This document shows positions 1-54,530 of a stretch of DNA of 54,530 bases, in pieces. The stretch lies in NCBI GenBank assembly GCA_017456545.1, contig JAFTJE010000001.1, positions 1 through 54,530 on the forward strand, given 5' to 3'. The notes under the pieces were generated by a model. The model worked only from the letters and a program-made list of their open reading frames with translations. It was not told the origin of the DNA and ran no database searches. This stretch comes from Clostridia bacterium (GTDB lineage Bacteria > Bacillota > Clostridia > Oscillospirales > CAG-272). Every line of letters begins with the position of its first letter. The first letter of the stretch is position 1. Made by a program: the position numbers and the translations under genes.

Positions 1-1
1 C

Positions 2-517
2 GAGGCACCCGATACAGTGCCCGATGCATCTGCACCTGAGTCCGAGAGCACAGACGGGGGCACAGCCTCCGAGGAGCCCAAAGTAGACGAGGGGGATGGG
101 GACACCGACCTTAAGGAATATCTTATGGAAAAAATAGCTCCCATTGCCGCTGGAGTTATAACATCACTTTTGGCTCTTGCTACTACGATTAAAAGAATCA
201 AAGGAACCATATCTACCCTTAACAGCTCCACAGGAGCTCTTAACGATGTAAAGGAAGCTGTGGCCGATACACTCGAAGGTGTTAAATCTGAGCTTAAAAA
301 CGGCATTTCTGAGATAGAGAAAAAAATCAGCGATATTCCTGAGCTAAAAGAGGATTATGAAATGCTTAAGAATGAGTATAAGACTCTAAAAGAACAAAAT
401 GCTTTACTGATGGAAGCTTTTAACCTGGGATTTGCATCAATACCGGATGCTGTTAGAAGTGGAAATGCACGGAAGATAGCCATCGTATCAGATAAATTTA
501 ATGAGGTGTCAGAGTGA
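2..517 (+). CDS. Phage-associated membrane/coiled-coil protein, 5' end off the window
   Basis: The frame is open to the left edge, and the first ATG (17) lacks a clear ribosome binding site, so the gene probably starts outside the window. The visible part begins with an acidic Ser/Pro/Glu-rich stretch, then one hydrophobic segment (about residues 40-60 counted from the first ATG), then a Lys/Glu-rich helix to about residue 130 that looks like a coiled coil. I do not recognise a family. The stop overlaps the GTG start of the next gene by four bases, so the two are translationally coupled. Its position in a run leading to a giant polyvalent protein suggests a phage or other mobile-element gene. 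A membrane-anchored accessory protein is an inference only. Confidence 0.6.
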   Translation, partial: EAPDTVPDASAPESESTDGGTASEEPKVDEGDGDTDLKEYLMEKIAPIAAGVITSLLALATTIKRIKGTISTLNSSTGALNDVKEAVADTLEGVKSELKNGISEIEKKISDIPELKEDYEMLKNEYKTLKEQNALLMEAFNLGFASIPDAVRSGNARKIAIVSDKFNEVSE

Positions 518-942
518 AAAGAAAATTGTGCATGCTATATATTGCTTCATTTGTCTCAACGGTTGCTCCTCTTACCATATACATTGTTATCAACAAGGAT
601 AAATATATAAGCACAGTTGTCGATTCTGTTAAGCTCAGTGCAGGATTTGTAATATGTGCAATACTTATGCTCCTTAAGATTATGGACAAGCTTAAAATAC
701 CGTCAGGAACGACTACATATGCGATTGTTTTTCTCCTTTCTTATCTTCTTGACGCTATACTCAAAGATCTTATTATTCTTTCATTTTTAGCACTTGTGGG
801 AGAAATGATTGATATTTTGTTTTTCCGTATACCTATAAAACGCCTTAAGGATCGCATTCATACGGACAAGATAGCGAGAGCCACAAGCTCTCAGGTTAAA
901 GAGGTTCTTGAACAGTATTTCAGAGGAGGAAACAATGAGTAG
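514..942 (+). CDS. Small multi-pass membrane protein of the phage cluster
   Basis: This 142-residue protein starts at a GTG that overlaps the previous stop (GTGA), with GAGG seven bases upstream. It has hydrophobic segments at about residues 7-25, 42-55 and 70-100, then a basic cytoplasmic-type tail. The size and layout are holin-like, but I see no family motif, so holin is only one possibility. Another is a membrane component delivered or assembled with the neighbouring large protein. It is followed directly by another membrane protein gene, with the end of this gene overlapping that gene's start. Confidence 0.6.
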   Translation: MKRKLCMLYIASFVSTVAPLTIYIVINKDKYISTVVDSVKLSAGFVICAILMLLKIMDKLKIPSGTTTYAIVFLLSYLLDAILKDLIILSFLALVGEMIDILFFRIPIKRLKDRIHTDKIARATSSQVKEVLEQYFRGGNNE

Positions 943-1822
943 GACAAATGTGAGAAATTTTATATTCAAAAATATAGGTATCATTCTTACTGTTCTTATA
1001 TCCGTTCTGTATATCTTCAAGGGATTCTACTCCCTTGAGGAATCAGGAAAAACTATCTACGAAATACTCGGTGATGGAGCACTTTCTGCAGTTTTGGGAT
1101 TCTGCATTACAGCTCTATTGCGTCAAACGGGCATTAATTACGGTAATGACGATATAGAACTTATAAATACACGGTCGTTACATTCAAAGAAGGTGGATCA
1201 GATAACTCCGTATATGAACCTTTTAGACGAATTTTGTGAAATTGAAAGCAAAAGGGTGCTCAAAGAAATGCGAACCAAAATTTTGGCACCTCGAGGTTTG
1301 AGATATGATGATTTGTTTGATACTGAAGGATTATATATCGGTGAATATGTTCCCGAAACAAAAAAATATACCGATAAAACTCTAAAAAAAGAGTACAAAA
1401 GGAAAATACGCCTTGATAGGAAGGCGATACATTATGCACAAGGGTTAAAATTAACTCCTCTATTATCCTCGACTCTTACCTCAGAGGGGGCCAAGATAGA
1501 GGACCCCCACAATTTTGGAGGAGATCCTGTACAGTATACGAAGGATTGTAACAGAAAGCAGATATTAAGCAAACTAATGTGTGCAATGGCGTTTGGATAT
1601 TACACGCTTAGAATTCTTGATGATGCGTCCTGGCAAAACCTGTTGTGGCCTGCAATTCAGGTGGTGTTGTATCTTGTGTTTGGAGCCATTGAGATGATGA
1701 ATGCGTATATGTTTATCAAGACGGAAGGCAATGGCAGTATGCTTCGCAAGATAGATATGCTGGAGAAATTTAACGCTTATGCAAAGGAGAAAATAAAAAA
1801 TGTCAACTGTAGCGAAATATAA
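935..1822 (+). CDS. Membrane protein of unknown function, phage cluster
   Basis: The ATG at 935 is preferred over the TTG at 908 because AGGAGG lies just before it; this gives 295 residues. Two hydrophobic segments near the N-terminus (about residues 9-28 and 43-62) and one or two near the C-terminus (about 232-262) flank a central soluble region of about 160 residues rich in Lys, Arg and Asp. No family is recognised. It overlaps both neighbours (935-942 and 1800-1822), which argues for one transcript and coupled translation with the coiled-coil protein downstream. A role at the phage-host membrane interface is an inference. Confidence 0.6.
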   Translation: MSRTNVRNFIFKNIGIILTVLISVLYIFKGFYSLEESGKTIYEILGDGALSAVLGFCITALLRQTGINYGNDDIELINTRSLHSKKVDQITPYMNLLDEFCEIESKRVLKEMRTKILAPRGLRYDDLFDTEGLYIGEYVPETKKYTDKTLKKEYKRKIRLDRKAIHYAQGLKLTPLLSSTLTSEGAKIEDPHNFGGDPVQYTKDCNRKQILSKLMCAMAFGYYTLRILDDASWQNLLWPAIQVVLYLVFGAIEMMNAYMFIKTEGNGSMLRKIDMLEKFNAYAKEKIKNVNCSEI

Positions 1823-2621
1823 AAAATACTACGACTCTCTCAAAGGGAAGGATGTTAAATCCCAATCATTACTTGAACAAAATAAAACGAAGGAAGATCT
1901 AATCCTCCAACAGTACAAAAATGCAGCCAAGACAGCCTCAAATGCCTACAATGATAGTAGCAAACAACTTGACCAGCAGAAGGCAAGAGCAATTCAGGAG
2001 GCGAATGCTTTTGAACAGCGTCTTGCAAGGTATATCCCTGAATTGAATCAGCGTTCGGGGATATCCGGTACCGGAATGGCAGAGAGCACTGCACTTGAAG
2101 CGTATTCTGCTCAAGAAGGTCAGAAGCGAAATGCTATATCTAAGTATGAAACTGAGCAGAATAACTTGCTGAAAGAATACGCAAGAACAGCTTCCGCTAT
2201 GGAGAATGAAAAGCTTTCAAAGATAGCTGATATAGATGCTCAAAATCTTGCAATATTAAGCCAGGCGAAGGATAATCTTACAAATGCTTATAAGAGTAAT
2301 CTTCAAATCCTCGGAGAGGGCGTCAAAAATGAAACAATCAGCGTTAAAGACTATATTGATTACTACAACAGCGTTGTAGACGAGCTTGATCCTGAACTGG
2401 ATGCAAATTTGATGATGCAATACAATGATATAGCCGGTGTTCCAAAAGGGATGTTGTTAAAATTCAAAACCGACAAAAAAATTACTCGTGATTTTGATGG
2501 TGAAACCTATGAGTATAAAGACGGACGATGGATACCGGTTGTAGAAGAGCCAAATACGGAGAAGACAAATCTTCAAAACAAAATCAAAGGTAGTTTTTTT
2601 AAGAGCAATCTGATAAAGTAG
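1800..2621 (+). CDS. Coiled-coil structural-type phage protein
   Basis: The 273-residue product starts inside the end of the preceding gene, with AAAGGAG a few bases upstream. It is highly charged and helical: residues about 20-75 and 90-170 are rich in Ala, Glu, Lys and Gln with Asn/Tyr repeats, typical of a long coiled coil. There is no signal peptide or membrane segment. Tail or internal virion proteins of Firmicutes phages often look like this, but the family is not recognised. It lies 10 bp upstream of the giant polyvalent protein gene and shares its strand, so a common transcript is likely. Confidence 0.6.
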   Translation: MSTVAKYKKYYDSLKGKDVKSQSLLEQNKTKEDLILQQYKNAAKTASNAYNDSSKQLDQQKARAIQEANAFEQRLARYIPELNQRSGISGTGMAESTALEAYSAQEGQKRNAISKYETEQNNLLKEYARTASAMENEKLSKIADIDAQNLAILSQAKDNLTNAYKSNLQILGEGVKNETISVKDYIDYYNSVVDELDPELDANLMMQYNDIAGVPKGMLLKFKTDKKITRDFDGETYEYKDGRWIPVVEEPNTEKTNLQNKIKGSFFKSNLIK

Positions 2622-2631
2622 GGGGGATAAT

Positions 2632-5600
2632 GTGAGTGAATTGTGGGATGCGTACTTAAGGTACGGAAAATATGGAATGGGTGCGGTTGCAAGCAACTCT
2701 GTTCTAAAGGTTGAAGAGGATGATTCTGACCTTACTAAGGCTCTAAAAACCGGAGGACAAACTGTATTTGATGCAATGTTTCGATTTACTCAGGGTGCTT
2801 CTAAAAGCATAGAAGGCGTTGTGGATTACGGCTTGGGTATAGGTGCTGGTATAAGTGGTTTTTTCGGCGATGAAGAAAAACAGAGCATGCTGGAAAAAGC
2901 CGTTAGATATGACTGGACTTATGAAAATGTTGCTGCCGGAAACCAGTGGAATGACCATTCGCTTTTGCGTGGGAATACAGTCGGAGAATTCACAGGAAAT
3001 GTTATTGAAGGAGTTGGAGGGATGGTACCTGCCGTTGTTTCAAATGCTGTGCTCCCCGGCTCGGGCATTTTCGTAATGTCTGCAGGTGCAGCGGGCAACG
3101 CCACGGAAGAAGCCTTAAACAACGGTGCAGCTATCGGTCCTGCGTTAGCGTACGGAACTCTTAGAGGATCTATAGAAGCTCTGACAGAAAAGCTTGGAGG
3201 ATTTAACTTCGGTGGTGGAACTGTAGCAGGCAAGCTCACGGCCGGCACGACACTTGGAAAAGCAACATCTAAGGGTATCGGTAAACTTGCAGAAAGCTTT
3301 GTTGCAGAGGGCACTGAAGAGGTTATATCTGATATGCTTGATCCTTTAGCTAAAAAGGCTACAGGGGTCGATACCAGAAGCCTGGATGAACAGTATGCCG
3401 AGGTGCAGGAAGGTCTTGGCGAAACATTCCTTACAGGTGGTGCTGTTGGTACCATTATGAGTGGAGGACAGAATTTTGTAAGAAACTCTGCAAACCGTGA
3501 AAGAGGTGGAGCAAGGGCCTCAAGGGCAGACGATTATATATCATATGTCAGTGATATATCGGCTAATCTCAAAGGCACAGACGCAGATGTAAGATACGAT
3601 AGGGCTATACATGACTCCTTTATCGGGATAGAAGGTGAACTTATGCAGATGAGTGAAAACTCTCGTAAAAACTACCTTAAATCCCTTGAAAAAACGCCTT
3701 TCAAAATGGCATTTAATGAAACAGGTAAATATGTCGGTGCCAAAGCAAACAATATAAATCCCGGAGCTATTAGTAATAATCTACGCAATCTCTCGGCAAA
3801 TCTTAAATATAAAGCTGTCAGTGCCGATGTGGAGCTTAGTGAGGATGCTATCAAGGGTAAGAAGCTTATCGAAGATATATTTGGTAAAAATAGTGCTTCT
3901 GTAGTCATATCCGATGATATGGATGCTAACACAAGAATGACTGTTGATATCAGTACAGGTGTTATATACATAAATAACAATATGGAATTCGATGAAAAGT
4001 TTTCCGTTGCAGTTGCAGCCATTCACGAAATTGTACATACAACAGAGGGAACAGAAGAATACGAGGAGCTTGCTAACCTTGCCTTTGCTGTTTTTTCAAT
4101 GGATGAATTCCAGAATACATACAAGAATGTGGATTTTTCTGAAATTGATATTGATAATCTAACAAAGGCACAGGCAGAATATGTACTCTCAACCGAGAAG
4201 GTAGCTGACCTTGTAGGACACCTTCTTTCAAGCCCATCCGCCCTTGCCAAGCTCAGAGCAAGAAACAAGGGAGTATTTGAAAAGCTTAAGGCTATATTCC
4301 ATTTTGCTCACGACAGCTCCACATCCAAAGAGGGTAAAAAGACTCTTAAAAAGGTCCTTGATTCATTTGATAAAGCACTCGAAGCATCTCACGGTGGCGT
4401 TCTCTTAAGCGATCTAAGTGACGATGAGGAAAAAGAAAACACCGAGCAGGGGCACGGTGTGGATGAGGAGAGGGATTCGAAAGCGTCAAAAGAAAAGGAT
4501 CAAAGTTTTATAAAGGATAAATATTTCGAGTCCCAAATCGACAAATGGAAATCTTTAAGTCACGGTTCTTATGTTAAGGTTGGTGAGCTACACAGTTCAC
4601 ATCCTTTGTGCCTTGTTGGAATGCCAAGTGGCGTTTTAAGATATGATGTATCAAAAATCAATAAAAATATGAGCAAGCATTCGTCATATTTAACGATTGG
4701 GCTATTAAAGGAAATTCCTAATATTATTGAACATCCAATAGCAATAACTGAATTCACGGAAGAAAATACGGTTAATGTTTTTGGAAATGTTTTTGTTAAT
4801 AACCATCCTATGATGTTAGGTGTAACAATTTCAAAGGATAGAGCTGGTAATGATATAAGCAAGATTAGAACATATAATTTAAGAAGAGATGTTGAGAAAA
4901 TAATTACAGATGAAAATATCCTTTATCTTAACGAAGATAAAAAAAGAACCCAAGAATGGTTCCAAGCCTGTGGGAAACAAGTCCCTTTAGGGGGAAACAA
5001 ATTCGGGTTCATACATAGTATATCACAAAATCTGAAAAATGTCAACATTGATGAGAGAAATTCTAAAAAAGCCACAGGCAAAGGCGTAACATGGGACGAT
5101 CTTAATACAGATAGTCATGTACTGCCGGAGGATAACAGTGATATAAGGGTGCATCCTCCAAAGCCTAAGAATAAAGCTGAAGCAAAGGAAGTCTCTGAAA
5201 AGAAAGAAGTTAAAAAAGCAAAGAGACCGCTTAAAATAACTAAGGCGTTGACCAATGAAGAAGGAATTAACATTATATCCTATATTATGGAGGACCATTT
5301 TAAGTGTATTACTGCGGACACTAAAATGGCTTATATTCCTAAGGAAGCTCGCAAGGACATAATCGACAGGCTTACTCATATTGCTGATACCAATGATATG
5401 GAGTCTTATGTGGGCAAGGTATACGATATAGCTGAGCTCATCTGCAACGAGGCTGTTATTCGTGAGCAGTACGATATATCTGACCGTGTAGATGTAGAGG
5501 AGGCACGCAGAACTGTTGATATTCTTAATTCGTATAAGGGTAAGATAAATCTTGAAGCTATACTGGAGGATATTAAGACTGTATATGATACCCGTGCCTC

Positions 5601-8600
5601 ACACCTTATAAGAACCTGGGGTGCAAAAAAAAGGCGAGGCGTATCTACCGATGTTATTAAAGAGGAGCTCTCGGAATATGGTATCAGAATCAGTGCGATT
5701 AATGAGGCAGATATATTTACCGAGCTTGTGACCAAATATGATATGGCCAATAGCATTATCAACGATGCAGAAAAAAGTATAACTACAAAGGTAAAGGATT
5801 TGTTTGCGAAGGATGCTGATGGCAAGGCTCGGCTTATAGAAAATGTAGCGGATGATATACATACTCTCTTTAATAAAAACATAGAGAGAGAATATTTCAA
5901 AACATATTCTAAGGTTTTATCTGTGTGCCGTAAATTTAATGACTTGAAAAAAGGCACATATGTTAATGCAACAGAAATTGAGGATGCGGCCCTTAGAAAT
6001 GTTTATGATAATATCAAGACTCTTCGTGGTGGGCTTTTAAGTGTTAAATCTGTAACAGAAACCTTTAAGCATTTGACCGTGTGGTATTCTGACAAGAATG
6101 AGTCTTTGGAAGGAAGGATAGATTCTGAAACGCAGGAGCTTATTCGAGAGATTGCATTCCGCCGGGATGACCCTATCAATGTGGTAGAGCTAAAAAATAT
6201 ACTCAAGGTTCTCCAAAGGGTCTATGCCACTCTTGAAAATTATACAAAGATTTACCGTGACGGTAGGTATCATGACATCAGCGATATAGTCGAAAGTAAC
6301 ATGAAAACGGCAGAAAGGGCGAAAAATAACGACAATACTATCACCAAATTCTACCGTAACAAATTCCTTAAAAGCATAGGTGATCCTCAATATGTATGTG
6401 AATTACTTGACGGATACCGTCAGGGCTTTGCAACAGCCATACTCAAGGAGCTAAGGGAAGGTGAGATAAAATATTCCAAAACAAAAATTGATATCCTTAC
6501 TGAACTGGATAAGTTTTTTAAGAATAAAGAAAACAAGAAGTATATTAACACTCTTTCTAAAAGAACCATTAATATAGATGGCAAGAGTGTTCCTATGGAT
6601 ATCGCTATTTCTGTATATATGACAAATAAAAGATGTCATGCACAGAAGGGTCTACAAATGAACGGCTTTGAGTACAAAGGCAAAAAAGGCAATATTGATA
6701 AGCTCGAGGGCCTTACCGTAGGGGATATATCCGGAATTGAGGCTAACTTTACAGAGAAGGACAAACAGTTTATATCTATCGTTGAAAGTGTTTACAAAAA
6801 ATGTAGAGATTACAAATATGATACAGATATGGTAAGACTCGGATTTAGTAATATAGTTACGGACTATTATTACCCTATATTCCGTGTCCATGCCACAAGT
6901 ATTGAGTCGAGTGAGATGTATTTTGCAGCAGATTCTGTAAATACAGCATACTTTAATAAAAATACCGTTCAAGGAGCTAAGCAGAGGCTTGTTGTTAAAA
7001 GCGTTCTCGATACTATGACAACTCATATTGAGGGGATAGCGAGATATGTGGGATATGCCATAGCAGTGGACAACTTTAACAAGCTTTGGAATTTCAATAC
7101 CGTTGAAAACAAAAATAATCCCGTTACAATAAAAAATAAGCTTGATGCTTTTTGGGGTGAGGGCTCGAAATATCTGGTCGATTTAGTTAATGATGTACAG
7201 GGCAAACGATTGGAGCAACAACCGGGTGCCGACATTATAAACTGGCTACGCAGTAGTTACGCTACATATCAGCTCGGTGCTAATCCAAAGGTGTGGTTTA
7301 CACAGCTTTCGTCTTACCTTGCGGCGTTTAATAAGCTTTCCAAAAGCTCGATGCTTAAAGCTTTTACTATAGATGGAACGGATGTAGACGAATACTGTGC
7401 TCTTGCGGAAATACGAAACAGAGATATGCAAATAGCCAAAGCACAGTCGGTATCTGATAAGGTTGGTAAAATCGGTAATATAATGATGAAGCCCATCGGT
7501 GCAGTGGACCGTATGGTTGTAAAGAAGTTATTTGCGGCATGCCAAATAGAGGTTAATAAGAGATATGGTCTTGCTCTTGGCAGTGAGGAAAACAAAATAA
7601 GAGCCGGCGAGCTTCTTACGGAGATTATATTCGAGACACAGCAGAACTCCTTTGCATCGGAACGGTCAGCTGTAATGAGAAGGTCCGGAGAGATAATAAA
7701 GAGCTTTACAATGTTCTCGGCTGATGCTATGAAGCTTTGGAGCCGTTGGTTTGGTGCTATAGGAAAGCATCATACTATAAGACGAGAATTATATCTTGCA
7801 AAACAGAATGGCAAAAATACTACAGAGCTTGAAAATGAGTTGAAGGAAGCAAAAAAAGAGGTTGCTAAAACAACAACTTCTGTCGTAACAGTTGCTATGT
7901 TTATGGCGTTTGTATCTATGGCGTTTCGTCACCTTTATAACAAGGATGACGAGGAAAACGATGCTGTTACATTTGCCAAGGATTTCGGTGCCAATCTTAT
8001 AGGTATGTTCCCGTTCATAAGAGATGCAGTTTCATATTTTTCTGAGGGATATGATGTGGGTACATTCGCTACAGATTCATTCAACAATGTGCTTTCTTCG
8101 GTAAAATCATTAGCTGTACTCATTGGTGATGCAATAAGTGGTAAATATGTTTCGAAGCAGGAGATAGCAAAGGTACTCAAGAGCTTGTTCTTTACTGTAG
8201 GACAAGTTTCGGGTATTCCTACAAGGAATGTTTATAATTTTACCGCCGGAATGATAAACAGATTTGCTGAAGGATCACTTGGCTATATGATAACTGATGT
8301 CATTTACGGGAAGTCTTATTCCTCCGATCTTAGCAAGGCTATAGAGGAAGGGGATGAGGTTAAGATACATACTATCCTTTCTCTTGCAAGTGCCGGAGAG
8401 GGCAGTAAGTATTCAAGCGAGACTATGCAGGTTATTTCCAATCTATACAGAAATGGATACAATTGTCTCCCGAGGACCATATCTGAAAAGGTGATAGTTG
8501 CCGGCGTTGAATATGAGTTAACAGCAGAACAGTATAAATCTATCACTCAGGAATACGGAAGGGCTAACGGTGTAATTAACGATATAGTTGTCACTTCAGG

Positions 8601-9003
8601 ATTCGATTCCTTGAGTGCGGAATCACAAAGTAAGGCCATCAAATTCGTAAACGATTATTATTTTGCAGCAGCCACAGAAAAAGGACTCGGCATAAGCTAT
8701 AAATCCGATTCGAGCTACTATAAAAAATTGGTGTATGGTAAGCTCATTGACATTAAGGTGTTGGCAATGGCGGTGGCACAGGTTAACGAGATTAAAAAAT
8801 CCGCAGGAGAGGGCGATAATATTCGTCAGAAGATAAGAGATTATATTCAGTCTCTTCCGTTGTCTGCCGAGCAGAAATATCTGCTGTTCAATTATTTCGG
8901 ATACACATCAGAAGTGGATAAGGAAAAGATGGTGTCATTCATTAAATCAAATTCAAAGCTTTCAGCAGAGAATAAAGAATATCTATTAAAACGATATAAA
9001 TAA
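2632..9003 (+). CDS. Giant polyvalent phage protein with metallopeptidase-like and MuF-C-like domains
   Basis: The 2123-residue product starts at GTG 2632 after a GGGGGG ribosome binding site; the ATG two bases earlier runs straight into a stop. Visible layout: a Gly/Ala-rich N-terminal region (about 60-290) of the kind seen in phage large polyvalent proteins; an HEIVH metallopeptidase motif at 465-469; a charged linker (about 595-625); a segment at about 625-810 resembling MuF C-terminal nuclease domains (barnase-EndoU-colicin-RelE fold); a Lys/Glu linker; then over 1200 largely helical residues with a hydrophobic stretch near 1745-1762. Such proteins are known from phages and conjugative elements, where they are thought to be delivered with the DNA and to counter host defences. 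Function here is inferred from architecture; the domain names need profile searches. Confidence 0.65.
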   Translation: MSELWDAYLRYGKYGMGAVASNSVLKVEEDDSDLTKALKTGGQTVFDAMFRFTQGASKSIEGVVDYGLGIGAGISGFFGDEEKQSMLEKAVRYDWTYENVAAGNQWNDHSLLRGNTVGEFTGNVIEGVGGMVPAVVSNAVLPGSGIFVMSAGAAGNATEEALNNGAAIGPALAYGTLRGSIEALTEKLGGFNFGGGTVAGKLTAGTTLGKATSKGIGKLAESFVAEGTEEVISDMLDPLAKKATGVDTRSLDEQYAEVQEGLGETFLTGGAVGTIMSGGQNFVRNSANRERGGARASRADDYISYVSDISANLKGTDADVRYDRAIHDSFIGIEGELMQMSENSRKNYLKSLEKTPFKMAFNETGKYVGAKANNINPGAISNNLRNLSANLKYKAVSADVELSEDAIKGKKLIEDIFGKNSASVVISDDMDANTRMTVDISTGVIYINNNMEFDEKFSVAVAAIHEIVHTTEGTEEYEELANLAFAVFSMDEFQNTYKNVDFSEIDIDNLTKAQAEYVLSTEKVADLVGHLLSSPSALAKLRARNKGVFEKLKAIFHFAHDSSTSKEGKKTLKKVLDSFDKALEASHGGVLLSDLSDDEEKENTEQGHGVDEERDSKASKEKDQSFIKDKYFESQIDKWKSLSHGSYVKVGELHSSHPLCLVGMPSGVLRYDVSKINKNMSKHSSYLTIGLLKEIPNIIEHPIAITEFTEENTVNVFGNVFVNNHPMMLGVTISKDRAGNDISKIRTYNLRRDVEKIITDENILYLNEDKKRTQEWFQACGKQVPLGGNKFGFIHSISQNLKNVNIDERNSKKATGKGVTWDDLNTDSHVLPEDNSDIRVHPPKPKNKAEAKEVSEKKEVKKAKRPLKITKALTNEEGINIISYIMEDHFKCITADTKMAYIPKEARKDIIDRLTHIADTNDMESYVGKVYDIAELICNEAVIREQYDISDRVDVEEARRTVDILNSYKGKINLEAILEDIKTVYDTRASHLIRTWGAKKRRGVSTDVIKEELSEYGIRISAINEADIFTELVTKYDMANSIINDAEKSITTKVKDLFAKDADGKARLIENVADDIHTLFNKNIEREYFKTYSKVLSVCRKFNDLKKGTYVNATEIEDAALRNVYDNIKTLRGGLLSVKSVTETFKHLTVWYSDKNESLEGRIDSETQELIREIAFRRDDPINVVELKNILKVLQRVYATLENYTKIYRDGRYHDISDIVESNMKTAERAKNNDNTITKFYRNKFLKSIGDPQYVCELLDGYRQGFATAILKELREGEIKYSKTKIDILTELDKFFKNKENKKYINTLSKRTINIDGKSVPMDIAISVYMTNKRCHAQKGLQMNGFEYKGKKGNIDKLEGLTVGDISGIEANFTEKDKQFISIVESVYKKCRDYKYDTDMVRLGFSNIVTDYYYPIFRVHATSIESSEMYFAADSVNTAYFNKNTVQGAKQRLVVKSVLDTMTTHIEGIARYVGYAIAVDNFNKLWNFNTVENKNNPVTIKNKLDAFWGEGSKYLVDLVNDVQGKRLEQQPGADIINWLRSSYATYQLGANPKVWFTQLSSYLAAFNKLSKSSMLKAFTIDGTDVDEYCALAEIRNRDMQIAKAQSVSDKVGKIGNIMMKPIGAVDRMVVKKLFAACQIEVNKRYGLALGSEENKIRAGELLTEIIFETQQNSFASERSAVMRRSGEIIKSFTMFSADAMKLWSRWFGAIGKHHTIRRELYLAKQNGKNTTELENELKEAKKEVAKTTTSVVTVAMFMAFVSMAFRHLYNKDDEENDAVTFAKDFGANLIGMFPFIRDAVSYFSEGYDVGTFATDSFNNVLSSVKSLAVLIGDAISGKYVSKQEIAKVLKSLFFTVGQVSGIPTRNVYNFTAGMINRFAEGSLGYMITDVIYGKSYSSDLSKAIEEGDEVKIHTILSLASAGEGSKYSSETMQVISNLYRNGYNCLPRTISEKVIVAGVEYELTAEQYKSITQEYGRANGVINDIVVTSGFDSLSAESQSKAIKFVNDYYFAAATEKGLGISYKSDSSYYKKLVYGKLIDIKVLAMAVAQVNEIKKSAGEGDNIRQKIRDYIQSLPLSAEQKYLLFNYFGYTSEVDKEKMVSFIKSNSKLSAENKEYLLKRYK

Positions 9004-9010
9004 AATAAGC

Positions 9011-9038
9011 AGACCACTTTCGGGTGGTCTGTTTGTTT
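9011..9038 (+). terminator. Terminator after the polyvalent protein gene
   Basis: A 7-bp stem AGACCAC/GTGGTCT with a six-base loop is followed by GTTTGTTT. It lies 8 bp after the stop codon and closes the phage transcript. Confidence 0.8.
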
Positions 9039-9059
9039 AGGTACAAAGGTAGGTACAAA
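9039..9059 (+). repeat. Two AGGTACAAA direct repeats
   Basis: AGGTACAAA occurs at 9039-9047 and again at 9051-9059, a period of 12 bp. They sit between the last phage gene and the att-like site at 9157. Short direct repeats of this kind beside an attachment site are candidate arm-type integrase binding sites; this role is inferred. Confidence 0.35.
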
Positions 9060-9156
9060 AATATAATTAACGCAGTATTTTTGAACAATTTTTAACCGTT
9101 TTTAAGACAAAAAGTGTGCAAAATAAGGGGAAATAACGGCAAAATATGACATTTAA

Positions 9157-9253
9157 CAAATCTCTCCTTCTCCGCCAACAAAAAAGGACACCATATCGGT
9201 GTCCTTTTTTGTTTGGTGAGGAGATTTGAGCTTCATCAGTGTCGGTTACTCGG
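9157..9253 (+). other. attR-like site: tRNA-Ser 3' end plus terminator
   Basis: The sequence starts with a variant of the last 21 bases of the tRNA-Ser gene found at 24183-24273 (ending CTTCTCCGCCA), then the same hairpin GGACACC/GGTGTCC and T-run, then the same downstream sequence. Overall the 97 bp match the inverse complement of 23874-23970 and 24107-24203 with only a few differences, all in the first 30 bases. No tRNA body precedes it, since phage DNA does. This is what integration into a tRNA 3' end leaves at the distal prophage boundary. Integrase and left end are outside the window. Confidence 0.6.
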
Positions 9254-9337
9254 TGCGGGATGCGGTAAGACTCCACGAAAGCCCCGACTCCTTGGCTGAG
9301 TGGTTAGTCGCACCCATACAAAGCGTAGCGTAGTAGT

Positions 9338-9391
9338 CAAATCTTCTCTTCTCCGCCAACAAAATAGGACACCATATCGGTGTCCTTTTTT
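9338..9391 (+). other. Second tRNA-Ser 3'-end fragment with terminator
   Basis: The 21 bases CAAATC...CTCCGCCA (9338-9358) equal the 3' end of tRNA-Ser exactly, and the following hairpin and T-run (to about 9391) are identical to the inverse complement of the sequence beside the real tRNA. No tRNA body lies upstream: the 84 bp between this and the first att-like site are unlike a tRNA. It marks either a second, older attachment scar or the host side of a composite site. Beyond it the sequence is chromosomal up to the DUF1667 gene. Confidence 0.55.
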
Positions 9392-9398
9392 TGTTTAT

Positions 9399-9477
9399 CC
9401 ATTGCGGAAGCAATGGCATACCATCACACGGAGTGTGCACCTCATCAGCAAAGCTGCATATCATCAACCACAAGTTG
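9399..9477. repeat. Array of short stem-loops between att scar and DUF1667 gene
   Basis: Four small inverted repeats follow each other: CCATTGC/GCAATGG (9399-9416), CACAC/GTGTG (9425-9437), CAGC/GCTG (9446-9456) and CAAC/GTTG (9465-9477). CATC recurs at 9422, 9443 and 9462 before the last three. The stems differ in sequence but keep the frame, suggesting a degenerate tandem hairpin element. Apart from this and the att fragments, the 535 bp between 9003 and 9539 hold no gene. Confidence 0.4.
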
Positions 9478-9538
9478 CATCCTTTTTCAAAGAAGAAAAC
9501 CACACCTGTCCTCATGCATTTAGATTATTTGAAAATTC

Positions 9539-9883
9539 CTACTCCTTGCATTGGGTTGCTACTACAGAGCTTCCAAAAAGGTCGGGAATTATCACATCTC
9601 CTATGGTGAGTGGTAGCTTTGCTATGGTTGAGTTTATTATTTCCATAGCCTCGAAGACCTTTTCCTTAGGAATAGGTTGGCTTGTTTTAACAGAAACAAG
9701 CTCTCCGTTTTCGCAACGGATTGTAGTTGTTACCATTCTTTTAGGGGCAGTACATTCATTTATTGCATATTCTTTTCCTCTTGGGCAAGTGTTACCGACA
9801 ACGGACAATATGTTTTTTCCTTCTAATGTTACAGTAAGGCTGCATCCCAAAGGACATGCTATACAGGTTAATTCTCTTTTCAT
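9539..9883 (-). CDS. DUF1667 family cysteine protein of the glycerol-3-phosphate dehydrogenase-like operon
   Basis: The 114-residue protein starts with a CxxCPxGC motif (residues 7-12) and has a further Cys-Pro-Arg-Gly motif near residue 34, the pattern of the DUF1667 family, which is regularly encoded beside two FAD oxidoreductases in Clostridia. These cysteines probably bind an iron-sulfur centre or metal, so the protein may be the small electron-transfer subunit. Its start abuts the stop of the upstream flavoprotein (shared base 9883), so it is the last gene of a three-gene operon read leftwards. The precise role is not established from the sequence. Confidence 0.85.
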   Translation of the reverse strand: MKRELTCIACPLGCSLTVTLEGKNILSVVGNTCPRGKEYAINECTAPKRMVTTTIRCENGELVSVKTSQPIPKEKVFEAMEIINSTIAKLPLTIGDVIIPDLFGSSVVATQCKE

Positions 9884-11118
9884 TACAATTCCTCCAGCTC
9901 GAGCCTTATTTTAGATACTCCCTCAAGGATTTTACTATCAATTTTTAAGATTTCCATCTCTGACGGTGCTATTCTTTGCTTTTTTCTTGATAGAGCCAGC
10001 TTATCATTTGCATAAACATTTATATTTACATTTCTGTACGGATTTGATGTTCTGAAATACAGGGCTGTGTCCTTTTTCTCTGTTATTATCTGAGGCACAG
10101 TATAACGAATTTTTCCGTCGGTTGAAATAGGAATATTTACCGTTTTGTTATTAACCCCTTTAATGTAATCGGAAGCACCTTTACCTGCTATTTCTGCTTC
10201 CTCTGACACATAATCCACCAGATCATGAACATGTAGGACATTTCCACATGAAAAAACTCCCTCTATAACGGTCTCTCTGTTTTGGTCAACCACACTGCCG
10301 TTTGTTACAGGCGATATTTCTACTCCAATTCTCTTTGTCAACTCATTTTCGGGAATTAAACCACATGACAAAAGCAGGGTATCACAAGAGATAAGCTCAT
10401 AGCTTTCCTTGATTGGCTTACGGTTTTCGTCAACCTTAGCAATCGTAACTCCTGTTAATCTTTCCTTTCCGTGAAGTGCTACTACGGTGTGAGATAGCTT
10501 CAGTGGAATATTAAAGTCGTTTAAGCATTGCTCAATATTTCTTGCGAGTCCTGAAGAATATGGCATAAGCTCACATACAGCCTTAACATTAGCTCCCTCA
10601 AGGGTCATTCTGCGAGCCATAATGAGACCTATATCGCCAGAGCCCAGAATAACGACCTCCTTGCCCGGCATATACCCTTTCATATTGACAAGTTTTTGTG
10701 CGGTGCCTGCACTATAAATACCGGCAGGGCGAGTGCCTGCAATATTCAAAGCTCCCTTTGCTCTTTCGCGACAACCCATAGCAAGAATAATAGCCTTTGC
10801 TTCTATTTCAAAAATTCCGTCCTCACTATTCGAGGCTATTATTTTTTTATTCTTTGTTATTTCAAGGACCATTGTATTAAGCTTAACACTTATTCCAAGC
10901 TCTTTCACCTTTTTTTCGTATCTGTATGCATACTCGGGTCCTGTAAGCTCTTCTTTGAACTTATGGAGTCCAAAGCCGTTATGTATGCATTGACGAAGAA
11001 TGCCACCTAACTTATCATCTCTTTCAAGAATAAGAATATCTCTTATTCCGTTTTCGTAGGCAGATATTGCGGAGCTCATTCCGGCAGGTCCACCACCTAT
11101 AATCACAAGCTCTGTCAT
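9883..11118 (-). CDS. FAD/NAD(P)-dependent oxidoreductase (GlpB-like partner)
   Basis: This 411-residue protein has an N-terminal FAD dinucleotide-binding motif (GGGPAGMSSA, residues about 8-17), a second nucleotide-binding GxGxxG segment near 160 (ILGSGDIGLI) and a late CGNVLHVHDLVD segment where FAD-dependent pyridine nucleotide oxidoreductases contact flavin. In Clostridia this protein sits between a GlpA-like dehydrogenase and DUF1667 and probably hands electrons from it to NAD(P) or another acceptor. Start and stop overlap neighbours by four bases and one base, indicating tight coupling. The exact electron acceptor cannot be read from sequence. Confidence 0.85.
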   Translation of the reverse strand: MTELVIIGGGPAGMSSAISAYENGIRDILILERDDKLGGILRQCIHNGFGLHKFKEELTGPEYAYRYEKKVKELGISVKLNTMVLEITKNKKIIASNSEDGIFEIEAKAIILAMGCRERAKGALNIAGTRPAGIYSAGTAQKLVNMKGYMPGKEVVILGSGDIGLIMARRMTLEGANVKAVCELMPYSSGLARNIEQCLNDFNIPLKLSHTVVALHGKERLTGVTIAKVDENRKPIKESYELISCDTLLLSCGLIPENELTKRIGVEISPVTNGSVVDQNRETVIEGVFSCGNVLHVHDLVDYVSEEAEIAGKGASDYIKGVNNKTVNIPISTDGKIRYTVPQIITEKKDTALYFRTSNPYRNVNINVYANDKLALSRKKQRIAPSEMEILKIDSKILEGVSKIRLELEEL

Positions 11119-12551
11119 CTTTTTTTCTCCTTTGTTTTACCGGTTACTACATATGATTGTCCACCGAATTTTGTTATCTTTTCGTATGGTAAATTAAGCT
11201 CTTTGGAAAGAAGCTCTATTATGTAAGGACTGCAAAATCCACCTTGGCATCTGCCCATTTGGGAACGGGTACGCCTTTTTACACCATCCAGGTCGGTTGC
11301 CCTTGGTTGAGTACGAATGGCATCAAGAATTTCGCCCTCGGTAACACCCTCACATCGGCAAATTATCTTTCCATAGGATGGATTTTCCCTTATCATTTTA
11401 TTTTTCTCTTCCACGCTTGCTTCTCTAAATGCATGCATAGATTTTCTTGTGGTTATTGGGGCTTCCTTTCTGATAAGAGTGAGTCCGATTTTGCTTAAAA
11501 GGTTGCATACATATTCTGCAATGGCGGGAGATGCGGAAAGTCCGGGGGACTCAATACCTGCAACATTTACATAGCGTTCTTTAGGAGAGTTGATAATAAA
11601 ATCTCCTGTACTACCTACAGAACGAAGTCCGCAGAAGGAAGTAATGGTTTTGTTTTTGGGAATATTGGAAACGCTTCTTTCGGCTATATCATAGATAGAT
11701 GCAAAAAATTCACAAGTGGTTGATTTATCGTCCTTATCCTCTATGTCAATTGCAGTTGGTCCTAAAAGAAGATTTCCATCAACCGTTGGAGAAACAAGTA
11801 TACCTTTACCCATTTTGCCCGGAGTTGCAAATATTGTATGAGACACAATACCTCCGCTTTCCTTATCCAAAAGAACATATTCTCCACGGCGAGGATGCAC
11901 CTTAAATGAAGAATCTCCTACAAGGCCGGCTATTTTATCAGAATATACACCTCCGCAATTTACTATGTACTTTGAAAGTATCCGGTCATCTTTTGATTTT
12001 ATTACATAGTGATCACCCTTGTCTTCTATTTCCGTCACCTCAAAGCTGCATTTAAGCTCTGCACCGTTATCCATGGCATTTCCTATTGCAGATACTGCTA
12101 AATCATACGGACAGATTATAGCACCTGTTGGTGCATACAAAGCACAGGTAACATCTTTACCTATGTTAGGCTCGATTTTTAGAATTTCGCTTCTTTTAAG
12201 GATTTTTAATCCCTCAACACCGTTTATATTACCTCGGTTCAACAGCTCCCCAAGAGTGCTCTCGTCTTCCTCGTTAAAGCCTACTACAAGTGAGCCGTTA
12301 TTTATGTATTTTACGCCTAAGGATTCAGCAATCTGAGGCATCAATTTTGAGCCTCTCACATTTAACTTAGCCTTTAGTGTACCTACCTTTGCATCGAATC
12401 CAGCATGAACTATTGCAGAGTTTGCCTTTGTCGCACCTGTGGCAACATCATTTTCCTTTTCAACCAAACACACGCTTATATCATAGAAGGATAGCTCCCT
12501 TGCTATCATACTGCCTATAACGCCTGCACCGATTATTGCTATATCGTACAT
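11115..12551 (-). CDS. GlpA-like FAD-dependent glycerol-3-phosphate dehydrogenase
   Basis: The 478-residue protein opens with the FAD-binding motif GAGVIGSMIAREL (residues 8-20), continues with a DAO-type oxidoreductase domain, and ends with a BFD-like [2Fe-2S] domain (CRCEGVTEGE near 395 and a CQGGFC pair near 438). This arrangement fits anaerobic glycerol-3-phosphate dehydrogenase-type flavoproteins, which oxidise glycerol-3-phosphate to dihydroxyacetone phosphate. AGGAG lies before the ATG. It is the first gene of the three-gene operon and is preceded by a consensus promoter. No glycerol kinase or facilitator is adjacent, so another 2-hydroxy substrate is possible. Confidence 0.85.
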   Translation of the reverse strand: MYDIAIIGAGVIGSMIARELSFYDISVCLVEKENDVATGATKANSAIVHAGFDAKVGTLKAKLNVRGSKLMPQIAESLGVKYINNGSLVVGFNEEDESTLGELLNRGNINGVEGLKILKRSEILKIEPNIGKDVTCALYAPTGAIICPYDLAVSAIGNAMDNGAELKCSFEVTEIEDKGDHYVIKSKDDRILSKYIVNCGGVYSDKIAGLVGDSSFKVHPRRGEYVLLDKESGGIVSHTIFATPGKMGKGILVSPTVDGNLLLGPTAIDIEDKDDKSTTCEFFASIYDIAERSVSNIPKNKTITSFCGLRSVGSTGDFIINSPKERYVNVAGIESPGLSASPAIAEYVCNLLSKIGLTLIRKEAPITTRKSMHAFREASVEEKNKMIRENPSYGKIICRCEGVTEGEILDAIRTQPRATDLDGVKRRTRSQMGRCQGGFCSPYIIELLSKELNLPYEKITKFGGQSYVVTGKTKEKKR

Positions 12552-12581
12552 AACTTCTCCTAAAAATAGTTTTTCACTACA

Positions 12582-12610
12582 ATTTTACCACGGATTAAAA
12601 AATAAGTCAA
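12582..12610 (-). promoter_or_regulatory. Promoter of the glpA-like operon
   Basis: Read leftwards: TTGACT (12610-12605), 17-bp spacer, TAAAAT (12587-12582), about 30 bp before the start codon. The rest of the gap to 12770 (about 160 bp) shows nothing I can name. Confidence 0.7.
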
Positions 12611-12769
12611 TGTGTTCGATTTCATATTTTCCACATTATTCCTCAATGATTACATTTCAAATAATACTGTATCAGCAATTCTGATTCTGTAAGCCGTTCG
12701 ATTTTCATTCCACCTGTTCCACAAAAAAATTCTAACCTACCTTTAGTAATAAGGGCTTTTCATATAAAA

Positions 12770-12817
12770 CAAACTCGGTCAAAAAATAGATTCATATCTT
12801 TTTTTGACCGAGTTTTT
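12770..12817 (-). terminator. Terminator of the pit-DUF47 operon
   Basis: A long stem, AACTCGGTCAAAAAA pairing with TTTTTTTGACCGAGTT, lies 30 bp beyond the DUF47 stop. It has T-rich flanks on both strands, so it may work in both directions. Confidence 0.8.
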
Positions 12818-12849
12818 CTAATTTTATGTAAAAGTAAATTAGAAACCGA

Positions 12850-13470
12850 TTAAGTGTTTTTCATTACTATGGATCCAACACATTCACTTACATGCTCACA
12901 AGCGTCTGAGCACGCCTCAAAGCAATCATAAATCTTGTACCATGAAACAGTTGTAAGAACATCAGTGGAATTCTTCGTAAGCTCGTGCATGGTTGTGAGA
13001 TACAGCTTGTCGCATTCCTCCTCAACATCGTTTGATTCAACAATGAGAGAGTGCAGCTTCTTTGATTTTTTGAAGTTTTCAAATTCTTCCATAATTTCGC
13101 AAAGAATATCACAAGCCTTTACAAGGTGCCTTGCATATTCGATTGCAGCAGACTCTATAGTTTGGATGTTGTATATATAAAGCTTCTGCAATACTTCTTC
13201 AAGAAGGTCAAGCACTGTGTCGAGCTGTTGGCTCATCATATCGAGATCCTCTCGGTCAACCGGCGTTACAAACGCCTTGGCAAGCATCTCATTCATCTGG
13301 TGCTTTTTCATATCTGCACTGTGCTCGTATGTATGCATTTGTTCAAGCATCATTTCGATGTTGCTTGCGTCATAGTTTTCAAGACATTCAACAAGATAGT
13401 TTGCCGCATTTTTTGCAAGAGCTGCACACTCCATATAATTTTCAAAATAAAATTTATCGCCTTTAGCCAT
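12850..13470 (-). CDS. DUF47 (PhoU-like) partner of the phosphate transporter
   Basis: This 206-residue, all-helical acidic protein belongs to the DUF47/TIGR00153 family, which is distantly PhoU-like: Asp/Glu-rich helices and a characteristic cycle of Glu-His-Asp residues (for example YEHSADMKKHQ near 48-58) suggest metal binding. The family is normally encoded with Pit-type phosphate transporters and is thought to modulate them. It follows the pit gene by 19 bp, has AGGAAA upstream of its ATG, and is terminated by the strong hairpin downstream. Cytoplasmic; no membrane segment. Confidence 0.88.
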   Translation of the reverse strand: MAKGDKFYFENYMECAALAKNAANYLVECLENYDASNIEMMLEQMHTYEHSADMKKHQMNEMLAKAFVTPVDREDLDMMSQQLDTVLDLLEEVLQKLYIYNIQTIESAAIEYARHLVKACDILCEIMEEFENFKKSKKLHSLIVESNDVEEECDKLYLTTMHELTKNSTDVLTTVSWYKIYDCFEACSDACEHVSECVGSIVMKNT

Positions 13471-13489
13471 TTTAGATTTTTCCTTTCTG

Positions 13490-14542
13490 TTAGTTGAATA
13501 TAAGCAGGAACACTTTTGTTACGAGAAACGCAAGCAAGCCACATCCGGGGAATGTAAGAATCCAGGTCATCACCATTTCCTTTACTACACCGAAATTGAT
13601 GGCAGATACTCGCTTTACCGCACCGACACCCATAATAGAGGTGGTCTTTACATGCGTGGTAGATACGGGAAGTCCGAACACTGAGCAAAAGACAAGTGAA
13701 ATTGCCGAAGCAATATCTGCCGAAAAGCCCTGATACTTTTCAAGCTTAACCATATCCATACCAACGGATTTAATAATCTTTTTACCACCGATTGCCGTAC
13801 CTGCCGCCATAATAAGCGAGCAAACAATCATAAGCCAGGTTGGAATTGCAAAGGAGGCTGCGGCAGCACCCGTGCCTTGCAGAGTGAACACGCACAAGAG
13901 AATAATACCCATAAACTTCTGTCCGTCCTGGGCTCCGTGCATAAATGCCATTGCCGCAGCTCCGGTAATTTGAGCTCCCTTGAAGAAGGGCTCGGTTTTC
14001 GGTCTGTTCATCTTATAACAAATCCGAGTCACAAGCTTTCCAATTAGCCAAGCGAGTCCAAAGCCGAGTACGACCGAAATCACTATACCGATCAGAACCT
14101 TACTCCATTCGTTCCATACAATTGCATTAAGACCTGTCAATGCCATAGCACCACCTGTAAGACCTGCAATCAATGCATGGCTCTCGCTGGTTGGAATTCC
14201 GAACATCCAAGCAAGCGTTGCCCAAATAACGATTGCAAGCATCGCCGCACACAAAACAATAATAATGGTTTCGCCCGAATTTTCTCCAAAATCCACCATA
14301 CTCGTAATGGTAACGGCAACCTTGTTGCTGATCTGCGTCATTATGAATACACCGAGAAAATTGAACACTGCCGCCATCAGTATTGCTGCCTTCGGTGGCA
14401 TACATCTTGTTACGACACAGGTGGCAATGGCGTTTGGTGCATCTGTCCAACCGTTAACCAAAATAACACCGAGTGTCAGTAATACAGCGACAAACAGCAG
14501 TGGATTTGCCGTCATCTGTCCCCAAAACTCTAAAAATTCCAT
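13490..14542 (-). CDS. pit: Pit family inorganic phosphate transporter
   Basis: The 350-residue integral membrane protein has about ten hydrophobic segments and the Pit/PHO4 signature NGWTDAPNAIAT (residues 30-41), with a second inverted half carrying related GLPVSTTHV and TSESHALI segments. It moves phosphate, usually as a metal-phosphate complex, driven by protons or sodium. GAGAGG precedes the ATG. It forms an operon with the DUF47 gene. A long leader of roughly 90 bases contains a 9-bp direct repeat that may be regulatory. Membrane location and family are secure; coupling ion and affinity are not visible. Confidence 0.92.
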   Translation of the reverse strand: MEFLEFWGQMTANPLLFVAVLLTLGVILVNGWTDAPNAIATCVVTRCMPPKAAILMAAVFNFLGVFIMTQISNKVAVTITSMVDFGENSGETIIIVLCAAMLAIVIWATLAWMFGIPTSESHALIAGLTGGAMALTGLNAIVWNEWSKVLIGIVISVVLGFGLAWLIGKLVTRICYKMNRPKTEPFFKGAQITGAAAMAFMHGAQDGQKFMGIILLCVFTLQGTGAAAASFAIPTWLMIVCSLIMAAGTAIGGKKIIKSVGMDMVKLEKYQGFSADIASAISLVFCSVFGLPVSTTHVKTTSIMGVGAVKRVSAINFGVVKEMVMTWILTFPGCGLLAFLVTKVFLLIFN

Positions 14543-14564
14543 AGGTTGTCCTCTCTTTATATAG

Positions 14565-14598
14565 TTTACAAGCGATAAACACTTGATTATTTACAAGC
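14565..14598 (-). promoter_or_regulatory. Direct repeat in the pit leader
   Basis: TTTACAAGC occurs at 14565-14573 and 14590-14598 (25-bp period) between the pit start and a TATAAT-like element near 14625. Two identical 9-mers two helical turns plus apart could be a regulator site, for example for phosphate control; the regulator is unknown. Confidence 0.3.
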
Positions 14599-14709
14599 AA
14601 GCCGAATTTAACCCGTTCTGTCATATTATATCATATTGCCGGTAAAGAAACGGCAAAGAAGAAGCAAACTGATTCGGCTCACACATCCGAAAGCTTTATT
14701 TATCTCCGT

Positions 14710-15234
14710 TCATTCGGAATCCTCTTGGATGCAACTCGCCATTTGTATCTTTTGTGCATCACTTAGCTTCTCATAATTTGTAACAATGGAAGAGCTTGCT
14801 CCGTATATAGTTGTAAGAGGAGTACGCAAATCGTGAGATACCGCACGAAGCAAATTTGCTCTCATCCGTTCCTTTTCACTCTCCGACTTTACTCTTTGCC
14901 ATTCCTTCATTTTTGTAGTAAACGCACTTGTAAGCACGGAGATAACAAGCATAATGATTGCCGATATAATGCTTGACGGTGCTGAAAAATCCATATCAAA
15001 ATATGGGTATGTAAATGTATAATTAATAATAAACACACTCGAAATTGCCGATATTACACCCCACAGATATCCATCGGTTATTAAGGATATAAGGAACACA
15101 GAAAAGGCAAACAGCGTTGTGATCTGCTCCCATACATCAAATTTCTAAAGTAATATGCTGATTCCGAAGGAGACTGCAAGAATCAGAACGGTGAGGACAG
15201 TATCGATAATTCTCTTTTTTACTTTTCTATTCAT
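14710..15234 (-). pseudogene. Decayed KdpD-like sensor histidine kinase
   Basis: Reading leftwards from the ATG at 15234 (AAGGAGAT just upstream) gives a basic N-terminus and a first membrane helix, then an in-frame TAG at codon 30 (15147-15145). The frame continues with further membrane segments and the kinase H-box LRAVSHDLRTPL, typical of the C-terminal half of KdpD, and stops shortly after at 14710 without the ATP-binding domain. The N-terminal KdpD sensor domain, most of the kinase and any kdp genes are missing. TAG ends other genes in this window, so recoding is unlikely. I call it a remnant. Confidence 0.75.
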
Positions 15235-15441
15235 AGCTATCTCCTTCCTTTTTTTCATTATTATAACACAAACTTTATTAAGATTCAACAATAAACATTT
15301 ATGCTTTTACGGATATATTCCTCCTGATAATATTCACTTATATTGCATTTGCTATATCACATATAAAATAATCCCGATAAGGACATTAATTATCCTACTT
15401 GTCTATATTGCTTTTGGATTTTCACCTATTAAAACCATTTA

Positions 15442-15470
15442 TTGACAAATACAGGAGGTTAGGATATAAT
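15442..15470 (+). promoter_or_regulatory. Promoter of the GH78-like gene
   Basis: TTGACA (15442-15447), 17-bp spacer, TATAAT (15465-15470): a full consensus sigma-A promoter, 57 bp before the start codon. The remaining 200 bp back to the kdpD remnant hold nothing else I can identify. Confidence 0.8.
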
Positions 15471-15527
15471 AAATCGTAGGAGAAAGCGTTGGCTATTATA
15501 CTTTTAATATAATGAAAGGAAGACAAA

Positions 15528-16922
15528 ATGACAGAGTACATTTTCCCGGAAAGAATAAAGGACTATCAGGCTGTAAATAGCTGTAATGCCTTATTGAAGA
15601 GACAGGCTATGCAGATAGGTCTTGCAGAGAAGGAAACAGCCACCTTTGATAACGGTGAGTATGTTATTTTAGATTATGGCAAGGAGATGAACGGCGGTGT
15701 CCGTATCCTTACCTATCTGGCACAAAGTGTTAAGGTTCGTATCCGTTTTGGTGAGAGCTTGACAGAGTGCTGCTCCGACTTGGGAGGGGATAAAAACGCC
15801 ACAAACGACCACGCCACAAGAGACTTTTACACCGAGCTGCAAAATTATTCCGATATGACCTTTGGAAACACAGGCTTCCGTTTTGTCCGTTTGGACTTTT
15901 ACGGTGAGACTGTATTAAAATCTGTCATTGCCGTTAATCACATTCTGAAAAGAAAGGCTGTCTTTCGCTACTGTGGAGAGGATAAGCTAATCCGTAAAAT
16001 ATACGAAACGGCAAAGCGTACCGTAGATTTATGTGCAGGTCAGGATTATTTATGGGACGGGGTAAAGCGTGACCGTCTTGTATGGATTGGGGACAGCCAT
16101 CCGGAAATGCTGGCACTGACATCCCTGTACGGCAGATTGCCCGTTATAGAAAAATCCCTTGATTTTATAAAGGACCAGACTCCCCTCCCCCGTTGGATGA
16201 ACAATATTCCTATGTATTCAATGTGGTGGATAATTATCCTGGCAGATTATTACGAGGTAACCGGTGCCAGGGATTATGTGAGCAAGCAGATACCGTACCT
16301 TAAGGACCTTGTAAATCAGATATCAAATTGTGTGAAGGAGGACGGCGAGCTTGACTACCCCTTCTACTTTGTGGATTGGCCCACAAGCAATCAGCCCGAT
16401 GAAATAAACGGAGTCAGAGCTATAAACATAATCGCTATGCAAAAGGCGATAAACCTCCTCTCCCTTTACGGAAAGGATATAAAGACAGCCGAAAACACTC
16501 TTGCCCGTCTGCTGTCAAAAAAGATTACCGTACAGAAAAGTAAGCAGGTGGCAGGGCTTAAATTCCTTGCTGTTGGGCTTGACGAGGAGGATAAAGAGCT
16601 CCTTGTACGGGGTGGAGCCAAGGGAATGTCTACCTTTATGAGCTATTATATTCTTAAAACTGTGGCATCCTTCGATAAAAGCCGAGCAATTGAAATGATG
16701 AAGGAATACTACGGAGGCATGCTTGACAAGGGGGCAACATCCTTTTGGGAGGACTTTGATATAGAGTGGATATATGGCTCCTGCCGTACAGATGAGTACC
16801 CCATGGTCGGAGAAAGGGATATACACGGAGATTACGGTGCCTACTGCTACAAGGGCTTCCGTCACAGTCTCTGCCACGGATGGAGTGCCGGAGTAATTCA
16901 ATTTATAAAGGAAGAATGTTGA
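15528..16922 (+). CDS. GH78-like alpha-L-rhamnosidase catalytic-domain protein
   Basis: The 464-residue protein has an N-terminal beta-rich part (about 1-145) and an (alpha/alpha)6-barrel with the motif DGVKRDRLVWIGD (177-189), typical of the GH78-related family in gut Firmicutes and Bacteroidetes, followed by Trp-rich helices and a late WEDF and CHGWSAG motif. It probably removes terminal rhamnose or a related deoxysugar. It is much shorter than classical GH78 enzymes, lacking extra N-terminal domains, and has no signal peptide, so it probably acts in the cytoplasm on imported oligosaccharides. AAAGGAAG precedes the ATG. The GH3 gene follows with its own promoter. Confidence 0.8.
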   Translation: MTEYIFPERIKDYQAVNSCNALLKRQAMQIGLAEKETATFDNGEYVILDYGKEMNGGVRILTYLAQSVKVRIRFGESLTECCSDLGGDKNATNDHATRDFYTELQNYSDMTFGNTGFRFVRLDFYGETVLKSVIAVNHILKRKAVFRYCGEDKLIRKIYETAKRTVDLCAGQDYLWDGVKRDRLVWIGDSHPEMLALTSLYGRLPVIEKSLDFIKDQTPLPRWMNNIPMYSMWWIIILADYYEVTGARDYVSKQIPYLKDLVNQISNCVKEDGELDYPFYFVDWPTSNQPDEINGVRAINIIAMQKAINLLSLYGKDIKTAENTLARLLSKKITVQKSKQVAGLKFLAVGLDEEDKELLVRGGAKGMSTFMSYYILKTVASFDKSRAIEMMKEYYGGMLDKGATSFWEDFDIEWIYGSCRTDEYPMVGERDIHGDYGAYCYKGFRHSLCHGWSAGVIQFIKEEC

Positions 16923-16947
16923 TTTTACAGAAATTATCAGCTATAAT
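16919..16947 (+). promoter_or_regulatory. Promoter of the GH3 gene
   Basis: TTGATT (16919-16924), 17-bp spacer, TATAAT (16942-16947). The -35 overlaps the stop codon of the GH78-like gene. Confidence 0.65.
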
Positions 16948-16991
16948 AAAAGCGTAAGCAATAAATAAATGTCAGATTTACGGAGGTAAAA

Positions 16992-19157
16992 ATGAGCCAA
17001 AGAACAAAGGAAATTCTTGCAAAAATGACTCTTGAGGATAAAATTTATCATCTTGAGCAGATTACTACAGCTACATATTTAACAAAGGGAAGTACATACG
17101 AGGTCATAACAGGTCCCAACAGCAAATTAAAGCTTAACAAGGAAATGATTTATGATGTGGGCACATCCCTGAATCTTGTGGGGGCAGAAACTATGATAGA
17201 TGCCCTTACAAATTATCTTGACAAAAGCAAGAGCAAGCGTCCCCCTGTGTTTATGCAGGATGTAATACACGGTCACCGTACTCTTTATCCCATTAATCTT
17301 GCCGTTGCCGCCTCCTTTGACCGTGAGCTTGCAAGTGAGCTTGCCTCCATGGCAGCAAAGGAAGCCAGCCTTGACGGTGTAAGCGTTACCTTCGCACCCA
17401 TGGTAGACCTTGTAAGAGACCCCAGATGGGGACGGGTTATGGAATCAAGCGGTGAGGACCCCTACCTTAACTCCGAAATGGCGAAGGCGACAGTCCGTGG
17501 ATTCCAGGGCGATATGGGTAAATATAATCTTGCAGCCTGTGTAAAGCATTTTGCCGCATACGGTGCAGCAGAGGCAGGCCGTGACTACAATACGGTTGAT
17601 GTAAGCGAACGCACCCTGCGTGAATACTATCTGCCGGCATACAAGGCAGCGATTGATGCCGGGGTTAAAATGCTTATGGCAGCCTTTAACATTGTAGATG
17701 GCGTACCCTGTGTCGGTAATAAGCACCTTATGAAGGATATATTAAGAGATGAATGGGGCTTCGACGGTGTTGTAATAAGTGACTACGGTGCAGTTGAGGA
17801 AATGATAGTTCACGGTGCCTGTGAGGATAAAAAGGAGGCAGCTCTCCGTGCTATTGAGGCAGAGTGCGATATTGAAATGATGTCGAGCTGTTATGCCGAG
17901 CATCTTCGTGCTCTTATAGACGAGGGCAAGGTTACAGAGGAGCAGATTGATAAATCCGTTTTGAGAATACTTGACCTTAAGGAATCCCTTGGAATTCTTG
18001 ACAATCCGTACAGAAGCGTAAATATAGAGGAATCTAAGAGAGTGCAGCTCTCCACTGAGCATCGTGCCCTTGCAAGAAGGGGTGCTGAGCAAAGTGCCGT
18101 TCTCCTTAAAAACGACGGTGTCCTTCCCTTTAGCAAGAATGTATCAAGCGTGGCTTTGATAGGTCCTCTTGCCTCAACAGGCAAAATCCACGGTAGCTGG
18201 CACTGCGGTGGCAGAGCCGAAGAAACCGTAAGCGTATATGAGGGACTTACAAATCTGCTTGGCGACAGAGTAAAATACGCCCCCGGCTGTTATATTGAAT
18301 ACTACTCAGAGGATGAATCTCTCTTTGATGAGGCAGTGGAGCTTGCTAAGAGCAGTGAGTGTGTTGTACTCTGCTTAGGCGAGCATCAGGACTATTCCGG
18401 AGAGGCAAACTGCCGTGCAGATATCCAACTACCCGAGATACAGTACAAGCTGCTTGACAAAATACTCGAGGTAAATAAGAATGTGGCTGTGGCTCTGTTT
18501 ACAGGCAGACCACTTGCAATCAGCCGACTCCACAGCACAGCCCCTGCTATTCTTAATATGTGGATGCCGGGTACAGAGGGTGGAAACGCCTGTGCTAATC
18601 TTATCTTCGGTAATGCTGTGCCAAGTGGAAAGATTACAATGACCTTCCCCCGTGCTCTCGGTCAGTGCCCCATCTATTACAATCACTACACAACAGGCAG
18701 ACCAAAGCTTCCGAAGGATGATCTTAACCGTGTGCTATACACCTCATCCTACATTGATGTGCCCAACAGTCCTCTGTATCCATTTGGTTACGGATTGTCA
18801 TACACTACCTTTGAATACAGTGATATGAGTCTTAGTGCATCAACAATGAAATCGGACGAAAAAATTATTGCAAGTGCAAAAATCAAAAACACAGGAGACT
18901 ATAAGGGTAAGGAAGCTGTACAGCTCTACATAAGAGATGTAAAAGGCTCCTGCGTTCGACCTGTCAAGGAGCTTAAGGGCTTTGAAAAGATTGAGCTTGA
19001 TGTAGGCGAGGAGGCAACCGTTTCCTTTGAAATAACCGAGCCAATGCTCCGTTATTGGAACCAAAAGCTGGAGCATGTGTCTGAAAAAGGCGAATTTGAG
19101 GTCTTTATCGGTAAGGATTCCACCTGCGTTCCCTTTGCAAAATTTGAGCTTATATAA
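16992..19157 (+). CDS. GH3 family beta-glycosidase
   Basis: The 721-residue protein has the full GH3 plan: a TIM-barrel domain with a KHFAAYG motif and the nucleophile motif VISDYGA (Asp264), an (alpha/beta)6 sandwich (about 370-600), and a C-terminal fibronectin type III-like domain (about 640-715). Such enzymes hydrolyse terminal beta-glucose or beta-xylose; the precise sugar cannot be read off. No signal peptide is present, so it is probably cytoplasmic. GGAGG stands before the ATG. Its position after the rhamnosidase-like gene suggests joint breakdown of imported plant or host glycans. Confidence 0.9.
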   Translation: MSQRTKEILAKMTLEDKIYHLEQITTATYLTKGSTYEVITGPNSKLKLNKEMIYDVGTSLNLVGAETMIDALTNYLDKSKSKRPPVFMQDVIHGHRTLYPINLAVAASFDRELASELASMAAKEASLDGVSVTFAPMVDLVRDPRWGRVMESSGEDPYLNSEMAKATVRGFQGDMGKYNLAACVKHFAAYGAAEAGRDYNTVDVSERTLREYYLPAYKAAIDAGVKMLMAAFNIVDGVPCVGNKHLMKDILRDEWGFDGVVISDYGAVEEMIVHGACEDKKEAALRAIEAECDIEMMSSCYAEHLRALIDEGKVTEEQIDKSVLRILDLKESLGILDNPYRSVNIEESKRVQLSTEHRALARRGAEQSAVLLKNDGVLPFSKNVSSVALIGPLASTGKIHGSWHCGGRAEETVSVYEGLTNLLGDRVKYAPGCYIEYYSEDESLFDEAVELAKSSECVVLCLGEHQDYSGEANCRADIQLPEIQYKLLDKILEVNKNVAVALFTGRPLAISRLHSTAPAILNMWMPGTEGGNACANLIFGNAVPSGKITMTFPRALGQCPIYYNHYTTGRPKLPKDDLNRVLYTSSYIDVPNSPLYPFGYGLSYTTFEYSDMSLSASTMKSDEKIIASAKIKNTGDYKGKEAVQLYIRDVKGSCVRPVKELKGFEKIELDVGEEATVSFEITEPMLRYWNQKLEHVSEKGEFEVFIGKDSTCVPFAKFELI

Positions 19158-19164
19158 CCAAAAT

Positions 19165-19198
19165 AAAAAATCTCAACCTGTCTCGGTTGAGATTTTTT
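19165..19198. terminator. Terminator after the GH3 gene, probably bidirectional
   Basis: AAAAAATCTCAACC pairs with GGTTGAGATTTTTT around a six-base loop. It lies between convergent genes and has A/T runs on both sides. Confidence 0.85.
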
Positions 19199-19279
19199 AT
19201 ATGAAATTATTATTGTATTTCTACCGTTTTATGGGAATCTGTCATTGCTGTACAGCCATTCATATTATATATTGACTGT

Positions 19280-21706
19280 TTATTCTGCTGATTGTAATTC
19301 ATGTCCCCAAATAACGGGAGCACCGTAGCTGTTCCATTCGTCGTTCCAGCCGTCGGGCTTGGATTCTGCCTGACAGTATACCTGCACATAATACGCATTA
19401 AAGAATACTACATCTACACCCACTTCTGTTACATTTGTGGGAATGTACAGATAAATCAAGGAGGTACAGTACTTAAATGCTCCGTCGCCAATGGTAGTAA
19501 CACCCTTACCAACGGTTATTTTTGTAATTGCCTCGCATCCGTTGAATGCATTGCTCTCAATAATCTCCACAGTGTCGGGGATTACCAATTCCTTTATTCC
19601 CGAATTTGAGAAGGAAGCGCTACATATTACCTTTATACAAGAAGGAATTTCCGAGTCTGTTCTTGCGTATGGGAAGTAAATAAGCTTTGTTTTATCTGCC
19701 GAGCAAAGGATACCGTCAACATCGGAAAAGACTTCATTCTCCTCGCTTACCTTAACCTCCTTAAGCTTTACGCATCCGTTAAAGGAGACTCCGTTTACTG
19801 TGGAAACATTTTTACCTAAAATGATTTTTTCAAGATTGTCACATCCCAAAAAGGCAGAGACTGATATAGTTTCTATTGACTCGGGGAGGGTAATTTCCTT
19901 TCCCATATAGCTCTGTACCGAGCCCGTTGCCAAAACCTTTACGGATGAGGGCACTGTAAATCCACTCTTTCCGGCAGGATACAGCTTTAATTCTGTCTTA
20001 TCCTTGGTGCAAAGTACACCGTCCACGGATGAATATACAGTATTTTCCTCGCTTACCGTTATAACAGCAAGCTTACTACATCCTAAGAATGCATTATTAT
20101 TAAGCTCTGTAACTCCCTTGCCTATAGTAACAGAGGTCAGCTCTGCACATTCTGTAAAGGCAGAGGATGAAATTTTCTCCACGGAATCGGGTATTATTAT
20201 ATTGGATATGGATACACCCTTGAATGCTTCATTTCCTATAATCTTCACTCCATTTTCTATAGTAACGGATTTAAGAGATGATGTGGCGAAAAAGCTTCCT
20301 CTTTGAATCTCGGCAAGAGACCCCGGAACGGTTATGGATTTAAGCTTTGTTGAGCTGAAGGCAAGCTCGCCCACAAGGGTAAGCTTATTTCCTAAGGTAA
20401 TTTCCGAAAGATTAGAGCCTGTAAAGGCCTGAGCTTCTATGGTTTCAAGCCCTGCTCCACCCTCGATTTTCTCTATCTGAGCTCTGTAAAAGGCTTCTTC
20501 TCCTATGCTTTTTACGGAGCTTGGCAGGGTAACTGTTTTATACTGTGAATAATAGAAGGCTGTGGGCCATATGCTTTCCACTCCGTCGGGAACAACTAAG
20601 CTATCTGCCCCATTTCTTGCTGCTAAGGCAAGACCCTTTCCGTCCTTTGTATACAGTACATTATCAACAGCCTTAAAATTATCATTATCCTCGGATACGA
20701 TAATTCGCTTTATATTTGTAGCTCTGTGGAATGCAGTGGGAGAAAGAGATTCCAGCCCTGCACCTATGTCAACTATGGTTATTTGTGTGCAAAAATCAAA
20801 GGCGAGAGCTCCAATATAAGTCACGCTATCGGGAATTTGCAGGTAGGAGAAGGATGCAGAACTAAAAAATGCCTTGTCTCCTATTTTAGTCACATTATTA
20901 CCTATTTTCAGATAGCTGATATTCGTGTCCATATAAAAGGCTCCGTTGCCGATTTCCTTAACGGGCTTTCCTAAGTGCATATCGGGAATCACAATATCGT
21001 TATCGGTGCATTGTCCTCTTCCTTTTACTATATAATAGGTTTCATCCTCACTCAAAACATACTCAAGGTCGTCGCTGTATTCATAGGGGAGCTTGCAATT
21101 TTTACAAATTCCGTTTTCGTCCACATCGTGGTCCAAGGGAGGTATAGGATATCCGTATACCATAATAGCATCACACACGGAGCATACGGTACTGTCATTA
21201 CTACCCCAAGCCATGCAGGTAGGAGCTGAGCCCTCCTTATTTGTGGGTGTGTGGGGCAATTTATCCAGCTTTACTCTTTCCACAAGATAGGTATTACACT
21301 CCGTACACTTCTTTGCCTCGCTAAAGCCGACTCCCGTACAGGTTGCCTCTATTGCCGGAATAACGGTTATAACATGGGCTTGTGGGTCTATGGGCAGCTC
21401 TGTTTGGCTCAATAGTATTTCATCACACACAGAGCATTTTTTACCCTCGGTAACTCCTGCTTTAGAGCAGGTCGGTGCAGCTCCGGGAATTATCTCGGGT
21501 GTATGTATTTCTATTTCTCCGGTTTCCTTGTGTCCACATAGAGTGCACTCCCGTTCCTTAACGCCCTTCTCTGTGCAGGTCTGTTGAGTCACGGTTTTCC
21601 ACTCCCCGAAGGAATGCTCACATTCACCACAGGAGGAAAGCAGGAATATAGCACATGTGGAAATAATTAAAGCAAATATAGTCAGTAGTATTTTTTTAGT
21701 CTTCAT
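19280..21706 (-). CDS. BspA-type leucine-rich repeat lipoprotein with cysteine-rich modules
   Basis: The 808-residue protein begins with a lipoprotein signal peptide whose lipobox ends LLSSC (Cys at about 26), so it should be anchored outside the membrane. Residues about 30-200 contain repeated modules of about 50 residues with CxxC pairs (ECTLCG, KCSVCD, KCTECN, VCSVCD), each preceded by a TCT/TCS segment. The rest consists of about 20 LRR_5/BspA repeats (I.IPDSV..I...AF..C). Proteins of this type are common cell-surface binding or adhesion proteins in gut Clostridia; the ligand is unknown. GGAG precedes the ATG, and a promoter lies upstream. Confidence 0.88.
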   Translation of the reverse strand: MKTKKILLTIFALIISTCAIFLLSSCGECEHSFGEWKTVTQQTCTEKGVKERECTLCGHKETGEIEIHTPEIIPGAAPTCSKAGVTEGKKCSVCDEILLSQTELPIDPQAHVITVIPAIEATCTGVGFSEAKKCTECNTYLVERVKLDKLPHTPTNKEGSAPTCMAWGSNDSTVCSVCDAIMVYGYPIPPLDHDVDENGICKNCKLPYEYSDDLEYVLSEDETYYIVKGRGQCTDNDIVIPDMHLGKPVKEIGNGAFYMDTNISYLKIGNNVTKIGDKAFFSSASFSYLQIPDSVTYIGALAFDFCTQITIVDIGAGLESLSPTAFHRATNIKRIIVSEDNDNFKAVDNVLYTKDGKGLALAARNGADSLVVPDGVESIWPTAFYYSQYKTVTLPSSVKSIGEEAFYRAQIEKIEGGAGLETIEAQAFTGSNLSEITLGNKLTLVGELAFSSTKLKSITVPGSLAEIQRGSFFATSSLKSVTIENGVKIIGNEAFKGVSISNIIIPDSVEKISSSAFTECAELTSVTIGKGVTELNNNAFLGCSKLAVITVSEENTVYSSVDGVLCTKDKTELKLYPAGKSGFTVPSSVKVLATGSVQSYMGKEITLPESIETISVSAFLGCDNLEKIILGKNVSTVNGVSFNGCVKLKEVKVSEENEVFSDVDGILCSADKTKLIYFPYARTDSEIPSCIKVICSASFSNSGIKELVIPDTVEIIESNAFNGCEAITKITVGKGVTTIGDGAFKYCTSLIYLYIPTNVTEVGVDVVFFNAYYVQVYCQAESKPDGWNDEWNSYGAPVIWGHELQSAE

Positions 21707-21731
21707 AGCTATTCTCCTTTTCTATGTACAT

Positions 21732-21760
21732 ATTTTACCATGGAATCAGAGAAATTACAA
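21732..21760 (-). promoter_or_regulatory. Promoter of the LRR lipoprotein gene
   Basis: Read leftwards: TTGTAA (21760-21755), 17 bp, TAAAAT (21737-21732). The 270 bp from here to 22030 hold no gene; they include a small CACTCC/GGAGTG inverted repeat (about 21810-21841) and the tRNA-like hairpin noted in the findings. Confidence 0.6.
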
Positions 21761-22025
21761 CAAATTGTTGAAAAAAGCATTGTTCAGAAAGTGTCTTTAT
21801 TAAAAAATGCACTCCCGGTGATAAAATCCCCTTAGGAGTGTATGAAAATTGTATTTTAAGCTAAAGGCTCAAATATATTGGTTTCCAAACATAAGAGTGG
21901 ATACAGCTACAAAACCCGTGGCACAGTAAACCTCGCTGCGTTGGTTTAGATTTTTATGGAGATTATCTGCCTTATGGCTCCTTGTACCGATATGGCGAAT
22001 CGAACGCCTAAACCCTTTATCGGCA

Positions 22026-22055
22026 TAGAAAAAGGACACTTGTTAGGTGTCCTTT
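22026..22055 (-). terminator. Terminator of the toxin/immunity-like pair
   Basis: AAAGGACAC/GTGTCCTTT stem (22031-22055) with a seven-base loop; on the minus strand it is followed by a T-run (22030-22026). It lies 4 bp past the stop of the CPCC-like gene. Confidence 0.75.
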
Positions 22056-22058
22056 ATA

Positions 22059-22277
22059 TTATTTTCTATTAAGTAATGGATTTCCAAATACAGTTAAACC
22101 TTTGTTATAATTTTCTTGTGCTTGTGCTATAGAAATAGTATTATTAGGCTCTATGTAATTTTTATCAAGTTTATCTTCATAACCTAAATACCACCATTCA
22201 CAATGAGGACATATATCTGTGTTAATATCAAACTCTGTACCACAAATATAACATTTTCCATTTTCTTTAGATTTCAA
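22059..22277 (-). CDS. Small CPCC-like cysteine protein, probable immunity protein
   Basis: This 72-residue protein has two CxxC knuckles (CYIC near 9-12 and CPHC near 23-26) followed by a Trp-Trp and a helix with the pattern ISIAQAQENYNKGL. The arrangement resembles the cysteine-rich CPCC family, which occurs as immunity proteins next to polymorphic toxins. The cysteines probably bind zinc. Its start overlaps the end of the upstream nuclease-like gene by 11 bp, as expected for a coupled toxin-immunity pair. The family match is from memory of the motif and should be tested by profile search. Confidence 0.6.
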   Translation of the reverse strand: MKSKENGKCYICGTEFDINTDICPHCEWWYLGYEDKLDKNYIEPNNTISIAQAQENYNKGLTVFGNPLLNRK

Positions 22278-22728
22278 CTAAATCATCCCACCTTTTAGTA
22301 ACTTCAAAATCCGTTTTATTTGCAATATAAAAAGTATGTATCGTTTTGTTTTTATTTGCCACCATAATTCTTTTAGTCGGTTCATCATACTTATAAAATC
22401 TTTGTCTTGCCCTACTATAGTAATAAACACCCTTTTCGTTTTTCCAAAAATTTATTGCTCCTTGTTCGTAATCTTTGGAGTTTTTATATCCCATTTCTTT
22501 TTGATGTTTAATATGATGAGGAGTTGTTAATAATTTATTGTTAGCAAAGCCATATACCTCTTTGGGATAGTCTCGGTCAACTTCAATATTTGAGAAATTT
22601 CTATTCTTAAAAAATTCTAACGATTTTAGTAGCTTTAGTTTAATATCCCTATTGAGTTTTTTATTACTCTTATCCGTAAACTTTCCGTCTTTATCTCTCG
22701 GATGTTCGCTTTCCTTAAATTCTGCCAC
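22267..22728 (-). CDS. Probable BECR-fold nuclease toxin with a phage MuF-type linker
   Basis: I choose the GTG at 22728 (AGAGG nine bases upstream; 153 residues); the frame extends to a TTG at 22761, which also forms a -35 box. The N-terminus carries the segment EHPRDKDGKF, which in Firmicutes phages joins MuF/minor head proteins to their C-terminal toxin domains. The C-terminal 90 residues (HHIKHQKEMGYKNSKDY, a Tyr/Arg stretch, then RIMVANKNKTIHTFY) match the helix-strand order and His/Arg/Thr residues of barnase-EndoU-colicin-RelE-like nucleases. It is followed by a CPCC-like immunity gene. It therefore looks like a detached phage toxin tip, probably an RNase. Activity is inferred. Confidence 0.6.
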   Translation of the reverse strand: MAEFKESEHPRDKDGKFTDKSNKKLNRDIKLKLLKSLEFFKNRNFSNIEVDRDYPKEVYGFANNKLLTTPHHIKHQKEMGYKNSKDYEQGAINFWKNEKGVYYYSRARQRFYKYDEPTKRIMVANKNKTIHTFYIANKTDFEVTKRWDDLVEI

Positions 22729-22732
22729 CTTT

Positions 22733-22761
22733 ATTTTACCTCTATAATGTAATTTTGTCAA
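22733..22761 (-). promoter_or_regulatory. Consensus promoter at the toxin start
   Basis: Read leftwards: TTGACA (22761-22756), 17 bp, TAAAAT (22738-22733). Transcription would start about at the GTG start codon (22728), giving a leaderless or very short-leader message if this promoter is used. Confidence 0.5.
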
Positions 22762-22763
22762 GT

Positions 22764-22792
22764 AAAATAGGGAGGTCTTTTCGCCTCCCTAT
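22764..22792 (-). terminator. Terminator of the YwaF-like membrane protein gene
   Basis: ATAGGGAGG/CCTCCCTAT stem with an eight-base loop and a short T-run on the minus strand; also followed by T6 on the plus strand. Confidence 0.75.
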
Positions 22793-22830
22793 ACTTTTTT
22801 ACATTATAAGAGTATATCAATGTGCCACTT

Positions 22831-23604
22831 TTATTTTTTGTTTAAGGTCCTAAGAGCACGATTATACCAACGGTCACCACGAGGAGTAGTAATAATATCG
22901 CATACCGTAAAAATGATAAAATAAATAGCAAGTCCGACCAGGGCTATAACGGGATAGCGTAAAAATGGCATTCCTTCAAACGGTGAATGAATAATAAACA
23001 TTGAGTTGATATCATATGCAGCTTCTTCCGAAACCAGTGCACTAAAAATAAGATTACAGTATAGTCCAATTAAATACATAACCAATACGGATATAACCAT
23101 ATTACGCATATTTCTAAAGAAGTTAGGACGAAGAAGTCCAAGCACGGGGATAAGCATCACATTGAACAAAAGTGTAGCATGTGCGACAATACTTTTTGTC
23201 ACCTCAAAATCTCCTAAGGTTGGATTCATAATAAAATCCACATTGGCAAACATACCAACAAGTGTCGAAGCGATGCCGAACCAGAAAATATAATCGGAAA
23301 GAAGAAGGGCAAATCTGCTTTCCCTATTGGAAATAAGACCGTATGCGAGAGCACACCACATTACAACATTACACGGATAAATAGGTAAAATGAGATTTGG
23401 GGTGTTGCTCACATATTCAATACCGGCACCGGTAAATATAGAATGATATAAAAATGAGCTGTAGTGAAATAAGATAGTAACAATGGGTGCCAGTAACAAA
23501 ATCACTTTCTTCGCCCTGTCGCTACGCACCCATTTTTTTACTGCAAAAAGCAAAAGGGCTATAATAAGCATCAAAATGACATTGAAAATAATAAGCGTTC
23601 CCAT
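22831..23604 (-). CDS. YwaF/TIGR02206-like integral membrane protein
   Basis: The start is placed at the ATG 23604 because GGAGGGG lies just before it; the longer reading to 23697 has no ribosome binding site. The 257-residue product has seven or so hydrophobic helices, with a conserved-looking segment LPIYPCNVVMW and HATLLFNVMLIPVLGL, as in the TIGR02206/TMEM164-type YwaF family. Its function is unknown in bacteria. It stands alone between the toxin locus and the att/tRNA repeats, and its own terminator follows. No signal of horizontal transfer is visible inside the gene. Confidence 0.75.
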   Translation of the reverse strand: MGTLIIFNVILMLIIALLLFAVKKWVRSDRAKKVILLLAPIVTILFHYSSFLYHSIFTGAGIEYVSNTPNLILPIYPCNVVMWCALAYGLISNRESRFALLLSDYIFWFGIASTLVGMFANVDFIMNPTLGDFEVTKSIVAHATLLFNVMLIPVLGLLRPNFFRNMRNMVISVLVMYLIGLYCNLIFSALVSEEAAYDINSMFIIHSPFEGMPFLRYPVIALVGLAIYFIIFTVCDIITTPRGDRWYNRALRTLNKK

Positions 23605-23811
23605 TTTCCCCTCCGGTGGTAAATAAAGCAATTGCAAAATAATTATAACACATCTAAGCTCTGATTTCAACATACACCTGTTCCACATTTCAGGCATTTA
23701 GGTACATCATTCCGTTTAATCTCTGCTTTGACCATCTACTCACTTCATCTCTCTCGAAGACGCAAGCTCGGTTGAGTTTTGCGACGCGAAGCTAGTCCTT
23801 TAGGGCGACGA

Positions 23812-23970
23812 CTGCCCACATTTCCACCGTCCTTCATCACCCACAGGGTGCGGGCGGCGAAAATGCTTCCACGCCGAGTAACCGACACTGATGAAGCTCA
23901 AATCTCCTCACCAAACAAAAAAGGACACCGATATGGTGTCCTATTTTGTTGGCGGAGAAGAGAAGATTTG
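23812..23970. repeat. 159-bp direct repeat, copy A (contains tRNA-Ser 3'-end fragment)
   Basis: This stretch is repeated at 24045-24203 with a period of 233 bp. It holds, on the minus strand, the last 21 bases of tRNA-Ser (23970-23950), the terminator hairpin GGACACC/GGTGTCC, and more than 100 bp of downstream sequence. The tRNA body is missing: upstream of the fragment lies unrelated sequence (23971-24044). It looks like an attachment-site scar in tandem with the real tRNA end. The 100 bp before it (23705-23811) contain no gene. Confidence 0.8.
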
Positions 23971-24044
23971 CGCCACAAGGGCGAACGGTTGCTGTTATCG
24001 CTTCATTCTTCCCTCGGACAGTTCTCAGTCGAATTCAGCGACAG

Positions 24045-24203
24045 CTGCCCACATTTCCACCGTCCTTCATCACCCACAGGGTGCGGGCGGCGAAAATGCT
24101 TCCACGCCGAGTAACCGACACTGATGAAGCTCAAATCTCCTCACCAAACAAAAAAGGACACCGATATGGTGTCCTATTTTGTTGGCGGAGAAGAGAAGAT
24201 TTG
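24045..24203. repeat. 159-bp direct repeat, copy B (overlaps the true tRNA-Ser 3' end)
   Basis: This is the second copy of the 23812-23970 repeat. Its right end is the 3' end of the intact tRNA-Ser gene. On the minus strand it supplies the tRNA terminator (hairpin at about 24152-24172 with the T-run 24151-24146). A segment reading CTCAAATCTCCTCACCA on the plus strand (around 24130) resembles another serine-type tRNA 3' end facing the opposite way, so the block is roughly palindromic around the terminator. Confidence 0.8.
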
Positions 24204-24273
24204 AACTTCCGCGCCGGTTACCCGACCTACACCCTTAGCAGGGGCGCCTCTTCGGCCACTTGAGTACTTCTCC
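24183..24273 (-). tRNA. tRNA-Ser(GCU)
   Basis: The minus strand folds as a long-variable-arm tRNA of 91 bases including an encoded CCA: acceptor GGAGAAG/CTTCTCC, D-arm with AGTGG, anticodon loop CTGCTAA (anticodon GCT), a variable arm, and T-loop TTCAAAT. It reads AGC/AGU codons. It has its own perfect promoter upstream and a hairpin terminator downstream. Copies of its last 21 bases elsewhere in the window (23950, 9338 and a variant at 9157) show that its 3' end serves as an integration target. Confidence 0.93.
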
Positions 24274-24327
24274 ATAAAAGTACGCAACCAAGGTTGCACA
24301 AACCGCCGTTTCTTAGTTTGCCATATA

Positions 24328-24356
24328 ATTATACACGATTATTTTTATAATGTCAA
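24328..24356 (-). promoter_or_regulatory. Promoter of tRNA-Ser
   Basis: Read leftwards: TTGACA (24356-24351), 17 bp, TATAAT (24333-24328), about 55 bp upstream of the tRNA. Confidence 0.85.
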
Positions 24357-24423
24357 TACTTTTTTTCAAATTGTAAAATTTGTTTTCGACACCGATAAAA
24401 GATATAATTTTGTTGTATACATA

Positions 24424-24452
24424 TTGTTATTTTTTTCAATGTGATGTATAAT
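24424..24452 (+). promoter_or_regulatory. Promoter of the glycerophosphodiesterase gene
   Basis: TTGTTA (24424-24429), 17 bp, TATAAT (24447-24452), 24 bp before the ATG, which is preceded by GGAGG. Confidence 0.6.
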
Positions 24453-24475
24453 TAACTTATATGGAGGTATAAACT

Positions 24476-25321
24476 ATGGATTTCAACAAAAGTATTTTCG
24501 AAAACAGAAAAGAAAAGGACTCTCCCTTTTTGGTTGCTCACAGAGGAGTTTGTGGAGCTAATATTCCATGCAATACTATTGCAGCGTATAAAATAGCACT
24601 CAGCCAGGGGGCTGATGTTGTGGAAATAGATGTTTCCAAATCCAAGGATGGCGTGTATTATGTTTTTCATCCCGGCATGGAGCATGTATTTTTAAGAAGC
24701 AAAAGGCTAATATCCGAAATGGATTCCTCTGAGGTGGACGCTATGTTCCTTGTAAATCAGGACTCTGTTGCCACGAGCTACAAGGTGCCAAAACTCTCTG
24801 AGGTGTTTGCCCTTCTTAAGGACAAGGTATACATAAATGTGGATAAATTCTGGACTGATATAGAGGGTATTTCCAATGAAATACGCAAGGCAGGCGTGGA
24901 GAAGCAGGTTATTGTAAAAACCTATGAGGATGAAAAGAGTCTTGAGGGTGTAAAGAAATATGCCCCCGACTTTATGTTCGTTCCCCTTGTGCGTGGCAAG
25001 GATAACTCTACTGACAGACTTAAGGCAGACGGCATTAATGTAATAGGTGCCGAGATACTTTTTGGTAAGGTGGACGACCCGTGTGTAAGCGATGAATATA
25101 TTAAGTCCATGCACGAAAAGGGAAGACTTATCTGGGCAAATTCTATTATTTATAACGAGGCAGATGTTATTTCTGCCCATAAGACCGACGATATATCATT
25201 GACCGATGGCCCCGATAAGGGATGGGGATGGCTTATCGACAAGGATGTGGATTTTATTCAGACAGACTGGTTGCTTATGCTTAAGAATTACATTGAGGAA
25301 AGAAAAAATGAAAAAGCTTAA
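24476..25321 (+). CDS. Glycerophosphodiester phosphodiesterase family protein
   Basis: The 281-residue protein has the GDPD TIM-barrel signature: AHRGVCGANIPCNT (residues 21-34), then VEIDVSKSKDGVYYVFHPGME, where Glu/Asp and His bind the metal and act in catalysis. The family splits glycerophosphodiesters into glycerol-3-phosphate and an alcohol; more distant members act on other phosphodiesters. There is no signal peptide, so it is probably cytoplasmic. It overlaps the next gene (sugar isomerase) by 14 bp, implying an operon. A ribosome binding site GGAGG precedes the ATG. Confidence 0.85.
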   Translation: MDFNKSIFENRKEKDSPFLVAHRGVCGANIPCNTIAAYKIALSQGADVVEIDVSKSKDGVYYVFHPGMEHVFLRSKRLISEMDSSEVDAMFLVNQDSVATSYKVPKLSEVFALLKDKVYINVDKFWTDIEGISNEIRKAGVEKQVIVKTYEDEKSLEGVKKYAPDFMFVPLVRGKDNSTDRLKADGINVIGAEILFGKVDDPCVSDEYIKSMHEKGRLIWANSIIYNEADVISAHKTDDISLTDGPDKGWGWLIDKDVDFIQTDWLLMLKNYIEERKNEKA

Positions 25322-26069
25322 AATCGGTATTCAGTTGTATTCTCTTCGTGGCGAGATGGAGAAAAGCGTAGAAAATACCCTTAGGCGTGTCTCGGAAATG
25401 GGCTTTGAGTTCGTAGAATTTGCAGGATATTTCGGCAAAAGTGCAGAGGAATTGAGAGCACTGCTTGACAAGTATGGATTAGAGGGTGCTTCTGTTCATC
25501 AGGGCTATGACAGCAGCACAACAGAGGAGCAATATAAGGAGCAGATTCAGTTTTTACAGACACTCGGTGTGAAATTTTGGGGAGTTCCTTGCATAGACAT
25601 ATCCAAATTAATCTACTATGACCGTTTAATTACCTTGACTCAGGGCTTTAATACCCTTGGCACATGGCTTAAGCGTTCAGGTATGGAGCTTTGCTACCAT
25701 AATCACGATTTTGAGCTTCAATTCCATAACGGGAAACGCCATCTTGACAGAATGCTTGATACCTTTGACAGATGCCTTGTTTCTCCCGAGTTTGATGTTT
25801 GCTGGCTGAATTACGGTGGTGTGAATCCGACAGATTATATAAGAAAGCACGGACACTACAGTAAAATTATTCACTTACAGGATTATAAAATAGAGAATAA
25901 TTCTATGATTTTTACTCCTTTGGGCAAGGGAGTGGTTGATTTTCCGTCTATTATGAGGGCAATTAAGGATAGTAATATAGAATACCTCGTTTATGAAAAG
26001 GATGATTGGTACGAGGATGCCCTTCAGGATGCAAAGGAAAGTATAGAGTATTTGAAGTCCTTAATATAA
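25308..26069 (+). CDS. Sugar phosphate isomerase/epimerase (xylose isomerase-like TIM barrel)
   Basis: The ATG at 25308 is chosen because GAGGAAAG precedes it and the 253-residue product starts right at the first barrel strand (KIGIQLYSLRGEM). Upstream frame sequence is only the shadow of the overlapping GDPD gene. Motifs include SVHQGYDS, CYHNHDFEL and a late VYEKDDWYED, which fit the AP endonuclease 2/xylose isomerase-like family, whose metal ligands are Glu, Asp and His. Such enzymes interconvert ketoses, inosose or similar sugars; the substrate is not evident. Coupled to the preceding phosphodiesterase. Confidence 0.82.
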   Translation: MKKLKIGIQLYSLRGEMEKSVENTLRRVSEMGFEFVEFAGYFGKSAEELRALLDKYGLEGASVHQGYDSSTTEEQYKEQIQFLQTLGVKFWGVPCIDISKLIYYDRLITLTQGFNTLGTWLKRSGMELCYHNHDFELQFHNGKRHLDRMLDTFDRCLVSPEFDVCWLNYGGVNPTDYIRKHGHYSKIIHLQDYKIENNSMIFTPLGKGVVDFPSIMRAIKDSNIEYLVYEKDDWYEDALQDAKESIEYLKSLI

Positions 26070-26144
26070 ATTAAAGGCAGACTACAAATGATATACTCTA
26101 AAGGACAGCCTTTAACTCCGATAAAATATGACACTACTGACATA

Positions 26145-26182
26145 AAAAGGACAGAGAGCTTTTACACTCTCTGTCCTTTTTA
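26145..26182. terminator. Bidirectional terminator between the isomerase and GH95 genes
   Basis: AAAAAGGACAGAGAG pairs with CTCTCTGTCCTTTTT. It lies between convergent genes. Confidence 0.9.
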
Positions 26183-26198
26183 TTTGTAAGCACTGCTT

Positions 26199-28580
26199 TT
26201 ATTTAGTATACTCGAGTACAATTCTGTCGCCCTTTTTCAGGTTAAGACATATAAAATCACTACCGTAGCAGCTTTTTTCGTACATTTCCGGATTTTTAAG
26301 GCAATAATTAACGGGAGAGCCCACATTTATTGTCTTGTCCTTGTCTGCAGTAACGGTGGCTGTTACAGAGCTAATGCCCCACTTGATACTAACCTTAAGT
26401 CCTCCACGGACATTGAGCCCACTTATACTGCCCTTGCTCCAACTGTCGGGAATTGCGGGAAGCAGCTTTATTTTTGTAAGGTCGGAGTACATAAGCATCT
26501 CGTAAACAGCAGCGGTAAAGCCCATATTTGCGTCAATCTGGAAGGGTGCGTGTCCTCCGTGAATGTACTTAAGGGTTACGCCCATATTTCTCCAGTCGTT
26601 GTGATATGTATAAAGATTTTGTCCTGTGCAGAATCGAAGAAGCAAATCCAGACACTCCTTTGCCCTTTTTCCGTCTCCAAGCCTTGCATAAATGTTTGCC
26701 ATATGAGCAAGGCTCCATCCACTCTGATCCTTAAGGCCAATGCAAAGACGCTTTTCCACGGCTACCTTCATAGCATCGAAAATAGTCTTGTTATCCTGCT
26801 CGTTTATTTCGTTACCGGGGAAAAGACCGTAGATATGGGATTGGTGTCTGTGCTGATAATTGTCCTTGAAGTCGGGGTGTATCCATTCCTTGATGGCACC
26901 GTCCTCATTAATTTCATATTCCGGTATATCGGAAAGCATCCTACGCCACTTTTCTGCCTTTTCTTTGTCTATACTTAATTTATCGCATACAGAAACAAGA
27001 TTTGTAAGCAGCTCCTTAACCAAAGCGAAGTCCATTGTAGCGTTTATGCTACAGCTTATTTCACCTGAGCCCTCATAATCACCGAGAGGTCTGTTCTCGG
27101 GAGAGTCGGATGGGTAGGATTTCAGCTTACCGTTTTCATCGTATACAAGAAAGTCCTCGTAAAATTGAGCAGACTCCTTCATAAAGGGATATGCTCTCTC
27201 CAAAAGGAATTTCTCGTCCCCTGTGTATAAGTAATAATCATAGTATATAGCACTTATCCACGCAGAGCTTCCTGTCCAGTACAGAACATGGGGCTGCAAA
27301 TTGTCTTTTCTTCCGTTGGAATTATCCATAAACAGAGGAAGGAGGATGCCACGGCATCCGAACAGCCTCATTGCGTTTTCCCTGTAATCATCCTTGAATT
27401 TGTCATAAAGATTGAACAGTGGCAGCACAGCCTTGGCAAGACCTCCTGCATATGCCTGCCAATACGCCATCTGTATATTTTCATTATTGAAATATGTACA
27501 CGCCCAGGCAGGAGAGTATGCACCGTTCCACACGCCCTGGAGGTTGGCAGGGCAGCTGCAGTTCATTGATGATGAGATGAGAAGGTATCTTCCGTAATCC
27601 GCCATCTTTTCTGTGAGCATATTGCCGATATTACCCTCATATCCCTCAAGGAGCAACGCTTCATTTGATTTGTTTTTCAAGTCGGAGCAAAGGTTAAGTC
27701 TGACTCCGTTGAACAGTGAACGGAATTTTCTTGTGTGACGGGCAATAGCCTCATCAAAGGAAAGCGTAAATCTATCCACTTCCTTACGCATTTTATCAAA
27801 GCCCTTAGCCTTGTTTTCGATATTGAGCAAAAGAGTAACCTCTGTAGCCCCTTCGATTTTTATACTGTTGTCGAGAACCAATGCCCCCTCCATATCTATT
27901 TTACGCTTCTTTGCTTTTTCGATATGGGTCATTTGTCCGTCGGTATAGAGCACCTTTATTATTCCCGAGTAGTTCAGCTTGCCCTCTGTTTCGCAATGGG
28001 AATATACATACCCATCACGGGAAAAGCTCTCGAATTTGTCACAATTACGGTAATCGACCCAGTCGGAAAGGTCGTGCCTTTCAAGGGCAAATATCATATT
28101 GAAGGGAGAAGGCTTTTTGATATTTACAATAACATATTTATCGGTTTGGGATGCAAACACGGTACGGGTAGCTGTTTCTCCGTTTTCCTTGTAGGACACG
28201 GTGCAGACTCCGTTTTCCATATCCAGCTCTCGCTTATACTCATAGGGAGCCCCTAAGGTGCCGAATATCATACGGATATCAAATGCAGGATAAAACTTAC
28301 CCTTGGATGCATTGTATCCCGTGCTTCTGAGTGCGTTAGTATAATATGTTTCTGCCTCGGCATATTTCTTTTCATCCATCAGGCGTCTGACCACGGCAAG
28401 AGAATCGGAAATATCCGGTATCTCCATAGTTCTTGCATAGTTAAAGAGAGCCTCATGATTTATGAGTATTCTTTCATCATAAACGCATCCGTAAACGGAA
28501 GCACCGATTCTACCGTTACCAACAGGTGTGGAATCGAACCAATTTGAGGCGGGATAAGAATTTATAAGCTTTTTTTCCAT
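26199..28580 (-). CDS. GH95 family alpha-L-fucosidase-like glycoside hydrolase
   Basis: The 793-residue protein starts WFDSTPVGNGRIGASVYG, the usual N-terminal beta-domain start of GH95, followed by the (alpha/alpha)6 barrel with NENIQMAYW (near residue 363), the HRHQSHIYGLFPG motif and QIDANMGFTAAV, where Asp683 matches the catalytic Asp of the family. GH95 enzymes remove alpha-1,2-linked fucose or related L-galactose by inversion. There is no signal peptide, so the substrate is probably an imported oligosaccharide. AAGGAG lies before the ATG. The gene has its own promoter and is divergent from the AGCS symporter. Confidence 0.88.
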   Translation of the reverse strand: MEKKLINSYPASNWFDSTPVGNGRIGASVYGCVYDERILINHEALFNYARTMEIPDISDSLAVVRRLMDEKKYAEAETYYTNALRSTGYNASKGKFYPAFDIRMIFGTLGAPYEYKRELDMENGVCTVSYKENGETATRTVFASQTDKYVIVNIKKPSPFNMIFALERHDLSDWVDYRNCDKFESFSRDGYVYSHCETEGKLNYSGIIKVLYTDGQMTHIEKAKKRKIDMEGALVLDNSIKIEGATEVTLLLNIENKAKGFDKMRKEVDRFTLSFDEAIARHTRKFRSLFNGVRLNLCSDLKNKSNEALLLEGYEGNIGNMLTEKMADYGRYLLISSSMNCSCPANLQGVWNGAYSPAWACTYFNNENIQMAYWQAYAGGLAKAVLPLFNLYDKFKDDYRENAMRLFGCRGILLPLFMDNSNGRKDNLQPHVLYWTGSSAWISAIYYDYYLYTGDEKFLLERAYPFMKESAQFYEDFLVYDENGKLKSYPSDSPENRPLGDYEGSGEISCSINATMDFALVKELLTNLVSVCDKLSIDKEKAEKWRRMLSDIPEYEINEDGAIKEWIHPDFKDNYQHRHQSHIYGLFPGNEINEQDNKTIFDAMKVAVEKRLCIGLKDQSGWSLAHMANIYARLGDGKRAKECLDLLLRFCTGQNLYTYHNDWRNMGVTLKYIHGGHAPFQIDANMGFTAAVYEMLMYSDLTKIKLLPAIPDSWSKGSISGLNVRGGLKVSIKWGISSVTATVTADKDKTINVGSPVNYCLKNPEMYEKSCYGSDFICLNLKKGDRIVLEYTK

Positions 28581-28592
28581 AACAGATTCTCC

Positions 28593-28609
28593 TTGAAAAG
28601 CATTTTCAA
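28593..28609. promoter_or_regulatory. Perfect palindrome at the GH95 transcription start
   Basis: TTGAAAA-GCA-TTTTCAA is a 17-bp perfect inverted repeat 5 bp downstream of the GH95 -10 box. Related half-sites (CATTTTCAAAA at 28670, TTTTGAAAAACA at 28707) occur in the same divergent gap. A repressor operator is likely; the regulator is not in view. Confidence 0.5.
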
Positions 28610-28613
28610 ATTT

Positions 28614-28642
28614 ATTTTAGCATATAAGCACAAAAAAATCAA
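28614..28642 (-). promoter_or_regulatory. Promoter of the GH95 gene
   Basis: Read leftwards: TTGATT (28642-28637), 17 bp, TAAAAT (28619-28614). Confidence 0.65.
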
Positions 28643-28697
28643 TTTTTCAGGTAAAATAGTTAATAAAAACATTTTCAAAATAAAGAGAATGAATATA

Positions 28698-28726
28698 TTG
28701 CTTTATTTTGAAAAACATGTTAAAAT
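28698..28726 (+). promoter_or_regulatory. Promoter of the AGCS symporter gene
   Basis: TTGCTT (28698-28703), 17 bp, TAAAAT (28721-28726), 29 bp before the ATG. A TTTTGAAAAACA half-site lies between the boxes. Confidence 0.6.
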
Positions 28727-28754
28727 ATGTTAAATGTACATTTAAGGAGCTTTT

Positions 28755-30164
28755 ATGTTGGAAAATATAATATCAGGCATCAGTAATGTGATGTATACAT
28801 ATATACTCATCATCCTACTTGTTGGAGCAGGAGTGTATTTTACTATTCGTACAAGGTTTGCACCTTTTCGCTTGATGAAGGAGCAACTTCGTGCCGTTAC
28901 GGAAAAACCAAAGGACGGAAAGGGAGTTTCCTCATTTCAGGCACTTATGGTGTCTACTGCATCAAGAGTAGGAACTGGTAATATTATCGGAGTTTCCGCA
29001 GCTATATTAAGCGGTGGCTTCGGCTCCGTATTCTGGATGTGGGTAATTGCTATTATAGGCAGTGCATCGGCACTTATGGAAAGCACATTGGCACAGATTT
29101 ATAAAAAAAGAGGCCCCGACGGCTGCTACGGCGGACCTGCCTACTATATTGAAACAGCATTTAAGTGTCGCCCCCTTGCAATAGTATTTTCTGTGTTTCT
29201 TATTCTTACCTACGGTGTAGGCTTTAATATGCTTGCATCCTACAATCTTCAGTCAACCTTTTCGGTATATAGCTTCTATAATGAGAATGCAACTCCCTGG
29301 ATAATAGGTGCTATAATAGCTGTTGCCGTTGCATACTGTCTTATCGGTGGAGGAAAGAGAATATTAAAGGTTACGGGAGTTATGGTTCCCATTATGGGAA
29401 TTGCTTATATTCTTGTCGCATTGATTGTCGTAATTATGAATATAACCACTCTCCCCGGGGTTTTTGCCACTATATTCAAGGATGCCTTTAACTTCAAAGC
29501 AATCTTCGGAGGATTTACAGGCTCTTGTATTATGTATGGAATAAAGAGAGGCTTGTTCTCAAACGAGGCAGGTGTGGGCTCGGCACCCAATGCATCTGCA
29601 TCAGCTGATGTAAAGCATCCTGTAAAGCAGGGGCTTGTTCAGGTCCTCTCCGTGTTTATAGATACTATTCTTGCATGCTCCGCAACTGCATTTATGTGCA
29701 TGTGCTCAGGAGTTGTCCCTACACCGACAATGACAGATGCACAGTATGTTCAGGAGTCACTCAGTGCCACATTAGGTGGCTTCGGCCCAATATTTATCAC
29801 TATGGCAATGGTACTGTTTGCTTTTACCACTCTGCTGGGAAATCTCTTTTATGTAGACAAGGCTGTGATTCATATATTCAAGCGTCAGCCCTCCAAATGG
29901 TTTACAAGAGGATATTACATCGTTTGCTCTCTTTTGATTCTTGTGGGGGCGGGACTTACAGCAGATCTTCTTTGGAATATTGCTGATATTACAATGGGTC
30001 TTATGGCACTTATAAACATTCCTGTTATAATTATCCTGGGTAAGTATGGCGTAAGAGCTATAAGGGATTATGAAAAGCAGAGAAAAGAGGGTAAGGAGCC
30101 TGTATTCCATGCTAAGGATATCGGCTTACCCCATCAGGTTGATTATTGGGGGGATGAGGAGTGA
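28755..30164 (+). CDS. Alanine/glycine:cation symporter (AGCS family)
   Basis: The 469-residue protein has about eleven hydrophobic helices and the AGCS signatures TGNIIGVSAAI (residues about 75-85), GPDGCYGGPAYYIE and NEAGVGSAPNASA. AGCS proteins import alanine or glycine with sodium or protons. AAGGAG precedes the ATG. The stop overlaps the GTG start of a metallophosphoesterase gene by four bases, so both are made from one transcript. The C-terminal tail is short and charged. Family is secure; the preferred amino acid is not visible. Confidence 0.92.
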   Translation: MLENIISGISNVMYTYILIILLVGAGVYFTIRTRFAPFRLMKEQLRAVTEKPKDGKGVSSFQALMVSTASRVGTGNIIGVSAAILSGGFGSVFWMWVIAIIGSASALMESTLAQIYKKRGPDGCYGGPAYYIETAFKCRPLAIVFSVFLILTYGVGFNMLASYNLQSTFSVYSFYNENATPWIIGAIIAVAVAYCLIGGGKRILKVTGVMVPIMGIAYILVALIVVIMNITTLPGVFATIFKDAFNFKAIFGGFTGSCIMYGIKRGLFSNEAGVGSAPNASASADVKHPVKQGLVQVLSVFIDTILACSATAFMCMCSGVVPTPTMTDAQYVQESLSATLGGFGPIFITMAMVLFAFTTLLGNLFYVDKAVIHIFKRQPSKWFTRGYYIVCSLLILVGAGLTADLLWNIADITMGLMALINIPVIIILGKYGVRAIRDYEKQRKEGKEPVFHAKDIGLPHQVDYWGDEE

Positions 30165-30871
30165 AAATAGGACTTTTTACGGACAGTCACTATTGTAAAT
30201 CTCAACTCGGAGGTGGACGGGATTCCCGGGCATCCCTTGAAAAAATAAGGGTATCGATGGAGGCTTTTAAGCAAGAGGGCGTGGATATTTGCTTTTGCTT
30301 GGGAGACCTTACCGATCACGGTCCCACAGATACTAAGGAAACGGTGGAGAAGTGCTTTATAGAGGCTATGGAGCTTATTAACTCCTACGGTATTCCATTT
30401 TATCTCGTGCCGGGTAATCACGATTATCTTATGATGAAAGCAGAGGAGCTTGTAGAAAAGGCAGGCTACAGGATTCCTCCCTATGTAGTAAGCACAGAGG
30501 AGCTCGATTTTATAGTTCTTGATGCTAACTACCGTTCCAATATGGTGCGATTTGACATTGCGGGAGTAGAGTGGACGGATTCCAATTTACCCCCACAGCA
30601 GATAGAATTTCTGAAAAAAGCTCTTTATGATACTTCAAGGAAATGTGTAGTTCTCGTACACGAAAATCTGGACCCGAGTGTACAAGAATGGCACATTATC
30701 AAAAACAGTGAAGAGGTAAGAGGAATTATAAAGCAAAGTGGAAGAGTCAAGCTTGTTTTACAGGGGCATTATCATTTGGGAGCAAATGCAGTCATTGATA
30801 ATATACCGTATATAACTCTTGCCGCTATGTGCGAAAATAAGAACAACTATTTCAAAATATTAAATATTTAG
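30161..30871 (+). CDS. Metallophosphoesterase
   Basis: The GTG start overlaps the symporter stop (GTGA), preceded by GGGGGATGAG. The 236-residue product has the calcineurin-type motifs DSH (residues 8-10), GDLTDHG (about 48-54), GNHD (about 87-90), VHE (about 165) and GHYH (about 204-207), which bind two metal ions. It should hydrolyse a phosphomonoester or phosphodiester in the cytoplasm. Translational coupling to an AGCS symporter is unusual, and no shared pathway is evident; it may be chance operon structure. Confidence 0.88.
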   Translation: MKIGLFTDSHYCKSQLGGGRDSRASLEKIRVSMEAFKQEGVDICFCLGDLTDHGPTDTKETVEKCFIEAMELINSYGIPFYLVPGNHDYLMMKAEELVEKAGYRIPPYVVSTEELDFIVLDANYRSNMVRFDIAGVEWTDSNLPPQQIEFLKKALYDTSRKCVVLVHENLDPSVQEWHIIKNSEEVRGIIKQSGRVKLVLQGHYHLGANAVIDNIPYITLAAMCENKNNYFKILNI

Positions 30872-30903
30872 CACATATTTTTGACCAAAAAATGTGAAAG
30901 GTA

Positions 30904-30932
30904 TTGATATTTTTGGCGAAATATGGAATAAT
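30904..30932 (+). promoter_or_regulatory. Promoter of the NSS transporter gene
   Basis: TTGATA (30904-30909), 17 bp, AATAAT (30927-30932), 44 bp before the ATG. Confidence 0.5.
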
Positions 30933-30975
30933 ATATTAGAAAATTATTGAAATAAAACTTGTAAAGGAAAAGAAT

Positions 30976-32361
30976 ATGGAAAAACAGAGAAGCTCTTTTA
31001 CCGGTAAGTTAGGCTTCGTTCTTGCCGCAGCGGGAAGTGCTGTCGGTCTTGGAAATATATGGAGATTCCCCTATCTTGCCGCAAAGTACGGTGGAGGTAT
31101 ATTCCTTCTTGTATATATAATTCTTGCAGTTACCTTTGGCTTTACTCTTATGATGGCTGAAATAGCAATAGGAAGAAAAACAGGCTTGAGCCCTGTGGGA
31201 GCCTTTGCCAAGCTTAATAAAAAATTTGCGTTTATCGGATATCTCGGTGCAATAATACCTATGCTTATTTTACCCTACTACTCTGTAATCGGTGGATGGG
31301 TAATGAAGTATCTTGCTATGTTTATATCGGGAAACGGTGCCGATACAACATGGTCGGAAACTATTGTAAACGGCGATACAACACAAACCGTAACATATTT
31401 TGACAAATTTGTTTCCGGTACGGGAGAGCCGATTCTTTGGTTTGTTTTATGTATTGCAATTACAATGGTTGTTGTTCTTTTCGGCGTTGAAAAGGGAATC
31501 GAAAAGGTAAGCAAGGTAATGATGCCTGTTCTTATTGTTCTTTCCTTGTTTATTGCAATTTATGTAATGTTCCTTGACGGTGCATGGGAGGGCGTAGTAT
31601 ACTACATCAAGCCTGATTTCTCCAAATTCTCGATTATGACAGTTATTTCCGCAATGGGTCAGCTATTCTACTCGATGTCCCTTGCGATGGGTATTATGAT
31701 TACCTACGGCTCATATATGAAGAAGGATGTAAATATTGAAAAAGCCGTTCACCAGATAGAAATTTTTGATACGGGAGTTGCTTTTCTTGCAGGTCTTATG
31801 ATTATCCCTGCGGTATTTGTATTTGGCGGAGAGGGTGATCTTGCAGCAGGACCGTCTCTTATGTTCAAAACACTGCCTAAGGTATTCAATACAATCTGGG
31901 GTGGACAGGTTATAGGAGCATTGTTCTTTATTTTAGTGCTTCTGGCAGCTCTTACCTCCTCCATATCCCTGGCAGAAACCGTTGTGTCTGTTATTCAGGA
32001 TAAATTTAAGATAGACAGAAAGATAACATGTCTTATAGTTCTTGCAGGATGTCTTGTACTCGGCTTGCCCTCTGCCCTCGGCTACGGTCTGCTCGGAGGA
32101 GTAAAGATAATAGGCTTGCAGTTCCTTGACTTCTTCGATTTCCTGTCTAATAGTATTCTTATGCCTATCGTGGCTATCTTTACTTGTATATTTATCGGCT
32201 TTATTCTCAAGCCCAAGGCAATTCATGAAGAAGTAGAGATAAGTGCTCCCTTCAAGGCAAAGAAGCTCTTTAATGTAATAATAAAATATATAGCACCTGT
32301 GTTCCTTGTTGCTATACTTGTTTCCTCAATTCTTGATGTATTTGGTATATTCAAGATCTAA
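30976..32361 (+). CDS. Sodium:neurotransmitter symporter family transporter
   Basis: The 461-residue protein shows the NSS family signature GSAVGLGNIWRFPYL (residues about 20-34) and about eleven to twelve membrane helices, similar in size to the bacterial amino-acid transporters LeuT and MhsT. It probably imports an amino acid with sodium. AAAGGAAAAG precedes the ATG, a promoter lies upstream and a strong terminator downstream, so it appears monocistronic. The substrate cannot be read from the sequence. Confidence 0.92.
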   Translation: MEKQRSSFTGKLGFVLAAAGSAVGLGNIWRFPYLAAKYGGGIFLLVYIILAVTFGFTLMMAEIAIGRKTGLSPVGAFAKLNKKFAFIGYLGAIIPMLILPYYSVIGGWVMKYLAMFISGNGADTTWSETIVNGDTTQTVTYFDKFVSGTGEPILWFVLCIAITMVVVLFGVEKGIEKVSKVMMPVLIVLSLFIAIYVMFLDGAWEGVVYYIKPDFSKFSIMTVISAMGQLFYSMSLAMGIMITYGSYMKKDVNIEKAVHQIEIFDTGVAFLAGLMIIPAVFVFGGEGDLAAGPSLMFKTLPKVFNTIWGGQVIGALFFILVLLAALTSSISLAETVVSVIQDKFKIDRKITCLIVLAGCLVLGLPSALGYGLLGGVKIIGLQFLDFFDFLSNSILMPIVAIFTCIFIGFILKPKAIHEEVEISAPFKAKKLFNVIIKYIAPVFLVAILVSSILDVFGIFKI

Positions 32362-32372
32362 GTTAAATAACA

Positions 32373-32410
32373 AATCACCACAGTCAAATCGGACTGTGGT
32401 GATTCTTTTA
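32373..32410. terminator. Terminator between convergent NSS and HAD genes
   Basis: AATCACCACAGTC/GACTGTGGTGATT, 13-bp stem with a six-base loop and CTTTTATT after it. Confidence 0.85.
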
Positions 32411-33085
32411 TTATGCGTCTTCCTCTGCACTCAAATCAATAATACTCTGTAAAAGCTCGAAGGGAGTAGATGCCAAAGCAGATGCACCTGCCATACGGAG
32501 CACCTCCTCATCCCTGTATCCCCATTTTACACCAATAAATGCCATGCCTGCTCTGTAAGAGGTCTCCACATCCACATCGGAATCTCCTACATATATGCAA
32601 TTTTCAGCCTTTACACCCATAGATTTTGCTACATACAAGGCAGATGAAGGGTCGGGCTTAGGTGGGAATCCGGATTGACCCATTACAAATGTAAATGTAT
32701 CGTCCCCAAACATTCTGTTTATTATATCCTTTACAAATGGGTCCTGCTTATTTGAAAGCACACCCAATTTGTATCCCATGCTTTTAAGCTCAATAAGGAG
32801 CTCCTCTATTCCATCATAAGCGTGGGTTTCGTTACAATAGCACTTGGCATATTCCATGTTGTAATCGGAGAGGGCACTTTCAAGTATGAAATCCACACTC
32901 TGTACATCCTTGGGGAGAGACCGTCTTATAAGCTCTCTTGCACCGTTGTTTATAAACTTATGTATTTCATCCTTTGTTCTGGTTTTATAGCCCAGTCTTT
33001 CGAGCACGGAGTTTACACCCGTCCGTATATCGTCGAGGGTGTCACACAGCGTTCCGTCAAGGTCAAATATAATAGCCTTTATCAT
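32411..33085 (-). CDS. HAD family phosphatase, phosphoglycolate phosphatase-like
   Basis: The start at 33085 is set by AGGAGG seven bases upstream and by the catalytic motif DLDGTL at residues 8-13; the longer frame runs into the AraC gene. The 224-residue product has HAD motif II in the LGVLSNKQD region and motif III/IV near KPDPSSALYVAKSMG and YVGDSDVDVETS, with a helical cap of the Gph/PGP type. It dephosphorylates a small phosphorylated metabolite. It lies 11 bp behind the AraC regulator on the same strand, so the two form an operon divergent from xylulokinase. Confidence 0.85.
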   Translation of the reverse strand: MIKAIIFDLDGTLCDTLDDIRTGVNSVLERLGYKTRTKDEIHKFINNGARELIRRSLPKDVQSVDFILESALSDYNMEYAKCYCNETHAYDGIEELLIELKSMGYKLGVLSNKQDPFVKDIINRMFGDDTFTFVMGQSGFPPKPDPSSALYVAKSMGVKAENCIYVGDSDVDVETSYRAGMAFIGVKWGYRDEEVLRMAGASALASTPFELLQSIIDLSAEEDA

Positions 33086-33096
33086 AGAGCCTCCTG

Positions 33097-33915
33097 TTAT
33101 CTGTTCGAGCTTAAATACTCCGATGGGGAGCAACCGAAAAAGCTCTTGAATGAACGGTTGAAGGTCCTTACTGTTGCAAATCCGCATTCGGATGCCACAT
33201 TAAGGATTTTTTTGTTTTCGAGCAGCATATCTAATGCCTTATCAAGCCTGTATGATGTGAGATAGTCGTAAAATGTCACACCTGTGATTCTTTTGAAAAG
33301 GTGAGAAAAATAGAAAAGAGAAAGATTGCAATGAGCAGATGTGCTTTCTAATGAAATATTTTCCCTGTAGCTTTCCCTTATATATTCCTTTACAGTCATA
33401 AGCAGAGTACTCTCAGCCTCCTGCTTTTTCAGCTCGTCGGGAGTCAATTCTCTTACTGCTCTTGAATTGATAAGAGAGGATACCAGAACACCTGCAATAC
33501 CCTTAGCCATATAGGAATAGCCGGGTCCCTTGTTACTAAGCTCCTTTGTTATGATACCTATATAATCCCGTAGCTCTCGGCTTAGCACAGAGGAGCCCTT
33601 GATAACCGGGTTGCCGGATACACATTTGTTTATATCTGTATCATCGTTATCTCCGTTACAGGGTATATTCAGAATAGCTACATCGCTTGAGTCTGATGCA
33701 AAGGAATGTATCTCGCCGGGTAAAATCAAAAGTATATCACCTGCCTGTGCTGTATAGCTTTTACCGTTGATGGTAGCATTTACAGAGCCGGAATTTACAA
33801 TAACGAGCTTTACGCAAGCGGAAGCATCTGCCATATAATTGATATTTTTTATATTTGTATTCAGCCGGGGAAATTTATCCGAGGCACATTTTTCACTTTG
33901 AAAAAACAAAGACAT
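33097..33915 (-). CDS. AraC family transcriptional regulator
   Basis: The ATG at 33915 follows GGAGG directly and is preferred to the TTG at 33927. The 272-residue protein has an N-terminal cupin-like sensor domain (about 1-110, with a HSFASDSSD stretch) and a C-terminal pair of helix-turn-helix motifs (about 175-270), with the usual FSHLFKRITGVTFYDYL and CGFATVRTFNRSFKSFFG segments. It is divergent from xylulokinase, with the two promoters about 55 bp apart, so it is a natural candidate regulator of that gene in response to a sugar. Effector unknown. Confidence 0.88.
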   Translation of the reverse strand: MSLFFQSEKCASDKFPRLNTNIKNINYMADASACVKLVIVNSGSVNATINGKSYTAQAGDILLILPGEIHSFASDSSDVAILNIPCNGDNDDTDINKCVSGNPVIKGSSVLSRELRDYIGIITKELSNKGPGYSYMAKGIAGVLVSSLINSRAVRELTPDELKKQEAESTLLMTVKEYIRESYRENISLESTSAHCNLSLFYFSHLFKRITGVTFYDYLTSYRLDKALDMLLENKKILNVASECGFATVRTFNRSFKSFFGCSPSEYLSSNR

Positions 33916-33945
33916 AATATCCTCCAAAAACCATCTTGTTCAGTT

Positions 33946-33974
33946 ATGATACCATAAATGTGGATAAAAAGCAA
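33946..33974 (-). promoter_or_regulatory. Promoter of the araC-like/HAD operon
   Basis: Read leftwards: TTGCTT (33974-33969), 17 bp, TATCAT (33951-33946). Confidence 0.55.
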
Positions 33975-34004
33975 TATATGTCTTGAAAAAACCTGTTTTT
34001 TCTG

Positions 34005-34033
34005 TTGCATAAGATTTTTTTATATGGTAAAAT
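34005..34033 (+). promoter_or_regulatory. Promoter of xylB
   Basis: TTGCAT (34005-34010), 17 bp, TAAAAT (34028-34033), 61 bp before the ATG. It is back to back with the araC-like promoter. Confidence 0.6.
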
Positions 34034-34094
34034 AAGCATATAAAAACACAAATATTGCATTGCAGACAGAGCTGCGGAGCAAGGAGGAAATATA

Positions 34095-35582
34095 ATGAAG
34101 TATTTAATAGGTATTGATGTAGGCACATCGGGAACAAAAAGCGTACTTTTTGATACACAGGGCAAGGAGATTGCATCCTGTACAGAGGAATACCCCCTTT
34201 ATCAGCCGAAAAACGGGTGGGCAGAGCAGAAGCCCACGGATTGGTGGGAGGCTGTATGTAAGACTCTTAAGTACCTCACGGATAAGGCTACTGACGGAGA
34301 AATATGCGGTATCGGCATTTCGGGACAGATGCACGGTCTTGTAATGCTTGATGAGAATAATGAGGTTATCCGTAATGCAATAATCTGGTGCGACGGAAGA
34401 ACCACCGAGGAGTGTCGTGAAATCGAGGAAATAATCGGGCACGACAGACTTATGGAAATAACCTGCAATCCTGCGTTAGAGGGCTTTACTGCAGGAAAAA
34501 TAAGATGGGTACAGAAAAATGAGCCCGAAAATTACAGAAGATGCAGACATATTCTTCTTCCTAAGGATTATATAAGATTTATGCTTACGGGCGAATATGC
34601 TACGGAGGTTTCCGACGCTTCGGGAATGCAGCTTCTTGATATTGCGGGCAGATGCTGGAGTAAGGAGGTCTGTGACAAGCTCGGTATAGATATGAGCTTG
34701 CTTGCAAGGGTGTATGAGAGCCCTGAGGCAACAGGCTGTGTAACAAAGGAGGCGTCCGTAAAAACAGGACTTAAGGAGGGTACCGTTGTAGCAGGTGGTG
34801 CAGGAGATAATGCTGCCGCCGCAATTGGTGCCGGAGTTTGTAAGACAGGTAAGGCATTTACTACAATCGGAACAAGCGGAGTGGTTTTTGCTCATACAGA
34901 TAAGCCGATTTTTGACAAAAACGGAAGAATACATACCTTCTGCTGTGCTGTACCCGGGAAATGGCATGTAATGGGAGTTACACAGGCAGCAGGGCTTTCC
35001 CTTAACTGGTTCAGAAATACTCTTGCAAGGGATATAAGCTATAAGGAGCTTGATGCTCAAAGTGTGTCTGTCAAAATAGGCTCCGATAAGCTTATATATC
35101 TTCCGTATCTTATGGGCGAAAGAACACCCATTCTTGATGTAAATTCCAGGGGTGTATTCTTCGGTCTTTCTGCAATGCATACCCGTGCACATATGGCAAG
35201 AGCTGTTATGGAGGGCGTATCCTACTCTCTGTACAGCTGTGTGGAGCTTCTTAAGGACCTTTCCATAGATGTGTCCGATATGGTTATCTGTGGTGGAGGA
35301 GGAAAGAGTAAGCTTTGGCAGAAAATACTTGCAGATGTGTACGGAATAGATGTAAAGACCCTTGTTTCCCAGGAGTGTGCTGCTCTTGGAGTGGCTATTC
35401 TCGGCGGAGTTGCCTCCGGTGTATTCAAAACTGTCGAGGAGGGCTGTGATATCTGTATCTCCGAAAGAGGAAAGACAGTATCCGATGAGGCTAATCATCG
35501 GGAATATATGGAATACTACGGTCTTTACAGCAAGCTTTATCCTGCACTTAAGGACAGCTTTAAGGAGCTCTCGGCTCTTTGA
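34095..35582 (+). CDS. xylB: Xylulokinase
   Basis: The 495-residue FGGY-family kinase begins GIDVGTSGTKSVLFD (phosphate-1 motif), has WAEQKPTDWW and GISGQMHGLV typical of xylulokinase, and the ATP-site motifs GGAGDNAAAAIGAG and CGGGGKSKLWQ. It phosphorylates D-xylulose to xylulose-5-phosphate for the pentose phosphate pathway. AGGAGG precedes the ATG. It is divergent from the AraC regulator. No xylose isomerase or xylose transporter is adjacent; the TIM-barrel isomerase at 25.3 kb is not close enough in sequence motifs to claim that role. Confidence 0.9.
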   Translation: MKYLIGIDVGTSGTKSVLFDTQGKEIASCTEEYPLYQPKNGWAEQKPTDWWEAVCKTLKYLTDKATDGEICGIGISGQMHGLVMLDENNEVIRNAIIWCDGRTTEECREIEEIIGHDRLMEITCNPALEGFTAGKIRWVQKNEPENYRRCRHILLPKDYIRFMLTGEYATEVSDASGMQLLDIAGRCWSKEVCDKLGIDMSLLARVYESPEATGCVTKEASVKTGLKEGTVVAGGAGDNAAAAIGAGVCKTGKAFTTIGTSGVVFAHTDKPIFDKNGRIHTFCCAVPGKWHVMGVTQAAGLSLNWFRNTLARDISYKELDAQSVSVKIGSDKLIYLPYLMGERTPILDVNSRGVFFGLSAMHTRAHMARAVMEGVSYSLYSCVELLKDLSIDVSDMVICGGGGKSKLWQKILADVYGIDVKTLVSQECAALGVAILGGVASGVFKTVEEGCDICISERGKTVSDEANHREYMEYYGLYSKLYPALKDSFKELSAL

Positions 35583-35651
35583 TACAATATATTAACATTT
35601 TCTTTGCATTGCTGTATAATGGCAGCATGCATACTGAAAGGCTGTGATAAT

Positions 35652-36410
35652 ATGGAAATAGCGTTGATTACTGCCCTCGGCGTCGGGGGAGCAACTGTGA
35701 TAGGCTCCTTGCTTGGCTTTGTTTTTAAGGGTACGAGTCATAAATTTAACGACATAGTGCTTGCCTTTGCAGGTGGTGTAATGCTCAGTGCTGCTGTGTT
35801 CGGTCTTATAGGTGAATCCTTAGAGTTGGGTGGAAAATATGCGTTACCCGTATGCGTATTGGGAATTTTCCTGGGAGCTCTCTGTGTAAATCTTATGGAC
35901 CGTCTTGTGCCACATCTTCATAGAATGACCGGAGTGGACCGGGAGGAGCACCCTCATAATAAAGAGCAGCTTAATAAGGTTTTGCTATTTGTAATGGCAA
36001 TAGCCATTCATAATCTGCCTGAGGGTATTGCGGCAGGAGTAGGCTTCGGTACGGGAAATACAGCTGAGGCTCTTGTAATTGCAGGAGGTATAGCACTTCA
36101 GAATATACCCGAGGGTATGGTAATAATTGCACCCATGCTTGCTACGGGAATGAAAAAGGGAAGAACATTTTTAATAGCCCTTGCCACGGGAGTCGTGGAA
36201 ATAGTGGGAACACTGTTGGGCTATTTTGCTGTCAGCATTTCAACAGCCATTTTGCCCTTTGCTCTTGCCTTTGCAGGAGGCACTATGCTTTATGTTATAA
36301 GTGATGAAATGATACCGGAGACCCACTCTCACGGTAATGAAACGGGTGCAACCTATTCACTTCTTGTGGGCTTTGCCCTTATGCTTGTGTTTGATTCCCT
36401 TGTCGGATAA
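35652..36410 (+). CDS. ZIP family metal transporter
   Basis: The ATG at 35652 gives a 252-residue protein starting at the first membrane helix; AAAGG lies about 12 bases upstream. Seven to eight helices are visible, with the ZIP metal-site motifs HNLPEGIAAGVGFG (near residue 121) and QNIPEGMV (near 152), and a His-containing loop (HLHRMTGVDREEHPH). ZIP proteins import zinc, iron or manganese. It follows xylB by 69 bp, possibly on the same transcript, and ends before the bidirectional terminator shared with rnpB. Confidence 0.9.
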   Translation: MEIALITALGVGGATVIGSLLGFVFKGTSHKFNDIVLAFAGGVMLSAAVFGLIGESLELGGKYALPVCVLGIFLGALCVNLMDRLVPHLHRMTGVDREEHPHNKEQLNKVLLFVMAIAIHNLPEGIAAGVGFGTGNTAEALVIAGGIALQNIPEGMVIIAPMLATGMKKGRTFLIALATGVVEIVGTLLGYFAVSISTAILPFALAFAGGTMLYVISDEMIPETHSHGNETGATYSLLVGFALMLVFDSLVG

Positions 36411-36437
36411 TTATTACAAGGACCTAACTGATAAAAC

Positions 36438-36481
36438 AAAAAAGCGATAATTACCGTTTGCTTGGCAATTATCGCTTTTTT
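36438..36481. terminator. Bidirectional terminator between ZIP gene and rnpB
   Basis: AAAAAAGCGATAATT pairs with AATTATCGCTTTTTT around a 14-base centre. Oligo-T on both strands fits use by both convergent units. Confidence 0.9.
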
Positions 36482-36484
36482 GTA

Positions 36485-36851
36485 CGAACTGAACCTATAA
36501 GCCGTGTTCTGTAATCGACGGTCATCTATCTTTGCGTCCCGTCACCGGAACGCTTCGCAAAATATTGCGTGCCACCCACAAGAACGGCAAAAAGCCTTAT
36601 CGGGCAAATAAAGGTTCTTGTATACGGTGTTGCTTCGGATAGGGTTTACACCCACCCCATGTTACCATGGCGTGTCGTGAGCTCTTACCTCGCGTTTTCA
36701 TCCTTACCATAAAATGGCGGTAATTTTCTGTTGCACTTTCCCTAAGGTCACCCTCGGCTGATGTTATCAGTTATCCTGCCCTATGAAGCACGGACTTTCC
36801 TCACGGTAATACCTTTCGGCGACATACCGCGCAACCGTCCGGTTCAGTTCG
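36485..36851 (-). ncRNA. rnpB: RNase P RNA (class A)
   Basis: The minus strand carries the universal RNase P core: GAGGAAAGTCCGTGCT near the 5' end and the matching 3' conserved part, with ends GAACTGAACC/GGTTCAGTTC pairing as helix P1. The roughly 365-base length and layout fit class A (ancestral) RNA, as in most Clostridia, rather than the Bacillus class B. With the protein RnpA it removes 5' leaders from tRNA precursors. A perfect promoter ends about 6 bp before the 5' end, and a terminator follows. The end coordinates are set by the P1 pairing and are approximate. Confidence 0.95.
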
Positions 36852-36856
36852 AATTT

Positions 36857-36885
36857 ATTATAAATAAAAATTATCCGTTTGTCAA
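36857..36885 (-). promoter_or_regulatory. Promoter of rnpB
   Basis: Read leftwards: TTGACA (36885-36880), 17 bp, TATAAT (36862-36857): full consensus. Confidence 0.9.
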
Positions 36886-36962
36886 GTTAAAGAAGTAATT
36901 ACCATCCATATTTTATTGTTTGAGTGAGAAAATATATATACAAGGATATTACGGAGGTAATT

Positions 36963-37151
36963 ATGTTTGATATAATAAATGACCATATGCCTGTGTATAT
37001 GCAAATGGCCTTTTCGGGGAATACAAGAGCTTTTGGCTATTTTCTCGGCTTGAAGGACGAAGAGCAGGATAAAATTATAAATGAAGCTAAAGAAATAAAA
37101 GAGCTTGTTGAAATGGAGGCCTATATAAATAATATTGAAAAAGTGTTCTGA
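36963..37151 (+). CDS. Small uncharacterised protein
   Basis: The ATG at 36963 follows a perfect GGAGG at the right distance, giving 62 residues. The sequence is amphipathic and helical, rich in Met, Glu and Lys, with no membrane segment or known motif. It precedes the XRE regulator gene, which has its own promoter, so it is probably a separate small gene. The strong ribosome binding site is the main reason to accept it. Function unknown. Confidence 0.55.
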   Translation: MFDIINDHMPVYMQMAFSGNTRAFGYFLGLKDEEQDKIINEAKEIKELVEMEAYINNIEKVF

Positions 37152-37156
37152 TTTTC

Positions 37157-37185
37157 TTGACAAACGGAAGGTCATGTGTTAGTAT
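37157..37185 (+). promoter_or_regulatory. Promoter of the XRE regulator gene
   Basis: TTGACA (37157-37162), 17 bp, TAGTAT (37180-37185). Confidence 0.65.
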
Positions 37186-37203
37186 GTAAGTATACAGACA
37201 TAC
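37182..37203. promoter_or_regulatory. Inverted repeat overlapping the XRE promoter -10
   Basis: GTATGT (37182-37187) and ACATAC (37198-37203) are inverted around a 10-bp centre that itself contains GTATAC. It overlaps the -10 box and the transcription start, fitting an autoregulatory operator for the helix-turn-helix protein encoded next. Confidence 0.45.
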
Positions 37204-37221
37204 CGAAAAGGAGAGACAATT

Positions 37222-37569
37222 ATGGATATCAATATGACCTTTGGCGATTTTTTGAAGGAGGCTATCAAAAAGCAAGGACTTACACAGCAGAAATTTTATG
37301 AGTCTGTCGGTATCGGCAAGCCGTATTTTTATGATATAGCCTCGGGAAAGGTTTGTCCTCCTCCCGCTGATGTGCAGATGAGAATGATAAACACTCTGAC
37401 TAAGCTTACAGCAGATGAGAAAAATATGCTTTTTGACATTGCGTCAAGGGAAAGAAAAGAGGTCCCTGCCGATATTGCAAAAATGCTTTTCGACCACCCA
37501 TCCGATATGACCTCCGTACGCAAGGTGCTGCAGGCTCTTCTGATTACAAGAAGTATAAGACTTAACTAA
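37222..37569 (+). CDS. XRE-type helix-turn-helix protein
   Basis: The 115-residue protein has a Cro/C1-type helix-turn-helix in its first 65 residues: FGDFLKEAIKKQGLTQQKFYESVGIGKPYFYDIASGK shows the usual helix 2-turn-helix 3 spacing. The C-terminal 45 residues are helical, with no known domain. AAGGAGAG precedes the ATG. The inverted repeat over its promoter suggests autoregulation. It is followed by an SGNH hydrolase gene 9 bp later, so the two are probably cotranscribed. A phage origin is possible but nothing else nearby supports it. Confidence 0.8.
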   Translation: MDINMTFGDFLKEAIKKQGLTQQKFYESVGIGKPYFYDIASGKVCPPPADVQMRMINTLTKLTADEKNMLFDIASRERKEVPADIAKMLFDHPSDMTSVRKVLQALLITRSIRLN

Positions 37570-37578
37570 GGAGTGTAT

Positions 37579-38535
37579 ATGAAGCTTTCGGTTGAATCTA
37601 TAAAGAGACTTATAAAGGGTGCGTGCTTTTTTAAGGAGGACAAGGGATATCTGTATCCCTATCACTATTCCGAAAAACAGCTTGAGCACTTTAAGGAAAG
37701 GGATGAATTCTGGTATACCCGTGCTAAGCTTCAGGCGGGAATTAAAATAGAATTTATCACAGATGCCGAAGGGATATCCCTATTCTACAATACTCCCGAG
37801 GTGTATTCCGGGGATAATTCCATTGACCTTTATGTAAACGATCTTGCCATGGGAGTGTACCATATTACAGGGGGAGGTAAGGGCGTAGCAGACTTTACTC
37901 TTCAAAGCGGGGAGAAAAAGATTACACTGTATTTACCCATAGATGTTCCTGTTGGGATTAAGTGCCTTACCGTTAACGGTAAATGGAAATCTGTAAGGGC
38001 AAGGAATAAAAAGCTTCTTGCTATCGGAGATTCTATTACTCAGGGCTACGGTGCAAAAATTTCGGGCTCCTCCTACATAAACTCCCTCTATAGAAAAACG
38101 GATTATGAAATACTTGCCCAGGGGATAGGCGGATACAGATACGAAAAGGGAAGCATTATGCCGATAGAAGGCTTTGTACCTGATAAAATCCTTGTGGCTC
38201 TCGGCACTAATTATCACGAGGACTTAAGCTACGATTATGAAAAAAATATAGAAGAATTTTATGATGCATTAAACAGGGTGTACGGAGATATACCTGTTAT
38301 TAGTATAACACCCATATACCGTTTCGACCCGGGGTATAATCCCGAGAGGTTAAACGCCGTGTGTGAAAAAATCAAAACAGAGTGTGCAAAATACCCTAAT
38401 ATCAGCGTTATAGACGGATGGTACCTTATTCCTCATATTCAGGAGTGCTTTACCGATTGTATTCATCCCAATGCTTACGGAAGCGAGCTTATGGCACAGG
38501 GCATTTTTGAGCATATGAAAAGGATAAAATTTTAG
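37579..38535 (+). CDS. SGNH/GDSL-type hydrolase
   Basis: The ATG at 37579 is preceded by AAGGAG at good spacing; the GTG two codons earlier is less likely. The 318-residue protein has an N-terminal beta-sandwich (about 1-140) and an SGNH hydrolase domain with block I GDSITQG (near residue 152), block III GTN (near 210), and block V DCIHPN (near 293), giving the Ser-Asp-His triad. Such two-domain proteins are usually carbohydrate esterases that remove acetyl groups. There is no signal peptide. It is probably in one operon with the XRE regulator. Confidence 0.85.
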   Translation: MKLSVESIKRLIKGACFFKEDKGYLYPYHYSEKQLEHFKERDEFWYTRAKLQAGIKIEFITDAEGISLFYNTPEVYSGDNSIDLYVNDLAMGVYHITGGGKGVADFTLQSGEKKITLYLPIDVPVGIKCLTVNGKWKSVRARNKKLLAIGDSITQGYGAKISGSSYINSLYRKTDYEILAQGIGGYRYEKGSIMPIEGFVPDKILVALGTNYHEDLSYDYEKNIEEFYDALNRVYGDIPVISITPIYRFDPGYNPERLNAVCEKIKTECAKYPNISVIDGWYLIPHIQECFTDCIHPNAYGSELMAQGIFEHMKRIKF

Positions 38536-38551
38536 TATGGCAGAATAAAAA

Positions 38552-38580
38552 TATAGCGTAGCGAAAATCGCTACGCTATA
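38552..38580. terminator. Hairpin between convergent hydrolase and small membrane protein genes
   Basis: TATAGCGTAGCG/CGCTACGCTATA, a 12-bp perfect stem with a five-base loop. It has no long T-run, so its efficiency as a terminator is uncertain. Confidence 0.6.
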
Positions 38581-38606
38581 AATTTGCATATTGGAGCTTG
38601 GATTAA

Positions 38607-38843
38607 TTATGCGTTTTCAGCCTCTGCATCTTCATCACAAAGATTGAACTCAATGCTGTCGTCAGCCTCTACCTCTTCACAGCAATCTTCACATTCACAC
38701 TCGTCATTCTCATATTTGGGGCTGAATTCAATAGAAACTGTAAAGAACTTCTTGAATACCTGCATTACTACAGCAATAGCAGCTGCGAAAGAGAGCATTA
38801 CAGCACAAAAAGCTAAAAATCCTTTAACAAAGCTATTTTTCAT
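38607..38843 (-). CDS. Small single-pass membrane protein with an acidic tail
   Basis: The 78-residue protein has a basic N-terminus, one strongly hydrophobic helix (residues about 7-29), a short basic stretch, then a 40-residue tail very rich in Glu, Asp and Cys (ECECEDCCEEVEADD). AAGGAG precedes the ATG, and a -35/-10 pair lies upstream. I do not recognise a family. The acidic, Cys-rich tail could bind metal, but that is speculative. It is divergent from ruvX. Confidence 0.6.
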   Translation of the reverse strand: MKNSFVKGFLAFCAVMLSFAAAIAVVMQVFKKFFTVSIEFSPKYENDECECEDCCEEVEADDSIEFNLCDEDAEAENA

Positions 38844-38880
38844 TACGAATCACTCCTTCTTATTTTTTTACTTATACTAA

Positions 38881-38909
38881 TAATATACCACAAAATTGTT
38901 GAAAATGCA
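38881..38909 (-). promoter_or_regulatory. Promoter of the small membrane protein gene
   Basis: Read leftwards: TTGCAT (38909-38904), 17 bp, TATATT (38886-38881). Confidence 0.55.
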
Positions 38910-38941
38910 ACTGTGTATTATAAAAAATTTACAATATATAA

Positions 38942-38970
38942 TTGAATTTGTTTTTTCAATGTGTTACAAT
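38942..38970 (+). promoter_or_regulatory. Promoter of the ruvX operon
   Basis: TTGAAT (38942-38947), 17 bp, TACAAT (38965-38970), 56 bp before the ruvX start. Confidence 0.55.
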
Positions 38971-39025
38971 GAATGTACATTTTTGATTTTTTATACGGGA
39001 CTGACATTAAAAAAGGGAGGAAGCT

Positions 39026-39454
39026 ATGAATAAAAGGATATTGGGCGTTGACTTTGGAGACGCCAGGACAGGTCTTGCAATGTCGGATATAACAGGCTTT
39101 CTTGCCAGTGCCTGTGGATGTATAAAGGGTGGCTTCGAAAAAACAGCACAGGGAGTTGCCCAATTCGCTATTGAAAATAATGTCGGTAAGATAGTTCTTG
39201 GACATCCTATAAATATGAACGGTACCCTTGGTCCCCGATCCGAAAAGGCGAGGGCATTTGCAGAAAGACTAAGGGAGCTTACTGATATAGAGGTCGAGCT
39301 CTATGACGAACGGCTTTCTACGGCTAATGCCCATACTATACTTAATATAACCAACACAAGAGGAGCAAAAAGAAAGGATATAATAGATGCCATGAGTGCA
39401 TCTCTTATACTCCAGAGCTATCTTGACAGAGAGAAAGGAAAACTTAATGGATAA
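39026..39454 (+). CDS. ruvX: Holliday junction resolvase-like protein RuvX/YqgF
   Basis: The 142-residue protein has the RNase H-fold YqgF motifs: GVDFGDARTGLAMSD (Asp9 catalytic), VLGHPINMNGTLGPRS, and YDERLSTANAHTIL, with a final Asp in DAMSASLIL. The family acts as a putative Holliday junction resolvase or in 16S rRNA 5'-end processing. GGGAGG precedes the ATG. It overlaps the DUF1385 gene by 8 bp and heads a same-strand run with prmC, suggesting a housekeeping operon. Confidence 0.92.
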   Translation: MNKRILGVDFGDARTGLAMSDITGFLASACGCIKGGFEKTAQGVAQFAIENNVGKIVLGHPINMNGTLGPRSEKARAFAERLRELTDIEVELYDERLSTANAHTILNITNTRGAKRKDIIDAMSASLILQSYLDREKGKLNG

Positions 39455-40646
39455 AAATTGTGAGCTTTCATGCCGTCGCAACAAGGTTGGCGGACAGGCG
39501 GTTATTGAGGGCGTAATGATGAAGAACGGTGAGGATGTATGCCTCGCTATGAGAAAAGAGGATGGAAGCGTAGATATACAGAAATCAAAATTCGTTTCCG
39601 TCAGAAAAAAGCACAAATGGCTTAATATTCCTATCTTGCGTGGAATAATCGGATTTGTAGAATCCCTTGTTCTTTCCTTCAAGACAATAAACAAGTCCAC
39701 AGCGGTATTGGAGCTTGAAGAGGAAAAAAAGGATGAGGAAAAGAAATCGGGTGGAGCAGGAACCGCCTTTATAATGATAATCTCCATGATACTCGGTGTT
39801 GCCCTTGCCATAGGTCTTTTTATGTGGCTGCCGGGTTTTCTTACAAGAGTGCTGGAGCACTTTACAGGTGATATAAACAGGTATCTTAAGGCAGCCATAG
39901 AGGGTGTTATCAAGATTCTTGTATTTATATCGTATATGCTTATTGTATCCTTGATGAAGGATATAAAGAGAGTGTTCCAATACCACGGAGCAGAGCATAA
40001 ATCCATCGCCTGCTATGAGGCGGGAATGGAGCTTACCCCCGAAAATGCCAAAAAATGCACACGCTTTCACCCCCGTTGCGGAACAAGCTTTATGTTTGTA
40101 ATGCTTATAATCGGAATTTTTACGGGTATGCTTATTCCTGTATGGGATAACACCTGGTTGAGGGCAGCAATAAAGCTTGCTATTCTCCCTCTTGTTGTGG
40201 GAATAGGCTACGAGTTTATTATGTTTGCAGGCAAGCACGATAATATATTTACCAAAATCTGTTCAGCTCCCGGACTCTGGATGCAGAGGATAACCACTAA
40301 GGAGCCGGATGAGGGTCAGCTTGCTATTGCTATTTGTGCAATCAAATCCTCCATGCCCGAGGAATTCCCTGATTTTGATACGGAGCAGTATGATATGGAT
40401 GTAGAGGACAATCTTGAGCATATCGGCTTTACTGCAATGAAAAAGAAGGATATAGAAAAGAAGGTTGCCGAGCTTAAGGAAAAGAAAGCGATAGCCAAGG
40501 CGGAAAGAGAAAATAAAATCAACGCCAAGGCAGAGGAGCCCGAAGCCTGTGTAAACGAGACACAGACCTTAGGCGAAACAACGAAAAATGCCGAGGATGT
40601 GTCTGTAAATACAGAAAATATCTCAGAAGAAAATGAAAATCAATGA
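39447..40646 (+). CDS. DUF1385 (YqhQ-like) membrane protein
   Basis: The ATG at 39447 overlaps the end of ruvX and has AAAGGAAA upstream. The 399-residue protein starts with GGQAVIEGVMMK, the hallmark of DUF1385/YqhQ, has several membrane helices (about 105-135, 150-180, 220-265) and the conserved YHGAEHKSIACYEAG and HPRCGTSF segments with His and Cys residues. A charged helical tail follows (about 330-399). The function of the family is unclear; it is widely encoded beside prmC and prfA in Firmicutes, and here it precedes prmC with a 14-bp overlap. Confidence 0.92.
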   Translation: MDKNCELSCRRNKVGGQAVIEGVMMKNGEDVCLAMRKEDGSVDIQKSKFVSVRKKHKWLNIPILRGIIGFVESLVLSFKTINKSTAVLELEEEKKDEEKKSGGAGTAFIMIISMILGVALAIGLFMWLPGFLTRVLEHFTGDINRYLKAAIEGVIKILVFISYMLIVSLMKDIKRVFQYHGAEHKSIACYEAGMELTPENAKKCTRFHPRCGTSFMFVMLIIGIFTGMLIPVWDNTWLRAAIKLAILPLVVGIGYEFIMFAGKHDNIFTKICSAPGLWMQRITTKEPDEGQLAIAICAIKSSMPEEFPDFDTEQYDMDVEDNLEHIGFTAMKKKDIEKKVAELKEKKAIAKAERENKINAKAEEPEACVNETQTLGETTKNAEDVSVNTENISEENENQ

Positions 40647-41460
40647 AATAATAAGTGCCTTTGTCGATGCAGGCTCAAGGGAGGCAAAATGGGAGGCATA
40701 CCTTACCTTGGAGCATCTTTTTTCCGTAAGCCCCTCCTCCATTCTTGCAGATAAGGACAGAGAATACGATGACGGACCTATACTTACCGTTGTGGAAAAA
40801 AGGAAAAGCAGAATACCCCTTCAGCACATTTTTGGTAAATGGAGCTTTATGGGTAAGAGCTTTCTTGTCTCCGATAAGTGCCTAATACCCAGACAGGATA
40901 CCGAGATTGTAGTGGAAAAGGCTATAAATGTTGTAAAAAAACAGGGCCGTGTGGCAGATTTATGTACAGGGAGTGGCTGTATAGGCATATCCCTCCTTCT
41001 GTATCGCCCCGATATTACGGAGCTTACCCTTGTGGATATTTCGGAGGATGCCCTTAATATGGCCCGTAAAAACGCACAGCTGCATCAAATTTCGGAAAAA
41101 TGTAATTTTATGGAAGCCGATGTAACCGATGATATCCTTACGGGGGAATATGATGCAATTGTTGCAAACCCACCGTATATACTTACAAGGGATATGGATA
41201 CCCTGTCCGATGAGGTTAAAATGGAGCCTTATATTGCTCTTGACGGTGGAGAGGACGGTCTTGATATTATAAGACCCATAATATACAACAATTGTTCCCA
41301 TCTGAAGGCAGGAGGAAGTATTATTATTGAGTTCGGCTATGACCAGGGCGAGTCTATGAGGGCTCTTCTTGACTCCGTGGTTGAAAATAAAATGTATTCC
41401 GGCTATGAGATACTTTACGATTACGGCGGTAATGTACGGGCATGCCTTATTAACAAATAA
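40633..41460 (+). CDS. prmC: Peptide chain release factor N5-glutamine methyltransferase
   Basis: The 275-residue protein has the PrmC/HemK plan: an N-terminal helical domain, IPLQHIFGKWSFMG, the SAM-binding motif DLCTGSGCIGISL (near residue 113) and the catalytic NPPY motif (Asn179). It methylates the GGQ glutamine of release factors RF1 and RF2 in the cytoplasm. It overlaps the DUF1385 gene and ends before a terminator hairpin. prfA is not adjacent here. Confidence 0.93.
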   Translation: MKINEIISAFVDAGSREAKWEAYLTLEHLFSVSPSSILADKDREYDDGPILTVVEKRKSRIPLQHIFGKWSFMGKSFLVSDKCLIPRQDTEIVVEKAINVVKKQGRVADLCTGSGCIGISLLLYRPDITELTLVDISEDALNMARKNAQLHQISEKCNFMEADVTDDILTGEYDAIVANPPYILTRDMDTLSDEVKMEPYIALDGGEDGLDIIRPIIYNNCSHLKAGGSIIIEFGYDQGESMRALLDSVVENKMYSGYEILYDYGGNVRACLINK

Positions 41461-41473
41461 TTAAGTACTGCAT

Positions 41474-41513
41474 AAAATGATACTGATTGGATGTCGGTAT
41501 CATTTTTATTTTT
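41474..41513 (+). terminator. Terminator after prmC
   Basis: AAAATGATAC/GTATCATTTT stem followed by TATTTTT. Confidence 0.8.
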
Positions 41514-41556
41514 GCATAATTTGTGTGAGCCGAAAGATTATTTTGGGGTGATTATT

Positions 41557-42594
41557 ATGAAAAAGCAGACTCTGTGTTTGATTTTTGGAGGCAAGAGTAG
41601 AGAATATTCCGTTTCTCTTAAATCCTGTGGGTGTATTCTTAAGCATATTAACAGGGGAAAATTTGAGATACATAAAATAGGAATAACAAGGGATGGAGAA
41701 TGGTATGCTTACTGTGGGGATGAGTGCCTGATAGAAAACGGAGAATGGGTATACAGCACGGAAAAATATCCTGTATCCTTATTTATAAATACGGGAGAAA
41801 TTACATATTTTTGTTGTGGGGAGGAAAAAAGGATAAAGCCGGACACCGTATTCCCTATTATCCACGGTGCATACGGTGAGGACGGTATTCTTCACTCTGT
41901 ATTTGATGTTATGGGGATAAGGTGCCTCGGATGTGATAACGAGGCAGGAACGCTTACTGTTAATAAATATCTTACAAAGCTGATAGCAAAAGAAAACGGA
42001 GTACCCGTTGCAGGCTTTTTTGTCCTTAACAAAGGAGACACCTACACGGAGGATGAAATATATAAAAGGGCTGAAAAAATAGGCTATCCCCTGTTTGTAA
42101 AGGCTGTGTCCTCGGGCTCCAGCGTTGGAGTATATAAAGTGGAAAATGAAAAAAGCCTTACCCTGTGTATAGAAAATGCATTGGAAATATCCCATTCTGT
42201 TCTTGTGGAAAAATCAATTTCTGGGGTGGAAACAGAAATTGCCATTCTTGAAAGGAACGGAGAAATAATCCTTGGAAAAATAGGACAAATCGAGTACGAG
42301 GGTGACTTTTATGACTATAAGGCAAAATATCAAAATAAGAGTACAAGGCTCATAATCCCCGCAAAAATCGGGGAGGAGTGTGAGAATTTAATAAAAAAGT
42401 ATGCAAAAAAGCTGTTTTCTGCCACGGGATGCCACGGAATGTGTCGGGCTGATTTTTTTGTTACGGAAAATGAGGGAGTTGTATTTAATGAGCTTAATAC
42501 AGTGCCGGGCTTTACATCGGGCAGCATGTATCCCTTGCTTATGACCGACAGTGCCCGTTCGCTTTCCGACCTGATAGATATTATTTGCTTGTAA
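41557..42594 (+). CDS. ddl: D-alanine--D-alanine ligase
   Basis: The ATG at 41557 has GGGGTG upstream and starts directly at the N-terminal motif IFGGKSREYSVSLKS; the longer frame has no ribosome binding site. The 345-residue ATP-grasp enzyme shows HGAYGEDG, FVKAVSSGSSVGV, EKSISGVETE and EFNELNTVPGFTSGSMYPLL equivalents, typical of Ddl. It joins two D-Ala for peptidoglycan precursors. murD follows after 86 bp with its own promoter. Whether it is the only Ddl or a VanA-like variant cannot be decided here. Confidence 0.9.
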   Translation: MKKQTLCLIFGGKSREYSVSLKSCGCILKHINRGKFEIHKIGITRDGEWYAYCGDECLIENGEWVYSTEKYPVSLFINTGEITYFCCGEEKRIKPDTVFPIIHGAYGEDGILHSVFDVMGIRCLGCDNEAGTLTVNKYLTKLIAKENGVPVAGFFVLNKGDTYTEDEIYKRAEKIGYPLFVKAVSSGSSVGVYKVENEKSLTLCIENALEISHSVLVEKSISGVETEIAILERNGEIILGKIGQIEYEGDFYDYKAKYQNKSTRLIIPAKIGEECENLIKKYAKKLFSATGCHGMCRADFFVTENEGVVFNELNTVPGFTSGSMYPLLMTDSARSLSDLIDIICL

Positions 42595-42636
42595 ATGTAA
42601 ATTTTTATTAAATAATAAAATATTATTAAAATGGTA

Positions 42637-42666
42637 TTGAAATACATTCGCAAAATTTAGTATAAT
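42637..42666 (+). promoter_or_regulatory. Promoter of murD
   Basis: TTGAAA (42637-42642), 18 bp, TATAAT (42661-42666), immediately before the ribosome binding site AAGGAG. Confidence 0.6.
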
Positions 42667-42680
42667 AAAAAGGAGATTAT

Positions 42681-43967
42681 ATGACTAACGGAAAAATATC
42701 CTTAATAGGCTTCGGTATATCAAACAGAGCAGTATATGAGATGCTCAGGGGCTACGGCTATTCCTTTACGGTAAGGTCAAGGGATTATGTTGATGTCCCA
42801 TCGGAGATAGAGCTTATCTACGGTGACGGATATCTTGATACCTGTGAGGATATGGTGTTTCGTTCACCCTCCTGTATGCCTTACCGTATTACCGGAGAGG
42901 GACTTATCACATCCGAGGTATCCTTTGCTCTTTCCCATATAGGCTGTCTTAAAATAGGTGTTACGGGCTCCGACGGAAAGACGACGGTATGCTCACTTAT
43001 CAAGCATATTCTTGATGTTGAGGGGCTGTCTGCCTTTTACGGTGGAAATAACGGATATCCCCTTATTAACTATATGGGCAGGCTTAAGGAAAAGGATATT
43101 CTCGTTTGTGAGCTGTCCAGCTTTCAGCTTATTGATTTGACCCCTAAGACGGAATGTGCTGTTATTACAAATATAACACCCAACCATATGGATATACATT
43201 CATCTCACAGAGAGTATGTGGGGGCAAAGGCAAATATACTTAAGGGTGTTAAAAGAGCAGTACTTAATATGGATTGCTCGGAGACCTGTGCTCTGTCATC
43301 TCTTGTGGATAGCAGTACTGATATTACATATGCCACGCTTAAGGATATGAGCAAAGCTGATTTTGACAGGTATAGCTATGTCTACCCGAAAAACGGATGG
43401 ATATACAGAAACAGGGAGGCTGTATTGCCTATGTCCTGCATAAAGCTCCGTGGAGAATTTAATATTCTCAATGCATGCCTTGCAATAGGTGCTGTGTATC
43501 CGTATGTAGGCATAAAGAGATTGGAATACGGTGTTTCCACCTTTGAGGGAGTCTCACACAGAATGGAGCTAATCGCTGAAAAAAACGGAGTCAAATATTA
43601 CGACAGCTCTATTGATTCCACCCCATCACGGACGATAGCTACTTTATCATCCTTTGATAAGCCAAGGACAGCTGTAATTCTCGGAGGGTATGACAAGAGC
43701 CTGTCCTACGATAGCCTCCGTGACGGACTTAAGGGAATCAAATGTGCTGTGATATGTGGAGCAAACAGTGAAAAAATATTTCGGGCTTTGAGTGGAATAT
43801 GCGACACTGTGCTTTGCGACAGCTTTACCGAAAGCGTAAAAATTGCCTCCGGAGCCTGTAAGGTCGGAGACAGTGTGGTTCTTTCTCCCGCATCGGCAAG
43901 CTATGATATGTTCAAAAACTATAAGGAGAAAGCAAATAAATTCAAGGAAATAGTAAGAGGATTATAA
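42681..43967 (+). CDS. murD: UDP-N-acetylmuramoylalanine--D-glutamate ligase
   Basis: The 428-residue Mur ligase starts with a Rossmann-like segment (LIGFGISNRAVYEML), has the P-loop GSDGKTT (96-102), the NITPNHMDIH motif, FNILNACLAIGA and a C-terminal domain with VILGGYDKSLSYD and LSPASASYDMFKNY typical of MurD. It adds D-Glu to UDP-MurNAc-L-Ala in the cytoplasm. It is slightly shorter than usual. The -10 box is only 15 bp from the ATG, so the leader is very short. It is followed closely by three M42 peptidase genes. Confidence 0.9.
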   Translation: MTNGKISLIGFGISNRAVYEMLRGYGYSFTVRSRDYVDVPSEIELIYGDGYLDTCEDMVFRSPSCMPYRITGEGLITSEVSFALSHIGCLKIGVTGSDGKTTVCSLIKHILDVEGLSAFYGGNNGYPLINYMGRLKEKDILVCELSSFQLIDLTPKTECAVITNITPNHMDIHSSHREYVGAKANILKGVKRAVLNMDCSETCALSSLVDSSTDITYATLKDMSKADFDRYSYVYPKNGWIYRNREAVLPMSCIKLRGEFNILNACLAIGAVYPYVGIKRLEYGVSTFEGVSHRMELIAEKNGVKYYDSSIDSTPSRTIATLSSFDKPRTAVILGGYDKSLSYDSLRDGLKGIKCAVICGANSEKIFRALSGICDTVLCDSFTESVKIASGACKVGDSVVLSPASASYDMFKNYKEKANKFKEIVRGL

Positions 43968-43968
43968 A

Positions 43969-45012
43969 ATGGATTTTATAAAAGAGTCATTAAAGGAGCT
44001 ATGCTCGCTTATGACGGTTTCCGGATTTGAAAAAAAGAGTCGCACAAGGCTTTTTGAAATTGCCCGTCAGTATTTTGATGAGGTAAGTGAGGATTCCTTT
44101 GGCAACTTTGTTTTTGTGAAAAAAAGCCTGAATAATAACGCCCCAAGGCTGATGATAGATGCCCATTTTGATATGGTAGGAATGATGGTTACCGATATAT
44201 TGGAGGGAGGATTTCTCTCTGTCACCAATATCGGAGGACTCGATACCCGTATTCTTCCCTCTGCCGAGGTTACAGTATACAGTAAAAGGGAAATTTACGG
44301 CTTGATATCCTCTATCCCTCCCCACCTTAGTAAGTCGGGCAGTAAGAGCAGCGTTCCGACGCTTGAGGAGCTTTATATAGATACAGGCTATTCCGTGGAT
44401 GAATTAAAGGAGCTTGTACCTGTTGGTGCCCCTGTTGTTATAAACGGAGAATATACCGAGCTTCAGAACGGGTTTGTGGCTGCTGCCTCATTGGATGATA
44501 AGGCTTGCGTATGTGCCGTATTTGATGCCGTAAGGCGTATAAGTGCAGAAGAGCTTAAATATGATATATATGTTACGGTCTCTGCTCAGGAGGAAACGGG
44601 TAAATGCGGTGCAGCCCTTTCTGCCTGCCGTATCAGACCTCAGATGGCGATAATTACAGATGTTAATTTCGGAGCTATTGAGGGCGATAAGGATTATGAC
44701 AGCATTGTATGCGGCAAGGGAGCATCCGTAGATATATCGGCTCTTACCGACAGAAAATTGACAAGGGGTGTAATGAGACTGCTTGATAAGGAGGGCGTGC
44801 AATATCAAAGAATCTGTGAGCCCTCATACACTTATACAAACAACGACCTTGTATCGGTAACTGGAGAGGGTATTCCCACCGTTCTTATGAGCATACCTCT
44901 CCGTTCTATGCACACTCCTGTTGAAACGGTTTGTCTTAAGGATATAAGGTCTCTTGCCGATATTCTGATTAGAGTCGCATATACAGAGAAGACCGATTTG
45001 GAGGCAATATGA
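43969..45012 (+). CDS. M42 family metalloaminopeptidase, first of three
   Basis: The 347-residue protein starts 2 bp after the murD stop and has the M42 metal-site pattern: IDAHFDMVG (His66, Asp68), LDDKACVCAVFDA, QEETGKCGAALSA, a DVNF segment where others have DVT, and MHTPVE (late His). The family removes N-terminal residues from peptides in the cytoplasm with two metal ions. It overlaps the next M42 gene by four bases (ATGA). It is the most diverged of the three copies. Confidence 0.88.
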   Translation: MDFIKESLKELCSLMTVSGFEKKSRTRLFEIARQYFDEVSEDSFGNFVFVKKSLNNNAPRLMIDAHFDMVGMMVTDILEGGFLSVTNIGGLDTRILPSAEVTVYSKREIYGLISSIPPHLSKSGSKSSVPTLEELYIDTGYSVDELKELVPVGAPVVINGEYTELQNGFVAAASLDDKACVCAVFDAVRRISAEELKYDIYVTVSAQEETGKCGAALSACRIRPQMAIITDVNFGAIEGDKDYDSIVCGKGASVDISALTDRKLTRGVMRLLDKEGVQYQRICEPSYTYTNNDLVSVTGEGIPTVLMSIPLRSMHTPVETVCLKDIRSLADILIRVAYTEKTDLEAI

Positions 45013-46034
45013 AGGAATTACTTAAGAAGCTAAGTGAGGAATTCGGACCGAGTGGTTATGAGGACAGAGTAAGGTCCGTGATAAGAGAGTATATTGAAAG
45101 GGACCTGCCGAAGAATTGCGAAATAGCAGAGGATAGGGTAGGAAACCTGTACTTTCATGTAATAAATAGGGACAAGCCAAGACTTATGATAAACGCCCAT
45201 ATGGATGAGGTGGGCTTTATGGTTAAGGGAATTACCGAGGACGGATTTTTGAGGTTCGGCTGTGTCGGTGGTATGAACCCTTTAGTGCTTGGAGCCAAAA
45301 GGGTAGTGTCCGAGAGGGGAATAAAGGGTATTATATCTGCAAAGCCCATTCATCTTCTGACAAATGATGAGAAAAAGCAGCTCCCTAAGGTAGACGATAT
45401 GTTTATTGATATAGGAGCCACATCAAAGGAGGATGCCGAGAAATACGCAGATATCGGAGATTATTTTATATTTGATTCCGGATATGTGGAATACGGAGAC
45501 GGATTTATTAAGTGTAAGGCTCTCGATGACAGACACGGATGTGCCATAATGTGTAAGCTGATAGATGCAATCAAGCAGGGAGCAGATACGGAATACGACC
45601 TATGGTTTGCATTTACCTGCCGTGAGGAAATATCCTATTCGAGTGCAAGATGTGCCTCTGAATATGTAAATCCGGATTATGCCTTGGTTATAGAGTCAAA
45701 GGCTGTACAGGATATATATGGCGTGGACGACGAGAAAAAGGTTTGCATCCTCGGTGACGGAGCCATTGTTTCCTTTATGGATAATTCAACTGTATATGAT
45801 AAGGATATGGTAAATAAGCTTATATCAATTTGTAAGAAAAATAATATACCGTATCAGCTAAATAAGTACATTTCCGGGGGAAATGACTCCTCTGCGATAC
45901 AAAAAAGCATATGTGGAGTAAGGGTGGGACTTATCTCCGCCCCCTCGAGATATATTCATTCCCGGGCGAATGTGGTTAAGTACACGGACCTGGAGGCAAT
46001 GTATGAAATAGCCCTCGGGCTTATTAAGGAGTAA
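45009..46034 (+). CDS. M42 family metalloaminopeptidase, second of three
   Basis: The ATG overlaps the previous stop. The 341-residue protein keeps INAHMDEVGF (His64, Asp66), ALDDRHGCAIMC and a YIHSR motif with late His, but the catalytic Glu region reads CREEISYSS rather than QEEVGLRGA, and the fourth metal ligand region reads VIESKA rather than DVT. These changes suggest altered substrate or metal preference while keeping a metal-binding Glu. It is translationally coupled to both neighbours. Confidence 0.88.
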   Translation: MKELLKKLSEEFGPSGYEDRVRSVIREYIERDLPKNCEIAEDRVGNLYFHVINRDKPRLMINAHMDEVGFMVKGITEDGFLRFGCVGGMNPLVLGAKRVVSERGIKGIISAKPIHLLTNDEKKQLPKVDDMFIDIGATSKEDAEKYADIGDYFIFDSGYVEYGDGFIKCKALDDRHGCAIMCKLIDAIKQGADTEYDLWFAFTCREEISYSSARCASEYVNPDYALVIESKAVQDIYGVDDEKKVCILGDGAIVSFMDNSTVYDKDMVNKLISICKKNNIPYQLNKYISGGNDSSAIQKSICGVRVGLISAPSRYIHSRANVVKYTDLEAMYEIALGLIKE

Positions 46035-46036
46035 TT

Positions 46037-47014
46037 ATGACCGAATTGTTAAAAAAGCTTGTGCTGACATCAGGTGTGTCGGGCAGAGAGGATAAAATAA
46101 GAGAGGTAATTAAGGCAGAGGCAGAGAAATACGCCGATGAGATAATTATCGACCCTATGGGCAACCTTATAGCCCATAAAAGGGGAAAGGGAAAGAAAAT
46201 AATGTTTGCCTCCCATATGGACGAGATAGGCTATTTTGTTACCTTTATAGATGAAAAGGGACTTATACGGGTTGGAAATGTAGGAGGAATAAATACACTT
46301 TCGGCATCATATTCGGAGGTGGTATCCGAAAGAGGTGTATGTGGAGTGGCTCTGCCATCTGACAGTAACGAAGTTCCAAAGGTTGATGCACTCTGTATTG
46401 ATATCGGTGCAAGGAGTAAAAAGCAAGCAGAAAAAAGAGTAAGCATAGGGGACTATTTCGTACACGCCCCCCACATAAAAAGGCTTTACGGCAATATATA
46501 TACAGGCAGACCTCTTGATAACAGAATAGGCTGTCTTGTGCTTCTTGAGGCTCTTAAAAATGTAAAGCCTACGGATAACGACTTGTATTTTGTATTCACC
46601 GTACAGGAGGAGGTTGGACTTCGTGGTGCTAAGCCTGTAGCCTACCGTATTGAGCCGGATATAGGAATAGCTATAGATGTTACCTCGGCCGGAGGTAAGC
46701 CCACATCTCCCAAGACAAAGGTAAAAATTGGAGGGGGAGTGGCTATAAAAATAAAGGATGCCTCTGTAATTTGCTCCTATGAAATAGTGGAAAAAATGAG
46801 AGAGCTCTGTCTTGACAGCAATATAAAATATCAGGATGAGATTCTTTTGAAGGGTGGAACGGATACAGGAGCAATACAGACAGCAAAAATGGGATGCCTT
46901 GTGGGAGCCTTGTCCATTCCGACAGCCTACATTCACTCCACAAATGAAATGATAGATATTAGCGATGTAAAGGAAGCAATCAAGCTTACCTGTGCCATTG
47001 CCGAGAGGATTTGA
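46037..47014 (+). CDS. M42 family metalloaminopeptidase, third of three
   Basis: The 325-residue protein starts 2 bp after the preceding stop, with AAGGAG before it, and has the canonical M42 motifs: ASHMDEIGYF (His60, Asp62), PLDNRIGCLVLLEA, QEEVGLRGAK, IDVTSAG and AYIHSTNE. It is closest to the classical glutamyl/leucyl aminopeptidase group. Its stop precedes the ATG of the lipoprotein gene by 2 bp. The three copies probably arose by tandem duplication and divergence. Confidence 0.9.
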   Translation: MTELLKKLVLTSGVSGREDKIREVIKAEAEKYADEIIIDPMGNLIAHKRGKGKKIMFASHMDEIGYFVTFIDEKGLIRVGNVGGINTLSASYSEVVSERGVCGVALPSDSNEVPKVDALCIDIGARSKKQAEKRVSIGDYFVHAPHIKRLYGNIYTGRPLDNRIGCLVLLEALKNVKPTDNDLYFVFTVQEEVGLRGAKPVAYRIEPDIGIAIDVTSAGGKPTSPKTKVKIGGGVAIKIKDASVICSYEIVEKMRELCLDSNIKYQDEILLKGGTDTGAIQTAKMGCLVGALSIPTAYIHSTNEMIDISDVKEAIKLTCAIAERI

Positions 47015-47016
47015 AA

Positions 47017-48102
47017 ATGAAAAAGCTTATAGCACTTATTTTAACACTGACACTTATTTTGACTGCACTCCTGCTGACCTCGTGCAGTCAGGATTTGGCA
47101 CCCGACGGGGAGCCGATTCCCGATGATATGAAGATAGCAAGCAACACTGCTATGGTTAATTATCTACTTTTTGTGCCCGAGTATTGGATAATAGATACAC
47201 AGACCTCCGTTACAATGGCACATGCCTCATCCACCGACTTTACCTCAATTCAGGTAATGAGCAAAAAGCTGGACGGAGAGGTGACCAATCTTGACTCTTG
47301 GTGGAATGAGTATAAGGAGGAGCTCACAGGTGCGGGCAAGGTGCAGTATATTACTCAGAATGAAAAAATAGTAATAGACGGTATAGCAGGTAAAAAGGCT
47401 GTATATAAGATCACGGTTGACAGCACCGTAATCACAGATTCGGGTAAGGAAAATGTTGTTTCCAACACCTACAAATGTATGGTTGTTGGTGTAATAAAGG
47501 GTGACAGCGTTTATGTGATTCTTTATAATTCCGTAGAGAATGAGAAGGGTGACCTTTTTGAAGCCAATATGGAGGATGTGGATAGCATGCTTGAGAGCTT
47601 TCGCTTTACGGACAGGCTCTATCCGACAGAGGGAGAGCCTAAGGATGAAGAGAATATTCCCGATGGTATGAAGATTGCAAGCAATACAGATGTAGTTGAT
47701 TATACTCTCTATATTCCGGAAAACTGGATAGTAGATATACAGACAGGTGTGACTATGGCACATGTGTCGGAGAAGGACAAGTCGAGCATACAGGTGGGTC
47801 AGTGGAGCTACAACGATAAAATCAAGGATTACGAAACCTGGTGGCAGGACTATAAGTATGAGCTTTCCCTTGTTGGCGAATATGAAATAATAACCGAGCC
47901 TACTGAGATAACCGTGGCAGGCGTTTCATCAAGAAAAGCAGAATATAAGCTTACCACAGCAAACGGCGAATATAAGTGCCTTGTTATAGGTGTGGAAAAC
48001 CGTGGAAGCATGTATGTAATTGTATATATGTCTACAGAGAATGGCTATGAAGCCAATATGGAAGAAGTAAACCGTATAGTTGAGAATTTTAAGTTTAACT
48101 GA
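47017..48102 (+). CDS. Lipoprotein with two tandem copies of one domain
   Basis: The ATG at 47017 has AGAGG upstream; TTG 47011 is less likely. The 361-residue protein starts with a lipoprotein signal peptide ending LLTSC (lipobox Cys about residue 23). The mature part consists of two homologous halves of about 160 residues: each begins MKIASNT, continues Y.L(F/Y)(V/I)PE.WI.D.QT.VTMAH and ends (V/S)(M/R)(L/V)E.F(R/K)F. The fold may be PsbP/Mog1-like, as judged from the pattern, but this is not certain. It should be anchored on the outer face of the membrane. It overlaps no neighbour and precedes the cysteine desulfurase by 1 bp. Confidence 0.85.
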   Translation: MKKLIALILTLTLILTALLLTSCSQDLAPDGEPIPDDMKIASNTAMVNYLLFVPEYWIIDTQTSVTMAHASSTDFTSIQVMSKKLDGEVTNLDSWWNEYKEELTGAGKVQYITQNEKIVIDGIAGKKAVYKITVDSTVITDSGKENVVSNTYKCMVVGVIKGDSVYVILYNSVENEKGDLFEANMEDVDSMLESFRFTDRLYPTEGEPKDEENIPDGMKIASNTDVVDYTLYIPENWIVDIQTGVTMAHVSEKDKSSIQVGQWSYNDKIKDYETWWQDYKYELSLVGEYEIITEPTEITVAGVSSRKAEYKLTTANGEYKCLVIGVENRGSMYVIVYMSTENGYEANMEEVNRIVENFKFN

Positions 48103-48103
48103 T

Positions 48104-49261
48104 ATGACAGAGATTTATTTTGATAACAGTGCCACCACTAAAATGTCGGACGGTGCAAGGCGTAAGATGATGGAGGTTATAGAGGAGCATTTTGGCAATC
48201 CCTCATCTCTTCATGCCCGTGGCGTAGATGCAGAGCATATTAAAGAGGAGGCAAGAAAAATCATTCTTGCCTCTCTCGGAATCCAGAGGGGAATACGGGG
48301 AGAGCTTGTGTTCACCTCAGGAGGAACAGAGGCAAATAATATGGCAATCCTCGGAGTCATAAACGCCAAAAAAAGAAACGGAAATGAAAAAATACTTATA
48401 ACAGCAGGAGAGCATTCCTCCGTAGAGGCAACGGTCTCCTGTCTTGAAAAGCAGGGATATACAGTTCTTCGTGTTCCTACTCGTGGAGGCGAGCTGGATA
48501 TGGACTTTATAAGGGAAAACGGCAAGGATGCTGTCCTTGCATCCTTTATGCATGTCAATAATGAGACAGGTGCCCTCTACAGAATTAAGGAGGCATTTGA
48601 ACTGATAAAATCCCTGTCACCAAGGTGCGTAACTCACGCTGACTGCGTTCAATCGTATATGAAGGTAAAATATACAAGGAAAAGTATAAACGCAGACTTA
48701 ATAAGCATAAGTGCCCATAAGGTAAACGGTGCAAAGGGCGTGGGAGCACTGTATATAGCTCCTGAGGTTATAAAAGCAAAGTCGATAGTCCCCATTGTAT
48801 ACGGTGGAGGACAGGAGGAAAATTTTCGTTCGGGAACTGAGAATGTATACGGAATAGCAGCCTTCGGAGAGGCTGTAAAGGAGCATATGGCAGAGCTTAA
48901 TTCCGAAATTGCAAAAATGGATGATCTTCGTCAATATATAATTGAAGGGATTTCCGATACAGAGGTAAGGCCTAATCTTCCTATACGCCATGCACCCCAT
49001 ATTCTGAATATTACATTGCCGGGAATAAGAAGCGAAACAATGCTGCACTATCTTTCGGCAAAGGGTATATATGTTTCCTCCGGGTCGGCTTGCTCGTCCC
49101 ATTCAAATAAGGTAAGCTCAGCTCTTAAGGCATTCGGACTTACTGATAATGAGGCAGACAGCTCCATCCGTGTGTCCCTCTGCCCCGAAAATACCAAAGA
49201 TGAGGCAGATGTGTTTATCTCTGCTCTTGCTGAGGGTATAAGGGCTCTTCAAAGAAAGTAA
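48104..49261 (+). CDS. Cysteine desulfurase (NifS/IscS class)
   Basis: The ATG at 48104 fits the usual start YFDNSATTKMS; the longer frame lies in the lipoprotein gene. The 385-residue PLP enzyme has the FTSGGTEANNMAI motif, HADCVQ, the PLP lysine in SAHKVNGAKG (Lys206) and the catalytic cysteine in SSGSACSS (Cys330). It takes sulfur from cysteine for Fe-S clusters or tRNA thiolation. In Clostridia this type is often followed by thiI, which is absent here: the next 90 bp contain no gene and then a terminator. Confidence 0.92.
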   Translation: MTEIYFDNSATTKMSDGARRKMMEVIEEHFGNPSSLHARGVDAEHIKEEARKIILASLGIQRGIRGELVFTSGGTEANNMAILGVINAKKRNGNEKILITAGEHSSVEATVSCLEKQGYTVLRVPTRGGELDMDFIRENGKDAVLASFMHVNNETGALYRIKEAFELIKSLSPRCVTHADCVQSYMKVKYTRKSINADLISISAHKVNGAKGVGALYIAPEVIKAKSIVPIVYGGGQEENFRSGTENVYGIAAFGEAVKEHMAELNSEIAKMDDLRQYIIEGISDTEVRPNLPIRHAPHILNITLPGIRSETMLHYLSAKGIYVSSGSACSSHSNKVSSALKAFGLTDNEADSSIRVSLCPENTKDEADVFISALAEGIRALQRK

Positions 49262-49350
49262 AAGATAATAATGAAGAAACAGGGAGAACAGAGAAGTACT
49301 CTTATGGCAGCTTCTTAAAATCCAATAGAACACATTACTTACCTAAAGAA

Positions 49351-49390
49351 AAAAGGACAGAGACTTTTTGCGTTCTCTGTCCTTTTCCTT
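49351..49390 (+). terminator. Terminator after the cysteine desulfurase gene
   Basis: AAAAGGACAGAGA/TCTCTGTCCTTTT with a 10-base loop. The 337-bp gap 49262-49598 otherwise contains only the sigma-gene promoter. Confidence 0.85.
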
Positions 49391-49463
49391 TGACAATCCC
49401 ATAAGGGGTTGATATCAATGCGTTGTATCCTTAATGGCACAACGCTATAGCTCTCGTTTTTTC

Positions 49464-49492
49464 TTGTATAAATAAGCTTTGTGTGATAAAAT
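49464..49492 (+). promoter_or_regulatory. Promoter of the sigma-factor fusion gene
   Basis: TTGTAT (49464-49469), 17 bp, TAAAAT (49487-49492), about 105 bp before the ATG. It resembles a sigma-A promoter rather than a typical ECF autoregulated AAC..CGT promoter. Confidence 0.5.
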
Positions 49493-49598
49493 TAAATTGT
49501 TCATAGCAAATTTTACTTTTCACCCAACCTTTCCCATTTGTTCCGTGTCTTATCTTGTGAAGACGCAAAAACGCTTCAATAATTCAAAGGAGGTCAAA

Positions 49599-52500
49599 AT
49601 GCACTTCAAAAATCAGGACGACAAAACTCTTGTAATGCTTACCCTTGTGGGAGAGCAGGAGGCATATGAGGCTTTGGTATCTCGGTATCAGCGTACGGTC
49701 ATTGCTTCGGCCATGAAAATAACACATAATCAGTTTATGGCTGAGGATTCTGCTCAGGACGCCTTTGTTACAGCGTGGATGAAGCTGGATACATTGGAGG
49801 AACAGGAAAAGTACGGGTCCTGGGTTTGCAGGATAGCAAAAAACTGTGCCATGAATATGGTGAGACGGTACAGTGGCTTTATTTCCGTGGACCTTTCGGA
49901 ATACGGGGATATAGCCGATGATAAGGATGCCGATCCCGAGCACAGATATGTAGCCTCTGAGGAAAGGGATGAGCTGCATACAGCTATAAGCAAGCTGTCA
50001 GAAAAGGTGCGTACCATTATACAGCTTTATTATTTTGAGGGGCTTTCTATTGTTGATATAGCAGACAGAATGCGTATATCTCAAGGCACTGTAAAATGGC
50101 AGCTGCACGACGGAAGAAGGAAAATAAGAAAGGAGCTATGTGCTATGAACGAAAAATGGAATGATACTCTTGTGGAAAGAGTAATGAAAAAAGTGGAGGA
50201 GCTTAAGCTCTGGCGAATCAAAAACTGTAAGGACGGCTTTGAGGTCGTATACAAGGATGTGCTGAGGGAGGTTGAGGACCTGCCCGAGAGTGCAAGAAAA
50301 TATCATGCTCTTGCAGATGTTTTGGAGAGTGGATGGTGGTGGACCAACGGAGATAAATCCAATGAGCATTTTGCAAAAATAAAGGAGGCAGCTATCAAGG
50401 GCAGAAATGAGGATGTAATGACCTTTATTGTAGCCCGAGAGGATGAGCAGGTTCCCTACGATGCAAGAACCGAGTTTATGAAAGCAAAGCAGATTCCCAT
50501 GCTTGAAAAAGCAGGGTTTACAAAAGCCTTGGCGTACGAGTGGTTCTGGCTCGGTTACAAATATCTTGAAAACGGAAAGAGTAAAGAAGGCAAGGAAGCC
50601 TTAAATAAGGTGCAAAATTTAGTTGATATAACAAATGAGCACTATATACTTGCACCAAGGGCTATTGAAATATTCAATAAAAAGAATAATGAATTAAAAA
50701 ATAAGCATCAATATAAATACTCAATAACCTCAGGAGTGGAAAAATACAGGTATATCGATAAGCAGCTTTTCCGTTGGAATAATATCAGCATAGGAGAGGG
50801 ATATATTCAATCTGTGGATACGGATGTAAGAGGTGTATTCTATAATTCATCCCTCTGCGACGGAAAATTTTTTGCTGATATAACCGTTGGAGAGGAGTAT
50901 GTCGGCAGCGATAACAGTAAGCTTATTTTTGTAAGCGATAAGGAAACAATAGACACTCCTGCCGGTATTTTTGAAGATTGTCAGCTTTGGAAAACTGTCT
51001 ATACTCATAGAAATCTGGATGTATCCGTTTATCTTACATGGTATAAGGATGGCATTGGCATTGTAAAGCATTCTCATACGATTTACGGCAACACCGAGTC
51101 TATGTTGCTAAGCTCCTGTGATGTAGTAGGAGGAACAGGTCTTTTACCTATGGCAAAGGGAAATAAGTGGCACTATGTGTGCGAGCTTGCTCCCGAATAT
51201 GCTGTTTCCGTCTCTGATTTTGAAGTTGTATACACTGATAAGGATTATGTGGGTATTTCCCAAGATAGCTATACAGAGCGTATTGGCTATAATAAGGACT
51301 GCTGGCTTGATATGATTCAGGCAATACGAAATGAATACTTTGACAGGACAAAATCCGGTAACGAAAAGCTTAAAGACACCACAGAATATATAGAAAGGGC
51401 AGAGGCTCTTGCAAAAACTCCTATGGAAAAGGCACACACAAAGCTTGCATGTGCCTTGGCTCGCAGACTTATGAGAACAGCTAAGCATCTTACACCGGAT
51501 ACGGATATTACAGGTCATTGGAACTTCTTTTCGAGAGAAGCCGTGGTTAAAAAAGACGGCGTAATAAAAATCAATTCCTCACGCAAGTGGAATTTCGAGT
51601 GGAAGAACACTTCTTCTCTCGGAAATGCTGGACAGCCCCTTCTTTACAATGATATTTACGGAATACTACAGGATGCTGCAAATTGCATATGGTCCGACGA
51701 ATGGAGGGTTGGTGCTACTCCAACTGTGGAATACACACTTTGGGAAACCAAAAACATAAAAACTAAGATTTTGTGCGAAAAATCCGACCCCGTTATTACA
51801 AAATCAGGCACATTTGATGACTGCATTAAGCTTACTCTTGATATAGAGGGTATGAAGGATGGCTGGGCATACCGTGGTGGTAACAAGGTGTATTACTTTG
51901 CTAAGGGCATCGGTATAGTACGCTGTGAGCATGAATTTGCAGACGGTGCAATGAGTGCAGTATATGAGCTTACATCATATAAAGGCAAAGGTGACGGATA
52001 TATGCCTCTTGACGACGGTATGGAACGCCATTATGAGGCAAAGGACCTTACGGACGGATATATTGCTATGGTGGACTATGCATATGTAGAGGACGAGACG
52101 GGAAATATTGTTATTTTTGAGGATAAAACAGGCATACGGAGGATTCAGGCTCCTGTTACTCAGTACAGTAATATAAGGAATGAGCTTCTTACAACCGAGC
52201 TTTGGAACAACGGTAAGCACAAGGAGGCTCATATGCAGTTTGCAGTAAACAGTCTTAATCTTTTCATACATTTCATAGCCCGTCCGAGCTATAATGCATG
52301 GGATGCTAAGCGTTCTGTCGAGCTCCATAAATACAATATGGCTCTTATTGAATCTGCCGGAAACGGTAAGGTGCCGGATGGCTTTACAGGTCTTTACGGC
52401 TGGGTATCCCTTGTGAGAAGTGCTGCTCACTTTGGGAATGGGGAAAAAGAGGACGGATACAGATACCTGGAAATAGCACTCGATTATTTTGAGAGGTGGA

Positions 52501-52766
52501 GCTCCTTTGAAAAGGGAGCAGAGCTTTCAGCAGGCAATGAGGTGCTCTTCGGTGGAGCAAAAATTGTAAAGGGCAAGGGACACACAATTTTTGCAAACGG
52601 AGTAAAGGAGCCTCTTGAATTTGAATACCGCATCGACCCCGGTATGTGGATACCTTACAACTCCATGGCAGAAAACAATAGCTGGGCATGGTTCAATTCC
52701 GTTAGGGAAGAGGAACGCTTTAAGACCCTTTGCAGTCGGGCTCTTGAACTGATGAAAAATAAATAA
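49599..52766 (+). CDS. ECF sigma factor fused to a very long C-terminal extension
   Basis: The ATG at 49599 follows AAAGGAGG, giving 1055 residues. Residues about 5-180 form a complete ECF sigma factor: region 2 (EAYEALVSRYQRTVIASAMK, EDSAQDAFVTAWMKL) and region 4 (LYYFEGLSIVDIADRMRISQGTVKWQLHDGRRKIRKEL). The other 870 or so residues hold a helical, TPR-like part (about 185-380) and two copies of a beta-rich module with TPAGIFEDCQLWK/KSGTFDDCIKL and GIGIV(K/R)(H/C) motifs, plus two further helical parts. No membrane segment or anti-sigma gene is seen. The extension may sense a signal or control the sigma part. The reading frame is continuous, so this is a true fusion. Confidence 0.85.
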   Translation: MHFKNQDDKTLVMLTLVGEQEAYEALVSRYQRTVIASAMKITHNQFMAEDSAQDAFVTAWMKLDTLEEQEKYGSWVCRIAKNCAMNMVRRYSGFISVDLSEYGDIADDKDADPEHRYVASEERDELHTAISKLSEKVRTIIQLYYFEGLSIVDIADRMRISQGTVKWQLHDGRRKIRKELCAMNEKWNDTLVERVMKKVEELKLWRIKNCKDGFEVVYKDVLREVEDLPESARKYHALADVLESGWWWTNGDKSNEHFAKIKEAAIKGRNEDVMTFIVAREDEQVPYDARTEFMKAKQIPMLEKAGFTKALAYEWFWLGYKYLENGKSKEGKEALNKVQNLVDITNEHYILAPRAIEIFNKKNNELKNKHQYKYSITSGVEKYRYIDKQLFRWNNISIGEGYIQSVDTDVRGVFYNSSLCDGKFFADITVGEEYVGSDNSKLIFVSDKETIDTPAGIFEDCQLWKTVYTHRNLDVSVYLTWYKDGIGIVKHSHTIYGNTESMLLSSCDVVGGTGLLPMAKGNKWHYVCELAPEYAVSVSDFEVVYTDKDYVGISQDSYTERIGYNKDCWLDMIQAIRNEYFDRTKSGNEKLKDTTEYIERAEALAKTPMEKAHTKLACALARRLMRTAKHLTPDTDITGHWNFFSREAVVKKDGVIKINSSRKWNFEWKNTSSLGNAGQPLLYNDIYGILQDAANCIWSDEWRVGATPTVEYTLWETKNIKTKILCEKSDPVITKSGTFDDCIKLTLDIEGMKDGWAYRGGNKVYYFAKGIGIVRCEHEFADGAMSAVYELTSYKGKGDGYMPLDDGMERHYEAKDLTDGYIAMVDYAYVEDETGNIVIFEDKTGIRRIQAPVTQYSNIRNELLTTELWNNGKHKEAHMQFAVNSLNLFIHFIARPSYNAWDAKRSVELHKYNMALIESAGNGKVPDGFTGLYGWVSLVRSAAHFGNGEKEDGYRYLEIALDYFERWSSFEKGAELSAGNEVLFGGAKIVKGKGHTIFANGVKEPLEFEYRIDPGMWIPYNSMAENNSWAWFNSVREEERFKTLCSRALELMKNK

Positions 52767-52769
52767 AGC

Positions 52770-52855
52770 AATCCCCATTACGGAAGTGATATGCACCTCC
52801 AAAAGTGTCTAACTTTTGGGTTCACTTCAAAGCTCCGTAATGGGGATTAAATTAT
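52770..52855. terminator. Compound terminator with a nested hairpin
   Basis: A 15-bp outer stem (52770-52784 with 52834-52848) encloses a second stem, GAAGTGA/TCACTTC (52783-52789 with 52822-52828), and an inner palindrome CCAAAAGT/ACTTTTGG (52799-52819). It lies between convergent genes and is followed by an A/T-rich run. The inner part resembles the end of IS3-family elements (see findings). Confidence 0.7.
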
Positions 52856-53520
52856 TTTATTTCCTTAGTCCTTTTCCTTTTTAATACTAAATTCACAATT
52901 ATCATTGACAGAGTCTGTATCAGAATAGAGGAAACTATGAGTATAGCACAATTTCTGAAAAATGCTTGTGGCAGAGCAAGAATTATAGGGTCAGTCCGTG
53001 AGCTGAATACCCAATTTGTCTTTCCAGGAAAGAATATTTTATGGAAAATTTCAAATGCTTTTGAAAAATCAAGGGAAACCAACAGTCCGATAATCGCAAA
53101 GAGACCGAGCAGATATGCACTTACAGAAAAGGAAATATGCATTTTATAGGGACGGCAGGGAGTAAATAGCTTCTTCTTTTTTAATATATATAATGCCACG
53201 ATTACAAGAAGGGAAGAAATCAGGCAAACAATGTTCAAATCAAATAAAACCTTACAATCCTTGAAATGGTCGGCACCCTCCTGCGAGTGGGGAAATTCCC
53301 CTGTACTGAATTCATATCCCGGCAATGTCAGATAGTTGAGCACTGCGTCAAAGGATTCCTTTACCGATTCATAATCCATACCTGTGTGTTCCGGGATGTC
53401 GAGTGGATTTATCTGCATATAATAAAAGGGACGAAAATAAATGGGTAACCCTATGGAAGTGGTGAGGATAAGCACAGCTAAAGCCACAGCAAAAACGCCT
53501 GTCAGAATTTTGTCCTTCAT
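52852..53520 (-). CDS. TIGR01906-like integral membrane protein
   Basis: The ATG at 53520 has AAGGAG before it; the longer frame lacks a ribosome binding site. The 222-residue protein has an N-terminal helix, an extracytoplasmic loop of about 75 residues (with FYYMQINPLDIPEHTGMDYESV and LNYLTLPG), and three further helices, the layout of the TIGR01906/DUF1461 family. The family is of unknown function, common in Firmicutes. It is monocistronic, with a consensus promoter upstream and the compound terminator downstream. Confidence 0.8.
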   Translation of the reverse strand: MKDKILTGVFAVALAVLILTTSIGLPIYFRPFYYMQINPLDIPEHTGMDYESVKESFDAVLNYLTLPGYEFSTGEFPHSQEGADHFKDCKVLFDLNIVCLISSLLVIVALYILKKKKLFTPCRPYKMHISFSVSAYLLGLFAIIGLLVSLDFSKAFEIFHKIFFPGKTNWVFSSRTDPIILALPQAFFRNCAILIVSSILIQTLSMIIVNLVLKRKRTKEIK

Positions 53521-53555
53521 TTTTATTACTCCTTCTTTGTAGGCTGTATAGTACA

Positions 53556-53584
53556 ATTATATCACCGTAGCATTCATATGTCAA
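53556..53584 (-). promoter_or_regulatory. Promoter of the TIGR01906-like gene
   Basis: Read leftwards: TTGACA (53584-53579), 17 bp, TATAAT (53561-53556): full consensus. Confidence 0.85.
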
Positions 53585-53635
53585 GCAAGGTTTTCTTCAT
53601 ATTATTTATATATAGCTATATATAGGATTCGTACC

Positions 53636-54313
53636 TTATTCTGTTTTTGTCTCATCTATAAGTCTGTTGAGCTCGCAGAGTGCATCACTAAGTCCTCCCA
53701 CACGGTCTATCAGCCCGCAGCTTTGTGCCTCGTATCCGTCAATAATAGAGCCTGTATCTGTTGCGATTTGGTCGGTTCTCATCATAAAATTACGAAAGTC
53801 CTGCTCGGATATTCCGGAATGTGAGGATACAAACTTAGTTATTCTGTCCTGCATCCTTTCAAAATAATAGTAGGTCTGAGGTGAGCCTACCACAGTTCCG
53901 CTTATGCGTACGGGATGTATTGTCATGGTGGCAGATGGGACAATAAATGATTTTGTTGTGCACACTGCCAGGGGCACACCGATAGAATGACCTCCACCGA
54001 GCACAAGGGAAACGCTTGGCTTTTTCATGCTCGCTATCATCTCGGCAATGGCAAGGCCTGCTTCAACATCTCCTCCCATGGTATTAAGAATTACCAGCAG
54101 TCCTTCAATATCCTTATTTTGTTCAATGGAAACAAGGAGAGGGATTATATGCTCGTATTTTGTGGACTTCTGATCGGGGGATAAAATATAATGCCCCTCT
54201 ATCTGTCCGACTATACTGATGCAGTATATTCTGTCCTCCTTTACTGCTCCGCTTTTTTCGATAAGGTCAATTTTGTCGTTTTCAGGGTTATTTGTGCTTT
54301 TTTCGTTATTCAT
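53636..54313 (-). CDS. ClpP-like serine protease of the TepA type
   Basis: The ATG at 54313 is chosen because GTGAG lies upstream and the N-terminus matches TepA-like proteins; the frame extends to 54343. The 225-residue product has the ClpP/crotonase fold with NTMGGDVEAGLAIAEMI, the nucleophile elbow GGGHSIGVPLAV (Ser near residue 108) and MTIHPVRISG (His). TepA-type proteases are ClpP homologues without Clp ATPase partners, implicated in protein translocation or signal peptide breakdown in Bacillus. There is no signal peptide. In many Firmicutes it lies near ftsK; here it borders an rRNA leader. Confidence 0.85.
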   Translation of the reverse strand: MNNEKSTNNPENDKIDLIEKSGAVKEDRIYCISIVGQIEGHYILSPDQKSTKYEHIIPLLVSIEQNKDIEGLLVILNTMGGDVEAGLAIAEMIASMKKPSVSLVLGGGHSIGVPLAVCTTKSFIVPSATMTIHPVRISGTVVGSPQTYYYFERMQDRITKFVSSHSGISEQDFRNFMMRTDQIATDTGSIIDGYEAQSCGLIDRVGGLSDALCELNRLIDETKTE

Positions 54314-54431
54314 TTTGCATCTCACTTTCGTTATTTTTATCATATATATCCTTATTATTCATTACTTTTTTGTGCTTAATTCCAAAGCTTAAAAAATAAT
54401 AAAAAAACTAAAAAAAAATTCAAAAAAGGTA

Positions 54432-54460
54432 TTGACAAAGGAAGAAGTAGGTGATATAAT
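54432..54460 (+). promoter_or_regulatory. rRNA operon-type promoter
   Basis: TTGACA (54432-54437), 17 bp, TATAAT (54455-54460), full consensus. Followed by GATCCTTGAAAATTGAACA (54492-54510), the kind of leader sequence found upstream of 16S rRNA in Clostridia. The gap 54344-54431 is A-rich, UP-element-like. Confidence 0.8.
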
Positions 54461-54466
54461 AGCAAG

Positions 54467-54530
54467 GCACTCTGCGGGAGCGAGTGAGAAAGATCCTTGA
54501 AAATTGAACAATGAAGAGAAAAGTTTAAGA
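54467..54530 (+). other. Probable rRNA leader, continuing beyond the window
   Basis: The last 64 bp include CCTTGAAAATTGAACAATGAAG, a conserved leader element near rRNA processing/antitermination sites. The 16S gene should start a short distance beyond the right edge. It contains no coding frame. Confidence 0.65.

Follow-up and report, generated by a model that had tools for sequence, protein, structure and literature searches.

An ECF sigma factor gene of Clostridia with a large soluble extension and an ECF-type promoter of its own

The window analysed here, a stretch of 54,530 nucleotides from the assembly of a Clostridia bacterium (contig JAFTJE010000001.1), contains a gene in which an intact ECF sigma unit is confirmed to be joined to a large soluble extension (Table 1), and we consider it rather probable that the product is a cytoplasmic one-protein sigma switch controlled by this extension. 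Soluble regulators fused to ECF sigma factors are already known; it is the size and make-up of the extension that stand out, and what is new is a C-terminal module shared with XRE regulators, an ECF-type promoter preceding the gene itself, and palindromes in the leader.

Table 1. Features of the extended sigma factor gene and its upstream region, with positions in the window.
Feature	Position	Strand	Basis
Presumed basal promoter, likely housekeeping extended -10, TGaTAAAAT	49484..49492	+	TGnTAnRAT in relatives
-35 of ECF-type promoter, CCCAACCTTT	49523..49532	+	AACC-N16/17-GTC in relatives
-10 of ECF-type promoter, TGTCTT	49546..49551	+	promoter model, own site 25.3 bits, E 2.3e-5
Inverted repeat TGAAG-N11-CTTCA in leader, presumed counterpart of relatives' palindromes	49558..49578	+	read by eye
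Ribosome-binding site, AAAGGAGG	49586..49593	+	window sequence; ahead of ATG start
Extended ECF sigma factor gene	49599..52766	+	stop-free frame, 1055 aa; fusion kept in relatives; dN/dS
Sigma region 2, aa 26-91, acidic AEDSAQDAF motif present	49674..49871	+	Pfam PF04542 Sigma70_r2, E 1e-11
Sigma region 4, aa 124-176	49968..50126	+	Pfam PF08281 Sigma70_r4_2, E 2e-13
Junction and neck, aa 181-285; proposed contact to sigma domains	50139..50453	+	conservation; dN/dS
TPR-like part, ~aa 300-371	50496..50711	+	extension profile against solved TPR proteins
Beta module 1, ~aa 370-540, TPAG.F..C and GIGIV motifs	50706..51218	+	hhalign to module 2
Insert between beta modules, ~aa 560-640, helical by eye	51276..51518	+	alignment
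Beta module 2, ~aa 641-850, DUF3108_like	51519..52148	+	PF21347 match; C742 invariant across 69 members
C-terminal module, aa 852-1055, common to XRE/HTH regulators	52152..52763	+	hhalign against 11 XRE regulators

The fused gene and its relatives

The translated frame has no internal stop, and its product belongs to the ECF superfamily by TIGR02937 (E 1e-30, 106.6 bits against a cut-off of 42.9), with Pfam sigma regions 2 and 4 present and region 3 absent. The extension of ~870 residues consists of a conserved junction, a TPR-like part, two DUF3108-like beta modules and the C-terminal module. A preliminary description, made from the bare sequence, had proposed a complete sigma-2/sigma-4 unit that runs on into an extension without a membrane segment and without an anti-sigma gene, and each of these points is borne out: beside the frame and the Pfam matches, none of 69 aligned members contains a hydrophobic stretch of 19 residues with a mean hydropathy of at least 1.6 (maximum 1.44; 1.17 in the window protein), no anti-sigma gene was recognised next to the gene, and no neighbour at a constant position was found in 80 related loci when frames of at least 90 aa were compared in flanking stretches no longer than 5 kb. 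The largest neighbour clusters, which we take to be ABC ATPases (15 of the 80 loci, on mixed strands and at mixed distances), a response regulator (5) and a serpin-like protein (4), were considered as partner genes and set down to chance.

Had sequencing or assembly fused two genes, relatives should encode the parts separately, with a stop near residue 182, as the preliminary description had pointed out. The fusion is instead continuous in 73 of the 80 loci, which come from separate assemblies and were picked with a pair of peptide patterns, of which one lies in the junction. Of the other seven, two run into contig ends and three have breaks at other places; one (L064) has an in-frame stop at about residue 205, which is what speaks for an artefact, and one (L116) at about 235. 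Across the junction (codons 150-300) dN/dS is 0.07 against a relative of 87% identity, and every region tested is under purifying selection. The continuous loci together with the junction dN/dS rule out an artefactual joining. A single scan yielded 155 confirmed relatives with wide recurrence in gut Clostridia; full-length fusion frames are present in 11 of 77 genomes, that of the window included, and over the class the spread is patchy (8 of 291 genomes). Plasmids and phages were searched for the extension and gave no match, leaving a mobile origin unsupported.

Within the family, the junction (aa 185-214) is conserved at least as much as the sigma domains. In an alignment of 69 members, i.e., the window protein and 68 of 71 full-length proteins (the near duplicates L044, L073 and L075 being omitted), conservation is 0.84 for aa 185-214, 0.76 for aa 215-285, 0.79 for sigma2 and 0.76 for sigma4, values in which the pattern-based choice of loci inflates the junction. 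A set of 16 members chosen without a peptide pattern, made as a check, gives 0.72, 0.66, 0.71 and 0.72 respectively. Pairwise distances of the sigma part correlate with those of the junction, TPR and beta parts (r 0.70-0.79) and less with those of the C-terminal module (r 0.41).

Modules of the extension

The TPR-like helical part named in the preliminary description is recovered by the extension profile, which matches designed TPR proteins from E 8e-13 down and MamA at E 0.046, and faintly by Pfam TPR_2 with the single sequence (E 0.48). Likewise, the two beta modules with their TPAG/TKSG...C...GIGIV pattern proved to be homologous to each other (hhalign probability 97.5, E 9e-12). PF21347 (DUF3108_like) is matched above its gathering cut-off (34.8 bits against 27) in two stretches, the best of which, aa 727-778, spans only profile positions 137-186 of 199; the E-value is 1.3e-8 when the extension alone is searched.

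Modules of this kind had been described as otherwise typical of secreted or envelope proteins, and cleavage followed by entry into the cell wall had been considered possible. Some connection with exported proteins does exist, because the best non-TPR match of the extension profile among solved structures is 3fzx, a "putative exported protein" (E 0.009). Near home the association does not hold: a scan of 44 genomes, that of the window included, gave nine PF21347 matches at E 0.001 or better, one of them above the cut-off, a depth at which weaker exported relatives would escape; eight of them belong to open reading frames for fused sigma proteins, and the ninth falls within a 164-aa fragment similar to a paralogue. 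Against an envelope protein reaching the surface after cleavage stands further that the C-terminal module is found behind HTH domains too and that modules and sigma part have evolved in concert. Secretion was rejected on the lack, in all 69 members, of a hydrophobic segment able to act as a signal peptide.

The C-terminal module had been overlooked in the preliminary description, as had the upstream promoter. It is homologous to the effector half of 11 XRE/HTH regulators (hhalign probability 100, E 3.8e-50, 197 columns) and is missing from the shorter relatives L019, L022 and L023. Those regulators, encoded by the same bacteria, have 375-386 aa (three checked) and carry this half behind an HTH_3 DNA-binding head, with neither sigma nor beta modules. 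Since it also serves there as the effector half, the module looks like an exchangeable input module; a single input domain may thus sit on two different transcription heads, opening a second route to the ligand. With a view to the XRE link, RRNPP-type peptide receptors, in which a TPR effector domain lies behind an HTH, were considered; the C-terminal module matches the TPR part with an hhalign probability of only 28, and where the XRE profile matches solved structures significantly, among the best 60 of 73 matches listed, it does so over the HTH part. An upstream XRE gene was rejected as a partner of the sigma factor: it adjoins in 1 of 80 loci (L106), and the palindromes of the sigma leader do not occur upstream of it.

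Promoter, leader and further targets

An ECF-type promoter AACC-N16/17-GTC is present in 68 of 78 upstream regions; 58 of these 78 contain the strict form CAACCTTT-N13-15-GTC, where shuffled sequences give 0.01 on average. These regions are those of the window and 77 loci, with L085 (cut), L110 (broken at about residue 32) and L117 (start codon absent near the expected place) omitted. By eye, six of the ten regions without the motif show AACC with a variant -10 (L041, L042, L059, L098, L114, L115) and three a variant with GACACTA (L071, L081, L087), while L091, with a contig end close upstream, shows nothing. Because this promoter precedes the gene in most relatives, the sigma factor probably switches on its own promoter; another sigma factor could, however, read the site, since a second extended ECF family has a similar one. 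An extended -10 of the form TGnTAnRAT lies at most 75 nt upstream of AACC in 32 of 68 upstream regions (mononucleotide-shuffle mean 1.5, maximum 6).

A promoter model was built from 58 of 62 regions with spacing 17 (one duplicate and three far-upstream sites omitted). Applied to the genome of the window, with scores given to 150 of the 1654 candidates from a first look, it listed 17 matches, of which the self site alone falls below E 0.2, so that nothing else of a regulon is significant by this model; weaker matches of 12.6 and 8.3 bits lie upstream of the ECF paralogues L002 and L005. In this genome the pattern CAACCTTTN{13,15}GTC is uninformative beyond the self site (7 matches against 4 for the reversed control). 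The site before the full fusion was found at E 0.05 or better in all 11 genomes that have one, by a model partly trained on the same sequences. Over the 77 genomes there are 45 matches at E 0.05, spread over 33 genomes, most of them without a full fusion: 13 precede window-type fusions, 7 precede members of the second extended ECF family, one a likely remnant of the latter (G002) and one an ABC exporter (G020), where this site scores above the self site (20.8 against 15.7 bits), and 23 lie elsewhere. Inspection of 15 of these 23 revealed no convincing target; among them, L157 precedes a lipoprotein-like gene. A strong match in G052 (24.9 bits) has no gene start within 400 nt. If there are further targets, we expect them to be few or to lie behind weaker promoters.

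In 60 of 68 leaders a palindrome of 6 bp lies close to the presumed start site, its sequence varying but its symmetry conserved; a perfect one is absent from the window leader. As these palindromes have no loop, we favour a symmetric site acting at the DNA level over an RNA hairpin, which a second palindrome further downstream, with variable centres by eye, may form.

The proposed switch and its relation to known systems

In the proposed switch, the N-terminal 180 residues would be the complete sigma factor and the 870-residue soluble extension would stand in for an anti-sigma factor, its junction (aa 181-285) packing against the sigma domains. Binding of an intracellular ligand or protein partner by the TPR-like, beta and C-terminal modules would alter this packing. 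A weak housekeeping promoter would supply basal protein and, in response to the signal, the sigma factor would read AACC-N17-GTC ahead of its own gene and amplify itself. Of the two ideas in the preliminary description, the one-protein system gains from the fusion in 73 of 80 loci, the lack of membrane segments and of a constant partner, the conserved junction, the XRE-shared module and the promoter; wall entry is unsupported. By its in-frame fusion, conservation and lack of an adjacent anti-sigma gene the protein falls among ECF sigma factors with a regulatory C-terminal extension, the regulatory effect itself being predicted from sequence.

Two further readings have to be weighed beside an artefactual fusion, the chance of which is practically negligible, and a surface location of the modules, which is very improbable. 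The extension could be a fused anti-sigma part that is degraded, e.g., by Clp, freeing aa 1-180; in favour of this, a gene that we presume by recall to be ClpP/TepA-like lies 0.9 kb downstream (53636-54343, minus strand). For ECF115 such proteolysis has been proposed, and for IutY it has been reported (PMC8999054). It is, however, an unlikely explanation: the neighbour clusters that recur over the 80 loci include no protease gene, conservation of the extension covers several modules rather than a short degron, and ECF41 activity requires the proximal extension (PMC3426412). Hardly more probable is a partner protein that binds the TPR-like and C-terminal modules and so switches the sigma factor. 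The TPR-like part and the ECF42 precedent of a TPR extension (PMC8999054) speak for it, but a constant-position neighbour is absent in the 80 loci, and one TPR stretch is supported while the bulk of the extension is not TPR. As the predicted promoter is clear and a partner gene is absent, bringing two DNA pieces into a laboratory host would suffice to test the one-protein switch. More tentatively, and as a minority expectation, Clostridia might possess a toolkit of self-contained sigma switches with varied extensions, each with its own AACC...GTC promoter and a symmetric site bound by a dimer (of the extended protein or a dedicated regulator), mainly transcribing themselves as one-gene bistable or memory circuits, with input modules swapped with XRE repressor heads.

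The window protein is best likened to ECF41- and ECF42-type sigma switches, though far larger and built of different modules. With ECF41 (Ecf41Bli, SigJ) it shares, by PMC3426412 and PMC8999054, the lack of an anti-sigma factor, a soluble C-terminal extension, a conserved promoter motif and very few targets; in the former source the distal extension of ECF41 is inhibitory, the proximal part is required and there is a single target. The ECF41 extension is one SnoaL-like domain, in contrast to 870 aa of several modules here, and the ECF41 promoter is TGTCACA...CGTC rather than AACC...GTC; SnoaL, a trait of ECF41/ECF56, is absent among the Pfam matches of the protein and its extension. ECF42 likewise has TPR in an extension behind sigma4 (PMC8999054), but there ~200 aa are TPR-rich, whereas one TPR-like stretch lies here in 870 aa of mostly beta and other modules. 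ECF48/52/53 and IutY have a transmembrane fused anti-sigma part, unlike the window family (0 of 69 at a 19-residue hydropathy of at least 1.6). Candidate groups for the protein are ECF262 (Ruminococcus albus) and ECF288 (Blautia producta), whose model proteins are clostridial and which Table 2 of PMC8999054 lists with extensions under "Others". The literature searched, accessible in part and with the main ECF reclassification paper lying outside it, yielded no ECF extension of such size and make-up. The second extended ECF family (L003-L008 in the genome of the window; L155, L156, L162, L166, L171, L181 and L182) resembles the window family in an AACC...GTC-like promoter of its own, found by the model in seven, and in a palindrome after the promoter in most; its ~350-aa extension differs in kind and, judged by eye, begins like a winged helix, with weak HTH matches in L004 (E 0.017-0.026).

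Structure and distribution of the sigma-extension fusion

The open reading frame at 49599-52766 runs uninterrupted and translates to 1055 aa, of which residues 1-180 are an ordinary ECF sigma factor and the remainder forms a soluble extension, whose parts were delimited from conservation, profile searches and hhalign (see the table). Its two beta modules are mutually homologous (hhalign probability 97.5, E 9e-12), and the match of the second to Pfam DUF3108_like exceeds the cut-off, covering just profile positions 137-186 of 199.

Parts of the fused sigma protein (aa) and further features of the window (nucleotide positions)
Feature	Position	Strand	Basis
ECF-type promoter of the fused gene	49523-49551		
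Junction and neck	aa 181-285		conservation
TPR-like part	about aa 300-371		profile search
Beta module 1	about aa 370-540		
Insert, helical-looking	between beta modules 1 and 2		
Beta module 2	about aa 641-850		
C-terminal module	aa 852-1055		
RNase P RNA (class A)	36482-36850	-	
tRNA-Ser(GCT)	24183-24273	-	

Relatives were sought with two extension-derived peptide patterns in a collection of one genome per species (84,980 species), where a single pattern scan yielded 155 confirmed relatives; the best 80 of these 155 were retained for analysis. Most carry MAG titles of Clostridia, Clostridiales, Oscillospiraceae or Lachnospiraceae, and herbivore gut samples are the source of many. One locus (L096) is labelled a Bacteroides sp. 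MAG, in contrast to the clostridial names of nearly all others, and is possibly misbinned or mislabelled. The fusion is uninterrupted in 73 of the 80 loci, five being broken, at differing positions, and two truncated by contig ends. Comparison of the window gene with its 87% identical relative L039 gave a dN/dS of 0.11 for the whole gene and 0.07 for codons 150-300. With the frame open, the fusion kept in 73 loci and dN/dS this low around the junction, the continuous frame proposed in the preliminary description is real. Among 77 related genomes (own genome included), 24 contain some match and 11 the full-length fusion. The family is patchy, since in a class-wide set of 291 genomes a match at E 1e-20 was obtained in just 8, counting the own genome.

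The extension as a putative input device

In 11 XRE/HTH_3 regulators from the related genomes, the effector half aligns with almost the whole C-terminal module (hhalign probability 100, E 3.8e-50); Pfam confirmed the HTH_3 domain in 3 of them. The module matched no Pfam family, and the XRE-regulator profile gave nothing significant beyond the HTH part among the listed matches to solved structures. Shorter sigma fusions occur without this module (L019, L022, L023) or with just one beta module (L033, L034). This variation in modules, together with the sharing of the C-terminal module with XRE regulators, argues that the extension would serve as an input device. At one of the 80 loci (L106), an XRE gene carrying the module (3122-4258) lies immediately upstream of the sigma fusion.

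Among 69 members, conservation is 0.76 for the neck up to aa 285 and 0.84 for the segment following sigma4 (aa 185-214, NDTLVERVMKKVEELKLW...) versus 0.79 for sigma2 and 0.76 for sigma4, the segment's value being biased upward because one of the two search patterns falls inside it. In a pattern-independent set, the corresponding values are 0.72 versus 0.71 and 0.72 (16 members) and 0.89 versus 0.84 and 0.81 (10 full-length members), so the segment is conserved at least equally to the sigma domains. Pairwise distances correlate with those of the sigma part for the junction (r 0.79), the TPR part (0.73) and the two beta parts (0.70 and 0.78), and more weakly for the C-terminal module (0.41). From junction conservation and these correlations we infer that the proximal extension contacts the sigma domains, while the distal module would be an exchangeable add-on.

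The preliminary description offered two possibilities: a one-protein signal system in which the extension replaces the anti-sigma factor, or entry of the modules into the cell wall after cleavage. Its remark that a membrane segment is absent holds throughout the family: none of the 69 members has a 19-residue stretch with mean hydropathy of at least 1.6, which speaks against secretion of the extension. No neighbor family recurs at a constant position among the 80 loci, and the window gene is itself solitary, flanked by one gene on each side, presumably a cysteine-desulfurase-like gene and, convergently, one for a small membrane protein. Judged from sequence, the fused protein appears not to be secreted and to have no partner gene. 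A one-protein sigma signal system, with the extension as regulator in place of an anti-sigma factor, is the likeliest interpretation.

Its best functional parallel is ECF41 (PMC3426412). A review of non-canonical ECF factors counts at least 26 groups with extensions, of which the longest named in the parts consulted has TM helices and at most 400 residues; ECF262 includes a clostridial model protein with an extension (PMC8999054). The fusion family may already be one of the numbered groups of the ECF reclassification, ECF262 for example. A literature search combining "sigma factor" with "DUF3108" listed a single paper, on domains from marine metagenomes. What this family adds to earlier reports is the scale of its extension, the XRE-shared module, what looks like a self-promoter and the palindromes of its leaders.

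Promoter and leader of the fused gene

An AACC-N16/17-GTC site is present in 68 of 78 upstream regions (N17 in 62), usually in the context CCCAACCTTTT...TGTCTA; 58 of the 78 regions fit the strict form, versus a mean of 0.01 and a maximum of 1 in shuffles. A housekeeping-type extended -10 lies at most 75 nt upstream of this promoter in 32 of 68 cases (shuffles: mean 1.5, maximum 6), and the two elements together predict basal transcription plus autoactivation.

Of 1654 candidates in the own genome, which is 90.55% complete, 150 were scored with the promoter model, and the self site is the sole significant match (25.3 bits, E 2.3e-5; next 12.6 bits). In all 11 full-fusion genomes the model, trained partly on these, recovers the site before the fusion. 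Matches at E 0.05 extend to 33 of 77 genomes, including genomes without the fusion; a strong fusion-independent one (G052, 24.9 bits) has no gene start within 400 nt. Seven precede members of a second extended ECF family (L155, L156, L162, L166, L171, L181, L182), homologous beyond the sigma part to L003-L006 and L008 of the own genome. Cross-talk among these ECF factors is possible. In G020, an ABC exporter that lies downstream of the sigma gene, at 2.2 kb, is preceded by a match that scores higher (20.8 bits) than the self site (15.7). Downstream of the sigma gene in the related locus L042 (7878-12604) lie a gene for a 606-aa protein and two ABC exporter genes, the first preceded by an AACC...GTC-like site.

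A perfect 6-bp palindrome starts 9-14 nt from the G of GTC in 60 of 68 leaders, and in 34 of 40 once leaders at least 80% alike are removed; usual ECF spacing puts the predicted transcription start close to it. Of the 40 leaders, 21 are palindromic at the most frequent offset, versus at most 7 when shuffled and a mean of 6.2 (maximum 12, 2000 trials) when halves are re-dealt among sequences. Twelve different palindromes occur, with AGCGCT the commonest at 40 of the 60 sites. Symmetry is thus retained as sequence varies, and many leaders carry a second palindrome ~15 nt further downstream. The window gene leader has no perfect palindrome, with TGAAG-N11-CTTCA at that place instead. A putative symmetric DNA site for a dimer is the simplest reading.

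Other extended ECF genes and features of the window

The own genome (1.9 Mb) encodes at least 8 ECF genes, mostly extended. L003-L008 are six ECF-like genes with open frames of 523-592 aa (five) and 331 aa (one), their extensions differing in kind from that of the window gene. L002 (G000:C34:77271) is a 592-aa paralogue (open frame 607) with a sigma part, a weak DUF3108-like match (E 0.012) and an upstream AACC site; a truncated copy similar to it lies in L186. By eye, 6 of the 7 other ECF genes have an upstream AACC (not L007) and 6 of 7 a leader palindrome of 8-14 bp, each different (not L003); just two of them, L002 and L005, are recovered by the promoter model, weakly. At L002, L004-L008 and the extended ECF genes of the 80 related loci (L039-L118), perfect palindromes stand at a constant position just past the -10, with sequences that vary. 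At L151 (G002:C218:58957), promoter and palindrome TGAATGCATTCA precede a 148-aa frame without visible sigma part, perhaps a remnant of the second extended family, whose end it resembles by eye.

Elsewhere in the window, 43969-47014 holds what we take to be three successive M42-like aminopeptidase genes, followed at 47011-48102 by a presumably lipoprotein-like gene with two similar halves.
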